A stretch of DNA of 64,000 nucleotides from Candidatus Poribacteria bacterium. GTDB taxonomy: Bacteria; Poribacteria; WGA-4E; WGA-3G. The stretch spans positions 1-64,000 of the forward strand of contig VXMD01000041.1 of the NCBI GenBank assembly GCA_009841255.1. Reading direction: 5' to 3'. The translations under genes were made by a program, and so were the position numbers. Positions 1 through 64,000 of the stretch are shown here, one piece after another. Positions within the stretch are counted from its first letter, which is position 1. The number at the start of each line of letters is the position of its first letter. A model generated the notes under the pieces. That model did not search any database. It was not told the DNA's origin and saw only the letters and a program-made list of their open reading frames with translations.

Positions 1-193
1 TTCAATTTAGTATATCATATCACTGTGTGGAAGTCAAGATGTGTTGACTGAACCACCAGAGGCATTCAATTCTACTGTAAGACGGGAACACCCCGGCAAC
101 AACACTCCGATCTCAAGGAACCCACGCAAAAACACACCTCCCTGTAGGAGAGACATCAAATCAACACCGGAGCCAAAAGAGAGACACAATTTT

Positions 194-220
194 TGAACAG
201 ATTTGTCCAGAGATTGAACA
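194..220 (+). promoter_or_regulatory. Candidate activator (UAS) site, copy 1
   Basis: TGAACA, 4 nt, TGTCCA forms an imperfect inverted repeat at 194-209. After 3 nt it is followed by ATTGAACA at 213-220. The same arrangement with the same internal spacing recurs at 4426-4452, again upstream of a sigma-54 promoter. The layout resembles binding sites of sigma-54 activators; which protein binds is unknown. Confidence 0.4.
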
Positions 221-404
221 TCAAAAAACCCTTCTCCACGTAATATCGACCCATAACTTTACCTTATGGTAAAGCCCGAAAATATGTGACACTTTAGAAA
301 ACACAAAACCCCACTTCGCTAGCGAGGTTTCCTAACCTCACCACATTAAATGTAAACTTAATTGTGAGCTTTACTATAAATGCGTTTGGCAATTGAATTG
401 TCGC

Positions 405-419
405 TGGCACAAAAATTGC
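405..419 (+). promoter_or_regulatory. Sigma-54 promoter 1
   Basis: TGGCAC at 405-410, 5 nt, TTGC at 416-419 match the -24/-12 elements of sigma-54 (RpoN) promoters with the required spacing. Transcription would start near 430, ahead of the leader ORF at 499 and the cytochrome-like lipoprotein at 581. Confidence 0.7.
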
Positions 420-498
420 TTTACAAAAATTGCTTTGAAGTATTAGTATTATTCCATTGCGTTTTCTTTAAAAAAAGAAAAAAAGGAGGATTTTGAAG

Positions 499-588
499 AT
501 GAAAAATTTCGGATTAGCAATACCATTTACCATTAGTTTTTTAGACGATATATCGAATGCGCGGGAGGAAGTACAATTACATGTTTAA
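499..588 (+). CDS. 29-residue leader ORF coupled to the lipoprotein gene
   Basis: ATG at 499 follows AAGGAGG (483-489) at ideal distance. The frame codes for 29 residues beginning MKNFGLAIPF and stops at 586-588. It overlaps the start of the next gene (581) by 8 nt in another frame, a layout typical of translational coupling. No function is recognised. It may be a leader peptide or the remnant of an N-terminus; the unusually good ribosome binding site is the main argument that it is translated. Confidence 0.45.
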   Translation: MKNFGLAIPFTISFLDDISNAREEVQLHV

Positions 589-1081
589 TCCAACTTCAGG
601 CCAAATCAATCCCAACAAGCAAACCAGTTATCTGTTCATAGCCACTTTTGGACTATTATTCGCTGCTCTCTTCATTATGAGCTGTGGCGGGGGCGATACC
701 AATGAAGAAGGTGGCGGTGTGACAAGTATCGTTCAACCCGCATCAACAACACCCACGGAAACCACGCCTCCACCTGTGGCAGTCGCTGAAGCTGAACCTG
801 CAGAAGAAGAGGTCGGTGTCTCTTTTCAGAACGACATCTTGCCGATCCTCGAAAAGAATTGCGCGCTTGCGGGATGTCACGTCGCTGGTGGCGCAGCAGG
901 ACTGGACCTGACGGGATACGATTCCTTCGAGAAAAGTGGTGCGTTCGTCCCTGGAAATGCCAGAAAGAGTCTTGTGATCATACGGATTGATGGCGGTGGC
1001 ATGCCGCCCGCAGGTCCCCTTGATGATGACTTAGTAGACCTTGTCAAAGACTGGATTGATGAAGGTGCCGAGAACAACTGA
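581..1081 (+). CDS. Cytochrome c-like lipoprotein (planctomycete-type c domain)
   Basis: Predicted exported lipoprotein of 166 residues. Hydrophobic residues 17-33 run into Ile-Met-Ser-Cys35, a usable lipobox. A Thr/Pro/Ala-rich linker (about 50-78) leads to a domain with the layout of planctomycete-type cytochrome c modules: FQNDILPIL, Cys94-Ala-Leu-Ala-Gly-Cys99-His100, a PGNARKSL segment, a Gly-Gly-Met141-Pro-Pro that could give the distal methionine, and a final WIDEGA. The haem motif is CX4CH rather than CX2CH, so haem attachment is likely but not certain. The start at 581 is preferred over an in-frame ATG at 557 because GGGAGGAAG lies just upstream. It is probably driven by the sigma-54 promoter at 405. 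Confidence 0.72.
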   Translation: MFNPTSGQINPNKQTSYLFIATFGLLFAALFIMSCGGGDTNEEGGGVTSIVQPASTTPTETTPPPVAVAEAEPAEEEVGVSFQNDILPILEKNCALAGCHVAGGAAGLDLTGYDSFEKSGAFVPGNARKSLVIIRIDGGGMPPAGPLDDDLVDLVKDWIDEGAENN

Positions 1082-1283
1082 TTTTTTCCATTTTCGATTA
1101 CTGCATCGCTCCACTTCCCATCTCAACATACCAACACCCATATTGATTTGAAAAATTATGGAGCGGTGCTAAAATATTACAATGTAAAACAAAGACGAAT
1201 TTTGTCCGTGTGGGCAAAATTTGGGAGGAGACATTGGATTAAATCATAGCCTTGGTCACAATATGAAGTGGAGTGGATTGCAA

Positions 1284-4127
1284 ATGCAAAACTATGAAAG
1301 AGATATATGTATCATAATATTAGCCATATCATTACTTGTGCCGTTTGGCGGATGTGGCCTGAAAACAGCGCAACAACCCCCGCCCGTCACAGCAGAAATC
1401 GTTAGGAAAGCTGACTGGGAGGTAGAATTCAGGGATGTCTTCTTTTTTGATACTAAGCACGGCTGGGTCATTGGAGAAAAAGGAACAATCCTCTACACGG
1501 AAGACAGTGGCAAAAACTGGAAAACACAGAAGAGCGACACGGAAGCACGTCTGAATAAAATGCAATTCCTGGACGAAAAACGGGGTTGGATCGTCGGCAA
1601 CGAAGGCACCTTTTTACGGACGAAAAACGGCGGGAAAAAATGGGAGAAGCAGATTGTCAGGGACGGGAGTATGAGCCTGATCAGCCTTCACTTCTTGGAC
1701 GAACAACACGGCTGGATCACTGGGGAAGGCGGTGCCCTCTACTATACCGCAGACGGTGGGGAATCGTGGAAGTTCCGTCCGAGTGGTGTAGGTGAAGCAC
1801 TCCTTGACATCCACTTTGTTAGCGAAAACGAAGGCTGGTTGATTGCGCAACTCGGCACAACACTGCACACGACAGACGGCGGGAAAACATGGGATTATAA
1901 ATCGGTAGGACCTCAGGACGGTCTGCTTAATATACAGTTCGATTCCGACCAGAAAACGGGCTGGGCTGTCGGTATTGCGTCTACTGTGCTCTCAACGACA
2001 GACGGTGGAAAAACATGGATCCGTGGGGAACCCGGCATCGAAGGCTCCCACGCCATCTATGATCTCTGCTTTACAGATACGAAAAAAGGATGGTTAGTCT
2101 CACAAGTCGGGGGCGTGATACACACACAAGACGGTGGAAAAACATGGACGGTTCAAGAGACAGGGACACGGAGCGATCTGATGGCTGTACATTCTCCTGA
2201 CGCTAAACATGTTTGGGCGGTTGGTAGCTACGGAACAATGCTTCACTCTACTGACGGTGGAAAAACGTGGACGATCGACTCCGAAAGTAATGCCGAACCT
2301 TTAGCAGGTGTAGAAATGGGGGAAAGCGGACGCGGCTGGGCTGTCGGACGTCGCGGGACAATCTTCCGGACACAGAATGAAGGGCGCTCTTGGGAACAAC
2401 AAGATAGCGGACTCTCTGTCGGCTTAAATAAGGTGACCGCTGTGAACGAAGAAGAGGCGTGGGCGATTGGTGATTCCGGCTATATTCTACATACCAAGGA
2501 CGGAGAGACATGGGAAGTCCAGAAAGGATATGACTGGATCGGTCTGCACGATGTGCAGTTTTTAAATCGTGAACGCGGTTGGGCGGTCGGTGATATGGGT
2601 GGGATCTTCTACACCAACAACGGCGGTGAAAACTGGATTGAGCAGCGTGGCTATATTTTTGAACTCTTAAAGGGCCTCTGTTTCATCTCACCCACTGAAG
2701 GATGGACGATCGGTTGGCCCGGAAAAATTCTGCATACCACTGATGGCGGGAAGACCTGGAAACCCCAAGAGAGTGGGACATTTAACGAACTCTACTCTGT
2801 CTACTTCGTGGATTCCAAACTCGGTTGGATCTCTGGGCAGTATGGACTCATCCTTCATACCGCTGATGGTGGGAAAACATGGAAGTCGCAGTATACCCGC
2901 ACACAGGCGAATCTCAATAAAATCTTCTTCGCTTCTCCTACCGTAGGAATAGCCGTTGGGGACGAAGGAACACTCCTCCTTACACAGGATGCCGGGAAAA
3001 CGTGGACGCGGCAAGACAGTGGAACGGACAAGAACCTCAGCGATATCAGTATCACGGAGGATAAAATATTTGCCGTTGGCGAAGACGGTATCGCTATCGC
3101 TTATACGATTCCTTCAATATCAAAATATACGCCACGCAGACGATCCTTTCAGGAGATTGAAACTGGGCTGCCGAAGATAGATGCCGGATGGGAGACCTTG
3201 CGGGACGACGGTCCGTTCCGAATCATGGACGCGGATGCCGGCGTGAAATCAGCGGATATTTCCTTCATCAATGCCATCGAAGGATGGGCAGTCGGTAACT
3301 CGAGTACAATGCTCCGCACCTTAGATGGCGGCAACACCTGGAAGAGCGTTGAACCTCCTGTGGATGCCCGCCTAATTGCGGTTCACTTTGTTTCGTCAGA
3401 GATCGGTTGGCTACTTACCGAAGATGCGAGCTTTTTATCTACGACCGATGGCGGTATGACATGGCAGACCTTAAACGAAACTACTAAGCCAATGATGCGT
3501 GGCTACAGTCCAGACAGTCAACCCATAGAAGAAGCGTGTCAACTTTATGCTGCACACTTTCAAGGATTCGGTGAAGGGTGGGCTGCCGGTAATCAAGGCG
3601 TTATCCTCCACAACGAGGATGGAAACACAATGTGGACACACCAAGAAAATGAAACTTCCGCATCCTACCGCGACATTCAGATGGTAGAGGAGCATTATGG
3701 TTGGGCTGTCGGGTCGTGGGGAAAGGTTCTCTGGACGAACGATCAAGGAAACACGTGGCATCTTCAGACAACCAACACAGGATATGATTTGTATGGTGTG
3801 TCTTTCCTGAACCGTCGAAAGGGATGGACTGTCGGAAGAGACGGCATCGTCCTGCGTACATCAGACGGAGGTTTAGCGTGGTCGGCAGTCAATACAGGGA
3901 TAAGCACACATCTTTATGATGTTTCTTTCACCAACGAAACGGAAGGCTGGATTGTCGGAGAAGGTGGACTTATCCTGCACACCAAGGACAGTGGAGAAAC
4001 ATGGGTTATCGAAGAATCCGGTACTAAGGACGATTTGTACCATGTTGAGTATGTTGAAGGGTTTGGTATAGTTGTGCTGGGTGCACACGGTACTATCCTG
4101 AAGCGAAAATTAAAGGTCCAATCTTAG
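1284..4127 (+). CDS. Ycf48/BNR-type repeat protein, exported
   Basis: About 947 residues, built from roughly 19 repeats of about 40-45 residues. Each carries an Asp-box-like core such as TTDGGKTW, usually preceded by GWAVG or GWIVG. This is the beta-propeller repeat of the Ycf48/HCF136 (photosystem II assembly factor-like) and BNR/sialidase-like families; in heterotrophic bacteria these are secreted proteins of unknown role, and no sialidase catalytic residues were recognised. Residues 8-22 form a hydrophobic export segment ending in PFGGC, a weak lipobox, so it may be lipid-anchored. The start at 1284 has GTGGAG upstream; an earlier TTG at 1221 has no ribosome binding site. The repeat number suggests two or three fused propellers. 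Confidence 0.75.
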   Translation: MQNYERDICIIILAISLLVPFGGCGLKTAQQPPPVTAEIVRKADWEVEFRDVFFFDTKHGWVIGEKGTILYTEDSGKNWKTQKSDTEARLNKMQFLDEKRGWIVGNEGTFLRTKNGGKKWEKQIVRDGSMSLISLHFLDEQHGWITGEGGALYYTADGGESWKFRPSGVGEALLDIHFVSENEGWLIAQLGTTLHTTDGGKTWDYKSVGPQDGLLNIQFDSDQKTGWAVGIASTVLSTTDGGKTWIRGEPGIEGSHAIYDLCFTDTKKGWLVSQVGGVIHTQDGGKTWTVQETGTRSDLMAVHSPDAKHVWAVGSYGTMLHSTDGGKTWTIDSESNAEPLAGVEMGESGRGWAVGRRGTIFRTQNEGRSWEQQDSGLSVGLNKVTAVNEEEAWAIGDSGYILHTKDGETWEVQKGYDWIGLHDVQFLNRERGWAVGDMGGIFYTNNGGENWIEQRGYIFELLKGLCFISPTEGWTIGWPGKILHTTDGGKTWKPQESGTFNELYSVYFVDSKLGWISGQYGLILHTADGGKTWKSQYTRTQANLNKIFFASPTVGIAVGDEGTLLLTQDAGKTWTRQDSGTDKNLSDISITEDKIFAVGEDGIAIAYTIPSISKYTPRRRSFQEIETGLPKIDAGWETLRDDGPFRIMDADAGVKSADISFINAIEGWAVGNSSTMLRTLDGGNTWKSVEPPVDARLIAVHFVSSEIGWLLTEDASFLSTTDGGMTWQTLNETTKPMMRGYSPDSQPIEEACQLYAAHFQGFGEGWAAGNQGVILHNEDGNTMWTHQENETSASYRDIQMVEEHYGWAVGSWGKVLWTNDQGNTWHLQTTNTGYDLYGVSFLNRRKGWTVGRDGIVLRTSDGGLAWSAVNTGISTHLYDVSFTNETEGWIVGEGGLILHTKDSGETWVIEESGTKDDLYHVEYVEGFGIVVLGAHGTILKRKLKVQS

Positions 4128-4173
4128 ATTCGATTAAGAGACGTTTTATTGATGAGATAAATATTATTAAGTA

Positions 4174-4220
4174 CGCCCTATTTCGTGCAATAAAATATAA
4201 AGAATGCCCGATTTTGTGCG
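4174..4220 (+). promoter_or_regulatory. Tandem enhancer-like sites, pair 1
   Basis: CGCCC, 6 nt, GTGCA (4174-4189) and TGCCC, 6 nt, GTGCG (4205-4220) lie 31 bp apart start to start. A second pair with the same half-sites and the same 31-bp offset occurs at 8408-8454. Paired dyads about three helical turns apart resemble upstream activator sites of sigma-54 systems; here they lie about 305 bp before the promoter at 4525. Confidence 0.45.
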
Positions 4221-4425
4221 GTTGACAGGGAAAGGGCATATTTTGCTGAAAATCCTCACAGTGCCAGTGTTTTGTTTTATTTAACCCTCTCAATCCCCTA
4301 CGCCTCTATATCACCCCTTTCACGGAAACGGGACTTTAACAGGAAATGCGTAAGTCCTATTATGAATAGTCCTATAGAATTCAAAATGTGAATTGGGTTT
4401 CCGCCCACAATACCTCCCTCGGTTT

Positions 4426-4452
4426 TGAACAAAACTGTCCATAAATTGAACA
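4426..4452 (+). promoter_or_regulatory. Candidate activator (UAS) site, copy 2
   Basis: TGAACA, 4 nt, TGTCCA (4426-4441), then 3 nt and ATTGAACA (4445-4452). It matches the site at 194-220 in every half-site and spacing and lies 73 bp upstream of the sigma-54 -24 element at 4525. Confidence 0.42.
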
Positions 4453-4524
4453 CTAAAAAGCACTCCGTCAGGTAGAATCTCGAGAAAACTACCTTTAATC
4501 CCAATTTTTCATCTGAATAGTCTT

Positions 4525-4539
4525 TGGCACGAAAATTGC
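4525..4539 (+). promoter_or_regulatory. Sigma-54 promoter 2
   Basis: TGGCACG (4525-4531), 4 nt, TTGCT (4536-4540) is a near-consensus -24/-12 element. It probably drives the run 4683-8326: small exported protein, LamG protein and first WD40-like protein. Confidence 0.75.
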
Positions 4540-4682
4540 TCCTATATTATCAAACGCTGCATAAATTTAGGAGAGCCTTCCTCCTTGGAAATATACGGAG
4601 CTGTGCAATAGGCTTTCCTATATCTCAATTGCTGCATCGCTCCCTCCATCAATCCGAAACATTATGTGTAAGGAGAACGATC

Positions 4683-5075
4683 ATGAACAAATGGAGATGT
4701 TTACTCTTTATACTTGCTTGTGTATCACAGATTAGTTGTGCTGCGCTGCTAACGGAGCAGGAGTATGTCCTCATCGATCGCGACGTAGAAGAAAAGGCGA
4801 CTTTCCACGGAGAAATTTATTCGCTACCGGAAAGAGCGAACATTCGGAAAATTGTGCTTCTCGGATCTGGAAAAATCCGAAACATTGAACTTCACGTGCG
4901 TGATAAGAGAAATCGATGGGCACCCACTAAGAAAGTCCCGGGCGGAATTCAGTTTCCATTTGAAATCCTACTTATTGCCGAGACGGATGCCATCAAAATC
5001 ATAAAACATTCAATGACTGGAGCCGGTCGCATTGAGACGGTTCAATTTTACACGGTTGCCGATAAAGGAGATTAA
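4683..5075 (+). CDS. Small exported protein of unknown function
   Basis: Codes for 130 residues. The N-terminus (MNKWRCLLFILACVSQISCAAL) is a signal sequence with a possible lipobox at ISC. The rest is hydrophilic with alternating beta-type stretches (IRKIVLLGSGKIRNIELHV); no family is recognised. The start has AAGGAGAACG just upstream (from about 4671). It stops 2 nt before the LamG gene, so the two are almost certainly cotranscribed from the sigma-54 promoter at 4525. The content suggests a small beta-sandwich accessory to a surface protein, but that is inference. Confidence 0.6.
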   Translation: MNKWRCLLFILACVSQISCAALLTEQEYVLIDRDVEEKATFHGEIYSLPERANIRKIVLLGSGKIRNIELHVRDKRNRWAPTKKVPGGIQFPFEILLIAETDAIKIIKHSMTGAGRIETVQFYTVADKGD

Positions 5076-5077
5076 AA

Positions 5078-5869
5078 ATGATATACCGACACATCCTCAC
5101 ATCTCTCTTTTTAATAACATTAATTCCACTGATTGCTACAGCATTGCCGCCACAATCACCCGCAGGGGGTGGTATGTTGAGATTGGATGAAACCCACGAT
5201 TTCGTTGCCACCGCCGAGGCGTGGTTCCCCAATGAGCAGTTTAAAGGATTGACCGCTGAAGCGTGGGTATACTTTGAAGAACTACCCACCCCTGAAACCT
5301 TCTGGTCGATTATCGGACAGCAAGGACGGTTCAACTTGATTATTCACGGCAACAACGGTTCCTTAGGCGCCTGGGGCTATGCCGAAGGGGCAGCTGGATC
5401 CCTAACTACTGGAGGCTTCGATTTACCTGTAAAGGAATGGATGCATGTCACGGCGATTTATGATGCTGGAGCGGGGATGGGGCTTAACGGTGAGGGCGGC
5501 AATTGGTGCTGTCCGAGAGGTCATCTCATCAAATCAAATAAGCCGCTTCGTATCGGCGGAATCATTCCACAAGATAAGAATCGGAGCCATTTCATCGGTG
5601 ATAATGTGAAACTACGCGGATATATTGATGAAGTCCGGATTTCCAGCGTCGTGCGATATGTTGGACCGGAGTGGGAAGTCCCGAAAGGGAAATTTGCGGT
5701 CGATAAACATACGATTTCGCTCTGGCATTTCGATGAAGCACCCGGAGCAAACCGGTTCAAAGATGCTTCTGGAAACGCGCATCACCTCTGGAGAAACGGT
5801 ATTATCGGCGATTTAGCCGTTGAAGCACAGCACAAACTGACAACCACATGGGGACAGCTTAAGAAATGA
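5078..5869 (+). CDS. Secreted LamG-domain (concanavalin A-like) protein
   Basis: 263 residues with a signal peptide (about 1-22, ending ATALPP). The body matches the LamG/pentraxin-like jelly roll: LTAEAWVYFEE, WSIIGQQGRFNLIIH, WMHVTAIYD, the late GYIDEVRIS strand and a final HTISLWHFDE. Such domains bind glycans or other ligands at the cell surface; no catalytic motif is visible. The C-terminus HKLTTTWGQLKK matches the tails of two other secreted proteins in the window (25266-26285 and 45410-46210). The stop codon overlaps the ATG of a short downstream ORF (ATGA). It lies in the predicted sigma-54 operon. Confidence 0.75.
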   Translation: MIYRHILTSLFLITLIPLIATALPPQSPAGGGMLRLDETHDFVATAEAWFPNEQFKGLTAEAWVYFEELPTPETFWSIIGQQGRFNLIIHGNNGSLGAWGYAEGAAGSLTTGGFDLPVKEWMHVTAIYDAGAGMGLNGEGGNWCCPRGHLIKSNKPLRIGGIIPQDKNRSHFIGDNVKLRGYIDEVRISSVVRYVGPEWEVPKGKFAVDKHTISLWHFDEAPGANRFKDASGNAHHLWRNGIIGDLAVEAQHKLTTTWGQLKK

Positions 5870-6108
5870 AATCTTTAATAAAAAGACTTCTATCAACTGT
5901 TATACTCTGGCTTCTGATCGGCGGGTTCCTGATTATCAACATCAGTTGGGGAGAAGAGGCTACTATCTACAACTATCCATCTTTACCGCAGAAATACGTG
6001 GAGGTTTCTCATGAAAACGCGCATTCCTCTTTCAGGTCGGCGTCTGCTGGTATTGTATACCATACTCATCAGTGTTCTCTACGTTCCATCCATTGCGCTT
6101 GCGATTGA
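5866..6108 (+). other. Doubtful short ORF with signal-like N-terminus
   Basis: An 80-codon frame starts at an ATGA overlap with the LamG stop and begins MKSLIKRLLSTVILWLLIGG, which looks like a signal or membrane segment. About 98 nt of its 3' part overlap the start of the WD40-like gene in another frame, where the sequence is clearly that gene's. No good ribosome binding site is seen. It may be a remnant of a small exported protein or chance. Confidence 0.25.
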
Positions 6109-8326
6109 ACCGATCGGCTCGATTGGACAACCCGTTCCAGAACATCACGCTTTTCTTCCCGATGGAAACATCTTACGCGCCGTTCTATCACACATTCAGA
6201 TAATCGATACAGATACGGGGACGGTCATTGACGAATTTGGCGAGCGGACGGACATCAGCGATGTCGTGTTCAGTCCAACAGCCGAACATCTGGCGATTCT
6301 GAACTACTCCGCTGATGCAAGGATAACCACCATAAACATTTGGGATACCAATGCTCGGGAGCAGATAGCCGAATGGGAGATTCCTGTCCGCATCGATGTC
6401 GCAGCATTCAGTCCGGTAGGCACACTGTTTGCCATCTCTTTTAACGACGAGATTCATCTATGGAACTGGCAAATAGGGGCATTTAGAGGAAAGATGATCG
6501 GTCAACGCCGTCCGTGGGAGCGGTGTCATTCCAGTAAGGGTAGCGGCAGAACCTGTACGTCCCTCCCACGAGATCGCGCTTCGGTTTTTACCCCAGATGG
6601 TCGTTATCTCATCGTCGCATCAAATCGACCAGATGCTGAATTGTGGAATGTCAAAACCCGCCGCTTAGAAGGGCATTTTGAAGGACACACAGGGACCTGG
6701 ATCGAGGATGTGGTTATGAGTCCCGACGGAACACGCCTCGCAACGTATGAAAAAGACTGGAATGATGTCTACGTCTGGGATATAGACACACAGCAACTTT
6801 TATGGCAAGAAGAAAGCGGTATCAGTAGGATTTCTGATGTGGTGTTCAGTCCAGACAATCGACACCTGTACGTTGCGTCTCAGACGGGGACATTGAACCG
6901 GTCTGGTGGCGAACCTTGGCAAGGCTGGGATGACCACGTCCGCGTCTGGGACGTTGCGTCTGGAAAACAACTTGATGCGTTCGGCGACGATTTTTACTTC
7001 TTGAAGGCAACAGCACTCTCACCAGACGGGAAAACGATGCTTCTGCACTACTGGGATGCCGTTGTGTTGTGGAGTATCGAAAGCAAGCAGCCGTTGAACG
7101 TCTGGGCTGATTTCGTCTATAGTTGGAATGATGCATTGAGTGCTAACGGTCAGACTTTTGTTTCAGTCTCTCGCTACTTTATTAAGACATGGGATATCCC
7201 TTCACGACAAATGCGCCTACTCATCTCTGCCGAACGCGATCTCTTCCGAGAGTCTGCAATCTCTTCGGATGGTAAGAAAATCGCTATCGGACGTGACCCT
7301 TGGGTTGAGGTAAGAAATTCGCGAACAGGTGCCGTTGAAAGCCAATTTCAGTACGGTTATGGGTATTCTGACATCGCCTTCAGTTCAACAGGGAGATGGG
7401 TCGCAGCGCGGGGATTCAAGTCTATTTACCTTTTTGATCTCGAAAATCCAGAAAAGATTCAACGAGCTTTTACGGAAGATGGACCCGATATCGACATCAG
7501 TTCACTGTTTACGTTCAGTGAAAACGACGCATATTTAGCAGCCACGACTCGCACAGACGACAATCAATATTGGATTCTCCTATGGAAACGTGAAGGAGAC
7601 ATCTTCGTTTTCCAATATGCATGGCACGTGCCAGAACTCTGTAGCCAGTCAAGGCTCGATTTTGGATCTGATACAGACGGTTCACTTCTACTGGCAGTTC
7701 CCAGATACCGAGAGACTCAAATATGGAGACTCCTGCTGGATGGTCCCCAACTTGTAAAAACATTGGAGACAGGATTTCCAGTGCATTTTACCCCGGATGG
7801 TCGTTATCTCTTTGCCAGTCAAGATCGCTATCTCAAAATCTGGGATTGGAAAACAGAGACCCTTGTTGAGCATTCGCGTATTCCAGATTATTTAGCGCTT
7901 AGCCGAGATGGAACCATCCTCCTTTCGTATGCGGATACAGGACAAATTCAGATCTGGGATGCCAAGGCACTCCTACCTTCAAAGACCGTTGTTACACCAC
8001 ACGGCAAGCAGATTGTGATACTGGGAGAGGTAAAGCGGAATCAACTCCTACAAAACTTTCCTAACCCTTTCAATCCAGAAACCTGGATCCCGTTCCGACT
8101 CACAACCGAAAGTCACGTCACGATCCACATTCATAACTCCACAGGTCAGTTGGTGCGTCGCTTATCCGCAGGAACAATGCCCGCAGGCGACTATTCTTCA
8201 CAGGCACACGCCGTCTATTGGGATGGACGCAATCAAGTGGGAGAACCCGTGAGCAGTGGCGTCTATCTCTACACGATTCACGCAGACGACTTCTCCGCAA
8301 CCCGCAAAATGCTCATTCGGAAATGA
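6011..8326 (+). CDS. Exported WD40-like protein with FlgD/T9SS-like C-terminal domain (copy 1)
   Basis: 771 residues. A signal peptide (about 1-30, ending SIALA) is followed by a long array of WD40-like repeats, seen as FSPDGRYL and VYVWDI type blades, probably two propellers. The last 100 residues begin RNQLLQNFPNPFNPETWIPF and end ATRKMLIRK: an Ig-like FlgD/type IX-like C-terminal domain often used as a surface-sorting tag. GGAGG lies just before ATG 6011. A paralogue follows at 8632. Its partner and ligand are unknown; a role as cell-surface scaffold is inferred. Confidence 0.75.
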   Translation: MKTRIPLSGRRLLVLYTILISVLYVPSIALAIEPIGSIGQPVPEHHAFLPDGNILRAVLSHIQIIDTDTGTVIDEFGERTDISDVVFSPTAEHLAILNYSADARITTINIWDTNAREQIAEWEIPVRIDVAAFSPVGTLFAISFNDEIHLWNWQIGAFRGKMIGQRRPWERCHSSKGSGRTCTSLPRDRASVFTPDGRYLIVASNRPDAELWNVKTRRLEGHFEGHTGTWIEDVVMSPDGTRLATYEKDWNDVYVWDIDTQQLLWQEESGISRISDVVFSPDNRHLYVASQTGTLNRSGGEPWQGWDDHVRVWDVASGKQLDAFGDDFYFLKATALSPDGKTMLLHYWDAVVLWSIESKQPLNVWADFVYSWNDALSANGQTFVSVSRYFIKTWDIPSRQMRLLISAERDLFRESAISSDGKKIAIGRDPWVEVRNSRTGAVESQFQYGYGYSDIAFSSTGRWVAARGFKSIYLFDLENPEKIQRAFTEDGPDIDISSLFTFSENDAYLAATTRTDDNQYWILLWKREGDIFVFQYAWHVPELCSQSRLDFGSDTDGSLLLAVPRYRETQIWRLLLDGPQLVKTLETGFPVHFTPDGRYLFASQDRYLKIWDWKTETLVEHSRIPDYLALSRDGTILLSYADTGQIQIWDAKALLPSKTVVTPHGKQIVILGEVKRNQLLQNFPNPFNPETWIPFRLTTESHVTIHIHNSTGQLVRRLSAGTMPAGDYSSQAHAVYWDGRNQVGEPVSSGVYLYTIHADDFSATRKMLIRK

Positions 8327-8407
8327 GACGGTTTGATGGCGTCGTAAATCTTTCGACTGATAAACAAAAATTGCGTTCTAAATAGGTTCCCTTCAGCATC
8401 ACCCCTC

Positions 8408-8454
8408 TGCACCTTTTTGTGCTATTAGGTCCAAGGTATGCCCTATTTTGTGCA
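8408..8454 (+). promoter_or_regulatory. Tandem enhancer-like sites, pair 2
   Basis: TGCAC, 6 nt, GTGCT (8408-8423) and TGCCC, 6 nt, GTGCA (8439-8454) are 31 bp apart, the same offset as the pair at 4174/4205. They end 52 bp before the sigma-54 -24 element at 8506, a good position for a sigma-54 activator. Confidence 0.5.
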
Positions 8455-8505
8455 GTGCTTTTGGACATTTCGCTAAGAATTTCACCAGTATTGTATTTTT
8501 CAGAT

Positions 8506-8520
8506 TGGCACGGAATTTGC
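8506..8520 (+). promoter_or_regulatory. Sigma-54 promoter 3
   Basis: TGGCACG (8506-8512), 4 nt, TTGC (8517-8520) is a near-perfect sigma-54 element about 110 bp before the second WD40-like gene. It gives that gene its own promoter in the same regulon as the upstream operon. Confidence 0.75.
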
Positions 8521-8631
8521 CATAGTAAAGGCACATATTTTAGGTGTTACGCTTAGGAGTATTGAAGTTCAGCAATTTATCGCTCCTAATCACCGATTCA
8601 TTCTCATCGTCGCACACCCTGGAGGTTTCTC

Positions 8632-10989
8632 ATGAAAACGCGAATCGCCCTTTCAAAACGAAACTTTCAAGTTTATATTACAGTCATCAGTGTTATTTGC
8701 ATCTCCTGCTCTGCTTTCGCGATGGAACCGATCGGCACAATTGGGCAACCCTTTCCAGAACAGCACGCGTTTCTCTCCAATGAAGCGATTGTGCGTGTTA
8801 CCCCAGCACACATTCAAATTATTGATACGAATACCGGTGCGCTTATAGATGAATTCGCCGAACGCGAGTATTTCAGCGATGTTGTGTTGAGTCCAGATGC
8901 CTCACATTTAGCGATTCTTACACATGCGCATGATGGAAAGCGTACGACTGTCAGTATCTGGGATGTTAATGCCCGCGAGCAAGTTAGCGAATGGAGAGTC
9001 CAATTCCGCATCTATGATGTCGCGGAGGTCGCGGCATTTAGTCCAACAGAGCCGCTGTTTGCAATCCCTTCTGAGAATGCGATTCATCTCTGGAATTGGC
9101 AGACGGGTGAGTCCCTTGGAAGGATGACAGGCACACGGCACCCATTGCAACCCTGTCATTTCTTCGACGGCGGCAGCAGTTGTGAAGGCGATCCGCGGGA
9201 TCGCACTGCGATTTTTAGTCCCGAGGGTCGCTATCTGATCATCGCCTCCATGCGTCCTGACATTGAACTCTGGAATATTGAGACGCGCCAATTAGAAGGG
9301 CACTTTGAAGGACACACCGGAAACTGGGTTGAAAAGGTCTCCATCAGTCCGGATGGAAGATACATGGCGTCATTCGAGTACAGCTCAGCTTCCGTTTACG
9401 TGTGGGATGTGGAATCGAGACAGTTACTCCGGAAAGCACAAAGCGGCATTGGAACGATTTCAGATGTGGTCTTCAGTCCGGACAGTCAACACCTATATGT
9501 CGCGACCGAGACCGATAGACTGACTTGGATTGATCCCGGACCCTGGGAGGGATGGGATGACCAGGTCCGCGTCTGGAATGTCAAATCGGGGCAACACATC
9601 GACACGTTTGGCAGTGAGTTCCGCGAATTGGAAGAAATCACGCTATCACCGAACGGGAAAATTGCGCTCCTGCACTATTGGGATGCCGTCGTGATATGGG
9701 ATATAGAAAAGAAGCGACCCCTGAACGTGTGGACTGATTTTCTCAGAGATCGGTTCTACAATGTGGTGAAGTTGAGTCCTGATGGAAAAACCGTAGGTGC
9801 CACCTCTCGATATTTTATTAAGACGTGGGATGTCGCGTCCCAGCAGATGAAACGCATCGTTTCTGCAGAAGATGCCACGTTTGAAGGACTCGCCATCTCT
9901 CCAGATAGTCGGAAACTCGCTGTCCGCAGGGACCGGTGGGTGGAGGTCCGCAATCTTCAGACCGGTAACATTGAACTCCAATTTCCGCAGTCCACTGGGT
10001 GGCTTGAAGAAATTGTCTTCAGTACCTCTGGAAGGTGGATTGCGACAGTGGGAGTGGGGGACTGGCAGCCTCTCTCTATTTTGGACACCCAAAATAGAGA
10101 GAAACCCCAGGAACTTACGTCAAAAAATGGACCTGTATCGCTACATAATCATTACCAGATCGTCTTCAGTGAAAACGACGAGTATTTCGCGGCTTCCGGC
10201 AGATCGAAAGACGATCAAGATTGGATTCAATTATGGAAACGCGAGGGCAACACTTTCGGCTTTCAATATGGATGGCAGGTCCCAGACCTTCTTCATAGCC
10301 CAATTCCAACACTCGCCTTTGCCTCTCACACAGATGGTTCAACGGTGTTAGCAGCATCCGAAGAATTGGAACTCCACATCTGGAAACTCTTGTCAGACAG
10401 TCCCCAACTTCTAACAACCTTGGATGGAAGATATCAGCCAGTGCACTTTAGTCCAGAGGGTCGCTATCTCTTTGCCCGGCGAGACGGTTCCACCCAGGTC
10501 TGGGAGTGGCAGACAGAAACACCCCTTGAGCATCCATCTATTCCGGTATATTTTGACATCAGTCGAGATGGATCTATTCTGCTTTCGGAGGCAGTCAGCG
10601 GTCAGATCCGCATCTGGGATGGAAGCGCACTGTTACCTTCACAACCCGTTGCCGTTGAACCCGGAGGTAAACAGATTGTCATGCTGGGAGAAGTGAAACG
10701 GAATCAACTCCTACAAAACTTCCCCAACCCTTTCAACCCGGAAACCTGGATCCCGTTCCGACTCGCAAATGAAAGTCACGTCACGATCCACATTTATAAT
10801 ACCGCGGGTCAATTGGTGCGTCGCTTATCCGCAGGAACAATGCCTGCAGGCGACTATTCTTCACAGGCACAAGCTGTTTATTGGGATGGACGCAATCAAG
10901 TGGGTGAACCTGTGAGCAGTGGCGTCTATCTCTACACGATTCATGCAGGCGACTTCTCCGCAACCCGCAAAATGCTCATTCGAAAATGA
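8632..10989 (+). CDS. Exported WD40-like protein with FlgD/T9SS-like C-terminal domain (copy 2)
   Basis: 785 residues, same architecture as the gene at 6011: signal peptide (ending SCSAFA), WD40-like blades (FSPDSQHLYVA, VYVWDVES) and a C-terminal domain from RNQLLQNFPNPFNPETWIPF to ATRKMLIRK. The start has GGAGGTTTCTC, the same ribosome binding region as its twin. The repeat regions have diverged clearly between the twins, whereas the C-terminal domains are nearly identical even at DNA level. It has its own sigma-54 promoter at 8506. It is probably exported and surface-attached; the function is unknown. Confidence 0.75.
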   Translation: MKTRIALSKRNFQVYITVISVICISCSAFAMEPIGTIGQPFPEQHAFLSNEAIVRVTPAHIQIIDTNTGALIDEFAEREYFSDVVLSPDASHLAILTHAHDGKRTTVSIWDVNAREQVSEWRVQFRIYDVAEVAAFSPTEPLFAIPSENAIHLWNWQTGESLGRMTGTRHPLQPCHFFDGGSSCEGDPRDRTAIFSPEGRYLIIASMRPDIELWNIETRQLEGHFEGHTGNWVEKVSISPDGRYMASFEYSSASVYVWDVESRQLLRKAQSGIGTISDVVFSPDSQHLYVATETDRLTWIDPGPWEGWDDQVRVWNVKSGQHIDTFGSEFRELEEITLSPNGKIALLHYWDAVVIWDIEKKRPLNVWTDFLRDRFYNVVKLSPDGKTVGATSRYFIKTWDVASQQMKRIVSAEDATFEGLAISPDSRKLAVRRDRWVEVRNLQTGNIELQFPQSTGWLEEIVFSTSGRWIATVGVGDWQPLSILDTQNREKPQELTSKNGPVSLHNHYQIVFSENDEYFAASGRSKDDQDWIQLWKREGNTFGFQYGWQVPDLLHSPIPTLAFASHTDGSTVLAASEELELHIWKLLSDSPQLLTTLDGRYQPVHFSPEGRYLFARRDGSTQVWEWQTETPLEHPSIPVYFDISRDGSILLSEAVSGQIRIWDGSALLPSQPVAVEPGGKQIVMLGEVKRNQLLQNFPNPFNPETWIPFRLANESHVTIHIYNTAGQLVRRLSAGTMPAGDYSSQAQAVYWDGRNQVGEPVSSGVYLYTIHAGDFSATRKMLIRK

Positions 10990-11132
10990 GACGGCTTGGT
11001 GGCAGAAATCTCTCGACGGATGAGGAAAGAAATGCGCTTTAATTTGATTGACAGGAGATGAGCAATTGTATTTGGAGGATGCATAAATTTGAACACCTTC
11101 AGTTAATTCATCCGTGAGGAGGAACACAACCG

Positions 11133-14100
11133 ATGAACACGTTAAAACGAGCGATTCATTTTATGCTTGTAATGACTTGCGTCCTGAGTACGTCTGTGTT
11201 CTATAGTTGTGGTGCAGACAGTCTCGGACCGTATGTACCGCTCTTGCCTACAATCGAGAGCGAAGCGAAATTCTCAAGCAGATACCAATTGGAAGAAGAA
11301 CCACAGTTCTTCCATGATCTTTATGGCACAGAAATCGTGGAAGGCAGCGAGCTCAATACATACACTGATCAGAAAGCATTCGATCAGAACGGTAAATTAA
11401 TTGTTGGATGGGGCGGTCAGCTGGATAGTATGCGCTTCACAGCGCAACTCGACCGGACAATCATAGCGGAAGAAAGCTTCCTCGGTAGACACACCGAGTT
11501 TATGATTGGCGATCACCTACGCATCAAACCCGCTACCCTGTTTCCAAACCGATATATTCTATACAAAACTGAGTTCGATGGGCTTCGGTGGGATATCTCT
11601 TTTGCGCAGGAGCACCATCTTTTTAGTTTCATCCACTCCCGTATTTCCAATCCTATTAAAATAACAGACGCTGCAGAGGATGGAGCACTCGGACAGGATC
11701 TCGGACGCCGAAACGGGTGGAACACAGTGTCAGGTGTCAGAAATATTGAAAACGCACGACTCGTTGGTTTTCGAGGGCAGGGGGTTTTAGGCGAATTTTT
11801 CCGCATCGGATTTACGTATGTCAACTTGTTTAAAGAACACCCCGAACGTCTCATAAATTCATTCATGGGGACTGTTGCCAACACACCCCCTGAAAGAATC
11901 TCCGTTGTTTTTCGTGATGACTCACCTGAGGATAATTACACGAGCGTGTTCACAGATTTTCGTTCTTATGATCCCAATTTACATAGCGATCATATCCAAG
12001 CGGGTGTCGGTGCCGCTTTCAAAAGTATGAAGATTACGATCGTTACACAATCCCTTCACAAATTACCCCCCGCCGCTATAGCGGAAGGCATTGAACCCGA
12101 ACTTCTCCCTGAAATGACGCACCACTTCGATGTCTTCGCTGACGAACTTGTTCCCGTTGATCACGCGGGAGGTCCTTCCAAAGTCCGAGATTCCGTTGAC
12201 GGAAAATGGAAAATTGTCACCGGTTTCAATAAAATGAAGTATGATCTTATGCTGACGGATGCGAAGATTAACATTGATCCACGAACCGTCAAATCGGTAG
12301 TATTTGACATGGTTGTTGCGGGGGATTATAATATAGCGGTTATCGGCTTTAGTGAAGCCAATAGAGCAGAGAAGAACCCCGACCTACAGGAGTGGATTAA
12401 AACGACAGATGGCCGCATTCAGATGCCGTATCGCGACATCATCGAGGCTCCAGGGAATTACGGTCAATCCCCGGATTACATCAAAAACAGGAAAAAACTC
12501 AGAGACAATCCCACCGAATGGAAAGGCGAAGGAAGACCCCGGAAAATCCGATACCGCTATGGTGCCGCACGTGCTGCGACGCTCTACGGACTCGATCTTG
12601 AAGGGACTATCAGCAATGTTTTCGTCCGCGCACACTACTCTATTAATGGGAAATATAAACAGTACCCGACCATCCCAAAAGATAAAGTAGGCTTTAGTCG
12701 AACCAAAACCACGCTTCAGCTGCCCGATGGTGAGGAAGAAACAGGTGTCACCATTGATCTCAGCAGTCAACTCCCCGTAGATGCAAACGGCGTCCCGACA
12801 TATTCGGTAGCCGAAGGTGAACGTTTTGAAGCCTTTTTAGGCGAGGACGGAACAGATGAGGATGGGAACGGACAACTCGGTAGAGAAACCGCCTGGTTCG
12901 TCCAACTTAAGTCTCGCTTTGGTAAACTCCACTTAGAAGCCGCCCTGTATCATATCGACCCAGGCTACACAACGAACTATCTAAATTTTGGTGCCCATCC
13001 GAATCGAGGTCAAATTTACACCCTTGAACGCGGCAGACCCGATAGGCCCTTGGCAGAACGAATCCCGGCAGAACAAATTCCATGGGACACCGCCAATTAT
13101 ACACTGATTGAGGATGACGACGATGGCGATGGCTGGCCCGATGGTGCTGACTTTGATGGGGTCATTCCACGCGCTGATGACCGAGACCAGAATGGGGTCT
13201 TAGACTTCCAAGAAGATTTTCTTATTTTTGAAGCCGATCCCCCTGTATTTACCAATGATATCGATCTGAATAATAACGGCATTGTCGACCCGATTGAAGA
13301 TGACTTTGAGCCAGAATACGAATACGGTATAGACCGTCAGGGATATCACCTTAAAGCAAAATACCATCTGCTCGATAACCTTGTTGTTCAAGTAGGTTGG
13401 TTAAACGAAAGCGAGATTTCAAGCCGACGGAAGAATAACTCCAAATACATACATATTACCTACAAACGCAGTATCCCTGATTTTGGTAGCTTTCACTTCC
13501 AAAATCGATTCGTCCGAGCACAAGATGATATTCCGGATTACGCGATCGTCTTGCCTGTTGGAGAATTGGAACCGATTCACATTAAAGACGAACTTGATTT
13601 TTACAACGCATGGGTGAATGCAACGACGTTCCAATGCCTCTACACCGCAGTGCGAAACTTGACCCTTGAAGCCAAAGTCCTGGTTCTCATGCAAAAACAG
13701 TTTGAACAGGACGAAGGGAAAGCACTTTTCACGGATATTGAATACGACCCGATATCAAAGAAATTTGAACCCGATGAACGCGTTGACTTTATGGTGCCAA
13801 TTGAGCAGGTCCGAATTGGCGACAATGGACGGGCATACCCGTTCTATCCCGATCATGGCATTAACGCACTCGACCCGACCGACACCGGTTTAATCTATGA
13901 CACTACGAATTGGAAAAAACGCCGTTATCCCGAACGGAACATCCGGAATCAACTCACGATTCTGAAGGCGAAATACGAGATCGCATTTGTGGACCTTCCA
14001 TTCGCCAACAAGGTTGTTGAAAATTTAACACTAACACCCATGGTTAAGTACGTCTGGGACCGCGCTTTTGACCGAAGTGCCGAGGAAATCCCAGAAACAC

Positions 14101-14486
14101 TCAATCCAGATCTGTTTCTCCCAACGGACGCTGAACCGGTTGAATATTTGCGGTTCAATCGTCGCAGTCGGGAGGATATTCTGGGTGTCCGTCTCGATTA
14201 TCAGTTTACACCGAGATTAAATATCATTGGCGGATTCCAATACCGGAAGTTTACCAACCGAGATAAAAACTTTAAGAACTATCTACAAATTTTCTCAGAT
14301 GACACTGACGTTCCGAACCTATACCGCCCTGATCTGCGAACCCGTATTTTGGGGGTCCAAGCTATCAACAGAGGCAAATGGCTCGGTTTCTACACCATCA
14401 TTCTTGCGGGTTACCGGAGAACCACGCACCTGTTTGAACATACGACCAGTACCACAACGTTTGTTAGAGCGATGATGGGTTTCTAA
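11133..14486 (+). CDS. Large outer-membrane beta-barrel-type protein
   Basis: 1117 residues. The N-terminus is a signal sequence with Tyr-Ser-Cys near residue 26 (possible lipoprotein). Long amphipathic beta stretches such as HLKAKYHLLDNLVVQVGWL and a terminal aromatic (ending RAMMGF) fit an outer-membrane barrel. An acidic insert near residues 660-730 has three Asp/Asn-rich loops (DDDGDGWPDG, DRDQNGVLD, DLNNNGIVD) like calcium-binding thrombospondin type 3 or EF-hand-like loops. GAGGAGG precedes the start. The substrate is unknown; it could be a channel, assembly factor or surface receptor. No TonB box or plug domain is obvious. Confidence 0.6.
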   Translation: MNTLKRAIHFMLVMTCVLSTSVFYSCGADSLGPYVPLLPTIESEAKFSSRYQLEEEPQFFHDLYGTEIVEGSELNTYTDQKAFDQNGKLIVGWGGQLDSMRFTAQLDRTIIAEESFLGRHTEFMIGDHLRIKPATLFPNRYILYKTEFDGLRWDISFAQEHHLFSFIHSRISNPIKITDAAEDGALGQDLGRRNGWNTVSGVRNIENARLVGFRGQGVLGEFFRIGFTYVNLFKEHPERLINSFMGTVANTPPERISVVFRDDSPEDNYTSVFTDFRSYDPNLHSDHIQAGVGAAFKSMKITIVTQSLHKLPPAAIAEGIEPELLPEMTHHFDVFADELVPVDHAGGPSKVRDSVDGKWKIVTGFNKMKYDLMLTDAKINIDPRTVKSVVFDMVVAGDYNIAVIGFSEANRAEKNPDLQEWIKTTDGRIQMPYRDIIEAPGNYGQSPDYIKNRKKLRDNPTEWKGEGRPRKIRYRYGAARAATLYGLDLEGTISNVFVRAHYSINGKYKQYPTIPKDKVGFSRTKTTLQLPDGEEETGVTIDLSSQLPVDANGVPTYSVAEGERFEAFLGEDGTDEDGNGQLGRETAWFVQLKSRFGKLHLEAALYHIDPGYTTNYLNFGAHPNRGQIYTLERGRPDRPLAERIPAEQIPWDTANYTLIEDDDDGDGWPDGADFDGVIPRADDRDQNGVLDFQEDFLIFEADPPVFTNDIDLNNNGIVDPIEDDFEPEYEYGIDRQGYHLKAKYHLLDNLVVQVGWLNESEISSRRKNNSKYIHITYKRSIPDFGSFHFQNRFVRAQDDIPDYAIVLPVGELEPIHIKDELDFYNAWVNATTFQCLYTAVRNLTLEAKVLVLMQKQFEQDEGKALFTDIEYDPISKKFEPDERVDFMVPIEQVRIGDNGRAYPFYPDHGINALDPTDTGLIYDTTNWKKRRYPERNIRNQLTILKAKYEIAFVDLPFANKVVENLTLTPMVKYVWDRAFDRSAEEIPETLNPDLFLPTDAEPVEYLRFNRRSREDILGVRLDYQFTPRLNIIGGFQYRKFTNRDKNFKNYLQIFSDDTDVPNLYRPDLRTRILGVQAINRGKWLGFYTIILAGYRRTTHLFEHTTSTTTFVRAMMGF

Positions 14487-14497
14487 ATGGCTGACGG

Positions 14498-17400
14498 CTA
14501 CCGCTGGCGTGAGGGGAACAGCGTTCCCAACAGACCTATTACCGACTCGTTGACTGTCGGTGTAATGTGTAATTGATTCTGTAGATACGCTTCGTAGAGT
14601 GAGACGCCCCCCAAAATGAACTGGGTGATCGTGTCATCATCTGTAGAGAGGCAAATTCCAACACCTTCTGAGCCTTCTGCCGACACACGAATTTCACCAT
14701 CTTTAATGATCAGACGTGCCCAATGTTTCGAACCTTTAATGCCAATTGTCCCTTGCCAGCCTTTGTAATCGTTGCTCTCGTTCAATCGTTTGGAAAGCAA
14801 TGGAGAAAGCTCGCCAAGTAGCATCGGTAGATTGACGATCTTGAACATCCACACCCAATCTTCATCTCCCGACGTGTACCCAAAATTGTGGAATAACTTT
14901 CTGACATAATTCTTTTCCACCTCTCCTTCAGGAACCCAGCTTATTTGTTTATATTTACGCTTCACCAGTTCGTTATGCAAAACGCAGAGCAGGGCAGTGC
15001 CAACCTCCTCAAGGAAACCTTCTGGGTGTGTGGAGCTTTCGGAGGATTGAGATTTAAGACAGAATTCGGTGATTGAGGCATTCTTGTCCTTCTCATAGCA
15101 TTGCACTTGCACATACCCAAGCAGCTCTCCAGCCTTCTCTGCGAGATAAATCAACCGAGTTTCCGACGTTCTGCGCCTTTCAGCGCGTCTCGGTCTACGT
15201 TCCACCTGGTCCGCATAAAACGCATTGAGGACCCGTGCCATTGCGACTTCATCTCTGTGCGAGTATGGACGGATGACTAAGCCCTCGACCACTTTTGCCT
15301 GTTCGTGTTGCAACGCTTTGGTGAATCGTCGCCCTACCAATCCATCAATGAACCCAAAACTCCTGTACATCCCATGGGCGGTATTGTCCGTTCTGGTATG
15401 AAGAGAGCTACAAGAGTACCGACGGACCAGTTCGTGAGACATCGACGCACCGAATGCCCACCGCGACAATCCCTTTCGACGATATTTCGGATTGGTATGC
15501 ACCCAGCTCACGTAAATACCGGGGGCATGCGTGTTGTGAGGAAAATGGTGTGTATGGAGCGCTGACTCGCAAGTGGCAACGCGATAACCCTCGACGGTCG
15601 GATAGAGATATAAGTCCTTATTGCGCTGATTGCGTTTGGTATCCATCGTTAGGATAGGGACACCGGTTTCGTCGATGAGCCCCTTCTGTGAGAACCGTTT
15701 GGCAGTTGGGTGGACAATTTTTTCAAGCAGATATCCGGTTTCGAGTTGGTATCTGTCATCCTGGTGTAGCGCAATCTCCACGAGCCGATCTACGACTTCG
15801 CCGCCTCCACCATTACGAACCAACATCAGTACCGCCATCGCTACAAGTCCGTCATCCCCTGTTTCAACCGTTAACTCTTCAAATACTTTCACTGCCCGGT
15901 CATCGCAACTATTGATTAGTTTTGTTGCTGCAATCAATCGTTCGTATCTGTCTGCCGCGTCCAGTTTAGCAACTAAGGTCGAAATCCGATGCTCAGTGTC
16001 GCCAGCGATCTCAAGAAGACTCTCGATTGCATCGATTCTGTCGCTTGTATCTATGCTTGTGTCGCGAATCATTCTATTGAGGTATCCACGGACCTCTGCC
16101 ACAAATTCGTCGCTGTCATTCGGCAATAATGGGAGGGGATGGACGGTCGTGCCGATCTCTTCAAACCATGGAAACAGGTCCTCACCTACCGCTCGACTGA
16201 GGTAATAGATGAGTCTATCCACCGATGAGAAAGTTGTGTCTGGCATATTCTTTTCTGTGTCGCTGTGTTCTTTCGACAACACCTCGGTCAGCCGGATGAA
16301 CAGGTCGTCCCCATATTTCTCAAGTAGTGCCTTCAGTATCCAGATCGGTTTGCGATATCGTTGCTCGTAAACCCTCGCAATGTCAATGGGTTCCTCTGCT
16401 TGGGCGTTTTCACGAAATTGTCGGTCAGTTGCGTTAAGCATCTCCGCGGCTTCTGGCTTAAATTCGAGCAATTTCATTGCCCAGATACCGAAGAAAAACG
16501 GGAATCCCTCTCCATCAAAAAGAATCTCTGTCGCCTTTCCAAACGGCGTTTTGTCGGCGAGCAACCGACTCGCCTCGACACCGAGTGAATAGGCAAGTCT
16601 TGGCGTACTGACACACGCCCCGATTGTCATTACCGAATCCTCCCAACTGAAGCTGTATTTATGGACACATGACGGCATCAGATCGATTTCCCATTTAATT
16701 TTTTCACCTTCAGGGAATTTAGAGAACATCTCCTTCGCCAGTTTCTTAACAAATGCCATACAGGTATCCACACGGTCCTCAACGAACTGGGTATAGAAAA
16801 TTCGGATTTTTTCATCCTCTCGGATCTGTTCTTCAACCGGAATTTCATCAGGAATCATCTCAGTATCCGTTGCCGAAGAGAGGCGGTTGATTCCCAACCA
16901 ATCAATGAACCGCCCGGATACAGGGTGATTTTCATACTGAAAGAGTTGCGTGTTGATTAACAGGACGCGCCCTAATCCAAAATCGAGGAAAGCTCCTACG
17001 GGTTCCTTTGTCTCGCTGTTTTCAAGGAAAACGCTACTCTCCGCGGGGATATCAAGGATACCACAATATGTGAGACCGAGATCATCGATTTCCAGTCCAC
17101 CGGTAATTTCGTGGTTAGTGAGATGCAGATTTTTCTTTGTCCGACCGCGCAAAGGGTTCGCATCAATATCCATTTCCCCTTGCCCTTCAGGCAACGAAAG
17201 AAATCGCGCCCCGAAAAGAGAGGCAATCTGATTAACCCCCAATTCCGAGATCGGTTCACGGACATCTCGTTCAAATCGGCTTGTGCTGGAAGTTAACAGT
17301 AATCCACCGCCGTTTTCTACAAACTCCCTAATAAGTTGGAGTTCCGCATCGGTATATTTTAAAGGCGTGTTGCTGCAAATCGTCAGGACATCGTAGTTTT

Positions 17401-17545
17401 TTAGTACTGCTTCACTGAGATAATCACGGTTGTTAGTAGTCCGATAGATGGTGTCCGGCTCAATTCGTATCAATCCGTCTGACCAGCCGGTATCGCGTGA
17501 GGTATCAACTAAGATTCGAATTCGTTCTTTTGTCATCCGTTTCAT
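14498..17545 (-). CDS. Multidomain protein: GATase1-like, helical repeats, two GNAT-like domains, SCP2-like tail
   Basis: 1015 residues, apparently cytoplasmic. Residues 8-225 resemble a ThuA/class I amidotransferase-like fold (YDVLTICSNTPL, VENGGGLLLTS) without a clear catalytic Cys. A middle region (230-430) looks like a peptidase-related helical domain but has no HExxH. Helical repeat-like sequence (510-640) follows. Residues about 655-790 form a GNAT acetyltransferase with the acetyl-CoA loop YRRKGLSRWAF; a second GNAT-like module follows (about 800-900). The last 110 residues resemble an SCP2 sterol-carrier domain, as in Eis-type acetyltransferases. It converges with the barrel gene (11 nt between stops). 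GNAT-GNAT-SCP2 is known for Eis; the long N-terminal extension is unusual. ATG 17545 and 17536 are both possible starts. Confidence 0.62.
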   Translation of the reverse strand: MKRMTKERIRILVDTSRDTGWSDGLIRIEPDTIYRTTNNRDYLSEAVLKNYDVLTICSNTPLKYTDAELQLIREFVENGGGLLLTSSTSRFERDVREPISELGVNQIASLFGARFLSLPEGQGEMDIDANPLRGRTKKNLHLTNHEITGGLEIDDLGLTYCGILDIPAESSVFLENSETKEPVGAFLDFGLGRVLLINTQLFQYENHPVSGRFIDWLGINRLSSATDTEMIPDEIPVEEQIREDEKIRIFYTQFVEDRVDTCMAFVKKLAKEMFSKFPEGEKIKWEIDLMPSCVHKYSFSWEDSVMTIGACVSTPRLAYSLGVEASRLLADKTPFGKATEILFDGEGFPFFFGIWAMKLLEFKPEAAEMLNATDRQFRENAQAEEPIDIARVYEQRYRKPIWILKALLEKYGDDLFIRLTEVLSKEHSDTEKNMPDTTFSSVDRLIYYLSRAVGEDLFPWFEEIGTTVHPLPLLPNDSDEFVAEVRGYLNRMIRDTSIDTSDRIDAIESLLEIAGDTEHRISTLVAKLDAADRYERLIAATKLINSCDDRAVKVFEELTVETGDDGLVAMAVLMLVRNGGGGEVVDRLVEIALHQDDRYQLETGYLLEKIVHPTAKRFSQKGLIDETGVPILTMDTKRNQRNKDLYLYPTVEGYRVATCESALHTHHFPHNTHAPGIYVSWVHTNPKYRRKGLSRWAFGASMSHELVRRYSCSSLHTRTDNTAHGMYRSFGFIDGLVGRRFTKALQHEQAKVVEGLVIRPYSHRDEVAMARVLNAFYADQVERRPRRAERRRTSETRLIYLAEKAGELLGYVQVQCYEKDKNASITEFCLKSQSSESSTHPEGFLEEVGTALLCVLHNELVKRKYKQISWVPEGEVEKNYVRKLFHNFGYTSGDEDWVWMFKIVNLPMLLGELSPLLSKRLNESNDYKGWQGTIGIKGSKHWARLIIKDGEIRVSAEGSEGVGICLSTDDDTITQFILGGVSLYEAYLQNQLHITPTVNESVIGLLGTLFPSRQR

Positions 17546-17749
17546 TCCCTATCCATCAAATTAGTGGTTTGGATTTTGATCTTCGGTCGTTCAAATTTTT
17601 CTTGGACGCCATGGTAATTAATCCTTTCCTGCATTCAACTATATCTACAACATTTTCTTCAAATTTTATGGAAAAACTGATGCGGCATATCCAAAATTCT
17701 GGAAAGTGAGTATCAAATGGATAGATGAGAAGTAAAAAGCAGATTTAAG

Positions 17750-17778
17750 TTGCAATCAAACGAATTATTTGTTATAAT
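17750..17778 (+). promoter_or_regulatory. Sigma-70 promoter of the methylase gene
   Basis: TTGCAA (17750-17755), 17 nt, TATAAT (17773-17778). The -10 is perfect. It directly precedes a 24-bp near-palindrome and the methylase start at 17825. Confidence 0.6.
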
Positions 17779-17780
17779 GT

Positions 17781-17804
17781 TTTATAAGGATTAATCATTA
17801 TAAA
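17781..17804 (+). promoter_or_regulatory. Operator-like palindrome before the methylase gene
   Basis: TTTATAA, 10 nt, TTATAAA with GATTAATC at the centre: 24 bp, palindromic except for one base pair. It begins 2 nt after the -10 and would cover the transcription start, as expected for a repressor site. The N-terminal HTH of the methylase is the obvious candidate to bind it (inference). Confidence 0.5.
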
Positions 17805-17824
17805 ATACTATAGGAGATTGTACT

Positions 17825-20149
17825 ATGAATATCAAGTCCGAGTATCTTACAATTAAAGATGCCGCCGAATTATTAGGCGTAACCCCAACAACCCTTCGTA
17901 ATTGGGACAAATCTAAAAAACTTATTGCTCATCGTAATCCTGTAAATGGTTACCGATTATACACCATTGAAGATGTGACAAAAATCTTGCGCGATAGAGG
18001 TGAAAGCGATCAGACATATAACTTGGATATTCTTTCTGATCAAACAGATGCCCAAACCTTTTTATTTCCAGATCTATTTTCCCAATCAGAATCAAAACAG
18101 GATACTCGGACACTTAGGTTGTTAGTCCGACAAATGAGCAAAGCTTTTCGTGATTCAATGGGAGGTGGTTTGCTTGAACGTTTTGAGGAAATATCAAAGG
18201 TCCTATACTGCAAACTCTATGACGAACTGCAATGCAGAACCAACGATAACTACACGAAGCAGTTCTATTTTTCATCTGACTTACCTTTAAATAAAACTTA
18301 CCAAAGAATAGCAGCACTTTATGAAAAGGCTATAAATCTTTTACCCAACGCTTTCACAAATTCTCAGCGTAAACTAAGTAATGATAAGAAAGCGATCGTC
18401 CGAATCGTTGAACTTCTGCATCCAGTCAGTTTGAGCGATATCCCTGCGGATATAAAAGGGACAGTATATGAAGAGCTAATTCGGAATACATTTGAGAAGT
18501 CGGATAACCAACAGTTTTTTACACCACGTCAAGTTGTGGAGTTTATGGTGCGTTTCACCAATCCTCAACTGGATCAAATTTTATGTGATCCCGCTTGCGG
18601 CAGTGGTGGCTTCCTAATTGAAGCCTCAAAACATATTGGGCGTATTTTATTTTCTCAAGGAAAGGAAGAATTTACTGCAAACCGAATGGCTCAGTATCTA
18701 TCAAATCATATCATCGGTTTAGAAATTGACAGACGAATGGCGTGGGTTGCGCAAATGAACCTTATTATGCATGGGGACGGAAACGGCAACATTCATCACT
18801 TAGATGGCAACGGTTCACTTGGTTTTTCAGACAACCTGAATCATCTCGTCAAACCAAATGAGTTAGATATTATTTTGACAAATCCACCATTTGGCAGTGA
18901 TCTCTCAGATAAAGCGGATCTTTCCAGATATCAATTGGGTAAAGGAAAATCCTCGCGACGTAGAGGAATTCTCTTTATCGAACAGTGCATGCGTTGGTTG
19001 AAACCAGGGGGGCGTTTAGGAATTGTTATTGAAGACAGTGTATTAAATGGGGCCTCAAATGAAGATGTACGACGATTTGTTTTGCAATATTGTGTTGTAG
19101 AAGCAGTGATTAGCTTGCCTGATGTTACGTTCATGCCGTATTCAAGTTCAAAAACATCAATACTTTTCTTACGAAAAAAGAATAATAATCGAGAAGCGCA
19201 ACCTCACATTTTTATGGCAACTGTGGAACAAATAGGACGTAAACAAAATGGTGATCCACTCTATATTGGACAACTCGGCAAAGACGGGTTCCGTGAACTC
19301 TTGAATGAATTACCGGATGTTGTCAAGGCCTGGCAAACTTACACTATGAATGGCGTTCAATCAATAACACATTTATCACCCAAAATATTTGTATGTCCCC
19401 CTGAGAGATTCACAGAGGGTATTGGGGAACGACTTGACGTTCAATTTCACCATCCTTCTCGTGCAACCGCCGAAAGCACGTTAAACCGCTCAATCTATCC
19501 AACCCCTAAACTCGCAGAACTGGTTGTTGTACGTAATAGAATGGTAGTACCATCAACACAGGATCCTGATGAGATTTGGCAATATATAGGATTGGCAAAC
19601 ATCGTCTCGTCAACGGGAGAATATAGCGTATCTAATGTTCTTGGCCGCCAACTTAAGAGTGGGGTTCGCCGTTTTCATCCCCGAGACATTCTTTTTTCAA
19701 AACTGCGCCCCGAACTCCGTAAATGCGTTTTAGTTCGGGACGATGAAGATGACGGCTATGTCTCATCGGAGTGTCTTGTTTTTCGCACATTAGAAGATGC
19801 TTTGGACGACCCCTTATTAAAAGATATAGCATCCAAGAGGGAATCACTGCAGCAATACCAAATTGATAGGGAGTATCTATCATTCATACTTCGTAGTAAT
19901 ATCGTATTCGGACAACTGGTCTATCAAATTACAGGCAGTGGACGCCCGAGAGTTAACCAATCTGCGATACTTGGATTAAGAATTCCATTGCCGCCGTTAT
20001 CCCTACAGCGCGAAATTGTTGCCGCGTACAAAATGGCCTGGCAACATCATCTTGAGTGTCGAGTTCGGAGCGAAACCGCATTACAAGAAGGCAAGGAAGC
20101 CTTGGAGGCAGCCTATAATCATGCTAGCGATAAACTTTGCCCTATATAG
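17825..20149 (+). CDS. Adenine-N6 DNA methylase fused to MerR-type HTH and type I specificity-like region
   Basis: 774 residues. Residues 8-58 form a MerR/excisionase-type HTH (TIKDAAELLGVTPTTLRNWDK, then GYRLYTIEDV). A methylase domain of the HsdM class carries DPACGSGG (motif I, about 254) and NPPFGS (motif IV, about 352). The last 230 residues resemble an HsdS target-recognition half (FHPRDILFSKLRPELRKCV and LPPLSLQREIVAAY). It thus joins modification and DNA recognition with a possible self-regulatory domain. GGAGATT precedes the start. The gene is AT-richer than its neighbours and lies beside a nuclease gene and a transposon, fitting a horizontally acquired restriction-modification system. 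No HsdR helicase is present. Confidence 0.8.
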   Translation: MNIKSEYLTIKDAAELLGVTPTTLRNWDKSKKLIAHRNPVNGYRLYTIEDVTKILRDRGESDQTYNLDILSDQTDAQTFLFPDLFSQSESKQDTRTLRLLVRQMSKAFRDSMGGGLLERFEEISKVLYCKLYDELQCRTNDNYTKQFYFSSDLPLNKTYQRIAALYEKAINLLPNAFTNSQRKLSNDKKAIVRIVELLHPVSLSDIPADIKGTVYEELIRNTFEKSDNQQFFTPRQVVEFMVRFTNPQLDQILCDPACGSGGFLIEASKHIGRILFSQGKEEFTANRMAQYLSNHIIGLEIDRRMAWVAQMNLIMHGDGNGNIHHLDGNGSLGFSDNLNHLVKPNELDIILTNPPFGSDLSDKADLSRYQLGKGKSSRRRGILFIEQCMRWLKPGGRLGIVIEDSVLNGASNEDVRRFVLQYCVVEAVISLPDVTFMPYSSSKTSILFLRKKNNNREAQPHIFMATVEQIGRKQNGDPLYIGQLGKDGFRELLNELPDVVKAWQTYTMNGVQSITHLSPKIFVCPPERFTEGIGERLDVQFHHPSRATAESTLNRSIYPTPKLAELVVVRNRMVVPSTQDPDEIWQYIGLANIVSSTGEYSVSNVLGRQLKSGVRRFHPRDILFSKLRPELRKCVLVRDDEDDGYVSSECLVFRTLEDALDDPLLKDIASKRESLQQYQIDREYLSFILRSNIVFGQLVYQITGSGRPRVNQSAILGLRIPLPPLSLQREIVAAYKMAWQHHLECRVRSETALQEGKEALEAAYNHASDKLCPI

Positions 20150-20184
20150 GAGAAAATCCTGTAGAACTCCGGGAGGGTTCGTCC

Positions 20185-20979
20185 CTAATTTTCATCTCCT
20201 TTATCACCTAAACGATTTCTAGGCGAATATTCATTAACTTCTTCGAGGAAGTGCTTGAACTGGCGTACTGTATCACTCGGGTCTTCGGCATTTAGTCTTG
20301 TGCCATGAATAATACGCCAAAGTTTTCCATAGTTACCCTGATCAGGCACAAAATCCCCTTTTTTTTCGCTGTAGACGAGCACTTTTTCTCCTTCAATCTT
20401 TCCCCGTGTTATTTCTAATCGCACATCACGCTCTGCAGCTATTTCACCCGCTGACAAAATGACACCAGCAAAGATGTAAGGGAATTCTCCAATCATTTCT
20501 CCATCTTGCTCTAAGTCGAGCCATTGCCAACCGATTAATAAAAGCATATCTTTGTCAGCCTCAATCAATATCGTTGGTGTGCTGAAGCGTGCAGCTTGCT
20601 CATCTGATTCAGCATCAACAGCCTTCATCTCGATTCTAAGCAGTGAAGTTAGGGTATCATCGCGGAAGTAGAAATCAGGATACTCATGTGCAGTAGCAAA
20701 AGTTAATAAATACTTATTTCCGTATCTCTCTTTGATGATAGCATCCATTTCGGTACTCAGAGCGTATTCAAGCATTGTCCCAATTCGAGTTCGATAGCTG
20801 GATAATTGGCGTTTATCCGTTGGTAGGGGTTCTATCTGACGGGGACGCTTAGATAAACGTTGAGGACTAAAGTCAGCGTTAACCCTCTGGATAGCTTCAT
20901 CGAGTAATTCGTTGAAATACTTTGAAATTTCCTCAATATCCGATTTATTTTGTGCAAGTAGTTCTGGAAGTGTGGGCAT
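20185..20979 (-). CDS. Probable restriction endonuclease, PD-(D/E)xK type
   Basis: 264 residues, convergent with the methylase (35 nt between stops). Pro101-Asp102 in HEYPDFYF and Glu117-Met-Lys119 in LRIEMKAV fit the PD-x(n)-ExK nuclease core. Helical N-terminal 70 residues include RLSKRPRQIEPLP, then GTMLEYALSTEMDAII, often seen before the core in type II enzymes. AAGG lies upstream of ATG 20979. Position and motifs make it the likely cutting partner of the methylase-specificity fusion. Its own target and cofactors cannot be read from sequence. It could instead be a nuclease of another defence type. Confidence 0.62.
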   Translation of the reverse strand: MPTLPELLAQNKSDIEEISKYFNELLDEAIQRVNADFSPQRLSKRPRQIEPLPTDKRQLSSYRTRIGTMLEYALSTEMDAIIKERYGNKYLLTFATAHEYPDFYFRDDTLTSLLRIEMKAVDAESDEQAARFSTPTILIEADKDMLLLIGWQWLDLEQDGEMIGEFPYIFAGVILSAGEIAAERDVRLEITRGKIEGEKVLVYSEKKGDFVPDQGNYGKLWRIIHGTRLNAEDPSDTVRQFKHFLEEVNEYSPRNRLGDKGDEN

Positions 20980-21247
20980 AAACAGCCTTTTGATTTCTGA
21001 TATAAAATATGTGTATCGTTATGGTACCATATGTGGTATTTGAGAACAAGCGAAATTGTCTAGGAGTAGTTTCAAACTCACCACTTTTTTCTTGCGTTCT
21101 TAAGCTGATGTTGCTATGATAGGCGTAAACCAGCACACTTTTCTTGGCGAACTTTGGAGATACAAATGAAGGAAATCACTTAACAATCCCAATGCTTTAA
21201 CATTGGGTCCAACCCACGTTATTCGTGCTTTTCCAGCAAAAAAAGTC

Positions 21248-21277
21248 TTGACAAACGCGGGTAAAATGTGGTATAAT
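21248..21277 (+). promoter_or_regulatory. Sigma-70 promoter of tnpB
   Basis: TTGACA (21248-21253), 18 nt, TATAAT (21272-21277), both hexamers perfect. The transcript would begin at about 21284, where the structured leader starts. Confidence 0.65.
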
Positions 21278-21283
21278 TAAAGC

Positions 21284-21368
21284 ATCAGGTTGGCAGACAT
21301 ACTACGCATTATCGCTTGATAATGTGTCTGCCTCCCACGTAGTAGCGGATAAACGCCTGATACCTGAT
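21284..21368 (+). ncRNA. Structured 5' leader of tnpB
   Basis: Nested pairings are visible: ATCAGGT (21284-21290) with ACCTGAT (21362-21368); GGCAGAC (21292-21298) with GTCTGCC (21326-21332); CATTATC (21307-21313) with GATAATG (21318-21324). ACTACG (21301-21306) can also pair with CGTAGT (21338-21343), giving a possible pseudoknot. It may be a regulatory leader of the transposon gene or a small RNA; no known riboswitch was recognised. Confidence 0.4.
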
Positions 21369-21373
21369 ATACC

Positions 21374-22528
21374 ATGATAAAGACACATAAAATAGCATTA
21401 GATCCAAATCGTGATCAGATTGCGTGGTTTTACCAGCAATGCGGTTATGCGAAGTTTGCCTACAATTCTGCGTTGTCCGATTTTAAGACAGAACTCTCAG
21501 CGGATAATTTCTTGTCGATGTATGATCTTAACACACGCTTTAATGAGAAAAAGAAAGCAATTGATTGGACGAAAGCACAAGATCAACGTGCTGCGATGTA
21601 TGCCGTCCATCATCTTGGTTCTGCTATCGACAACTGGAAAGCGAAGCGGGCAAAGTTTCCAAGACTGAAAAAACGAGGTTGCAAACATTCCTATACAACC
21701 GATGAGCAAGCTGTCCGCATGGAAGGCACACGTATCAAGTTGCCGAAAATCGGTTGGATAAAGACTTTTGAGGCATTGCGTTTTCGTGGGAAGATTGTAT
21801 CTGTTACCATATCAAGGACGGCACATCGTTGGTTTGCGTCTGTATCCGTAGAAGTTCAACCGCCGATCCATCGCTGTCCGGCGTCGTCAGCATATGTAGA
21901 ATGGTTTGCGTCTCAAGTCGATATTGGAACACCTGAGCAGATGGAACGCTCCATCTACCCCACTATTGGCATAGACGTAGGTATTTCCACACTCGCAACA
22001 CTTGACGATGGCACGAAGTATGAGAACCCGAAACCTCTCAAACGTTACGAGCGAAAGTTAGCGCGTGAACAACGCAAGTTAAGCCGAAAGGTGTTTAGGT
22101 CTCAAAATTGGTATAAGCAAAAGCGAAAGGTGGAGCGCATCCATTATCGCATTGCTTGCATCCGACGGGACACACAGCATCAGGCGACAAGCGATATTCT
22201 CAAGTGCGCGTCGAAAATCGGTATAGAAACCCTTTCGGTGACAAACCTGCTCAAGAATAGAAAACTGGCAAAAGCCTTATCAGACGCTGCGCTTGGCGGT
22301 TTTCTTGAGAAACTCAAGACGAAAGCCAAATCATTGGGTATTCCGATTCTCCAAGTCGATCGGTTTTTCGCCAGTTCAAAGACGTGTAGTGCGTGTGGAC
22401 ACAAGAAAGACGACTTACCTCTGTCAGATAGGCAGTATCATTGTAATCCCTGCGGAACGTCCATAGACCGAGATGTTAACGCAGCGATCAATTTAAGAAC
22501 CCTCGCCGCGGGATACGCGGAGAGTTAA
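21374..22528 (+). CDS. TnpB RNA-guided nuclease of IS605-type element
   Basis: 384 residues, full length for the family. The RuvC-like core has Asp in GIDVGISTLA (about residue 200), Glu in IGIETLSV (about 285) and Asp in DRDVNAAINL (about 367), so all three catalytic acids are present. A zinc finger CSACG...CNPCG lies between the last two. TnpB proteins cut DNA guided by a right-end-derived RNA and favour retention of the element. The protein looks intact. Its 3' end and the following right end would encode the guide RNA scaffold. Confidence 0.88.
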   Translation: MIKTHKIALDPNRDQIAWFYQQCGYAKFAYNSALSDFKTELSADNFLSMYDLNTRFNEKKKAIDWTKAQDQRAAMYAVHHLGSAIDNWKAKRAKFPRLKKRGCKHSYTTDEQAVRMEGTRIKLPKIGWIKTFEALRFRGKIVSVTISRTAHRWFASVSVEVQPPIHRCPASSAYVEWFASQVDIGTPEQMERSIYPTIGIDVGISTLATLDDGTKYENPKPLKRYERKLAREQRKLSRKVFRSQNWYKQKRKVERIHYRIACIRRDTQHQATSDILKCASKIGIETLSVTNLLKNRKLAKALSDAALGGFLEKLKTKAKSLGIPILQVDRFFASSKTCSACGHKKDDLPLSDRQYHCNPCGTSIDRDVNAAINLRTLAAGYAES

Positions 22529-22616
22529 AACGCTTGTGGAGTTTCTGTAAGACCTTCACAAGGAGGCGCGAAATGACGAAACAAGAATCCCACGATTTCA
22601 ATCGTGGGAGTATCAA
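22400..22616 (+). ncRNA. Putative omega RNA (TnpB guide scaffold)
   Basis: Placed by family rule: the guide RNA scaffold of TnpB elements covers the tnpB 3' end and the right end. The terminal hairpin (22588-22609) is clear; the 5' limit is a guess. The guide would be read from the flank after 22616, that is from the oxidoreductase coding sequence. Confidence 0.35.
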
Positions 22617-23739
22617 CAATTATCGTATTGCAATTATCGGCTTGGGTGGCATGGGTGGTGCTCATGCCGAGGCGGTGCAGTTAGAGACGAACTGTGAACT
22701 CGTCGCCGGCGCGGAAATCAATCCAGAACGCGCAAAAGCATGGAGCGAACGCTTCAGCGTCAAAGCCATCTATGACGACTACGAAAAGATGCTTGACGAA
22801 GAACAACCTGACATCGTCATCGTCCCAACGCAGGCACCGATGCACCACGCGCCAACAATCGCAGCAGCACAACGCGGCATTCACGTCTTCTGTGAAAAGC
22901 CGACTGCCCTAAACCTTATTGAAGCCGATGAAATGGTCGAAACCTGTGACCGACACCACGTCAAGTTTGCCATTAACCACATCAAGCGCGCCAGTCCATA
23001 CAATCGGTATGTTCTTTCGTTGATCGAGAAAGGCGAAATCGGCGATGTCGTGTTGTTGAAGGCAACCGACAAAGGTGGACGCAAGGTGGGAAACTCACTG
23101 ATGGAAATGGGCACCCACCTCTATGATTGGTTGCGTCTCTTCGCTGGTGATGTCGAGTGGACGCACGCACACCTCGTGCAAATGGATGGGCGCGAGTCAA
23201 CCGTCGATGACATCAAACATACCCAAGAAGTTCACGCATTTGACCGCGACGCGGGACTTGTGCTTGGAGAGCGTGGGCATGCCGCTTTTCGATTCAAGAA
23301 TGGCATTCATGCCGATGTGCAGTTCCTAGCGCAACCAGAGACAAACGATAATGCATACGGCATCGACATCATCGGTACTGAAGGTAGAATTGCCATCCGA
23401 GAGAGCGTCGGTACAACGATGTTCATCCACAAAGGACAACATAAGACCCCCGCAGAAACGTGGGACCCCGTGCATCTATCCGCCGAAGACTTGGACGAGC
23501 AGGGAAATCCACGGGATAAAGCATCGATACGATTGCTATTGCAACGTCTCATGCTACGCGATCTCATCGCAGCTATTGAAGAAGATCGGGACCCCTTCGC
23601 GAGCGGCAGAGATGGTCGGGACTGTCTTGAAATGATCCACACGACATGGGAATCGCAGCGACAGAAGGCTCGGATATATATGCCACTTACGCCACGCGAA
23701 CACCCCCTCGAACGGTGGCAGAGAGAGGCACGGACTTGA
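22573..23739 (+). CDS. Gfo/Idh/MocA-family NAD(P)-dependent oxidoreductase with transposon-derived N-terminus
   Basis: About 388 residues. A Rossmann nucleotide-binding start (YRIAIIGLGGMGGAHAE), a CEKPTAL motif typical of the family and a C-terminal alpha/beta domain are present. Members oxidise or reduce sugars, inositols and related polyols; the substrate is unknown. The frame runs back into the TnpB element: AAGGAGG and ATG 22573 lie inside the right end and the hairpin is translated as SHDFNRG. The native start was probably lost or lies at the junction, near 22617. The fold begins directly after, so the enzyme may still work. It is followed 15 nt later by a broken methyltransferase gene. 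Confidence 0.75.
   Translation: MTKQESHDFNRGSINNYRIAIIGLGGMGGAHAEAVQLETNCELVAGAEINPERAKAWSERFSVKAIYDDYEKMLDEEQPDIVIVPTQAPMHHAPTIAAAQRGIHVFCEKPTALNLIEADEMVETCDRHHVKFAINHIKRASPYNRYVLSLIEKGEIGDVVLLKATDKGGRKVGNSLMEMGTHLYDWLRLFAGDVEWTHAHLVQMDGRESTVDDIKHTQEVHAFDRDAGLVLGERGHAAFRFKNGIHADVQFLAQPETNDNAYGIDIIGTEGRIAIRESVGTTMFIHKGQHKTPAETWDPVHLSAEDLDEQGNPRDKASIRLLLQRLMLRDLIAAIEEDRDPFASGRDGRDCLEMIHTTWESQRQKARIYMPLTPREHPLERWQREART
22588..22609 (+). repeat. Right-end hairpin of the TnpB element
   Basis: TCCCACGATT, loop TC, AATCGTGGGA: a perfect 10-bp stem, followed by AGTATCAA. It lies inside the reading frame of the downstream oxidoreductase. Confidence 0.75.
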
Positions 23740-23754
23740 TAATAGGAGACATTT

Positions 23755-24353
23755 ATGCAACGTTTGGATATCCTTCACCCTTCAATTGATGACTACTTAC
23801 TCGACATCATACCTGAACGCGATGAAGTGCTGACCGAAATGGAGGCACACGCCCGTTCGAGATGGGATCAGGCTTCGGATATTCGGCGTATTGGATGGCG
23901 AAGGCACTACAAAAACCGGAAGCATCTATCATCTGTACGGATGGTTCACAGGAGAACGCCGATCGCGCAGCGGATTATCTCGCCCGCGGTGGCATCGCAG
24001 ATCATATTGACTATCGCGTTGGCAATGCCCTCGAAATCATAGACGAAACCGAAGGTGAGTTTGACATCATCTACAATGACATCGACAAAGACGGATATCC
24101 TGAAGCCTTCCACAAGGCGATTCCAAGACTCAGAAGTGGTGGACTCTTTATCACGGACAATATGCTGTGGATGGGACGCGTCGTCACACAGGAGCCCGGT
24201 GGTCCTCCAGAAGGACTTGATGAACGAGAACAGTGGTTCCATGCGGCGACAATCGGCGTTAGAGAGTTAACACGCCTTCTTTACAGTTCTCCTGACGTAT
24301 TCACGACGATCATTCCGCTCCGAGATGGAGTCTCGGTCGCCGTGAAACGTTAA
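23755..24353 (+). pseudogene. Class I O-methyltransferase, broken by internal deletion and frameshift
   Basis: The first frame (from ATG 23755) encodes about 34 residues, up to EMEAHAR, typical of the N-terminus of these enzymes. At about 23856 the family's next segment (about 25 residues ending just before FEMGSGFGYS) is missing. The SAM-binding remainder (MGSGFGYSAYWMAKAL, DIIYNDIDKDGY, ITDNMLWMGRVV, final LRDGVSVAVKR) continues in another frame from 23857 to 24353. A deletion not divisible by three explains both. An ATG at 23862 could give a truncated protein of 163 residues lacking the N-terminal helices. It is in a probable operon with the oxidoreductase. Confidence 0.72.
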
Positions 24354-24404
24354 TCCATACCTGCGTCGGCAAGTTTTGTCCGAATTGATTAAAAAATCTA
24401 CACT

Positions 24405-25031
24405 ATGAAAGAAAAAATGAGTAAACGCAAATCTATTTTCGGTCCCTCCAAGGACGAAATCTGGGAGCAAATTGCCACGGATATCGGTGGTGAATTTATT
24501 CAGGGTGGCTTCTGGGGCAAGGACGTTCTCATTTATAAACACGGTGAATGGCAAATCCTACTTGATACTTACGTCGTCTCAGCGGGAACGTCATCATACA
24601 CGGTCACTCGGATGCGCGCACCGTTTGTAAATAAAGACGACCTTTACTTCAAAATTTCTCGCCAAGGTTTTTTCGGTTCAATCGGTAAACTCTTCGGCAT
24701 CCAAGACATAGAAATAGGAGATCCGTTTTTCGACAAGCAGTTTATTATCAAAGGCAACAATCCGGAAAAAATCAAACTACTCCTTGCTGATAGGAACATA
24801 AAGGAATTGTGTCAAAGACAGCCAAGGATCCACCTCAGGATTAAAGATGATGAGGGTTGGTTTGGCACCGATTTCCCTGAAGGGGTTGATGCGTTACATT
24901 TTGAATGCGTTGGCGTTATCAAAGAAACGGCGTTGCTAAAGTCGCTATTCGCATTGTTCTGCCTGATTTTCGAGCGTCTCGTTCGATTAGATTCGGCGTA
25001 TGCGGACGATCCGGAAGTCGTACTGAAATAG
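24405..25031 (+). CDS. Conserved-looking protein of unknown function
   Basis: 208 residues, no signal peptide. The N-terminal half is rich in beta strands (GGEFIQGGFWGKDVLIYKHGEWQILLDTYV) and looks like a barrel or PH-like fold resembling DUF3137-type proteins. A hydrophobic helix near 184-192 (LKSLFALFCLIFERLV) may be amphipathic. ATG 24405 or 24417 could start it; neither has a strong ribosome binding site. It lies 51 nt after the broken methyltransferase and is not clearly linked to it. Confidence 0.5.
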   Translation: MKEKMSKRKSIFGPSKDEIWEQIATDIGGEFIQGGFWGKDVLIYKHGEWQILLDTYVVSAGTSSYTVTRMRAPFVNKDDLYFKISRQGFFGSIGKLFGIQDIEIGDPFFDKQFIIKGNNPEKIKLLLADRNIKELCQRQPRIHLRIKDDEGWFGTDFPEGVDALHFECVGVIKETALLKSLFALFCLIFERLVRLDSAYADDPEVVLK

Positions 25032-25055
25032 TTGATTGCCGATATTAGAAGAATC

Positions 25056-25084
25056 TTGACTTTTATTTTTACTTCCTGTAAATT
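25056..25084 (+). promoter_or_regulatory. Probable sigma-70 promoter of the CBM9-like gene
   Basis: TTGACT (25056-25061), 17 nt, TAAATT (25079-25084), in an AT-rich 230-nt gap. The leader to the gene would be about 175 nt. Confidence 0.35.
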
Positions 25085-25265
25085 CTATTCAGAAGCCTTC
25101 CGTTAATTGGCAATCTAAGTACCCATAACCACAATCAATGGAACCACCCTATTTATGAGTATTACAGATGTCCCTGTTGTTTAGAAATCTACACCTCAGG
25201 CATGTTTCTATAAGAAAGCAAACCTATCTTTGCCTTTTAGGACGAAGAGTATCAAGAGGAGAGTC

Positions 25266-26285
25266 ATGATGTTTTTTGAAAAAAAATCGTTTTCTGTTAA
25301 AGTCAATCTGCTCACTATTGTTTGCTGTATTTTATTCACGCTGTCCGCACTACCTGTGATGGCGCATTCAGGCGGTGAGGTAACATGCAAAAAAACCGAA
25401 ACGCCTATCACGATTGATGGTATGATGGACGAGGCGGAATGGGACGCAGCATTTCAAGAATCTTCACCCTTACAAGACATTGTCGTAGATCCACGCGATC
25501 CGAAACATAATCAAGAGTGGTATCAAATTATTCCCGGCGGCGGTGCTGGCAGCGACACTAACGACGGTGGACTCCGTGTCAGTCGCGGCAAATTCGATGG
25601 CGACGACGATTTTCTGGCACGCTGGGCAACGCTATGGGATGACGACTACCTCTATTTTGCGTTCGATATCACCGACGATACCCACCACGCTTATGCCAAT
25701 GATCTCGCCTCTCGGGATGGGGACATTGACGGGATATGGTTGCTCTTCGACACCAAACACGATGCTCCTGTCTTTGAGTTTCCCCACCATGAGTTTGAAA
25801 CGAAACATGTCGCGAATAACAGCACCTATGAAGATGACGACCATTATTGGATCTTCGCGCCTGTAACGACCGAAGATGTAAGTGGCGCATGGTCCCAATC
25901 GTTGAGTGCGGGGCGTGATCCAGAGTTAGGTGAACCGGCTAATGGACACGTCGCTGGTCAGAAAACGGGAAGTGGTTATGCCGCTGAAATGCGTCTGCCT
26001 TGGTCGATCTTTGAGCCGTTTTTCGGTGCAGCACTCGCCCCCACAGACGGCTTAGTCATTGGATTCGATATCACAATCACGGACATTGATGGCGATGCGC
26101 CGGGCACGTATGCCGCACCTCTTGGTGGCGCAGTCGCTTGGTCTAGTGATTTTGAAAACGATAACAGTCCGGGTGTACTTGGTGATCTCCTCATTTCCAA
26201 AGAGGTCATAGGGAGTGCAACATCTGTCGATCCGACGGGCAAATTGCCAGTGACATGGGGTAAGATTAAGGGCACCTATAAATAG
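25266..26285 (+). CDS. Secreted CBM9/DOMON-like protein
   Basis: About 339 residues. The start at 25266 follows GAGGAG; an earlier in-frame start at 25230 adds 12 residues without a ribosome binding site. The signal peptide ends near VMAHS. The sequence ITIDGMMDEAEWDAAF is the hallmark opening of CBM9-like domains, followed by WATLWDDDYLYFAFDITDDTHHA, SGYAAEMRLPWSIF and a late VIGFDITITDIDG; these bind carbohydrate or, in related DOMON domains, haem. The tail GKLPVTWGKIKGTYK matches the LamG proteins at 5078 and 45410. Confidence 0.75.
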   Translation: MMFFEKKSFSVKVNLLTIVCCILFTLSALPVMAHSGGEVTCKKTETPITIDGMMDEAEWDAAFQESSPLQDIVVDPRDPKHNQEWYQIIPGGGAGSDTNDGGLRVSRGKFDGDDDFLARWATLWDDDYLYFAFDITDDTHHAYANDLASRDGDIDGIWLLFDTKHDAPVFEFPHHEFETKHVANNSTYEDDDHYWIFAPVTTEDVSGAWSQSLSAGRDPELGEPANGHVAGQKTGSGYAAEMRLPWSIFEPFFGAALAPTDGLVIGFDITITDIDGDAPGTYAAPLGGAVAWSSDFENDNSPGVLGDLLISKEVIGSATSVDPTGKLPVTWGKIKGTYK

Positions 26286-26330
26286 TCCCAGATTAACCGC
26301 GATACCTCTTGTTTTTCTATGCAGAAGATG

Positions 26331-26350
26331 GGCGGAGTTCTTACTCCGCC
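26331..26350. terminator. Hairpin after the CBM9-like gene
   Basis: GGCGGAGT, loop TCTT, ACTCCGCC: an 8-bp perfect stem, GC-rich. There is no T-run after it on either side, so it may be a dispersed hairpin (compare GAGGTT-TCCT-AACCTC near 330) rather than a true terminator. Confidence 0.35.
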
Positions 26351-26371
26351 TTCACTAATTGTGAATTGGGA

Positions 26372-27592
26372 ATGAGATATCTACTTCAAGTTGTTCTTAG
26401 CCTATTCTGTTTCAACTTCGTAGCGAACGCTCAACACTCCGATCCGTTGCTACAGCACTATCGGAAGGCGGAGGCATTTGCCAATCAGCAACACTTTGAT
26501 GCCGCCCTACGCGAATATCAGAAGGTCTTAGAATTAGACGCGAATTTCGCCGAGGCGTATAGCGGTACGGGTTTGGTCTACTGGAAAACGGGTCGGATAG
26601 ATGACGCTATTAATGCCTTCCAAAAAGCCATCCAATTAGTCCCTAAGTCGCCCCAAGCCTATCTTGGATTGGGAAATATCTATTACGTCCAACTCGAGTT
26701 TGATGCCGCGCTGGAAACGTATACACAGGCTATCGAATTGGAGTTGCATTCGCCAGGGATATATTGCAATCGTGGAATCATCTATACCAAACAAGGCGAA
26801 TATGAGAAAGCGATCAGGGATTTTCAACGGGCGTTGGCAATTGATACCGATTACACGACCGCAAGATTTGAACTCGGCTTCGTCTATCAGCAGATAGGCA
26901 GGTATGAAAAAGCGATTCGTGAATATGAGCGTGTAATACCGGATCGTAGAGGAGATCTCGCGCTTCACCATAACCTCGCGCGTTGTTATTTCCGTCTCGG
27001 ACAGATTGAAGCCGCAAAGCGTGAACATGAAATCGCACAGCAGATCCGTGAATTCCAAGATGCCCTTGATGCGGCAGAGCGGAAAATTCGTGAAAAACCG
27101 GACGCCCCTGATGGTTATATGGCACTTGCGAAAATCTACGCAGAACACAACCAACCCCAAAAAGCGTTTGAACAGTATAAAGCCGCTATTCTCAAAGATA
27201 CCACTTTGATGGACGCTTACGATCACATCGCTACACTCTATATTCAGTACCAACAGGAGAGAAAAGCAATTACCGTCTACAAAACCGCTGTCGACGTTAA
27301 TGCAGAATATATCAAAGGCCATCTCATGCTCGGTTTACTTTATGAACAGTATGACCAGTCAAAGGAATCCGAGTACCATCTGGAAATTGCCCACCAACTT
27401 GCCCAAAAAGCAGCTGAAACGATGCCAAATGTGAAAAATCTCAATATGCTGGGCGCGATCTATCTTGCCATGAAAGACTATCACCGAGCAGAAACTACTT
27501 TTCAAAAGACTCTTAAATTGGCACCCGATAACAAACAGGTTCAGGAATACCTCCAGCAAGTGCACCAAGCAAAAAAAAGAGAGTCGGGCTGA
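26372..27592 (+). CDS. Exported tetratricopeptide-repeat protein
   Basis: About 406 residues from ATG 26372 (MRYLLQVVLSLFCFNFVANA, a good signal peptide); an upstream ATG at 26309 adds 21 residues lacking signal character. The body is a run of about ten TPR units, for example YRKAEAFANQQHFDAALREYQKVLELD written as 34-residue steps with Ala8/Ala20-type positions. TPR arrays mediate protein-protein contacts. It ends 6 nt before the VCBS/ASPIC gene and is surely cotranscribed with it; the pair of TPR and ASPIC/UnbV proteins is common in this kind of genome. Confidence 0.78.
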   Translation: MRYLLQVVLSLFCFNFVANAQHSDPLLQHYRKAEAFANQQHFDAALREYQKVLELDANFAEAYSGTGLVYWKTGRIDDAINAFQKAIQLVPKSPQAYLGLGNIYYVQLEFDAALETYTQAIELELHSPGIYCNRGIIYTKQGEYEKAIRDFQRALAIDTDYTTARFELGFVYQQIGRYEKAIREYERVIPDRRGDLALHHNLARCYFRLGQIEAAKREHEIAQQIREFQDALDAAERKIREKPDAPDGYMALAKIYAEHNQPQKAFEQYKAAILKDTTLMDAYDHIATLYIQYQQERKAITVYKTAVDVNAEYIKGHLMLGLLYEQYDQSKESEYHLEIAHQLAQKAAETMPNVKNLNMLGAIYLAMKDYHRAETTFQKTLKLAPDNKQVQEYLQQVHQAKKRESG

Positions 27593-27598
27593 TTTGGA

Positions 27599-29260
27599 AT
27601 GCGATACCCAATCCGTTTAATTCTCATAGCCTATTTAATGACCCCATTCTGCTGGGCAGGTGCTGAAGGTAACATTTTATTTACTGAGGTCACAGAGGCA
27701 GCAGGACTCCAGTTTCATCACGTTGATGGCAGAAGCGGTCAGAGATACTTTCTGGAAACGGTCGGGTCCGGGGCTGCCTTTTTTGACTATGACAGCGATG
27801 GTTTCGTCGATATATATTTTGTTAACGGCGCAGATTTACCCGGCTTTAACTCACCCATACCACCAACCAATCGGCTTTATCGTAACAATGCGGACGGCAC
27901 CTTTACCGAGGTCACGGAACAGGCAGGCGTTGGAGATACCGGTTACGGTGCAGGTTGCGCTGTCGCGGACTATGACAACGACGGCGATCTGGATTTATAT
28001 GTGACGAATTTTGGCGCGAATGTGCTTTACCGAAACAATGGCGACAGCACTTTTACCGATGTCACACAGCATACGGGAGTCGGAGATAATCGATGGAGTC
28101 TTGGCTGCGCCTTCGCCGATTATGACAATGATGGCTTCGTTGATTTGTATGTCACGAACTACATTGACTTCCACTTTGAAACCCACACCAGCTGCACACA
28201 AAAAGGCGTGGCGACCTACTGCCCCCCCGAAAGTTTTCAGGGCGCGCCAGACATCTTATATCGCAATAACGGCGATGGAACGTTCACCGATGTCACCACC
28301 GTCGCTGGCGTCTATAATGAAGATGGCAAAGGGATGGGGGTCGTGTTCGGAGACTATGACAACGATGGAGACGCAGATTGTTATATTGGCAACGATGCTG
28401 GGGAGAATTTTCTCTATCAGAACAGGGGGGATGGCACATTTACAAACGTCGGCTGGATGGCAGGTGTGGAAGCCGATGAAAACGGGAACGTACAGGGGAC
28501 GATGGGCGTCGATTTTGGGGATTATGACAATGATGGACTGTTAGATCTCATCGCGATTAACTATCAACAACAGCCCAATGCCCTCTACCGCAACGATAAC
28601 GGCAACTTTTTCACCGATGTATCGTTTGTAGCCGGTATGGCTGACAGCCTTCCTTATGTTGGCTGGGGGGTCGATTTTTTTGACGTGGATAACGATGGAG
28701 ATAAAGACCTGTTAATCGCCAACGGTCATCTTCAGGACACAGTCGAAAAATACGACGACACCACGACCTATGCGCAACGCAACCACCTGTTGATTAACAA
28801 CGGACGCGGGGGCTTCACTGATGAATCGGTGAAAGCCGGAAGTGCGTTGCAATCGCGCAAGGTGAGTCGCGGCATCGCTACGGCGGATTATGATAATGAT
28901 GGCGACTTAGACGTACTCATCTCCAATGCCAATGACTCTCCCCAACTTCTTCGCAACGATGGTGGAAATCAGGGCAATTGGATTCTGATTCGCACAATTG
29001 GGACGCGGAGCAATCGAACAGGCATCGGGACACGGGTGAAAATTCAAACCGACGGCTTGACCCAAATTGATGAAGTACGGGGTGGGTCCGGTTATCTCTC
29101 TCAAAATGACCTACGCCTTCATTTCGGAATTGGCACTCATAAACGCATCGACCGTATCGAAGCGAGGTGGCCCAGCGGGATCGTGGACATCATACGAGAT
29201 ATCGCACCGAACCAGATAATCACCATCACGGAAGGCTCTGCCCCAGAGCAGCGCTACTGA
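27599..29260 (+). CDS. Secreted VCBS/FG-GAP repeat protein with ASPIC/UnbV C-terminal domain
   Basis: 553 residues, signal peptide about 1-22. At least seven FG-GAP/VCBS-type blades carry calcium-binding loops of the form DYDNDGDLDLYV, each preceded by RNNGDGTFTDV, giving a seven-bladed propeller. Residues about 465-550 form the ASPIC/UnbV domain (GNWILIRTIG, VRGGSGYLSQNDLRLHFGIG, IEARWPSG). Such proteins are secreted and of unknown function. It follows the TPR gene at 6 nt. Confidence 0.82.
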   Translation: MRYPIRLILIAYLMTPFCWAGAEGNILFTEVTEAAGLQFHHVDGRSGQRYFLETVGSGAAFFDYDSDGFVDIYFVNGADLPGFNSPIPPTNRLYRNNADGTFTEVTEQAGVGDTGYGAGCAVADYDNDGDLDLYVTNFGANVLYRNNGDSTFTDVTQHTGVGDNRWSLGCAFADYDNDGFVDLYVTNYIDFHFETHTSCTQKGVATYCPPESFQGAPDILYRNNGDGTFTDVTTVAGVYNEDGKGMGVVFGDYDNDGDADCYIGNDAGENFLYQNRGDGTFTNVGWMAGVEADENGNVQGTMGVDFGDYDNDGLLDLIAINYQQQPNALYRNDNGNFFTDVSFVAGMADSLPYVGWGVDFFDVDNDGDKDLLIANGHLQDTVEKYDDTTTYAQRNHLLINNGRGGFTDESVKAGSALQSRKVSRGIATADYDNDGDLDVLISNANDSPQLLRNDGGNQGNWILIRTIGTRSNRTGIGTRVKIQTDGLTQIDEVRGGSGYLSQNDLRLHFGIGTHKRIDRIEARWPSGIVDIIRDIAPNQIITITEGSAPEQRY

Positions 29261-29328
29261 TTCACACCAGCAGTCCCTCGAGAAAAAAATGAACTTCATA
29301 ATACTTGACTTATTTTGGTGCGGATCGA

Positions 29329-30699
29329 TTAACTCGCGTCAGACTGGCGACTCTGCGCTTTTGTATTTTTCCAGTCGCCTCGCTTGAACCAGTACCCTAT
29401 AAGGAGACATTGCACAACGTTTGATACAGCAATCCCCCACCAAATCCCCGTTAGTCCTATCAACTGGGAAAGCACAATCACCAATGTCAACCCAATCCCA
29501 AATTGAGACAATCCTGTAATCGTCATCGGGGACCTCGTGTCTCCAGCACCATTAAGCGCACGCCCCAAGACACTGGCGACAACCATGAACGCAAATGTCG
29601 CTGCAAGATAACGCAAATAAACATTTCCAATTTTAATGACAGCCGGGTCGTTCGTAAACCAACCGACGAAGAACTGAGGGGTCGTGAACAAGAAAATGCT
29701 GATAAACGTAACTACCGCTGTTGCTAAGAGGCTACCTAAATGCGCGGATTTTTCGGCGCGATCAATACGGTTGGCTCCGATATTCTGCCCAACCATTGGT
29801 GCTGTAGCGTTTGAGAAAGCAGTTCCAAAATGCATAACAAGGCTACGCAACCGCATACAGATAGCGTAGGAAGCCACGGGATTGGTGCCAAAGACAGCGA
29901 CAACTCGAATAAACAACACACGGGAACCATGCCGCAACAACGCCTGCATGGAAGTAAAAATCCCCAAACTCATGATTTGCCCCCACGTTGAAAGGTCAGG
30001 ACGACGTTCAACATGACGCAGAGAAATCACACTCCGTCCTCTGAAACAAAAATAAAGAAGGATAACAACGCTGAGACCCTGACCAATTACCGTCGCATAC
30101 GCCGAACCCACCACGCCGAGTCGCGGAAACCCCCAGATCCCAAAGATTAATAGTGGATCTAAAATGATGTTAACAACCGAAGAAAAAATCAGGACAACCA
30201 TCGGTGTCATCGCATCTCCGGCACCGCGGAAAATTGCAGTAAGGGTACGCGATAAAAACATCATTACCCCACCAAGCAGCATCACGCGAAGATAGGGAAC
30301 TCCCAACGGAATGACTTCTGGTCCGACACCCATTAACCACAATCCAAATTCAGCTAACGGGTAGCCTAATACCCCGATGCACAACGCACACACCACATTA
30401 AGCATCAAGGCTTGCATCGCAATATCCTCGCTTTGTCCACGCTTCCTAGCACCAATAGACTGAGACACAAGAATACTTGCCCCCGTTGAGATACCGTGCG
30501 CCAGAATGCTTACGAGGCGTAATAGATTTCCGCTCATCGCGACAGCGACGAGGGCTGCCGGTCCTAATCGCCCGACGAAAATCATATCAACGATATTAAA
30601 CAGATCTTGAAGCAGTTGACTGACAAATGTGGGTATAGCCAATCGTAAGAGGGCTTTTGAAATGCTCCCCCGCGTTAGGTCGTGCTTCGACGTTCTCAT
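29329..30699 (-). CDS. MATE-family multidrug/sodium antiporter
   Basis: 456 residues, twelve hydrophobic segments in two homologous halves, the usual size. The N-terminus has LAIPTFVSQLLQDLFNIVDMIFVGRLGP, the classic MATE opening, and RKRGQSEDI follows helix 3. It would export cationic drugs or metabolites in exchange for Na+ or H+. RBS AGGAA precedes ATG 30699. It converges with the VCBS/ASPIC gene and is probably transcribed on its own. Confidence 0.85.
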   Translation of the reverse strand: MRTSKHDLTRGSISKALLRLAIPTFVSQLLQDLFNIVDMIFVGRLGPAALVAVAMSGNLLRLVSILAHGISTGASILVSQSIGARKRGQSEDIAMQALMLNVVCALCIGVLGYPLAEFGLWLMGVGPEVIPLGVPYLRVMLLGGVMMFLSRTLTAIFRGAGDAMTPMVVLIFSSVVNIILDPLLIFGIWGFPRLGVVGSAYATVIGQGLSVVILLYFCFRGRSVISLRHVERRPDLSTWGQIMSLGIFTSMQALLRHGSRVLFIRVVAVFGTNPVASYAICMRLRSLVMHFGTAFSNATAPMVGQNIGANRIDRAEKSAHLGSLLATAVVTFISIFLFTTPQFFVGWFTNDPAVIKIGNVYLRYLAATFAFMVVASVLGRALNGAGDTRSPMTITGLSQFGIGLTLVIVLSQLIGLTGIWWGIAVSNVVQCLLIGYWFKRGDWKNTKAQSRQSDAS

Positions 30700-30830
30700 A
30701 TATTTCCTATTGATTGGCGTTCACTAAGATCTGTTTCTGCGATTTTTAAAAGCAAATTCACTCTTAGAAGTCGGACTTTATCCAAAGTATGCTGTTGAAT
30801 GTTATGGCGAATTATGCGACGCTTGTTACG

Positions 30831-31745
30831 CTACGGTTTCAAATGTTTTTCAAGGAACGCTTTCGTCAATTCCGGGACCTTGGGATCTTTGAACCAGCCG
30901 TGCCCACCGCCTTCTACTTTATAAAACGTAACCGGCACTCCCGCTGCTTCCAAGGCATCCTTTAACAACACGCTCTGATGATACGGGACAAGTTTGTCTC
31001 GATCCCCATGGATAATCAGAAAAGGACAATCGTCTTTAGATACATAAGTGATTGGGTTTGCTCTTGCGACGCGGTCTTTGTGCTCCTGAATAGGTCCTCC
31101 TACCAGTTGAGACTCTGGAGAGTCAGGTGCATCATGTACCAGTCCATCTGGAAGGCTTTGCGCGTCCATCTGAAGGAAGTCTGTGGGACCGAAGTAGTCA
31201 ACAACGGCTTGCACCCGACTGGACATCTTCAGGTTTTCACCAACCTCAAATTCCGCTACGTCGCCCGTCGTGCCGAGCATAGCAACCAAATGTCCACCGG
31301 CAGATGAACCCCACGCCGCAAAACGGTCCGGATCGAGACGGTAGGTTTCTGCATTCGCCCGCAACCACCGCACAGCGGCTTTCACATCCTCGATTTGCGC
31401 CGGAAAGATGGCATGCTGACTCAATCGGTAGTTGATACTTGCACCGGCATAGCCGGCTTTGAGATATTCCATCTGGATGTAATGTGCCTTGTCTCCACCG
31501 CGCCAAGCACCCCCATGCACCCAGATAATGAGGGGTAAATTTTCTCCTACCTCCGGTACATACAGGTCGAGTTTCTGACGCTCGTGCCCATCCGTAACAT
31601 AAGCCACGTCGCGATACACCGTTACACCTTCAGGGACTTTCGGAGCCTCAGCGGAATTTCGCCGTTGCGCCAGCACCGAAACAGCGGCGAGAAAAAATAG
31701 TATTAAAATAAGTGTAGTGACGATCAGCATCATCGGCTTTCGCAT
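30831..31745 (-). CDS. Exported alpha/beta-hydrolase (esterase/lipase-like)
   Basis: 304 residues with a signal peptide (about 1-26, VSVLA-Q). HGGAW (77-81) forms the oxyanion region, Ser148 in GSSAG is the nucleophile, Asp in HGDRDKLVP and His in GGGHGWF complete the triad. The domain resembles the BD-FAE/acetyl-esterase group, which removes acyl groups from plant or algal polysaccharides. GGAGGAAAAAG precedes ATG 31745. It lies apart from the neighbours by about 65-130 nt. Confidence 0.82.
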   Translation of the reverse strand: MRKPMMLIVTTLILILFFLAAVSVLAQRRNSAEAPKVPEGVTVYRDVAYVTDGHERQKLDLYVPEVGENLPLIIWVHGGAWRGGDKAHYIQMEYLKAGYAGASINYRLSQHAIFPAQIEDVKAAVRWLRANAETYRLDPDRFAAWGSSAGGHLVAMLGTTGDVAEFEVGENLKMSSRVQAVVDYFGPTDFLQMDAQSLPDGLVHDAPDSPESQLVGGPIQEHKDRVARANPITYVSKDDCPFLIIHGDRDKLVPYHQSVLLKDALEAAGVPVTFYKVEGGGHGWFKDPKVPELTKAFLEKHLKP

Positions 31746-31809
31746 TGACTTTTTCCTCCGTTATCGAGGATTTCATCTATTTCCTGTTCATTGGGTTCAG
31801 GTGGTGTCC

Positions 31810-32319
31810 CTACATCTGGGTTTCAAGGAGTGCGAGACTTTTCGGGTCCAACTTATTGTAGTTCTCAATTTCATAGCGGTTCCCATCTGCGTCCTTAATC
31901 AGAATGCGTCCGTTTCCAAGTGTGACAATATCGTACCGACTGCGCAAACTGAATTGCACATCTCCTTGCGAAGTTTCAACCATCCACTGTGTAATTCCAA
32001 AATGTCCCTCAAGCGCGTTGATTTTGGTAATTTTCGGCATAAAGTAGCGTTTCTGTAACTCCTCAACGAGAATCTTGCGGGACTCGTGTGGCAGAAGCTT
32101 TATATCCTCAATAATGCCGATCTCGTTAGAGTCTTCGTCCATTAGAGCAATATATCGGCTGGTTTCACTTACAGGAAAAGCATAGGCAGGTTCAACCTTC
32201 GTCCGGATCGATCCATCTGGAAGTTGGACCACCAACTCCTCAAACGCATTCCGCTCAATCCTGATACTGCTTGCATCAAGGAACTTTAATCCATCAGTAA
32301 CCTTAATCGCTTCCTTCAT
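31810..32319 (-). CDS. DUF1854-family protein
   Basis: 169 residues, no signal or membrane segment. The pattern of DUF1854 is seen: FEELVVQLPDGS, VEPAYAFPVS, IALMDEDSNEIGIIEDI, then EELQKRYFMPKITKI, WMVETSQGDVQF and VTLGNGRILIKDADGNRYEI. In other bacteria this family accompanies an ABC exporter that NCBI names after cyanophycin metabolism; no cyanophycin gene is in this window. It is 26 nt downstream of the ABC gene and starts after AAAGGGGGAG, so it is in the same operon. Confidence 0.78.
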   Translation of the reverse strand: MKEAIKVTDGLKFLDASSIRIERNAFEELVVQLPDGSIRTKVEPAYAFPVSETSRYIALMDEDSNEIGIIEDIKLLPHESRKILVEELQKRYFMPKITKINALEGHFGITQWMVETSQGDVQFSLRSRYDIVTLGNGRILIKDADGNRYEIENYNKLDPKSLALLETQM

Positions 32320-32345
32320 AAATATACTCCCCCTTTAGACACAGA

Positions 32346-34793
32346 TTACCATGCCCGAATTTTTGACAGTTCAGTCTGCTTCTCACACAAACTGGCATAG
32401 GTCCCTTCTTTGGCAATCAGTTCCTCATGTGTTCCAATTTCGTCAACCTCACCGTCTTTTAGCACAACAAGTCGGTTGGCGTACTTAAGCGTTGACAACC
32501 TGTGAGCAATAGCGAACACTGTTCTCCCTTGGATGAGCCGTTCCAATGCCTCTTGAATCCTCGACTCTGTTTCGGTATCAACGGAGGAAGTCGCTTCATC
32601 CAAGATAAGGATGCGCGGATTTTTTAAAATTGCGCGTGCGATAGAAATACGCTGTCGCTCACCGCCAGAAACCCGTGCGCCTCTTTCACCGACCATTGTG
32701 TCGTAACCATCGGGGAATTTCATGATAAAATCGTGGGCATTTGCTGCCTTCCCCGCAGCAATGATCTCCATCCGAGATGCCCCCGGTTTTGAGTAACCGA
32801 TATTCTCCGCTATCGTGCCTTGGAAGAGGAATGGATCTTGTAAGACGACGCCGATCTGTTGCCGTAATGCCTTAACCTGAATATCGCGACTGTTGTAACC
32901 ATCAATCATTATTTCCCCATCATTCGGATCATAGAAACGGGTAATTAGGTTGATGAGCGTACTTTTCCCCGCACCGCTGTGCCCAACCAACCCTATCATC
33001 TCACCGGGCTCCACTGTAAAGTTAACACCATTGAGCGCATTTTGTTGACCGTCGTAAGAGAAATAGACATTCCTAAATTCAACAGCCCCACGGATATGTC
33101 TAAGGGCCACCGCATCATTTTTATCAGCAACGCTTGGAGGTGTATCCATAATTTCGAACACACGCTCGGCGGAGGTACCTGCTCGGATAAACCTTTCGTT
33201 CATCTGACAGAGGGTGTAGACGGGTCTAAAAAACTGCATCATATAACTTTGGAACATGAATAGCGTGCCGAGGGTGATCTCGTTTTGGAAGATCTGCCAT
33301 CCTCCGACTAACCAAATCAAAATAGAACCGGAATACGTGATAAACTCCATAATCGGGCGGTAAAGCGTCCCGAGTTTCGCAGCGTTCATCTCACCTGAAA
33401 ATACCTGATGTGTCATATCATTAAACCGGTTTATCTCGTAGCGTTCGCGGGCAAACGCCTTGACAACGCGGACACCTGGAATCGTGCTGGCGAGAATTGT
33501 GCTAATATTCGCATAACGTTTCCATAAAACATGGTACACCTTGCTCATCTTTTTCCCAAAAAAGATCGTGAAGAAGATAAGGCAGGGGATAGGTATCAAC
33601 GTCCAGAGTGCCAGTTTCCAATTAAAATAAAACATGATCATACACATATAGATGATCGTGAGGGAATCACCCGCAATTTCTTGTATTCCACTGGCGATGA
33701 AATCCCGGAGTCGGGATACATCGTGTGTGATTCTCGACATCAAGTTTCCGGTATCTCGTTGATGAAAAAAATCAATGGAGAGGGCATTGAGATGTTCATA
33801 AGTCTCGTTCTGGAGCCGTCTCGTGACGTTTTGTCCTACCCACGCCATCATATATCCGCGTATAGCCGAAGCTAACATCGAAAACACGCGAACACTCGCC
33901 ATGAGGAAAACGATCCCTATCAGATGCCCGAAACTCCCACCGACCGGCATGCTGTCGAACCACCCGCTTAGAAAATTCACGGCACCTTGAAGGTGTCCCC
34001 AATCTGTTTCCGGAATTGGTAATCCTGTAGTGACGGCATGGCCGACCGGTGTCAGAATCTTGTCAATCAGGTCCCGGCTGAGTATCTGCGGGTAGAGTCC
34101 GACAAGACGGATTACCATCATTATGAGGAACGCCGGGACGATGATATGCAAAAGCGGAACGGCATACTTCATGAGTCGAAAAATGAGTTTCCCCTTTTGA
34201 ACGCAATTCACACAGACATCTGACCAACGCGGGATAGGCTGACCGCACTTCTCACAGCGTCCTTTGTCCGCGCCAGATGGACCGTGTCCATGTCTACCGC
34301 GCGGTCTACCATTTGAATTCGCTTCCGTTTGTGAAACCAACTCTTCCAGCTCTGAGACAGCATGACTGAACTTCGGGGTTAACCGATTTGAGTAGCGCGA
34401 CAGTTCAAAGGCGTTGTCCGCAGTCGTCACTTTGAGAATATTATTCCCGTACATTTCCACGATTTCGATATCCTCGACGGATGCGAGCGGGACCTCGCGC
34501 ATGTGGTGTCCGAGAACACCATTCTGATTAAAAGCGATGAGCCGTCTATTGGTAATTAGCAGCCAATCTTTGCCATAGGTCCCATCAAAACGTAGATCCG
34601 TTGACACAGAAACCTTAATCTCTTCGTCCGTTTCAAGGAGTGCTTCTACCTGCTCCTTCAGGAGTTCAGGGACATCTTCTGTTGTCGACAGAGGTTCATG
34701 GTCCAATTTCTGGAAGTGTGGCTTTCCGCCATAATAATGCCCCCTTCGCCGAGATGACCTTCCGCCGCCGAAACCTCGCATTGAGTCGTGCAT
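32346..34793 (-). CDS. ABC exporter (fused permease-ATPase) with N-terminal PH-like domain and zinc ribbon
   Basis: 815 residues, longer than the usual 580-600. Residues about 45-160 resemble a bacterial PH-like domain (DWLLITNRRLIAFN). CEKCGQPIPRWSDVCVNC (about 184-201) is a zinc ribbon. Then come a six-helix exporter domain and an ATPase with Walker A GHSGAGKST (about 603), signature VSGGERQ (about 708) and Walker B ILILDEATSS. It exports an unknown substrate as a dimer. GGAGG precedes ATG 34793. It lies in a three-gene operon with a ribbon-helix-helix-like protein (48 nt upstream) and DUF1854. Confidence 0.85.
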   Translation of the reverse strand: MHDSMRGFGGGRSSRRRGHYYGGKPHFQKLDHEPLSTTEDVPELLKEQVEALLETDEEIKVSVSTDLRFDGTYGKDWLLITNRRLIAFNQNGVLGHHMREVPLASVEDIEIVEMYGNNILKVTTADNAFELSRYSNRLTPKFSHAVSELEELVSQTEANSNGRPRGRHGHGPSGADKGRCEKCGQPIPRWSDVCVNCVQKGKLIFRLMKYAVPLLHIIVPAFLIMMVIRLVGLYPQILSRDLIDKILTPVGHAVTTGLPIPETDWGHLQGAVNFLSGWFDSMPVGGSFGHLIGIVFLMASVRVFSMLASAIRGYMMAWVGQNVTRRLQNETYEHLNALSIDFFHQRDTGNLMSRITHDVSRLRDFIASGIQEIAGDSLTIIYMCMIMFYFNWKLALWTLIPIPCLIFFTIFFGKKMSKVYHVLWKRYANISTILASTIPGVRVVKAFARERYEINRFNDMTHQVFSGEMNAAKLGTLYRPIMEFITYSGSILIWLVGGWQIFQNEITLGTLFMFQSYMMQFFRPVYTLCQMNERFIRAGTSAERVFEIMDTPPSVADKNDAVALRHIRGAVEFRNVYFSYDGQQNALNGVNFTVEPGEMIGLVGHSGAGKSTLINLITRFYDPNDGEIMIDGYNSRDIQVKALRQQIGVVLQDPFLFQGTIAENIGYSKPGASRMEIIAAGKAANAHDFIMKFPDGYDTMVGERGARVSGGERQRISIARAILKNPRILILDEATSSVDTETESRIQEALERLIQGRTVFAIAHRLSTLKYANRLVVLKDGEVDEIGTHEELIAKEGTYASLCEKQTELSKIRAW

Positions 34794-34841
34794 AAATCAA
34801 TCCTCCGTAGTTTCTGTAATCTCTCTCATGAATACCAGATA

Positions 34842-35201
34842 TTAATCTCGGTTGTTTCCGGTGTTATCTGGGTCCTGTTCGTTGGGTTCAGTTGGTTTTG
34901 TGTCCTCGGCAATCATCTCCTCAAGTTCCGTTCTCAACTCTTGAATCTGCGAAATCTTTTCCGCCATCTTATCGAACATCTGCTGTTTGGAGTTGATGCC
35001 CTCTCCGATGAGAAACGCTGTTGCGTCAGAACGACTGTTAAATTGCCCAGAATCCACGAGTTCGTCAATCCGACTGAGATCTTCTTCATTAACTCTGACC
35101 ATTACTACATTATCTCTTTTTCCTTCACCTTTCCCGTGTCTGTGCCGCCTGCGTCTTCCACAGCGACTTCTTTTTCGTTGTCCCTCATCAAATTCTGACA
35201 T
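34842..35201 (-). CDS. Arg/His-rich protein with ribbon-helix-helix-like domain
   Basis: 119 residues. The first 30 residues are basic (RKRSRCGRRRRHRHGKGEGKR). Residues about 32-70 (VVMVRVNEEDLSRIDELVDSGQF, then SRSDATAFLIGEGI) fit a CopG/ribbon-helix-helix DNA-binding fold, followed by a coiled coil (about 72-98) and an acidic Pro-rich tail. AAGGAGA precedes ATG 35201. A perfect 16-bp palindrome lies 39 bp upstream (35240-35255), so it may repress its own operon (inference). It could also act as an adaptor to the transporter rather than a regulator. Confidence 0.6.
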   Translation of the reverse strand: MSEFDEGQRKRSRCGRRRRHRHGKGEGKRDNVVMVRVNEEDLSRIDELVDSGQFNSRSDATAFLIGEGINSKQQMFDKMAEKISQIQELRTELEEMIAEDTKPTEPNEQDPDNTGNNRD

Positions 35202-35239
35202 TGAAAAATCTCCTTTTTTTTAATTAAATACAGATAACT

Positions 35240-35255
35240 TAATTACATGTAATTA
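35240..35255. promoter_or_regulatory. Perfect 16-bp palindrome, likely operator
   Basis: TAATTACATGTAATTA lies upstream of the minus-strand operon that begins at 35201, in an AT-rich stretch that also contains promoter-like sequence. Its size and symmetry suit a ribbon-helix-helix dimer pair. Confidence 0.5.
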
Positions 35256-35333
35256 TAATATACTATTTATATTGGTTTGTCAAATTAAATTGGCATGGAT
35301 CGCCTGATCACTATTGCCTATCTATTTGGAAAA

Positions 35334-35363
35334 TTGACATCAATTCCAATCTAAGAGTATAAT
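35334..35363 (+). promoter_or_regulatory. Sigma-70 promoter of the phosphodiesterase gene
   Basis: TTGACA (35334-35339), 18 nt, TATAAT (35358-35363); both hexamers match consensus. It precedes ATG 35431 with a leader of about 60 nt. Confidence 0.6.
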
Positions 35364-35430
35364 GGTTTGCATAAGCATGCTGATAAGAGCGAATCACGCC
35401 AATAAAGTTCAATACATTAAGGGCGGACTG

Positions 35431-36924
35431 ATGGAATCAACCGGATCCCACTTCAAACGGTTCATCTTTATTTTAATCGACGGAGCACCGTACGAAATTT
35501 TTAAAGGGTTGATTGAAAACGGTGACCTACCAAACATCAAGAAACATGTGGTAGACCGCGGTAGCTTGAATAAAGCGGTCTCCGTCTTCCCGTCAACAAC
35601 GGGACCTGCCTTTATCCCGTTTTTTATGGGATTGTATCCAGGCACCGCAAATATTCCCGGCATTCGGTGGCTTTCCAAATCAAAATTGCATGCACCACAC
35701 CGCTTCAAAAGTCCCGGTATCTGTAGCTATATGGGACTTGACGGGTTGCATTTTGAAGCCGATTTACCTCCAAGCTCTCCCACACTCTTTGATTTTTTTT
35801 CACCCGTAAGCAACATCTACAATCTGCTCGCACGTGGGTGTCCTTCCTCCAAAAACCTGACGCGCTGGATTAAACCCTTCGTCTACACCTATGCCCATTT
35901 CTCACACCGCTGGCGATTTGTCAATCAGATTGCAGTCCGTCATCTACACAAAGCCGTTGAAGCAGGGGATAAGTTTGTGATGTGTCTCTTCCCCGCAGTT
36001 GATACCCTTTCACACCTCACGGAAATACAATCCCCACGAGTAATTCAGACTTACCGAGAGATAGACACCGCGGTTGGAAACTTGGTTCATACTTTGCAAA
36101 AGATGAACACTCTTCAAGAGACACTGATTCTGATTACCAGCGACCATGGGATGACCGACACACATACGCATATTGATATCCCACAGCATTTGGACGCTGG
36201 CGGTTGGCGATGTTTGCATTATCCAAAGATCTGGCGGCAAGGCACCGTATCTGCCAGTATGGTATCAGGAAACGGGATGACACATCTCTATTTCAAAAAT
36301 AATTCGGACGGAAAAGGATGGGGTGAACGGACACCTTTCGAGAAGCTCCACAAAATGGGTGTCATTGGTTCCTTGATTGAACTGAACGGACTGGGACTCG
36401 TTGCCGGACAGAGCGAAACGGGGGACATCATCGTCCAGAACCGAGGCGGACAGGGAAGAATCTCCTGTCGCTCAGGGCACACAGACCACGGAGACCTACG
36501 AAACGTAGCGATGGCTTTCAAATGTGCAGACGCATTGCGCTTCTCTTACCAGTTTACTGGAAAAGATCCACTCGGTTATGGTGTGTCCTATGAAAATCTG
36601 TCCTCGCAGGAAACACTCCGTGAAACCTACGACAGGCCGTATCCAGATGGAATCGTTCAATTGTGGCAGATTTTCAAAAGCGAACGGACGGGGGACCTCG
36701 TCCTAAGTGCTGAAAATGGTTACGATTTACGTGCTCGTTATGAAATCCCTGAACACCACGCGACTCACGGTGCCCTCATTGCAGAACACTTGCATATACC
36801 GCTCGCCACGAATTATCCGATTACAGAACAGTGCATCCGATCCGTTGATGTCTTTCCAACAGTGCTCAGCCTCTGCGGACATAACGTTGCGGAGCATCAC
36901 ATTGATGGTAGGGTCGTTAAGTAA
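35431..36924 (+). CDS. Alkaline phosphatase-superfamily phosphodiesterase/pyrophosphatase
   Basis: About 497 residues, no signal peptide. The nucleotide pyrophosphatase/phosphodiesterase pattern is clear: FILIDGAP (metal Asp), SVFPSTTGPAF (Thr nucleophile), FPAVDTLSH, ITSDHGMTDTHTHID and late SGHTDHGD metal ligands. Such enzymes hydrolyse phosphodiester or pyrophosphate bonds of nucleotides or lipids. The start at 35431 gives the conserved domain at once; an ATG at 35362 overlaps the promoter's -10. It stands alone between the ABC operon (divergent) and the sigma genes. Confidence 0.78.
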   Translation: MESTGSHFKRFIFILIDGAPYEIFKGLIENGDLPNIKKHVVDRGSLNKAVSVFPSTTGPAFIPFFMGLYPGTANIPGIRWLSKSKLHAPHRFKSPGICSYMGLDGLHFEADLPPSSPTLFDFFSPVSNIYNLLARGCPSSKNLTRWIKPFVYTYAHFSHRWRFVNQIAVRHLHKAVEAGDKFVMCLFPAVDTLSHLTEIQSPRVIQTYREIDTAVGNLVHTLQKMNTLQETLILITSDHGMTDTHTHIDIPQHLDAGGWRCLHYPKIWRQGTVSASMVSGNGMTHLYFKNNSDGKGWGERTPFEKLHKMGVIGSLIELNGLGLVAGQSETGDIIVQNRGGQGRISCRSGHTDHGDLRNVAMAFKCADALRFSYQFTGKDPLGYGVSYENLSSQETLRETYDRPYPDGIVQLWQIFKSERTGDLVLSAENGYDLRARYEIPEHHATHGALIAEHLHIPLATNYPITEQCIRSVDVFPTVLSLCGHNVAEHHIDGRVVK

Positions 36925-37022
36925 GCCCAAATCTCACCGTATAAATTTCCAAACCCTCTCTCTTCTGTAGGAACGATTTCCTAATCACGACCTGGCTTTC
37001 TGTTTGACATATATTTTTTCGG

Positions 37023-37066
37023 AATTATGCACCTATTCCTTTCTAATTCGCGTCACTATATAGTGA
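37023..37066 (+). promoter_or_regulatory. Conserved upstream element of ECF gene 1
   Basis: AATTATGCACC (37023-37033) followed by ATTCGCGTCA and the palindrome TCACTATATAGTGA (37053-37066). The same blocks occur at 38851-38893, and both palindromes end 103 bp before their ATG. Most of the leader, including AGTCTTTCTGGAGA at the ribosome binding site, is also alike. It is probably the promoter or operator of an autoregulated sigma gene. Confidence 0.55.
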
Positions 37067-37169
37067 AATGAACAGATAGAGTATTTCTTGAATCTTTTCA
37101 GTGTTCCTATCCGCGAAACGCCCAAATTGTTACGTCCCTTGATACAAACAGTCTTTCTGGAGAGGCCTG

Positions 37170-38741
37170 ATGAAGAACGATGATGTTGAGTTGATCCAGC
37201 GCATCCTTGCCGGTGATGAGACCGCCTTTGCCCAGTTAATCAGAAAGTACGAACGGCAGATTCACACGCACGCATTGCGTAAAATAGGGGACTTCCACAT
37301 TGCTGAGGATATTACACAGGAGACCTTCCTACAAGTCTACCAGCACTTGGAAACCCTGAACGATCCAATGCAGTTTTCAAGGTGGATTTATGCGATTGTG
37401 AATCACCTCTGTATCGCATGGCACCGAAAAAATCGGCTACAGACCCAACCGCTGGAAGAAACCCACATCTTGGAAATAGAAACGGAGGTATATTCCCGAT
37501 ATGTCGCTACAGAACAGGCGAAAACATCGGCTGAAAGGCAACGCGACCTCGTCAAAAAACTGCTTGCGAAGTTGAAAGACAGCGATCGAGAGATTATTAC
37601 ACTCCACTACTTTGAAGAGATGACATCGTCAGAGATAGGAACGTATTTAGGTGTATTCGAAAATACGATTAAGAGTCGGCTCCGCCGGGCAAGACAGCGG
37701 TTGAAGCAGTACGAATTTATGATTCAAGAGACATTAGACATCACAATCGAAGAGAGATACCACTCTCAAAAGTTGAAAGGAGAAATCAGCATGACAAAAG
37801 AAGCAGGAAAGGAAGACAGAAGACTGACTGATTCCGAAGGAGAAAATATGTCTCAGAACGTTATTACGTCTACAGACTTAACGAATTATGCACCCGCCCA
37901 TCGTGGAAAAGTCCGAGATCTCTATGATCTTGGAGATGAACTGCTAATTATTTCCACAGATCGTATTTCCGCCTTTGATGTCGTTCTGCCCAACGGAATT
38001 CCAGATAAGGGGAAAGTCTTAACCGGTTTATCCAAATTCTGGTTCAAGCACACCGAATCCGTCGCCGACAATCATCTCATTTCAACGGAGGTCGAAGAGT
38101 ATCCCGAATCTTTGCAAACTGATGCAGAACTTCTCAAAGGACGCTCAATGCTTGTCCGTAAAGTCGATCGGGTTGATGTTGAGTGTGTCGTGCGGGGATA
38201 CCTTGCGGGTTCCGGTTGGTCCTCCTATCAGAAGACCGGGGAAATCTGTGGTCAGAAGCTTCCAGACGGACTTCAGGAATCCGATCGACTTCCAGAACTT
38301 CTGTTCACACCAACGACCAAAGCCGAACAGGGGGAGCATGACGAACCGATCTCCATTGAGGAGATGCGGAACGAGGTCGGTAGTGAACTGACGGATCAGT
38401 TGATTGAAATCAGTTTCGCCCTTTTCAGGGCCGCCAGTGAACACGCCGAAAATGCGGGGATTATCCTCTGCGATACGAAGTTTGAATTCGGACAACGCGA
38501 CGGCAAACTCATCGTCATTGATGAAGTCTTCACACCGGACTCCTCCCGGTTCTGGCCCGCAGATCTCTATGAACCCGGTAAACCGCAGCAGAGTTTCGAT
38601 AAACAGTTCGTGAGAGATTACCTTTCCGACATCGGTTGGAACAAACAACCTCCCGCACCCGAACTACCGGAGGATGTTATCTTTAAAACAAGCGAGAAAT
38701 ACCGCGAGGCATACCGCCTCATCGTTGGTGCAGATCAGTAA
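37170..38741 (+). CDS. ECF sigma factor fused in frame to SAICAR synthetase (PurC)
   Basis: 523 residues in one uninterrupted frame. Residues 1-190 are an ECF sigma factor: region 2 with EDITQETFLQVYQ and RWIYAIVNHLCIAWHRK, region 4 with SSEIGTYLGVFENTIKSRL. Residues about 227-523 are a complete PurC of about 297 residues (RGKVRDLYDLGDELLIIST, RISAFDVVLPNGIP, LIVIDEVFTPDSSRFWP), which makes the purine precursor SAICAR from CAIR and aspartate. The join contains two ribosome binding sites with ATGs at 37791 and 37848, so PurC may also be made alone. A second sigma gene of the same pattern follows. Fusion of these activities is unexpected. GVFENT has Phe where the copy at 38997 has Ser. Confidence 0.8.
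   Translation: MKNDDVELIQRILAGDETAFAQLIRKYERQIHTHALRKIGDFHIAEDITQETFLQVYQHLETLNDPMQFSRWIYAIVNHLCIAWHRKNRLQTQPLEETHILEIETEVYSRYVATEQAKTSAERQRDLVKKLLAKLKDSDREIITLHYFEEMTSSEIGTYLGVFENTIKSRLRRARQRLKQYEFMIQETLDITIEERYHSQKLKGEISMTKEAGKEDRRLTDSEGENMSQNVITSTDLTNYAPAHRGKVRDLYDLGDELLIISTDRISAFDVVLPNGIPDKGKVLTGLSKFWFKHTESVADNHLISTEVEEYPESLQTDAELLKGRSMLVRKVDRVDVECVVRGYLAGSGWSSYQKTGEICGQKLPDGLQESDRLPELLFTPTTKAEQGEHDEPISIEEMRNEVGSELTDQLIEISFALFRAASEHAENAGIILCDTKFEFGQRDGKLIVIDEVFTPDSSRFWPADLYEPGKPQQSFDKQFVRDYLSDIGWNKQPPAPELPEDVIFKTSEKYREAYRLIVGADQ
37776..37850 (+). promoter_or_regulatory. Internal ribosome binding sites within the sigma-PurC frame
   Basis: AAAGGAG (37776-37782) precedes in-frame ATG 37791, and AAGGAG (37837-37842) precedes in-frame ATG 37848, which is the natural start of PurC. 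Both distances suit initiation. They suggest that a separate PurC (297 residues) is translated besides the fusion. Confidence 0.6.
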
Positions 38742-38777
38742 GTGTCCACTCCCCAATGTGCCTTCCAACCCAAGGAC

Positions 38778-38800
38778 GCGGCTCATCTATGATGAGCCGC
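38778..38800 (+). terminator. Hairpin after the sigma-PurC gene
   Basis: GCGGCTCATC, loop TAT, GATGAGCCGC: a perfect 10-bp stem 36 nt after the stop codon. No T-run follows directly; it may be a weak terminator or a transcript-end stabiliser. Confidence 0.5.
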
Positions 38801-38850
38801 TCTGGAACAGACCTCCCGACAAATATTTCCTTTCAAACCTACTTTTTCAA

Positions 38851-38893
38851 AATTATGCACCCTTTTCTCTTGATTCGCGTCATTATATAGTGA
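38851..38893 (+). promoter_or_regulatory. Conserved upstream element of ECF gene 2
   Basis: AATTATGCACC (38851-38861), then ATTCGCGTCA and TCATTATATAGTGA (38880-38893), which is the palindrome of gene 1 with one change. Distance to ATG (38997) is 103 bp, as for gene 1. Confidence 0.55.
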
Positions 38894-38996
38894 AGCGAGT
38901 CAAGAGAATGTTTCTTTGTGCTCTGTAAGCGCGTCTATCAGCGAAACGTGCAATTGCATGAGCCCTTAGTAAAAATAGTCTTTCTGGAGATATCCA

Positions 38997-40184
38997 ATGA
39001 GAAATGACGACTTTGCCTTGATCCAATGTATCCTCGCAGGTGATGAGAATGCGTTTGAAAACCTGATTAAAAAGTACCAGAAACAGGTTCACGCGCTTGC
39101 ATTTCGGAAAGTAGGTAATTTTCAGACCGCCGAGGACATTACACAGGAGACCTTCCTGCGAGTCTATCAGAAACTCGCAACGCTAAACGATCCAGCAAAG
39201 TTTCCAGTGTGGTTATATGCGATTGTGAATCATCTGTGTATCGCATGGCATCGAAAAAACCGGTTACAAACCGAATCGCTGCAAGAAGTCCATATCTCAG
39301 AAATAGAGACAGATGCGTATTCTCAATATGTCGCCGTAGAACACGCAAAAACAACTGCTGAGGCGCAACGTGACTTGGTTAGAAAGTTACTTACCAAGTT
39401 GAAGGAAAGCGATCAACAGGTTATCACACTCCACTACTTTGAAGAGATGACATCTTCAGAAATAGGAGCACATTTAGGCGTGTCCGAGAATACCATTAAG
39501 AGTCGACTCCACCGGGCGCGACAGCAGTTAAAGAGATATCAATTCATGATTCAAGAAGAATTAGGCATTACAGTTGAAGGAGACCATCGCTCCCAAAAAC
39601 AGTTGAAAGGGGGAACTATCATGACAGATGAAACGAAGAATGACTCTAAACCTACGGTAGACCTTGAAGAAATGCAGCGTCAGATTGCCGATTTGCAGGA
39701 GCAACTTCAGGTTATCGCAGATGAATCGGATGCTTTTCTTAGCACCGAAAAAAGAGAAGCAATGTCAACATTATGTCGGCTACCTCATAATGCTGAAAGG
39801 CCAATCACCTGGAGCTATGGGGGTAGCTATCGGACGGCTGCCGGAAAGATGTGGAAGCGTATCTCACTCTGGACAGACAGTATTGACAATTTCCTATCCA
39901 GAACCCCGGATGCCGCGATTGCCAATCTCGCGGGTATTTTCGCAAATCCGACGGTCATCGCTATTCTAAGACAGTTGGTGGAGGGCAAGAAATCGGTTGA
40001 AGACTTGGCACACGGATGCGACATCCCGGAAGGTGAGATTGAGAAAGCCGTGGAAATCTTAATAGACGCGCAGTTAGCGGATCGCACGGAAGATAATCTC
40101 ATTGAACCCAAACACGATGCCCTGTTCTATTTCCTGAACTTTGTAGGTATGACAAGGGTCCATCTGGACCCAAAAGATCACTAA
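38997..40184 (+). CDS. ECF sigma factor fused to a winged-helix-like domain
   Basis: 395 residues. Residues 1-190 closely resemble the preceding sigma domain (EDITQETFLRVYQ, YAIVNHLCIAWHRKNRLQT, SSEIGAHLGVSENTIKSRL). A linker with a ribosome binding site (AAAGGGGGAA) and in-frame ATG 39621 leads to about 187 residues: a short coiled coil (LEEMQRQIADLQEQLQVI) and a domain near 310-380 (NPTVIAILRQLVEGKKSVEDLAHGCDIPEGEIEKAVEIL) that fits an ArsR-like winged helix. It could sense a ligand or tether the sigma factor; this is inference. The C-terminal part may also be translated alone. No anti-sigma gene is adjacent. Confidence 0.72.
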   Translation: MRNDDFALIQCILAGDENAFENLIKKYQKQVHALAFRKVGNFQTAEDITQETFLRVYQKLATLNDPAKFPVWLYAIVNHLCIAWHRKNRLQTESLQEVHISEIETDAYSQYVAVEHAKTTAEAQRDLVRKLLTKLKESDQQVITLHYFEEMTSSEIGAHLGVSENTIKSRLHRARQQLKRYQFMIQEELGITVEGDHRSQKQLKGGTIMTDETKNDSKPTVDLEEMQRQIADLQEQLQVIADESDAFLSTEKREAMSTLCRLPHNAERPITWSYGGSYRTAAGKMWKRISLWTDSIDNFLSRTPDAAIANLAGIFANPTVIAILRQLVEGKKSVEDLAHGCDIPEGEIEKAVEILIDAQLADRTEDNLIEPKHDALFYFLNFVGMTRVHLDPKDH

Positions 40185-40204
40185 TTCAGTTCTGGTACGA
40201 AGCG

Positions 40205-40245
40205 GGAGGGCTGGAACAGTATCGCCTCCAGCCTTCCACCCTTTT
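40205..40245 (+). terminator. Terminator-like hairpin before the ABC permeases
   Basis: GGAGGGCTGGA (40205-40215) pairs with TCCAGCCTTCC (40227-40237), 11 bp with one G-T pair, followed by ACCCTTTT. It separates the sigma gene from the permeases. Confidence 0.55.
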
Positions 40246-40264
40246 ATCTAAAAGGAATCGTTCG

Positions 40265-41773
40265 ATGTTTTTGGTGTTATTGAGGCGTGAGATTCTCGCG
40301 CATCTGATCACATTCCGTTTTGCAGTCACGGTGATTGCCTGTCTACTGCTCGTTGTTATAACCACGCTCATCAGAATCGACGATTACGAGAAACGATTGG
40401 CGGGTTACAATACCGCCAGAAATGCCAATCGTGAAGAACTTTTGTCTACCCGAACGTATTCCTTTTTGATGCCAAAGGTCGATCGACCCCCCAATCCACT
40501 GAGTATCTTTAATGACGGTATGGACAACCGACTCGGTAATACGTTGCGGATCTATTATACAAATATCCCTGTGCTCTGGGACGCTCACACCCACAGTTCA
40601 GGGAATATTTTCCTGGATCACTTCTATCGAATCGACCTCATCTTCATTTTTCAGTTTGTGCTTTCATTATTGGCACTACTGTTCGCCTACGACGCGATTG
40701 CAGGCGAATGTGAAACCGGCACAATGCGCTTGACACTAAGCCATCCCGTAAGACGTGGAAATATCTTGGCAGCGAAATACCTCGGTGCAATGGCGTGCCT
40801 AATTCTGCCGCTTATCATGAGTTTTATCATTGCTTTGATATGGATAGTGTCAACGGGATCAATCGTCTTCAGTGGCGATGATTTTCTACGAATTGCAGGC
40901 ATTCTGCTAACTTCGATTATCTATCTGTCCGCTATCTACCTGATAGGGTTGTTCATCTCCGCTTGGGCTCGTCGCACCTCTACAGCACTTATGCTCTCAC
41001 TATTTGTCTGGGTGGTACTGGTGCTGGTTTACCCTTCTCTGAGTGTCTCCATGGTTGATCAACTAACCAGCCCGGTAGACAGTAGGATATATTCTTGTGA
41101 GAAAGCGATCCGACAAATCCTGGACACAGTCACGAAGGAGGGACGAGACTATCTCATGAATGATGAAATCGAGGGAGAGAGTGAAAATTTTAACATGCAA
41201 GGAAATAGGGGTGGCTTACATGTTGGTATCGGTGATGGAAGAATAGCAATGCGTATAGAGTTCAAAGCTTACGATTGGTACGCCATTCACCCGGAATCTG
41301 AAAAATTCATTCCTCACGTTACCCGTTACCATCAATTCTTAACGCCCTTACGATTTCAGGCGGCAGAGAAAATCGGACTGTTGCGGCTCCCGGCATTAGA
41401 GCAACTCCGGTTTCGGAGAGCCAGAATTGCGCGGAACCTGCTTCGGCTCTCACCGGCAGCGATGTATAATCTCGCAACGCAAGCATGGGCAGGAACTGAT
41501 CTCTATGGAGTCGAGGATTTCTTTCAGACAGCACGCCAACACCGCCGGACGTTGGTCAATTACTTTTACGATAAGGACGCTTTTTCAAGCAGGCAATGGT
41601 TTGCCAGTGATAAGGGCACAATTGATTTAGATGATCTCCCAAGATTTGTCTACCGACGTGCGGATCTCCGGACAAATGCTTCACGGGCACTCCCCGATCT
41701 GCAGCTGCTACTACTGCTCAACATTGCGCTGTTTCTGGCGACATTCGCAATCTTCGTCAGACAAGAGATCTAA
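40265..41773 (+). CDS. ABC-2-type permease (copy 1)
   Basis: 502 residues with about six hydrophobic segments: one at residues 15-35 (LITFRFAVTVIACLLLVVITTL), four or five at 135-270 and one at the C-terminus (LLLLLNIALFLATFAIFVRQEI). The motif TMRLTLSHPVRRGNILAAKYLGA and a long soluble loop (about 275-470) fit GldF/NatB-like or DUF3526 permeases of ABC-2 exporters. AAAAGGAA precedes ATG 40265. A second permease follows; no ATPase gene is adjacent on either side, so it must lie elsewhere. Confidence 0.75.
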   Translation: MFLVLLRREILAHLITFRFAVTVIACLLLVVITTLIRIDDYEKRLAGYNTARNANREELLSTRTYSFLMPKVDRPPNPLSIFNDGMDNRLGNTLRIYYTNIPVLWDAHTHSSGNIFLDHFYRIDLIFIFQFVLSLLALLFAYDAIAGECETGTMRLTLSHPVRRGNILAAKYLGAMACLILPLIMSFIIALIWIVSTGSIVFSGDDFLRIAGILLTSIIYLSAIYLIGLFISAWARRTSTALMLSLFVWVVLVLVYPSLSVSMVDQLTSPVDSRIYSCEKAIRQILDTVTKEGRDYLMNDEIEGESENFNMQGNRGGLHVGIGDGRIAMRIEFKAYDWYAIHPESEKFIPHVTRYHQFLTPLRFQAAEKIGLLRLPALEQLRFRRARIARNLLRLSPAAMYNLATQAWAGTDLYGVEDFFQTARQHRRTLVNYFYDKDAFSSRQWFASDKGTIDLDDLPRFVYRRADLRTNASRALPDLQLLLLLNIALFLATFAIFVRQEI

Positions 41774-41775
41774 CT

Positions 41776-41843
41776 GTAGGTTGGGTTGAACGGAACTGAA
41801 AAGAAGGACCAAACGTCAAAAGGTACGAGTGAAACCCAACACT
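41776..41843 (+). repeat. Dispersed GTTGGGTT...AACCCAAC repeat
   Basis: GTAGGTTGGGTTGAAC near the left edge and GAAACCCAAC at the right form an 8-bp inverted repeat (41780-41787 with 41833-41840) between the two permease genes. It looks like a short palindromic repeat element inserted in the gap; GTAGGTTGGGTT-type repeats are common in several bacterial groups. Confidence 0.5.
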
Positions 41844-41873
41844 CCAAATACCGTCTTCTATTGAGGACATAAG

Positions 41874-43346
41874 ATGATTTTTCACATCGTCAAACGCGAA
41901 CTCTATGATCACCTGAGCAGCCTCCGTTTCGCGCTAACAACACTACTGATCCTCATACTGATGATCGTTAATGCTGTTACGTATCTCGGAGAATATAAGC
42001 AGCGAATGAGCGGATATCAAAAGCAGGTGGTACGGTCCCGGAACGAATTGAAATCTCGGTCTGCTACGTTGTATCGTCTGGCTCTAAAGGGACCCGGGCA
42101 CCTCTACAAAAAGCCGAGTCCTTTGGCTTTCTGTGCGGACGGTGGAGAAAAACTCCTACTCGGCGAAGTCCACGGCAATACCGCGGGGCGAACACGTCGG
42201 TGGCGGAGTGGCGATACTTCCTATAAATTCACAGAAATCTGGGGATTAATATATCCACCGAATCGCGATCTACTCTTCATTGCAGAGTCAATACCAGAAG
42301 AAAGAAGTATCATGCCGGCTTATATCAAAATCGATTGGGGATTTGTGACGGCTATTCTACTGAGTTTCATGGGCATCCTGTTTACGTTCGATTCGATCTC
42401 CGGTGAGCAGGAGCGAGGCACACTACGGTTAATGTTAGCAAACAGCATTTCACGGAATACCGTGATTTGCGGCAAATTTCTGGGGGCATTTTTTACGATC
42501 GCTATCCCCTTCCTGATTGGAACGATCGTTAGCCTCTCCATCATATACCTTTCCGAAGCCGTTCAGTTCAACAATAGCCATTGGATGCGGTTGGGCTCCA
42601 TCGTTTGTGTCGCGTTAATCTATACCTCAATTTTTATTTTCTTAGGACTCCTTGTCTCCAGCCGTGTTAAAGAATCCTCAACAAGTCTGGCAATTCTGTT
42701 ATTGATCTGGACGGTTTGGGTGGTGCTGATGCCAAACGCCCTGGGGGCTCTTGGTAATCAGTTACAGTCCCGGCCCACCCCCAAAGAATTCATGGCTCAC
42801 GTCCAGGATTCGCGCGAGGATTTACAGACACGCTATTTTGCTCGGATTAAAGAACCTCCCCGACGAGAAATCCCAGCAACAATCGCAACAGCATTCGGTG
42901 CGGAATATGTCAATAAAGACGCTGAATTGCGCGATCGCTTGCGTACGGATTACCTCTTCGCCGAACTCCGTCAAATTCAAACTGCCCGGTCCTTGACCCG
43001 TATTTCGCCAGCAGCCGTTGTACAGTATGCTTTTGAAGGGCTTGCAGGCACCGGCTTGCCCCGCCACTTAGACTTCATCTCTCAAACACGCCAATACGCG
43101 AAGCAGTTTCGACAGTTTCTCATTGATAGCGATCGGTCAGATCCAGAAAGTCCACACGCCATTGGTATTCCAGAAGGCACATCACAGAGACCCGTGAACT
43201 TCGATGCCGTCCCCAAATTTGAAGATCAACACCGCTTTAGTACGGACTTTAATGCCGCAATTGTCGACCTACTGCTATTAATTCTGTTTTTGCTGGTACT
43301 GTTCATTGGCACGTTTCTCTCTTTTCTGTACATGGAGATTGGGTAA
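41874..43346 (+). CDS. ABC-2-type permease (copy 2)
   Basis: 490 residues with the same layout as the preceding permease: N-terminal helix (SSLRFALTTLLILILMIVNAV), a helix cluster (about 155-280) with ERGTLRLMLANSISRNTVICGKFLGA, a soluble loop and a C-terminal helix (LLLLILFLLVLFIGTFL). The two probably form a heterodimeric membrane part of an exporter. 100 nt separate them, containing the palindromic repeat. The substrate is unknown. Confidence 0.75.
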   Translation: MIFHIVKRELYDHLSSLRFALTTLLILILMIVNAVTYLGEYKQRMSGYQKQVVRSRNELKSRSATLYRLALKGPGHLYKKPSPLAFCADGGEKLLLGEVHGNTAGRTRRWRSGDTSYKFTEIWGLIYPPNRDLLFIAESIPEERSIMPAYIKIDWGFVTAILLSFMGILFTFDSISGEQERGTLRLMLANSISRNTVICGKFLGAFFTIAIPFLIGTIVSLSIIYLSEAVQFNNSHWMRLGSIVCVALIYTSIFIFLGLLVSSRVKESSTSLAILLLIWTVWVVLMPNALGALGNQLQSRPTPKEFMAHVQDSREDLQTRYFARIKEPPRREIPATIATAFGAEYVNKDAELRDRLRTDYLFAELRQIQTARSLTRISPAAVVQYAFEGLAGTGLPRHLDFISQTRQYAKQFRQFLIDSDRSDPESPHAIGIPEGTSQRPVNFDAVPKFEDQHRFSTDFNAAIVDLLLLILFLLVLFIGTFLSFLYMEIG

Positions 43347-43525
43347 TTTTCAAACGCCATCATACCGCTGAACATTGATAGACCTGCCTACCATAAACAG
43401 TCCCTCCTTGATTTGACTCTCTTTGAGAAATGTGATACTATTTTAGTAATTGGTTGCAATAATGTGCGGTGATATTTTCACCTGTTTTGTTCATCCTGCG
43501 GATAGAGGAAGGAGATGAAGTTATT

Positions 43526-43750
43526 ATGGACGGTATCGGTATAGGTATCGGTATAGGTATTGGCATCGGTTTTGGTGGAGGTTTCGGCGGCGGACTGGCT
43601 GCTGGGATCACAAACGAGCGACAGAAACTTGAGAAGCAACTACGCACAGCAATACAGGACAACGAGATTTCTATTCTTGATAAAAACGGCAAGCCGTTGG
43701 CAGTTGAAGCGCTTTTCGCGATGCTCAACAAAAACTACAAGAAGGTATAA
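43526..43750 (+). CDS. Small Gly/Ile-repeat membrane peptide
   Basis: 74 residues. The N-terminal MDG is followed by GIGIGIGIGIGIGFGGGFGG, a glycine-rich hydrophobic stretch from tandem GGTATC/GGTATA hexamers. A charged helix (TNERQKLEKQLRTAIQDNEI) and a short beta segment follow. AAGGAGATG lies upstream of ATG 43526. It resembles glycine-zipper membrane or small exported proteins; no function is known. Confidence 0.5.
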   Translation: MDGIGIGIGIGIGIGFGGGFGGGLAAGITNERQKLEKQLRTAIQDNEISILDKNGKPLAVEALFAMLNKNYKKV

Positions 43751-43786
43751 CCCTGTAAAAATAAGAACCCAACGTGCAAAGTAACT

Positions 43787-44580
43787 ATGCCAATACCCAA
43801 TTTCCCCGATAAACATAGATCACGTCCCATCATCACGCCACAACAGCACGTCGCGTACTTCCGTCAACAAGGCCTTATCCCCGATTTCCCGATTCCCGAG
43901 AGCGTTATTTTCTGCTATGAAGGGAATCTTCTTAAGCGAATTGCTAACATCGAAAGTGTTGAGCAGGTTCACGGAGTAGGGGCGGATTCTACTTGCTGAC
44001 TGAAACCGACAATCGCGTGGCAGTTAGCGGTAACAACGGCATCGGTGCCCCCGGCGTCTCAATGATTCTTGAACTTTTGATAGAATTGGGGGTTAAACGA
44101 TTTATCAACGTAGGCATCGCGGGTGGATTACAAAAAAGTTCTCACATTGGTGATGTCGTTGTTTGTACCAGTGCTATTCGTGATGAAGGCGTTTCATATC
44201 ACTACTTGGAAGATCCCTCAGCACCTGCACTGCCGTCCGAAAACCTGACAACAGAACTCAGGCGAATCCTTGCGCGCGACGGCATTTCTTATACACAGGG
44301 AGCAACATGGACCACCGACGCTTTTTTTCGTGAAACAATTGGAGAGATTCAGCATTATCAACAGGAAGGGGTTGTCACGGTTGAGATGGAGGCCGCCGCT
44401 TTACTCGCTATTAGTACGCTGCGCGGCGTGGATATGGCATCAGGGTTTGTCATCAGTGATCTGGTGGCAGACTTGGTATGGCATCCACAAATCCTCGCCC
44501 AAGAAACACACGAGCGTTTATTCCGCCTGTATCAGGCAGCACGTGCAACCTTAAACGAAACGCATAAAAACCAACGCTAA
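43787..44580 (+). pseudogene. Nucleoside phosphorylase-family gene with a frameshift
   Basis: The first frame (43787-43999) encodes 70 residues ending HGVGADSTC; the second continues with LLTETDNRVAVSGNNGIGAPGVS, VKRFINVGIAGGLQ and VTVEMEAAALLAIS, hallmarks of the uridine/purine phosphorylase family (PNP_UDP_1). Joining the frames at about 43988 by adding one T restores ADFYLLTETD and a protein of about 264 residues, the usual size. A one-base deletion (or sequencing error) is the simplest reading. It is followed 12 nt later by a dioxygenase gene. Confidence 0.72.
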
Positions 44581-44591
44581 AGGGAATTAAA

Positions 44592-45413
44592 ATGCCAATA
44601 TTGACACAGACCCATCGTGAACATTTCGATGAATACGGATACATGGTCATCGAAAATGCCGTCCCAATTGAGCTTTGCGATGCAGTCGTTGACGCGATCT
44701 TTGCGTTCTTAGAAATGGACCCTTCAAACCCAAATGACTGGTACCGCGCACCGCACAAACCTGGGGCAGGCATGGTGGAAATGTACCAACACCAAGCCAT
44801 GTGGAACGTTTATCAACACCCACCGATCCATCAAATCTATACCGAAGTCTACGGTACCCATCGGATTTGGGTACACCCCGACCGCGTCAACATGAAACCG
44901 CCGAAACATTCCGACCATCCTGAATGGGATCATAAAGGGATGTATCATTGGGACGCCGACACCACCAAATTACCGCTTGACTTCGGCACCCAAGGTGTCC
45001 TGTTCTTGACGGACACAACCGATAACCAAGGATCTTTTGTCTGCTGGCCCGGCGCACATAAGTCGCTGATTGACCAAGAAAACCCGTGGGTTCCAGAAAT
45101 TTCGCCGGAGCATTTCATTCAAGTACCTGCGAAGGCGGGGTCATTGCTCATTTGGCATAAAGCACTTCCGCATGGTAATGGTCGCAATACCTCCGATAAG
45201 CTACGATTGGCGCAATACATGAACTTCTATCCCGTCCCCGATCCGATAGATGAGGAACGACGGCAAGAACGCATCACCTTGTGGCGGGAGCGGAGAGCAT
45301 TGGGTCGCGGTCCCTATCCTGGCGACCCACGCGGTTGGGAAGCGAAAAACTATGGGTCCGCAAAACTGACACCCTTAGGACGAAAACTGCTGGGGCTTGA
45401 TTTGTGGGACTAA
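44592..45413 (+). CDS. Phytanoyl-CoA dioxygenase-family (PhyH) protein 1
   Basis: 273 residues, no signal peptide. This Fe(II)/2-oxoglutarate-dependent fold shows HWDAD (His about 119 and Asp about 121 as iron ligands), LPHGNG (distal His near 194) and KLRLAQYMNFYP with the Arg that binds 2-oxoglutarate. Substrates of this family range over fatty acyl chains and small secondary metabolites; this one is unknown. It starts 12 nt after the phosphorylase gene, and its stop overlaps that of the convergent LamG gene by 4 nt. Confidence 0.83.
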   Translation: MPILTQTHREHFDEYGYMVIENAVPIELCDAVVDAIFAFLEMDPSNPNDWYRAPHKPGAGMVEMYQHQAMWNVYQHPPIHQIYTEVYGTHRIWVHPDRVNMKPPKHSDHPEWDHKGMYHWDADTTKLPLDFGTQGVLFLTDTTDNQGSFVCWPGAHKSLIDQENPWVPEISPEHFIQVPAKAGSLLIWHKALPHGNGRNTSDKLRLAQYMNFYPVPDPIDEERRQERITLWRERRALGRGPYPGDPRGWEAKNYGSAKLTPLGRKLLGLDLWD

Positions 45414-46210
45414 TATTTCTTAAGCATCCCCCAACTTGTGGCTAACTTCCCTTGCGGTTCCACACCGAGTGCCGCTTGTAATCCATTGTCCATGATTGCT
45501 TTGATCTGTTTTTCAGTCAAATCCACGTTGAAGATGGCAACCTCATCGAAAAGACCGAACATAAATTGGTGGTGCGCCAGAAAATCACCCATGTTAACCT
45601 CCTGGTCCTCAGCATTCGTGTCCATCGCCTGATCGTTGCCCTCTTTGGACTGAAGCTTACCGTCAACATAGAGATCGTGGTCCTTCACAGCATCTGAACC
45701 CTTGGGAAAAACCACCGCCATGTGATGCCACTCTTTATCACAGACGTCGTCTGCGCCATAATTTTGCCCACCGGCAACTTCAATTCTCAAGTTGCACTCC
45801 GCACCTCTCAAGTGTGCCCGGATGTAGTATTTTTCCCCTGTCAGATTTGGTCCCCATTTCACCCATGAATGTTCTCTGGTGTCCCCTGCTTTAAACCAGA
45901 AGACCGTCGTTCTGGGATCTGTGCCACCAATCCCTGCGTAGTCAGTAACAATCAAATTGTCATCTTTACCGTCGTAGTCCAGACACTGCCCGAACACACC
46001 TTTGGTGTATTTCGCACCAGAGATGTCCCCGTCTCGACCGTTCCCAGAAATATCCTTGGCGACGGTGCCTTTCCCTTCATCAAAGAGGTATGCGACCTCA
46101 ACAGTCTCCGGATCAAGTATAGCAGTATGGCTGATACTCGTAACCAATACTCCGAGAGTGACAGCGATTAACCAAACCAGCGCAAAATTGGCTCGAGTTC
46201 TAAGTTTCAT
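45410..46210 (-). CDS. Secreted LamG-domain protein
   Basis: 266 residues. The signal peptide ends near SHTA. The domain carries VEVAYLFDEGKG, TVFWFKAGD, HHMAVVFPKG, HDLYVDGKLQ and FGLFDEVAIFN, typical of LamG jelly rolls with calcium-binding edges. The tail EPQGKLATSWGMLKKY matches those of the proteins at 5078 and 25266. GGAGGAAAAA lies upstream of the start (46210). Its stop codon overlaps that of the dioxygenase on the other strand. Confidence 0.75.
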   Translation of the reverse strand: MKLRTRANFALVWLIAVTLGVLVTSISHTAILDPETVEVAYLFDEGKGTVAKDISGNGRDGDISGAKYTKGVFGQCLDYDGKDDNLIVTDYAGIGGTDPRTTVFWFKAGDTREHSWVKWGPNLTGEKYYIRAHLRGAECNLRIEVAGGQNYGADDVCDKEWHHMAVVFPKGSDAVKDHDLYVDGKLQSKEGNDQAMDTNAEDQEVNMGDFLAHHQFMFGLFDEVAIFNVDLTEKQIKAIMDNGLQAALGVEPQGKLATSWGMLKKY

Positions 46211-46495
46211 TTTTTCCTCCGTGTCAAAAATACGATTCAGATTTCAGATCCAAATCCTACAATTGTCAGTGTAGAATATAGGGCTGCTTTCGTAGATCAC
46301 TCTAAAGTTTTCTAAGAAATGGATTGTAGCAAAATCGCTCGAAATAAGCAAGAGAAAAATAGTAGTAGCAGTGTGTGACTTTCATTGATTTCACAAGTCC
46401 ATACCAGGTATAATATAATGTGATATGGGGTTGCCTTTTAGCACCCAATTTTTCTTTTACATTTAGAGAGGATAAACCGATAATTCTATATAACG

Positions 46496-47119
46496 ATGAA
46501 TACCCAAAAGGCATACAATGCCTGGTCAGCAACTTATGATTCCGATGAGAACCGCACTCGATATTTAGATCAGGTTGTCACCGAGAAAACACTGGCAAAT
46601 TCGCGCTATAATTCAATCCTTGAGATCGGCTGTGGAACCGGAAAAAACACCTACCTACTCGCACAGATCGGTGAACGTGTTCATGCAATCGACTTCTCAG
46701 AAGGCATGATTTCTCTCGCTAGAAAGAACGTGAAATCCAGTAATGTAACCTTCTCTCTCGCCGACCTCACACGCCCGTGGCACTATGATAATGCCTCTGC
46801 CGATCTTGTCGTCTGTAACCTCGTCCTTGAGCATGTAGAAGATCTCGCATTCATATTCTCAGAAGCCTCCCGGGTATTGACCTCTGGTGGGCACTTCTTC
46901 ATTTGTGAACTTCATCCTTTCAGGCAATATCAAGGGACACAGGCAAACTTTCAAACTGCTCACAAAACAATAGAAATTCAGGCATTCGTGCATCATATAT
47001 CAGATTTTCTGGACGCTGCCGAAAGTAGTGGGTTCCGCCTTAAGGAATTCAAGGAATGGTGGCATGAAACAGATCAAAACAAACCTCCAAGACTCATCTC
47101 ATTTATGTTGAAAAAGTAA
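46496..47119 (+). CDS. Class I SAM-dependent methyltransferase
   Basis: 207 residues. Motif I EIGCGTGKNTYLLAQ, acidic HAIDFSEGM and post-motif VVCNLVLEHVEDL fit the Methyltransf_11/25 group, which methylates small molecules or quinone-type compounds. It ends ISFMLKK. No strong ribosome binding site is seen. It is followed by the regulator gene 112 nt later; a 285-nt gap before it contains AT-rich promoter-like sequence. Confidence 0.78.
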   Translation: MNTQKAYNAWSATYDSDENRTRYLDQVVTEKTLANSRYNSILEIGCGTGKNTYLLAQIGERVHAIDFSEGMISLARKNVKSSNVTFSLADLTRPWHYDNASADLVVCNLVLEHVEDLAFIFSEASRVLTSGGHFFICELHPFRQYQGTQANFQTAHKTIEIQAFVHHISDFLDAAESSGFRLKEFKEWWHETDQNKPPRLISFMLKK

Positions 47120-47156
47120 AAAAAAGCACTGATGCAAAAATTTTTTGAAAAAAAAA

Positions 47157-47218
47157 TTGACAAAGGAAAAAACATGTGATATAATATTAACACTGTAAAG
47201 TTAGATTACTCTGTAAAC
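47157..47218 (+). promoter_or_regulatory. Promoter and operator of the TetR-type gene
   Basis: TTGACA (47157-47162), 17 nt, TATAAT (47180-47185), a perfect sigma-70 promoter. Directly after it lie TTAACACTGTAAAGTTA (47187-47203) and TTACTCTGTAAAC (47206-47218). The first resembles the operators before 47947 and 49725, so the regulator probably represses itself. Confidence 0.65.
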
Positions 47219-47231
47219 GAAGGTTAAAGCG

Positions 47232-47843
47232 ATGGGTACGAAAGAGCGAAGGACAAGGGAAAAAGAACAGCTGCGACAGCAAATTCTTGTTGCCGCACGA
47301 GAACTGTTTGTCAATGAAGGTTATGAGAAGGTCTCCATGCGAAAAATTGCCAACAAGATCGAATACTCACCGACAACGATCTATCTCTATTTCAAAGACA
47401 AGGCAGATCTTTTAGATTCCCTTTGTCAGGAAACACTCCTGAACCTATTGAACACACTCGAGCAGCTAAAAAGAGATAAGAGCGACCCGATCGAGACTTT
47501 GAGAAAAAGTGGGCGCGCCTATGTTGAGTTCGGTCTCAAATATCCGCAAGATTACAAACTGACATTTGTCATCCGCCCCCAGTTCCAGAAAGGCTTAGGT
47601 CTGGAGGAAGGATCCGTTGGCGAAAAGGTGTTCAATTACTTACGCGAAATGGTTTCTGAGTGTATCCATCAGAGGAAATTCCGTCAGATGGATGTCGAAA
47701 CCACCGGTCAGGTGCTGTGGTCAGCGGTTCATGGTGTCACATTGCTTTTGATCGATTTCCCTGATTTCCCTTGGGCTGAGAAAGATAAATTGATAGACAC
47801 AGTAATTCACACAACCATTGAAGGCTTGAAGGCATCGGTTTAA
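47232..47843 (+). CDS. TetR/AcrR-family transcriptional regulator
   Basis: 203 residues. The N-terminal domain has QILVAARELFVNEGYEKVSMRKIANKI, then YSPTTIYLYFKDKADLLDSL, the canonical TetR HTH. The C-terminal domain (about 85-200) is helical, the ligand-binding part. Sites like that in its own promoter lie before the two repeat-protein genes downstream (47947, 49725), so it probably controls all three. The inducer is unknown. Confidence 0.82.
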   Translation: MGTKERRTREKEQLRQQILVAARELFVNEGYEKVSMRKIANKIEYSPTTIYLYFKDKADLLDSLCQETLLNLLNTLEQLKRDKSDPIETLRKSGRAYVEFGLKYPQDYKLTFVIRPQFQKGLGLEEGSVGEKVFNYLREMVSECIHQRKFRQMDVETTGQVLWSAVHGVTLLLIDFPDFPWAEKDKLIDTVIHTTIEGLKASV

Positions 47844-47880
47844 AACTGTCTGGCAAAGGGTGCCTATATTTTTTCGCCTA

Positions 47881-47901
47881 TAAGTTAACACTGTAAACTT
47901 A
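47881..47901 (+). promoter_or_regulatory. TetR-type operator before the first VCBS-like gene
   Basis: Starts TAAGTT and ends AACTTA around ACACTGT: a 21-bp palindrome with only two mismatched positions besides its centre. A half-site ATGTTAA follows at 47908-47914. The ATG at 47947 is 45 bp downstream. Confidence 0.6.
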
Positions 47902-47946
47902 TTTATCTATGTTAATATATTCGCAAACTTGAAAAGGAAAATAAAA

Positions 47947-49593
47947 ATGAAAGCGCGAAACCTGTTCTCAATACTAACCCTTGGTGTCCTTCTATCTGGA
48001 TACCTAAGCCTGTTTGGCGAAGAGGTCGAGCAGACACCACCTGACCCTGTAGAACTCACTTTCGATCAGTATGAAGTCGTTATTGGTGCAGCGAAACGCC
48101 AGACCGTTCTGACAGGATTTCTTCTCAATGGCGATTTCGCGGAACTTGCTGTGGTGCACATCGATGAGAACGGTAACCGCCGTTTGCGCATCTACGCGTT
48201 CGATGATAACACTTGGGCATCGAAACTCGACACAACGCTACGTCCCGAGGTGTTGTTCGTCGATATAGCAAATATTGACGGGCAGGACCGATTGATTGCA
48301 TACGAACACAACCGCCTGAACTGGTTTGATCCCGAATCGGCGACGGAACGCCTGCTGGTGCCGGTTACTTCAAACTTCAAGCCGCCGCGCAAAGGCGAAA
48401 TCCCGCATGTAGACATCACTCAGGACGTGAACGCCGACAATCGCGACGACCTGGTAGTGCCTGACTTAGATGGCTTCTGGGTGTTCATCCAGATGCGCGA
48501 CGGCACGTTCGCCGATCCAGTGAAACTCGGTCCGTCTACTGAGATGAAGAGGATCCTTGGAGCCGACGGGTATCGATACGATCCTTGGTCTCAGAGCCGT
48601 ATCTATGAGATCGATTACGACAGAGACGGTCTCACCGACCTGGCATTCTGGAACGAGGACCATTTCGAGGTACATCTCCAAGATGAGCGCGGGCTGTTTG
48701 CACCGAAGGCTAAGACCTTCATGACCGAGGTCGCATTTGACTCGGACCGACTCTCCTCACTCATTACAGGAAACATGACCGGAAAGGTACTCCACTCGTT
48801 GGCAGACCTGAACGACGACGGCATCGCCGACCTGATAGTTTTCAAACTTTCGGGCCGGGACATCCCCAGCAAGCATTCCAGTTACGAGGTCCATTTCGGT
48901 GCGCCAACACCGGAGGGTGGCATCGTGTTCTCACAGGAGGCTGACCTCGCCTTCCAATCGAACGGAAAAATCCAACTTGGGATGGACCGGCACGACTTCA
49001 ATCGTGATGGTCAGGTCGCCTTAATGATAACAACTATCGATCTTGAGTTCCTCAAGGGCAGCCTCTGGAAGAGCGTTAAGGGATTCATGGGTGACGATGT
49101 CTGGCTGGGTCTCGAATTCTACCGAATGGAACAAGGTCGTTACTCCGACACACCCAACACCATTCGCAAAATAGCGTTGGACGGTGTGCCCAGCCACCGA
49201 GAGCCGGGATGGGTACCACTGGGGGTCGTGCTTCGAGGCGCGACACACGAGAAACGGAACGCCCAAAAAAACTATCCACGAGCGTTCAACACAACCTTGC
49301 GCATTGGGGATGTGACCGGCAACGGTCGCTCAGATCTGCTCATCGGGGATCACCCTCGGATTATGGATGTTTTTGTAGGCGTGTCGGGACCTGAAATGTT
49401 CATCCAGCACCCTCAGGAAGTGAAGGTCGCCATTCCCAACGATGAGGAATATACCTGGTTAGTGGATCTCAATAGGGACGGCGTCCAAGATATCCTGATG
49501 CATCACCCATTCACGCTACGAGACGCCCACGGAGCACCGATACAACCTCTGGGAACCGAACCCCACCGTGTGACGATGTTGATTGCGCGATAA
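47947..49593 (+). CDS. VCBS/FG-GAP-like exported protein, paralogue 1 (no lipobox Cys)
   Basis: About 548 residues from ATG 47947 (AAAAGGAAAATAAAA upstream). The signal peptide ends LLSGYLSLFGEE where the paralogue at 49725 has LLSGCSGL; Tyr replaces the lipid-modified Cys, so this one may be released or periplasmic. The body carries FG-GAP/VCBS blades with Asp loops (DITQDVNADNRDDLVV, EIDYDRDGLTDLAFW, LADLNDDGIADLIVF, DLNRDGVQDILMH), a probable propeller of calcium-binding type. Next to a TetR-type operator, it is likely coregulated with its paralogue. Confidence 0.72.
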   Translation: MKARNLFSILTLGVLLSGYLSLFGEEVEQTPPDPVELTFDQYEVVIGAAKRQTVLTGFLLNGDFAELAVVHIDENGNRRLRIYAFDDNTWASKLDTTLRPEVLFVDIANIDGQDRLIAYEHNRLNWFDPESATERLLVPVTSNFKPPRKGEIPHVDITQDVNADNRDDLVVPDLDGFWVFIQMRDGTFADPVKLGPSTEMKRILGADGYRYDPWSQSRIYEIDYDRDGLTDLAFWNEDHFEVHLQDERGLFAPKAKTFMTEVAFDSDRLSSLITGNMTGKVLHSLADLNDDGIADLIVFKLSGRDIPSKHSSYEVHFGAPTPEGGIVFSQEADLAFQSNGKIQLGMDRHDFNRDGQVALMITTIDLEFLKGSLWKSVKGFMGDDVWLGLEFYRMEQGRYSDTPNTIRKIALDGVPSHREPGWVPLGVVLRGATHEKRNAQKNYPRAFNTTLRIGDVTGNGRSDLLIGDHPRIMDVFVGVSGPEMFIQHPQEVKVAIPNDEEYTWLVDLNRDGVQDILMHHPFTLRDAHGAPIQPLGTEPHRVTMLIAR

Positions 49594-49609
49594 ACGCAAA
49601 GAAGAAAAT

Positions 49610-49647
49610 ATTGTCCCGCAGGTTTCCCACACGCGGCTTGCCTACGC
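49610..49647 (+). repeat. Short dispersed repeat, intergenic copy
   Basis: Begins ATTGTCCCGCAGG and ends GGCTTGCCTACGC. It matches a block inside the next gene (50022-50056) with 3 gaps and about 3 substitutions, and holds an imperfect hairpin. It looks like a small REP-type element. Confidence 0.5.
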
Positions 49648-49662
49648 CCAATTCTTCGCCTA

Positions 49663-49683
49663 TAAATTAACACTGTAAACTTA
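49663..49683 (+). promoter_or_regulatory. TetR-type operator before the second VCBS-like gene
   Basis: TAAATT, ACACTGT core, AACTTA: same as the site at 47881 with one change. A half-site ATGTTAA follows at 49690-49696. The start codon (49725) is 41 bp further on. Confidence 0.6.
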
Positions 49684-49724
49684 TTTATCTATGTTAACAA
49701 ATGGAAATCCAAAGGAGGATAAAA

Positions 49725-51392
49725 ATGAAAAAGCGAAACCCATCTCATAAACGCTTTCTTTCTGAAAAACTGAACTCGGTCGCCGAGCACATAAGTCCTT
49801 ATCGACGAAGCCTGTTCACCATACTGATTTTTGGAGTCCTCCTGTCGGGCTGTTCAGGTCTATCCAGCCAAGCGGTCGACCCGATGAGGTCTATCCCTTC
49901 GGAACTGACGTTCGAGCCGTACGAGATCGTTACTGGCACAGCGAAACACCAAACCGTTTTGACAGGGTTTCTGCTCGGTAGTCCTATCGCAGAACTTGTT
50001 GTGGTGAGCGTTGATGAAAACATTGTCCCGCAAGCCCACACGCGGCCTGCGTACGCACACTTACACATCTATGCGTTCAGCGACAGGACATGGATGCCGA
50101 GACATCATATAAGACTGCGTCCCGAAGTTTTGCTCGTTGATGTTGCCAACATCGGCGGGCGCGACCGCCTAATCACGTACGAGTCGGGTCAACTAAATTG
50201 GTTCGATCCTGAATCCGCGACGGAACATGTACTGGTGACAGTTCCTTCCATGGTGCCACCTCCCCACACCAATATCCCTCACGTAGACCTGACTCACGAC
50301 GTGAACGGCGATGATCGTGAGGATCTGGTAATACCGGATTCTGACGGCTTCTGGGTGTTCGTTCAGACGGAGAATGATGGTTTCACAGATCCGCTAAAAC
50401 TCGGTCCGTCCACCACGGTAAATAGAATCTACCATCCGGATGAATATCGACACACGCCATGGAATAAGAGTCGTATCCACGAGATGGATTACAACCGAGA
50501 TGGACGAAATGACCTGGTGTTCTGGAACACAGACCGCTTTGAAGTTCATCATCAAGACGAACACGGAGGCTTTGCTTCGGTAGCGACAACCTTCACGACC
50601 CAAGTGGCGTTTGACACCGATGATCTCGCTTCGCTTGCCGCGCCACATGGGGTTCGCCACAGGCTTAGAGATCACAATCCTACCGGAAACCTGACGGGAA
50701 GGGTGCTGCACTCGCTAACCGATATGAATAACGATGGCATCGTCGATCTCGCGATCTTCTCACTGTTGGGCGGGAGTTTGTGGCACATGCACTCCAGCTA
50801 CGAGGTGCATCTCGGCACGCCGACACCTGATGGAGGCATTGCATTCTCGCCCGACGTTAGCACTGCTATTCACGCAGAGGGTATCCCGTTCGGAATGGGG
50901 CAGTACGACTTTGACCGGGACGGACAGATTGATGTGATGTTCACAACCCTCAAACTCGGTGTTTTTAGGGTTATCGGCATACTCATCGACGGAATTCTGA
51001 GCGGTTCTGTGTCGCGGGATCTCGAGATTTACCGTATGAAAGACGGCATCTACCCTAAAAAGCCGAATGCCACCCGTAAAATCGAGGTGTATCCACGCAG
51101 CGAGTCAGGGGAAAAAGCCGCGACCTTCCCGTCATTGCTGATTGGGGATGTCAACGGTGACAAATATTTGGACCTGTTGGTGCAGAAGGAGTGGAAAGAG
51201 CTTCGCGTCTTTCTCGGCGTGCCCGGACCAAACCTGTTCACCCGAAAGCCTAAAAAAGTGGCAGTAACCGTTCCCAACAACGAAAAACATACGTGGCTGG
51301 TTGATCTTAACAAAGACGACAAGCAGGATATTCTCATGTATCATCCCGATACAACTGATTCACACCGAGTAACACTACTGATCGCTCACTAA
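49725..51392 (+). CDS. VCBS/FG-GAP-like lipoprotein, paralogue 2
   Basis: 555 residues from ATG 49725 (AAAGGAGGATAAAA upstream). The signal peptide ends LLSGC-SGL, a good lipobox. The body follows the paralogue at 47947 with calcium-loop blades (DLTHDVNGDDREDLVI, EMDYNRDGRNDLVFW, MTDMNNDGIVDLAIF, DLNKDDKQDILMY). An extra segment IVPQAHTRPAYAHLH near residues 100-114, absent from paralogue 1, is encoded by a copy of a short repeat (50022-50056). It probably shares TetR control and is followed 18 nt later by a small barrel gene. Confidence 0.75.
   Translation: MKKRNPSHKRFLSEKLNSVAEHISPYRRSLFTILIFGVLLSGCSGLSSQAVDPMRSIPSELTFEPYEIVTGTAKHQTVLTGFLLGSPIAELVVVSVDENIVPQAHTRPAYAHLHIYAFSDRTWMPRHHIRLRPEVLLVDVANIGGRDRLITYESGQLNWFDPESATEHVLVTVPSMVPPPHTNIPHVDLTHDVNGDDREDLVIPDSDGFWVFVQTENDGFTDPLKLGPSTTVNRIYHPDEYRHTPWNKSRIHEMDYNRDGRNDLVFWNTDRFEVHHQDEHGGFASVATTFTTQVAFDTDDLASLAAPHGVRHRLRDHNPTGNLTGRVLHSLTDMNNDGIVDLAIFSLLGGSLWHMHSSYEVHLGTPTPDGGIAFSPDVSTAIHAEGIPFGMGQYDFDRDGQIDVMFTTLKLGVFRVIGILIDGILSGSVSRDLEIYRMKDGIYPKKPNATRKIEVYPRSESGEKAATFPSLLIGDVNGDKYLDLLVQKEWKELRVFLGVPGPNLFTRKPKKVAVTVPNNEKHTWLVDLNKDDKQDILMYHPDTTDSHRVTLLIAH
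50022..50056 (+). repeat. Short dispersed repeat, copy inside a lipoprotein gene
   Basis: Begins ATTGTCCCGCAAG and ends GGCCTGCGTACGC; nearly the same as 49610-49647. It adds about 9 residues in frame compared with the paralogous gene. Confidence 0.55.
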
Positions 51393-51410
51393 ACAAAAAG
51401 GAGAAAAACA

Positions 51411-51923
51411 ATGACACGCCCAATTTTTTTCATGTTTTGCATATTTTTCGGATTAACCCTCAGTCTCTCAGCGCAGGCAGAGGGAACGGACCTTACCAAA
51501 GACTTTGGCATTGGACTTCAAGGCGCAACGTCTGAATTTGGTGGAATCAGTTTTCGGTATAATGGATTCGCACCCGTATACCTTCAAACGGTTGGACGTT
51601 TTATTCTCAACGAGGGGAATAGCGATCACATGTTAGGCGCCGGTGTTTCGTATGCCATATTCGAGCATCAAAGTAGGTGGCACGCATCTCGACTCTACTT
51701 CACTTTAGAGGGTACTTGGCGATACAAAAAAGAGCAGGAACTCCTTACCACGACATTAGGCGGTGGGCTCGCTTTTGGAGGCGAACTTGTGTTTTCACTC
51801 GGTGGGATCCCGCTCGGCTTGAATGTAGAAGTCGGTCAAGGATTCGGCAGGGAAAAAACGGATTCACAATCTAAAGGTATCGCTGGTGTTTACGTAGGAA
51901 TGGGTATACATGCCTATTTCTAA
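51411..51923 (+). CDS. Small outer-membrane barrel-type protein
   Basis: 170 residues. The signal peptide ends SLSAQA-E. The rest is a series of beta strands (FGGISFRYNGFAPVYLQTVGRF, HMLGAGVSYAIF, SRLYFTLEGTWRYK, LGGGLAFGGELVF) ending in the aromatic IHAYF, typical of eight- or ten-stranded barrels. GGAGAAAAACA precedes the start. It lies 18 nt after the lipoprotein gene, so it is likely cotranscribed and under the same TetR operator. Confidence 0.65.
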   Translation: MTRPIFFMFCIFFGLTLSLSAQAEGTDLTKDFGIGLQGATSEFGGISFRYNGFAPVYLQTVGRFILNEGNSDHMLGAGVSYAIFEHQSRWHASRLYFTLEGTWRYKKEQELLTTTLGGGLAFGGELVFSLGGIPLGLNVEVGQGFGREKTDSQSKGIAGVYVGMGIHAYF

Positions 51924-52091
51924 ACTGATTGCTGATACTGAATGCTTCTGGAAGAAATAGGGATTTCTATAGTAGAAAGAGAGCTTCTCGTGATATAATG
52001 AGATAAGCAAATCTTTTCCCTTAACTTCTATCCCGTTAGTTCGAATTCACGTTATTTTTAGATCTCTCTACCGATTAGGATTGGAGGAAGC

Positions 52092-52580
52092 ATGCAAGGT
52101 TTAAACATCCGACGATGGTCGACCCCACTCATAATAGGTGCAGGTATCTTTGTTGCGATTACGGGTCTCTTCATGTTCTTCATCGCAGAAAATCCTGTCA
52201 AATTCGCACATGAACTCGTTGGGATTACGTTCTCCGTTGCTATTGTTCTGCATATTCTGAGCAATTGGCGACCCTTCAAGAGGTATTTCTCGCAACGCGG
52301 TGCTATCAGTATCATAGCACTTGCTTGGTTAGTCGGTATCAGTTTGGTCACGACATCGGTCCTTCGGGACAACGAAGAACCTGAGGAACTCATCGTTAAT
52401 CACATCGAGCAGACTCCTATTGTCCTGCTTGCACCCGTCGTTGGCATGGACGTGAGCGAACTTGTCGATCAACTCAGCGACGACGGTTTTGCTGTTGACA
52501 ACCCTGAGATGTCTATTGAGCAACTGGCACATCAACACAATGCAGACACCGATGACATCCTTCTCTCTGTATTTCGCTAA
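52092..52580 (+). CDS. DUF4405-like membrane protein
   Basis: 162 residues. Three hydrophobic helices (about 12-34, 42-60, 74-92) with HELVGITFSVAIVLHILSNWRPF, where His pairs could bind haem, fit the DUF4405/cytochrome b561-like group. The last 60 residues are soluble and acidic (EQTPIVLLAPVVGMDVSELVDQL). GGAGGAAGC precedes ATG 52092. It stands alone and may be an electron-transfer membrane anchor (inference). Confidence 0.65.
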   Translation: MQGLNIRRWSTPLIIGAGIFVAITGLFMFFIAENPVKFAHELVGITFSVAIVLHILSNWRPFKRYFSQRGAISIIALAWLVGISLVTTSVLRDNEEPEELIVNHIEQTPIVLLAPVVGMDVSELVDQLSDDGFAVDNPEMSIEQLAHQHNADTDDILLSVFR

Positions 52581-52747
52581 CGAATACACTCTTACAGTTG
52601 GCACAAAAACAATTCACGGAGCCTATGTCGGAACAAAGACTTCCGCAGAGAAATAATTATGGACTGGAGGTTTCACGGCGGCGCACACAGGCGATGTTGG
52701 ATGCGTTTGACCGGCAGTTCCCTGAATAGCGTCGGATTCACATCCAT

Positions 52748-53638
52748 TCAATCCAATTTACGATGCCTTGCCTCCCACTCTTCCCACGTCGGTTTACGAC
52801 CTTCGGTGAGCACAACCAGTGGCACCCGACCACCCCTCAGAGCCTTGGTTTTCACGAAGTCAGCGGCTTCCCGCGCTTCGGCAGTCAAGTCCGCTCGGTC
52901 AGGCGTGGGAAAGTAGCGGAAGTCGATGCTCCAACGGGATCTCTGCGTTGTGTTCACTTTGCTGGTATGCACACAAAGGTTCGACATGAACAACGCACCA
53001 CCAGGCTTCAGAGGAATAGGCACAGGCGTGCCACGCGCCTCGACATCATCCTCCATCCGGACGTTTGAATCCGTTCCCCGTGCGCCGTCCAGCAAACCCC
53101 AACGGTGACTCCCGGGGATGACCCAGCAACATCCATTCTCGACCGTTGCTTCGACCAAGGGCACCCATACCGTAACCATGTGGAGACCACCTGTATGCTT
53201 CTCTTTCTTACCGATCGTCGACTGGTCCAAATACTGACTGTCTTGGTGCCACGGAAACGAGGTAATCACGCTGCCGGGAAGCTTTGTCCGTAACGCAGGC
53301 GTCCCGATATTCGAGACTTCAGGACCTAAAAGAAGACGTAGCACGTCCAGAACACCGGGGAGGTTGTAGAGATCGTAAAACTTACGTCCATACATACCGA
53401 AAGACCAGTTGCGAGGCAATATATCCAATTCTTCGCAGATCGCCGCATAACGCCGCTCAAAGGATTCGTCTTCATAGCGCGACGACAGCTTCCCTTCACT
53501 ATACAACTCACGGCTATACGCCTCAACCTTCGCCTTGATGAAGTCGCGCATCGGCTCTAAATCCCCGTCATCAATAAGGTCTCTGACCACAACGTAACCA
53601 TCACGTTCATAAGCGGTCTTAATTTCCTGATCTGCCAT
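52748..53638 (-). CDS. Phytanoyl-CoA dioxygenase-family (PhyH) protein 2
   Basis: 296 residues, no signal peptide. FPWHQDSQY holds the His-Asp iron pair, NLCVHTSKVN the second His, and RSRWSIDFRYF the 2-oxoglutarate Arg. It differs strongly from the one at 44592, so it probably has another substrate. AAGGAG lies just upstream of the start at 53638. The gene is divergent from the enolase-superfamily gene (53804), sharing a 165-nt gap. Confidence 0.83.
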   Translation of the reverse strand: MADQEIKTAYERDGYVVVRDLIDDGDLEPMRDFIKAKVEAYSRELYSEGKLSSRYEDESFERRYAAICEELDILPRNWSFGMYGRKFYDLYNLPGVLDVLRLLLGPEVSNIGTPALRTKLPGSVITSFPWHQDSQYLDQSTIGKKEKHTGGLHMVTVWVPLVEATVENGCCWVIPGSHRWGLLDGARGTDSNVRMEDDVEARGTPVPIPLKPGGALFMSNLCVHTSKVNTTQRSRWSIDFRYFPTPDRADLTAEAREAADFVKTKALRGGRVPLVVLTEGRKPTWEEWEARHRKLD

Positions 53639-53803
53639 TAGTCAATCTCCTTAAAGTTCAACGTCACGCTCTCTAACCGCAAGGAACAATTAAAAACTTT
53701 CCGTCGCTGTTGCACAATCTCAAAGGATATGCTATCATGAATGCACATCAGACGCAATACTTATCAGTCATTTTAATCGATTTCATACACGAAGGGAACA
53801 AAA

Positions 53804-54937
53804 ATGAAAATTACCGATTTAAAAGCGATGACGCTCAAGGGATACAAACAGTGGAATTACGTCCAGATTGAAACCGATAACGGGTTGACAGGAATAGGCG
53901 AGGCGCATCCTGGGGCAGGAATCGCTGAGATTATCCTACAATTTAAGAACACACTCGTCGGTGCAGATCCAAGAAATATAGAACCCCTCTACCACCGAAT
54001 GATTGGTGCGGCGAGCAACCGATACGCAATGGGTTTATCGGCTATCGGTGGGATCGAAACAGCACTGTGGGATATACTCGGAAAAAGCCTGGGGGTACCG
54101 GTCTATCGACTGTTAGGTGGAAAGTATCGGGACCGTATCCGACTCTATGCCGATGTCGGACACGGAAAAGGCAACACGCCTGAAGGCTGGGCACAGCGAG
54201 CCAAAGAAGGTGTTTCGGACGGCTATCAAGCGATCAAATTCGACATCGATAACTCCGCAAACGAACTCAAACAGGATGCGGTTAATCGGGAACTCAGTAC
54301 AGCGGAGTTACAAAAAATGACCTCCTTAGTCGCCGCCGCACGCGAAGCCGCTGGTGATGGAATCGACATTAGCATCGACTGTCATAGTCTATTCAGCACC
54401 CATTCAGCGATGAAACTTGCCGAACGCTTAGAGCCGTTCGATCTAATGTTCTTGGAAGATCCGGTGCCGAACGATAACGTAGAAGCGATGGCGAAGGTGA
54501 GTGCCGCCACTTCTATTCCAATCTGTACCGGTGAGTTCCTGTTCCGGCGGGATGGTTTCAGAGAGTTGATCCAGTCACAAGCCTGCGATATGCTGCACGT
54601 CGATGTATCTGGAACGGGTGGGATACTTGAGGCGAAGAAAATTGCGGATCTGGCAGACCTCTACTACATTCCATTTGCGGCACACAACATCACATCGCCA
54701 ATCGGAATGACCGCAACGGCACACGTCTGCGCCGCTGTGCGGAATTTCATCGTTATGGAACTCCCATATCACGCCGATCAGGTTGAATGGCGATGGGATC
54801 TTGCAATTTCCAACGAACCGCTCATGCAAGATAACGTATTCATAGTGCCGGAACAACCCGGATTGGGTGTCGAGATCAACGCAGATGTCGCGAGGGAACA
54901 TCTCATGCCCGGATCCGATCATTTCGGTGTGTCTTAA
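53804..54937 (+). CDS. Enolase-superfamily dehydratase (mandelate racemase/galactonate dehydratase-like)
   Basis: 377 residues. The N-terminal capping domain (DNGLTGIGEAHPGAG) leads to a TIM barrel with metal ligands in SIDCHS (Asp about 192), LEDPVP (Glu about 219) and CTGEFL (Glu about 244), and a late His in AHNITSPIG (about 293), the general acid/base position of the family. It would dehydrate or racemise sugar acids; galactonate is one candidate. GAAGGGAAC lies upstream of ATG 53804. Its neighbour on the other strand is a dioxygenase. Confidence 0.82.
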   Translation: MKITDLKAMTLKGYKQWNYVQIETDNGLTGIGEAHPGAGIAEIILQFKNTLVGADPRNIEPLYHRMIGAASNRYAMGLSAIGGIETALWDILGKSLGVPVYRLLGGKYRDRIRLYADVGHGKGNTPEGWAQRAKEGVSDGYQAIKFDIDNSANELKQDAVNRELSTAELQKMTSLVAAAREAAGDGIDISIDCHSLFSTHSAMKLAERLEPFDLMFLEDPVPNDNVEAMAKVSAATSIPICTGEFLFRRDGFRELIQSQACDMLHVDVSGTGGILEAKKIADLADLYYIPFAAHNITSPIGMTATAHVCAAVRNFIVMELPYHADQVEWRWDLAISNEPLMQDNVFIVPEQPGLGVEINADVAREHLMPGSDHFGVS

Positions 54938-55037
54938 TTTTTCCATATTAACCCGTGTCATTGTCCGTCCCGAAGCAGGTCCTCACGAATTGGAGACGGC
55001 TTTACCACGGGCTCCGGCCGGAATCATCAGGCAAAAA

Positions 55038-56951
55038 TCACCCCGGTAAAGCCCCTTGGTAATTTACGCCGGTAAATATCCCGATGATCATCCAAATCCC
55101 CACAACACCAAATTCACCGATGATCAATCCCATAAACAGGGGTCGAAGCCTGCGATAGGATCCGATCCCGCCCGATTTCAGTGCCAAATACTTCAAAAAC
55201 CAGCCAATACAAATACAGGACCAAAGGAAATAGGAGGAATAAACCGCACCCATCACATATCCAATCGGGTGAATGTGCCACCACATAAATTGACGCTGCA
55301 TAATCAGTAGGAATCCAGTGATCCCAGCTCCCAAAAGCATACTGTACGCCTCCCCCATTTTCGGGTCTTTCGGATACTGAATCAGTGAAACGATATGGTT
55401 GAAGTATCTCGGCGATCCAACGAAGGGACCTCTTTGTAAATTCAAGCCACCTTTCTCATAAATCAAGGGCAGCGACGCCGCATACGAGACACCGATAGCA
55501 ACAACAATGGCAAGCACCATCACGCCGAGGATACTTCTCCGATTTAATCCGACCGGATCCGCCGCTTTGAAGCCGTGTAGCACGCTCGGCATCAAAATAC
55601 CGCCCCAGTCGCGCATCATTACCCGCTGGAACCCTAAAAGTGCTAAACTGTTGGCGTTGATAACCCTTGAGCCCGCAGTAATCTCAAAGTATTCTACAGG
55701 ATACATCGGTGCCTGAATCAGTAACATGCCGCCGTTAACGACCATCCACGACAGTGCTGTAGAAGCGATCAGAAACAGCGCAATAATACTACAAGCGACC
55801 CAAAACGACATCCCGGCGTAGACGCAGAGTCCCGCAAGCAACAGAAAACTAAGAATTGTCCCCAGCACCGCCCATCTATACGGCAATACCTCATCCGAAT
55901 CATCAATCGTTGTGGAGGCAGCGGATTCCAGAAACGTCCGTCTCAGGAGATCTTTGATATGGGACCGACTGTTAAGCAGGAAGGCAAGCACCATAACACA
56001 ATATGCAGCCATTGTCTGTCCTCTGGCAGAAATCCACGGACTGATAGGGATAGCAAAGGCGTTGATGATAATGTACTGCAACTTGAAGAATAGGAAGAAA
56101 AACCAGCAACTGAAAGACACGTCCATCGCCAGAAAGTAGGTGATACCGATAACAGAGAAATAGAGGAAGAACCGAAATTGGGGCCACCACCCCATTACAA
56201 TCCACGGACGCTCCGTGAAGGGGGTGTATAAATCATACCGATTCGGAATGCGCGGGAGTGCGGGGAAATACTCGTGCAGTCCATTGAGTAGATGAAAGAA
56301 GGCGGCAATTCCAAATCCTACCCACATGAGCCGATTCTTGAACAAACTATTCAGACCAGCGTGCATCGAGGTTTGCTGGACCATCTCCACAGGCACAGTA
56401 ACGAGTGGAAAGATGAACCTTTCGCGCTCAACCCACTGTTTCCTTATCACAACGGAAACGCAGATCGTCAGTGCGTAGAGCAGTAAAATGAAAACTGTCC
56501 AAACAAGGAGCGGTTTTGCCCAGAGTAGCCACGGAACAATTGACTCTCCCTCATAGAAATCGATAACGGCATGCGCATCCCACACAATTAGCCATTCAGG
56601 GAAGTGTGGATGCAACGTTTCTGCCCACTCGTTCTCAGGGGTAGCGAAATAGACCGGTGCCGCCAAATAGGGGAGTAAGTATCCGACCATTCCTTTCGAT
56701 GGAATCGCGGAACTGATGACCATCATCACCCAGACTGTCATCAGTTCATCCGGATTCAGCACCGCTCGAGGATATACCTTCTTCAGAATGGGATTGACAA
56801 CGAAGGTGAGAAAAATCAGCGTAAACACTGTCCCCAAAGGAAAATGATTTCCGGCGATATCTGTTCCTTGGAGATAGTAGTCGTTATAGGGGGTAATTGC
56901 CGTCTGTATGATGACGAGTGCCAAACCGATCAGAATCGCTCTCACGCTCAT
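55038..56951 (-). CDS. DUF6785-like polytopic membrane protein
   Basis: 637 residues, at least 12 hydrophobic segments. It begins MSVRAILIGLALVIIQTAITPYNDYYLQGTDIAG as the family does (split here as a signal-like first helix and a short loop), and has NPDELMTVWVMMVISSAIPSKGMVGYLLP. AAGGAATAA lies before ATG 56951. DUF6785/6784 proteins are common in poribacterial and planctomycete-type genomes; their role is unknown. It converges with the enolase-type gene, about 100 nt between. Confidence 0.75.
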   Translation of the reverse strand: MSVRAILIGLALVIIQTAITPYNDYYLQGTDIAGNHFPLGTVFTLIFLTFVVNPILKKVYPRAVLNPDELMTVWVMMVISSAIPSKGMVGYLLPYLAAPVYFATPENEWAETLHPHFPEWLIVWDAHAVIDFYEGESIVPWLLWAKPLLVWTVFILLLYALTICVSVVIRKQWVERERFIFPLVTVPVEMVQQTSMHAGLNSLFKNRLMWVGFGIAAFFHLLNGLHEYFPALPRIPNRYDLYTPFTERPWIVMGWWPQFRFFLYFSVIGITYFLAMDVSFSCWFFFLFFKLQYIIINAFAIPISPWISARGQTMAAYCVMVLAFLLNSRSHIKDLLRRTFLESAASTTIDDSDEVLPYRWAVLGTILSFLLLAGLCVYAGMSFWVACSIIALFLIASTALSWMVVNGGMLLIQAPMYPVEYFEITAGSRVINANSLALLGFQRVMMRDWGGILMPSVLHGFKAADPVGLNRRSILGVMVLAIVVAIGVSYAASLPLIYEKGGLNLQRGPFVGSPRYFNHIVSLIQYPKDPKMGEAYSMLLGAGITGFLLIMQRQFMWWHIHPIGYVMGAVYSSYFLWSCICIGWFLKYLALKSGGIGSYRRLRPLFMGLIIGEFGVVGIWMIIGIFTGVNYQGALPG

Positions 56952-57086
56952 TTTTTAATTATTCCTTGCGGTTCGGTCAGGTGAAATTGAGGTCTTAAAG
57001 TGCCTTTACGTAGATCCAGGGAAACACCCAAGCAAAAACCCTGTGCTGTTGTTTCTGGCTATGTTCTTTGGCATTCCTATAATGGA

Positions 57087-59573
<2,487 letters not shown>

Positions 59574-59624
59574 CGCATTTCTCCTTATATTGGTTATCGG
59601 TTCGTTCCGCTACGCTCCACTTTC

Positions 59625-59666
59625 GGTTATTGGTTGTTGGTTATAAGTTATAAGTTATAAGTTAAG
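59625..59666. repeat. Intergenic heptamer array
   Basis: Six heptamers in strict phase: GGTTATT, GGTTGTT, GGTTATA, AGTTATA, AGTTATA, AGTTAAG. A second array (GGTTCTT, GGTTGTT, GGTTATA, AGTTAAG) is at 59772-59799. Confidence 0.7.
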
Positions 59667-59785
59667 GGTCTCTCGCTAAACGATAACCTCTGTAAGGGTT
59701 GGGAATGTAATACAAGGAACGGATTTACTCTATTTAAAGACTAAATCCCCCAACCCCTACGACAACCTATTGGTTCTTGGTTGTT

Positions 59786-59855
59786 GGTTATAAGTTAAGA
59801 GCTCACAAAGACCCTCTTAACTTATAACCTAAAGGTTTTTTCGGAAGAAAAAACC
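59786..59855. terminator. Two strong hairpins formed by repeat units
   Basis: GGTTATAAGTTAAGAG (59786-59801) pairs perfectly with 59814-59829 (16 bp, loop 12). GGTTTTTTC (59834-59842) pairs with GAAAAAACC (59847-59855), 9 bp with loop GGAA. They could end or attenuate transcription in either direction. Confidence 0.5.
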
Positions 59856-59919
59856 GAACCTATAACCTATAACCCTTTTCGTAGAAAAACCGTACCGACG
59901 ACTGATAACCGTAAACTAT

Positions 59920-61047
59920 TCACCTTTCATAGATAGGCAAGAGGCGATAGTTCAACGCCAAAGCGAGGATAGCCATACCGGTGCCGTAGGCTCTGCCATG
60001 GGAACTCGCGAAACTGCCATCTTCTGCCTGCGTCTTCTGGAGCCACTCGATGGTTCTTTGATTCCAAGCCTTCCACGCCTCAAAATCACTTTGAAACAGA
60101 GCTTGCGCCATGTAGTAGAGATTATAGAACAGGTGTCCACTGCCGCGATGGTCAATGCGACGCTTGATGAACTCGGAAGCGGCTTTATACTCAGGTGTAT
60201 CTTTTCTTTTCGCAATCGCATAAATCAGGGTCCCGATCGCCGTCCGAGTGAGTCCACCCCCATGACTGCTCGCCATCTGATACGTTACAGTTCCATCTTG
60301 CATCGTGTGTGTCTGGAAAAAACTCACCGCTTTATCAACGGCTTCGTTGGGAATCTCAATACCGGCGTTTCGAGCACCGAGTATGCCCATCAACACGGTT
60401 CCAGCGACAGTTGTGTCGGCATCTTGGGAATCTGGGGAGTAACGCCAAGCACCCCACGGGTTCTTCTGCTGTGAAGTCAGTGAAGAGCGCACCGCCAGTT
60501 CCAACGCCTCGCTCAGGGGGCGTCGCCGTCCTGACGGAACATCGCTCCCTTCCCAGAGCAGTCGTTCACTTACTGCACCATACGCTTCTGAGAGTGCTAG
60601 CAAAGCAAAACCGTGTTGGTACATGGATCCGTGTCCGCCCCAAGTGCTACCGATGTACCCCGTCCGCGCATCCTGATTGGAGATAATATTGCGTAACGCC
60701 TTACGGATGGTCGTCGCATAAGGACCGAAATCCGGGTCTTCGCCACTCGCCATCAATGCCATAACACAAATTCCCGTTACGCCGGGTCCACTTCCCGCTC
60801 CCGACCAACCGCCATCCTCCATTTGCGAGTTAACGAGATAGCGTAAACCGCGGTCATTGATGATCCGAACCGCTGCAGGAACACCTGTCCCATAGCGGAG
60901 GGCAACATCCTGTGCATAAGTCGGTTCAATTGAAAAAGTAACCAGTAACCAGTAACCAGTAACCAGTAACCAATAACTGGAAACTTCTTTACTGAAAACT
61001 GGAAACTTTGAAACTTTAGCACACTTTACAGACTTTGAAATTTTCAT
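59920..61047 (-). CDS. Alpha/alpha-toroid (prenyltransferase/squalene cyclase repeat) protein with repeat-derived signal peptide
   Basis: 375 residues from ATG 61047, which has GGAGGAGG just upstream (a GTG 18 nt earlier is unlikely). QW-like repeats (QMEDGGWSG, QKNPWGAWRYSP, QAEDGSFAS) mark the terpenoid-cyclase/prenyltransferase fold. The DxDD motif of cyclases appears only as DADT, so cyclase activity is doubtful. The hydrophobic core of the export signal (YWLLVTGYWLLVT) is encoded by five GGTTACT heptamers. It follows the secreted paralogue gene by 5 nt, so it is in one operon; such toroid proteins often sit with MoxR/VWA-type operons in related phyla. Confidence 0.75.
   Translation of the reverse strand: MKISKSVKCAKVSKFPVFSKEVSSYWLLVTGYWLLVTFSIEPTYAQDVALRYGTGVPAAVRIINDRGLRYLVNSQMEDGGWSGAGSGPGVTGICVMALMASGEDPDFGPYATTIRKALRNIISNQDARTGYIGSTWGGHGSMYQHGFALLALSEAYGAVSERLLWEGSDVPSGRRRPLSEALELAVRSSLTSQQKNPWGAWRYSPDSQDADTTVAGTVLMGILGARNAGIEIPNEAVDKAVSFFQTHTMQDGTVTYQMASSHGGGLTRTAIGTLIYAIAKRKDTPEYKAASEFIKRRIDHRGSGHLFYNLYYMAQALFQSDFEAWKAWNQRTIEWLQKTQAEDGSFASSHGRAYGTGMAILALALNYRLLPIYER
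60937..60978. repeat. Heptamer array encoding a signal-peptide core
   Basis: Five units of AGTAACC (60937-60971) plus AATAACT, GGTTACT on the coding strand. Translated as a period of 7 residues: YWLLVTG. GGAAACT-like units continue to about 61010. Confidence 0.8.
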
Positions 61048-61052
61048 GATGA

Positions 61053-62849
61053 TTACCTCCTCCACCCAATCGGACCGAATACACGCTTAAACTCATCCTG
61101 CTGCCACGGCGTCAGGACTTCAAAGTCTACCGTCTGTGGAAAAAGTTGGAAAAACATCGAGATCGAAGAACTTCCCTCCTTAAGTGGACCGGGAACCAAC
61201 TGCGACGCTGCCGTTTCCAACTGCCCCCGTTGCATGTCATCCAAAAGCAGCTGTATATCTATGCACGCCACCACCATACCCCGCAATGCCTGTTGACGTA
61301 AAGCCTCTCTTTCGGCTCGATGTTCGCTATACGCCGCAAATGCCTCTTCAGAAAGCACATCTTTGATGGTCTGCTGATAGAGACCATCTCTTGTAATGTC
61401 TGAAGCACTGGCCTCACCCCTTCGGCTGTTTATTCTATCTTCATCTCGTAAATTTTTCCGCATGGCTTGAAGCCTTATAGCAGCTTGTTTGCGAGTCATT
61501 GCATCCGCTTCGACAACCTTCAGGAGTCGTCTCTCAAACTCCTGAAGTATCGCCTCGCCGGCTTCATCACGGGCTTCAATGTACTCTTGCGCTACACCTT
61601 TAGTGACAAGTGCCAAACGCCAAGCGGCACGTTCGTCGAGGGGACCTAATAATTCGGTATGCGCTGCGAGTTTGGCTTCGGCAATCTCCATCATTTGCTC
61701 TGGAGATTCCACTGTGTCGGCATTCAGTTCAATCCAAGGTGGCAGTTTCCCAGGCGGATCAACCACTATATCCTCAATGACTGCTTTAAATTGTTTTTCC
61801 ATTTCAACAAAGGGTCCGGGGATGACTACTTCAAATTCTTCTTCCATCTCAATAAGGGTTTCGGGGTCGACGACAAAAACTCGTTCTATGTTTGTATTCG
61901 CGTTAACCAACTCTCGCCAAACCTTGGACTGTGCCTCACTCAAGACGCCATCCAGAGAGATTTTCAGCCTGTAGTGTGCCAACTGTGCCGCCTGTTCTGG
62001 ACTGAGCCACAACGCGTTCATTGTGTTCGGAAAAACTCCGCTCTCTGCTGTATCAAGCAAGGACTGCCCCACTTTTTCGCGTTGATCTGCTCTTAAACTG
62101 AGTTCCTTATCGAGTGTAACAGCGATCCACTGAACGACTGCCTGTCGATCCCGAACCTCTCGTGCCGCTATAAATTCCAAATAATCCTGAAGCTGCACCT
62201 CGCTCAAGTGTTTCGCGAACGCCGCTTGGCAGCCTGGATGTGCCAATAGCATCTCAAGCAACGACATGTTTCCTTCTTCCACCGCTCTTGCGAAGACACC
62301 CAGACCACCGTCCTGTTCCAAGGTACTTTCAATTGAATTGAGAATGGATTGATGAAATGCATTGATAACCGTCTCGTCCAGCGCATAACGCTTACCGACG
62401 CCTTCGACAACGCGTTGGATCAGGGACACAATTCGTTGTTTGATAACAATGTTCACTCTTTCATTCGGATGCACTTTAACGAAGGGTTCGATATCGCCCT
62501 TCCGTGTCGTTTTGAACGAGACTAAGTGTTTCCCACCATCAACGACGGTAACAGGTTCCCCAGTTCGCTCGTTGTATCCCTCTTTAGATATACGAATCAA
62601 GTAGCGTCCGGCAGGAAGTCCAGCCTGTTTGTACTTTCCATTGACATCCGTTTTTGTTGTCCATGCCTTTCCGCTGTCGCTGGCAACAATCTTGACCGTA
62701 ACATCCTCAATTGGGTTCTGAGCTGACGTTAGGTCAGTAATCAGTCCATCGACGGTCCCACCCTTCAGGGCATCGTCCCGCGCAAAGACGATACCGAACA
62801 ACATACTGACACAAGCAACCATTATTAATACATATCGTAAATGACGCAT
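61053..62849 (-). CDS. Secreted protein with carboxypeptidase-regulatory-like domain, tandem paralogue 1
   Basis: 598 residues from ATG 62849 (AGGAGGATC upstream); an earlier start at 62882 adds 11 residues. The signal peptide ends IVFA-RDD. Residues about 30-115 are a carboxypeptidase-regulatory-like/CNA-B-type beta sandwich (GGTVDGLITDL, DVNGKYKQAGLPAGRYLIRISKEGY in two parts). The rest is mainly helical, rich in Glu/Ala/Arg with phrases such as LSPEQAAQLAHYRLKISLDGVLSEAQSKVW, similar to heavy-metal-binding or periplasmic Spy-like helices. It ends VFGPIGWRR. A close paralogue precedes it. The function is unknown. Confidence 0.65.
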   Translation of the reverse strand: MRHLRYVLIMVACVSMLFGIVFARDDALKGGTVDGLITDLTSAQNPIEDVTVKIVASDSGKAWTTKTDVNGKYKQAGLPAGRYLIRISKEGYNERTGEPVTVVDGGKHLVSFKTTRKGDIEPFVKVHPNERVNIVIKQRIVSLIQRVVEGVGKRYALDETVINAFHQSILNSIESTLEQDGGLGVFARAVEEGNMSLLEMLLAHPGCQAAFAKHLSEVQLQDYLEFIAAREVRDRQAVVQWIAVTLDKELSLRADQREKVGQSLLDTAESGVFPNTMNALWLSPEQAAQLAHYRLKISLDGVLSEAQSKVWRELVNANTNIERVFVVDPETLIEMEEEFEVVIPGPFVEMEKQFKAVIEDIVVDPPGKLPPWIELNADTVESPEQMMEIAEAKLAAHTELLGPLDERAAWRLALVTKGVAQEYIEARDEAGEAILQEFERRLLKVVEADAMTRKQAAIRLQAMRKNLRDEDRINSRRGEASASDITRDGLYQQTIKDVLSEEAFAAYSEHRAEREALRQQALRGMVVACIDIQLLLDDMQRGQLETAASQLVPGPLKEGSSSISMFFQLFPQTVDFEVLTPWQQDEFKRVFGPIGWRR

Positions 62850-62869
62850 CTGTTTTGATCCTCCTGTAA

Positions 62870-64000
62870 TCATCTCCGCCACATCATTGGACCGAACACC
62901 CGCTTAAACTCATCCTGCTGCCACGGTGTCAGGACTTCAAAATCTACCGTCTGTGGAAAGAGTTGGAAAAACATTGAGGTCGACGAGCTTCCCTCCTTAA
63001 GCGGACCGGGAACCAACTGCGACGCTGCCGTTTCTAATTGCTCCCGTTGCATGTCACCCAAAAGCAGTTGCATATCCATGCACGCCACCACCATACCACG
63101 TAACGCCTGTTGATGCAAAGTTTCTCTCTCGGCTTGGTACTCGCTATACCGCGCAAACGTTTCTTCAGAAAGGACATCTTTGATCGCTTGTTGGTACATC
63201 GGATGACTTGTAATGTCAGCCTTCGTCTCTTCATCTCTGTGTAACCTGCCCATCGCTTCCTTCATAGTGCGTTGGAGCATCGCTGTTGCCTCTTCACGAG
63301 TCATCTCCCCAGCTTCGACTTTTTTTCTGAGAGCCGTTTCAGCTTCCCGGGATATCGCTTCGAGACTTTCCCCTTGGGCTTCAATGTATTGTTGCGCGAC
63401 ACCTTTAGTGACGAGTGCCAGACGCCGAGCGGCACGTTCGTCAAGGGCACCTAACAACGCGGTATGCGCTGCGATTTTGGCTTCGGCGATCTCCATCATT
63501 TGCTCTGGAGTTTTCGCTGTATCGGTGTTAATAGGGTTAATTTCAATCCAAGGTTGCATCCCTTGCGGGTCAATCACTATATCCTCAATGACGACTTCAA
63601 CTTCTCCCTCTATCCCAAGATGCGCATCTGGTTCATTGGGGATAAATACAAATTTCTTGTTCGGGCCGGCAACGCCTTTCGCATCTATCCTATCAACCTC
63701 GATTACCCTCTTGATGCCGATTTCGGGTGCGATGATAAACATATCCACTTCGTTTGCTCTTGCATTAACTAATCCCTGCCAGACTTTGGACTGCGCCTCA
63801 CTCAAAACACCCTCCAAAGAGACTTTCAACCTGTAGTGTGCCAGCTGTGCCGCCTGTTCTGGACCGAGCCGCAATGCATTCATTGCGTTCGGAAAAAGTT
63901 CGTTCTCTGCTGTATCAAGCAAGGACTGCACAACCTTTTCGCGTTGATCGGCTCTCAAACTGAGTTCCTTATCGAGTGTAACAGTGATCCACTGAATGAC
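62870..64000 (-). CDS. Tandem paralogue 2, 5' part beyond the window
   Basis: The frame is open to the window edge; at least 376 residues are visible. From WITVTLDKELSLRADQREKV onward it follows the downstream paralogue closely and ends VFGPMMWRR. The first methionine seen (63958) is internal, not a start: the reading frame continues upstream with VIQW, matching VVQW of its twin. Its stop lies 20 nt before the start of the twin. Confidence 0.7.
   Translation of the reverse strand, partial: VIQWITVTLDKELSLRADQREKVVQSLLDTAENELFPNAMNALRLGPEQAAQLAHYRLKVSLEGVLSEAQSKVWQGLVNARANEVDMFIIAPEIGIKRVIEVDRIDAKGVAGPNKKFVFIPNEPDAHLGIEGEVEVVIEDIVIDPQGMQPWIEINPINTDTAKTPEQMMEIAEAKIAAHTALLGALDERAARRLALVTKGVAQQYIEAQGESLEAISREAETALRKKVEAGEMTREEATAMLQRTMKEAMGRLHRDEETKADITSHPMYQQAIKDVLSEETFARYSEYQAERETLHQQALRGMVVACMDMQLLLGDMQREQLETAASQLVPGPLKEGSSSTSMFFQLFPQTVDFEVLTPWQQDEFKRVFGPMMWRR

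What the first reader, a model, noticed from the sequence alone, without database searches (positions are those of the whole stretch)
60937..61047. Heptanucleotide repeat encodes the core of a signal peptide
Five GGTTACT units are read as YWLLVTGYWLLVT at the place of the hydrophobic core. Repeat number changes by one unit shift the frame and by three units add seven residues, so repeat length could switch export or expression. Heptamer repeats (STRR) are known from cyanobacteria; their use as a signal-peptide core seems new.
Basis: partly seen in the sequence, partly recalled or inferred. Interest (0 to 1): 0.75.

Follow-up and report, generated by a model that had tools for sequence, protein, structure and literature searches.

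The report
Repeat-built signal peptide cores in Poribacteria
In a sponge-associated bacterium, a seven-base repeat that forms one arm of a scattered hairpin-shaped DNA element has replaced the water-repelling core of a protein's export signal, and the same repeat has been taken up this way in at least nine different gene families across the genus.

Summary
Five perfect GGTTACT units (60937-60971, minus strand) encode residues 25-37 (YWLLVTGYWLLVT) of a 375-aa exported squalene-cyclase-like protein, after an ATG with a strong Shine-Dalgarno. Of 30 orthologs read, 28 have an ordinary hydrophobic core at that place; in G000 (the window) and, independently, in G005 it is replaced by the repeat. 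Without the repeat no core is left. The array is one arm of a dispersed hairpin element, (CCAGTNN)n - core - (NNACTGG)n, in this Poribacteria genus (0-157 pattern matches per genome). Most copies are intergenic; some are read in frame, even in carA and carB. As 7 is not a multiple of 3, GGTTACT arrays encode GYWLLVT in all three frames. Of 67 such arrays in the genus, 15 form the core of a signal or lipoprotein signal peptide (9 gene families); none was found inside a soluble protein, where other units are used. The switch idea is not supported: coding copies are all in frame, and copy-number differences between species come in steps of three units (2, 5, 8). Closest known: TAACTGA/STRR heptamers and Rickettsia palindromic elements. 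Recurrent recruitment as signal-peptide core appears new. Export itself is inferred, not shown.

The parts
59920..61047 (-). Gene for a 375-aa exported protein with weak resemblance to squalene cyclases / prenyltransferases; ATG at 61047
   Evidence: ORF list, orthologs in 39 of 60 relatives, Pfam and NCBIfam matches below cut-off
61056..61063 (-). Shine-Dalgarno GGAGGAGG, 8 nt before the ATG
   Evidence: sequence, SD scoring
60913..61047 (-). Signal peptide, residues 1-45, probable cleavage EPTYA|QDVAL
   Evidence: alignment by eye of 30 ortholog N-termini with conserved A/T-x-A|Q end; hydrophobicity
60937..60971 (-). Right arm of the element: five GGTTACT units = residues 25-37, the hydrophobic core
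60972..61007 (-). Left arm and short core of the element (AGTTTCC AGTTTTC AGTAAAG AAGTTTCC AGTTATT), part of the n-region
   Evidence: sequence; hairpin fold z -4.1
57314..57389 (-). [quoted passage not shown]
   Evidence: TRF, census

Best explanation
The array is the right arm of a compact copy of a dispersed, apparently non-autonomous hairpin element with heptamer arms: (CCAGTNN)n - short core - (NNACTGG)n, with a core like AGTTAAGAGG...CCTCTTAACT in fuller copies. The copy landed in the 5' end of this gene; the old hydrophobic core was lost and the GGTTACT arm now supplies it. A stop-free heptamer array encodes one heptapeptide in every frame (here GYWLLVT), so a copy in this orientation gives a hydrophobic stretch wherever it enters, and only the frame after it must be kept. 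Signal peptides need hydrophobicity rather than an exact sequence, so such copies are tolerated or favoured there, while copies retained inside soluble proteins use hydrophilic units (GNWKLET, QLATGNW). Shown by sequence: repeat, replacement, independent recurrence, element architecture, frame keeping. Inferred: that the peptide works in export, that the element spreads by transposition or copying, and that selection picked the hydrophobic unit.
For: 28 of 30 ortholog N-termini have an ordinary core where G000 and G005 have the repeat; these two lie in separate 100/99 clades. Removing the repeat peptide drops the best 12-residue Kyte-Doolittle mean from 1.87 to 0.70. Element pattern 20 times in G000 and up to 157 in relatives, reversed control 0-8; hairpin folds z -4.1 to -7.3. 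Of 67 GGTTACT arrays 15 are signal-peptide cores in 9 gene families and none is inside a soluble protein; in-frame copies inside soluble proteins carry other units. Relatives without the element show the former signal peptide in families A, B, C, D. carA: empty site in 12 genomes, insert in 17, frame kept with different heptamers. Left-arm lengths in family C differ by exactly 21 nt.
Against: No signal-peptide predictor and no export data were available. The G000 core is just below the ortholog range on Kyte-Doolittle (1.87 against 1.92-3.15), though within it on two other scales. No target-site duplication or mobilising enzyme was identified; Y1 transposase counts do not correlate with element counts (rho 0.12). 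Most genomes are metagenome assemblies. The old core contained a heptamer-like TTTCCAGTTTCC seed in many relatives, so local expansion is not excluded for G005.
Confidence: 0.75

Rival explanations
1. Local slippage: the old signal peptide already held a heptamer-like seed (TTTTCCAGTTTCCTG = FSSFL) that expanded in place, without any mobile element.
For: Many orthologs carry TTTTCCAGTTTCC or similar in the core; heptamer arrays clearly change length and unit between species.
Against: The block has both arms and a core, as in dispersed copies elsewhere in the genome; the clade of G000 lacks the FSSFL seed; carA has true empty sites.
Confidence: 0.13
2. Phase-variable switch: unit-number changes turn export or expression of this protein on and off.
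For: Arithmetic of a 7-nt unit; five perfect units; arm lengths differ between species.
Against: No off state among the orthologs examined; all 15 coding arrays are in frame; differences between species come in 21-nt steps.
Confidence: 0.05
3. The gene is degenerating: the repeat destroyed a working signal peptide and the protein is no longer exported in G000.
For: Core at the low edge of Kyte-Doolittle hydrophobicity.
Against: The frame is intact over 375 codons with 87-93% identity to the closest orthologs and a short terminal branch; the same peptide recurs in 15 signal peptides.
Confidence: 0.07

Closest known systems
Rickettsia palindromic elements (RPE), as described in PMC10969869
   Same: Short hairpin-forming repeats, dispersed, inserted in frame into unrelated protein genes, metabolic enzymes included.
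   Different: RPEs are about 150 bp with a conserved encoded peptide; here the arms are tandem heptamers whose unit turns over, and the hydrophobic unit recurs in signal peptides. No sequence comparison with RPEs was made.
TAACTGA heptamer repeats of Beggiatoaceae, Cyanobacteria and Bacteroidetes (MacGregor 2015, PMC4679880)
   Same: Heptamer direct repeats, mostly intergenic near start codons; one strand has stops in all frames, the other encodes one heptapeptide (LSVISYQ), seen at protein ends. TCAGTTA/TAACTGA units occur in the carA copies here.
   Different: Described as direct repeats with hardly any inverted copies; no signal-peptide use reported. Here the arms are paired into a hairpin.
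Cyanobacterial STRR and GGGNATC heptamers (Rehm 2015, PMC4692102)
   Same: Seven-base unit, mostly intergenic, near gene ends.
   Different: Different unit, G-rich, proposed to form quadruplexes; under-represented in coding regions.
MITE / REP-type elements
   Same: Dispersed, apparently non-autonomous, hairpin-forming, mostly intergenic.
   Different: No linked transposase or target duplication found; arms are tandem arrays; copy number does not follow Y1 (RAYT-type) transposase counts.

Membership tests
Sec signal peptide | basic n-region, hydrophobic h-region, small residues at -3/-1 | tested here: met
   K/R-rich n-region, core within or at the edge of the ortholog range, TYA|Q as in orthologs
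Sec signal peptide | directs export and is cleaved | not testable with these tools
   no predictor and no experiment
Rickettsia palindromic elements | in-frame hairpin repeats in unrelated genes | tested here: met
   carA, carB, methyltransferase and others; hairpin folds
Rickettsia palindromic elements | sequence homology to an RPE family | not tested
   RPE sequences were not compared; not filed as a member
MITE | terminal inverted repeats of a known transposon and target-site duplication | tested here: inconclusive
   inverted arms present; junctions in B, C, D show replacement and no clear duplication
REP elements mobilised by Y1 (RAYT) transposase | copy number linked to a Y1 transposase | tested here: not met
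   Spearman rho 0.12, p 0.48 over 38 genomes
STRR / TAACTGA heptamer repeats | tandem direct heptamers, dispersed, mostly intergenic | tested here: met
   71 of 91 clusters intergenic; but paired arms are an added feature
Phase-variable contingency locus | on and off states among related genomes or within a population | tested here: inconclusive
   no off state among the orthologs examined and 21-nt steps; variation within a species could not be examined
Known Rfam RNA family | match above gathering score | tested here: not met
   0 matches in six loci with elements

The most novel reading that the evidence does not exclude
A dispersed heptamer-armed hairpin element works as a portable donor of signal-peptide cores in this Poribacteria genus: frame-independent coding of a hydrophobic heptapeptide lets a GGTTACT copy that lands at a gene's 5' end act as a ready-made export signal, rewiring signal peptides again and again and perhaps sending previously internal proteins out of the cytoplasm.
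Probability: 0.4. Interest if true: 0.82.

Novelty: new variant of a known kind. Interest (0 to 1): 0.66.

Why it matters
It gives a concrete natural example of how a signal-peptide core can arise at one stroke from repetitive DNA, with before and after states in close relatives. The arithmetic (7 not divisible by 3, so one peptide in all frames) explains why stop-free heptamer repeats are unusually safe to read as protein, and predicts which unit ends up where: hydrophobic units in signal peptides, hydrophilic ones in loops. It also links scattered reports of heptamer repeats to a two-armed hairpin architecture whose pattern turns up in many phyla.

Tried and rejected
Start codon after the repeats: none. 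The neighbouring leader AAAGTGTGCTAAAGT as a dispersed repeat: only this one place in the genome. Y1 (RAYT-type) transposase as mobiliser: counts do not correlate with element counts. Rfam: no family matched. Literature search for the encoded peptides (GYWLLVTG, GNWKLETGN and two more): no paper. tRNA in the window: none.

Full report
What is there. On the minus strand the window holds an ATG at 61047 preceded by GGAGGAGG, and a 375-codon frame ending at 59920. The product resembles squalene cyclases and prenyltransferases only weakly (Pfam 23.5 bits against a cut-off of 26.1; NCBIfam). Residues 25-37, YWLLVTGYWLLVT, are read from five perfect GGTTACT units at 60971-60937; chance gives none in such a window. 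The signal peptide reads MKISKSVKCAKVSKFPVFSKEVSS-YWLLVTGYWLLVT-FSIEPTYA|QDVAL.

Orthologs. A search of 60 relatives gave a match in 39, among them most genomes of the genus. Of 30 N-termini read, 28 have an ordinary core, such as GFSSFLIML or SFFLVLLVI, before the same kind of end (SIE-x-x-YA|Q and variants). In the window genome G000 the old core is missing and the heptamer block stands in its place. In G005, whose single 6,656,312-base contig has the length of the Poribacteria chromosome OX639973.1, the same replacement is seen: HQSPVSSFQFPVKSPLFWLLVTGYWLLLLILETYAQ. On a tree of the mature protein the two lie in different clades (100/99), each among relatives without the block, so the replacement happened twice. 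The core of G000 scores 1.87 on Kyte-Doolittle (orthologs 1.92-3.15), 0.01 on the Hessa scale (orthologs -0.20 to 0.02, lower is better) and -0.77 on the octanol scale (orthologs -0.99 to -0.49, lower is better); taking out the repeat peptide leaves 0.70, 0.82 and 0.30, so there is no core without it. The scale values were entered from memory.

The repeat is an arm of an element. CCAGTNNCCAGTNNCCAGT occurs 20 times in G000 and up to 157 times in other genomes of the genus, against 0-8 for the reversed pattern. Copies have two arms, (CCAGTNN)n and (NNACTGG)n, around a core that in fuller copies reads AGTTAAGAGG...CCTCTTAACT. Predicted folds are regular ladders of CCAGT:ACTGG pairs with two-base internal loops, z -4.1 and -5.5 for the two signal-peptide copies of family A, -6.1 and -7.3 for two fuller ones. 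The two arms of one element rarely use the same unit: 3 of 52, with 8.7 expected, p about 0.02. In four genomes 91 clusters were placed: 71 intergenic, often a few nucleotides from the stop of one gene or the start of the next, 14 inside genes and 6 at gene edges. The gene calls are from a simple home-made caller, which put at least one signal-peptide copy (L042) among the intergenic ones, so these numbers are approximate.

In-frame copies. Besides signal peptides, copies lie in frame in carA and carB, a methyltransferase-like gene, a 1505-aa protein (two copies), a 1113-aa protein and the 828-aa neighbour in this window. For carA, 12 genomes read have a short site (12 residues) and 17 have 28-44 residues at the same place, with different heptamers in different species: TCAGTTA, TCAGCCA, CCAGTCC with GGCAACT, TCGGTTG, CCGAAAG. 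The arms therefore turn over at a fixed site while the frame is kept.

Recurrence in signal peptides. GGTTACT arrays encode GYWLLVT in all three frames; the reverse strand has a stop in each. All 67 distinct arrays of about four or more units found in the genus were collected. Thirty-five run open into a downstream frame. Fifteen of these form all or part of the core of a signal peptide or lipoprotein signal peptide in nine gene families: A (window, L388), B (L364, L407), C (L406), E (L370, L395, L421), F (L371, L391, L400), G (L234), H (L383), I (L403), J (L375). Others lie just upstream of a gene start (for example six MWHI permease genes), the rest are short frames of doubtful meaning, and none is inside a soluble protein. 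In none of the 15 is there a later start that would leave a normal signal peptide. In E, G and H part of the core is the gene's own; in family C (L406) and G the true start codon is not clear. By contrast the in-frame copies inside soluble proteins use GGAAACT, GGCAACT and the like; taking 11 independent events against 7, the split has p about 3e-5 (events classified by hand, and E and F were counted conservatively). Relatives without the element exist for A, B, C and D (D, L235, is a further signal peptide with a mixed arm): B reads MKTALILSFFAVSVAVGA in a relative and MSYQLPVTSLQLRKTVSRSACVTGYWLLVTGYFFSFFFISVAVGA in G000, with the element directly after the start codon.

Switching. In lipoprotein family C seven genomes share an element whose left arm has 8, 5 or 2 units, with lengths differing by exactly 21 nt. 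All orthologs read in families A, B and C were in frame. This is what selection for a kept frame predicts, not what a frame switch predicts. Variation within a species could not be seen, and an assembly shows one allele only.

Mechanism. Shown: replacement, two independent events in this family, recurrence in other families, element architecture, empty sites, frame keeping. Inferred: function in export, spread as a mobile element, selection of the hydrophobic unit. The mobilising enzyme is unknown; Y1 transposase counts do not correlate. Local expansion from the TTTTCCAGTTTCC seed in the old core remains possible for G005.

Known things. Rickettsia palindromic elements are the closest in behaviour (in-frame hairpin repeats, PMC10969869). 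TAACTGA repeats (PMC4679880) are the closest in sequence and in their position near start codons, and that paper already noted that the stop-free strand encodes one heptapeptide. GGGNATC repeats are in PMC4692102. None of the passages read describes signal-peptide cores, and the searches found no such report, in open-licence papers only.

Noticed in passing
L226:1688-7711 (genome G006, carA-carB locus): Five element copies in about 5 kb: before carA, in frame inside carA, between carA and carB, in frame inside carB, and after carB.
   Followed up: partly
L330-L359 (carA orthologs): One insertion site in carA holds elements with entirely different heptamer units in different species, so arms turn over wholesale while hairpin and frame are kept; the mechanism is unknown.
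   Followed up: partly
L082-L161: The two-armed pattern CCAGTNNCCAGT-(15-45)-ACTGGNNACTGG with extended heptamer arms also occurs in Acidobacteria, Gemmatimonadetes, Planctomycetes, Cyanobacteria, Bacteroidetes, Verrucomicrobia, Omnitrophota and Clostridium.
   Followed up: no
elements with both arms in G000, G004, G005, G006: The two arms of one hairpin use the same (fully complementary) unit less often than chance: 3 of 52, expected 8.7, p about 0.02.
   Followed up: partly
L002, L004, L006, L008, L015 (N-termini): Sister species carry a different long leader in the same signal peptide (KSVKCAKVRKVVNNF...GKVGNRSS), another repeat-like insertion; L005 lacks it.
   Followed up: no
window 59574-59919: The gap downstream of the gene holds several further short heptamer arrays (GGTTATT, GTTATAA, TTGGTTC, AACCTAT).
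   Followed up: no
L381, L392, L401, L404, L414, L425; also L064, L067, L050: Genes for a permease-like protein (MWHIAKRE...) repeatedly have an element ending directly before the start codon.
   Followed up: no
window 61053-62882 and 62870-64000, minus strand: Two adjacent similar genes, an apparent tandem duplication (the first has a CarboxypepD_reg domain).
   Followed up: no
window 6026-8323 and 8671-10986, plus strand: Two tandem relatives of the L235 protein family, whose member L235 ends in a type IX secretion sorting domain.
   Followed up: no
L278 (G016), signal peptide of family B: The heptamer element there carries a second, different palindrome (CGTAAGGGCTGGGTTACCCAGCCCCTAC) in its loop, still in frame.
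   Followed up: no
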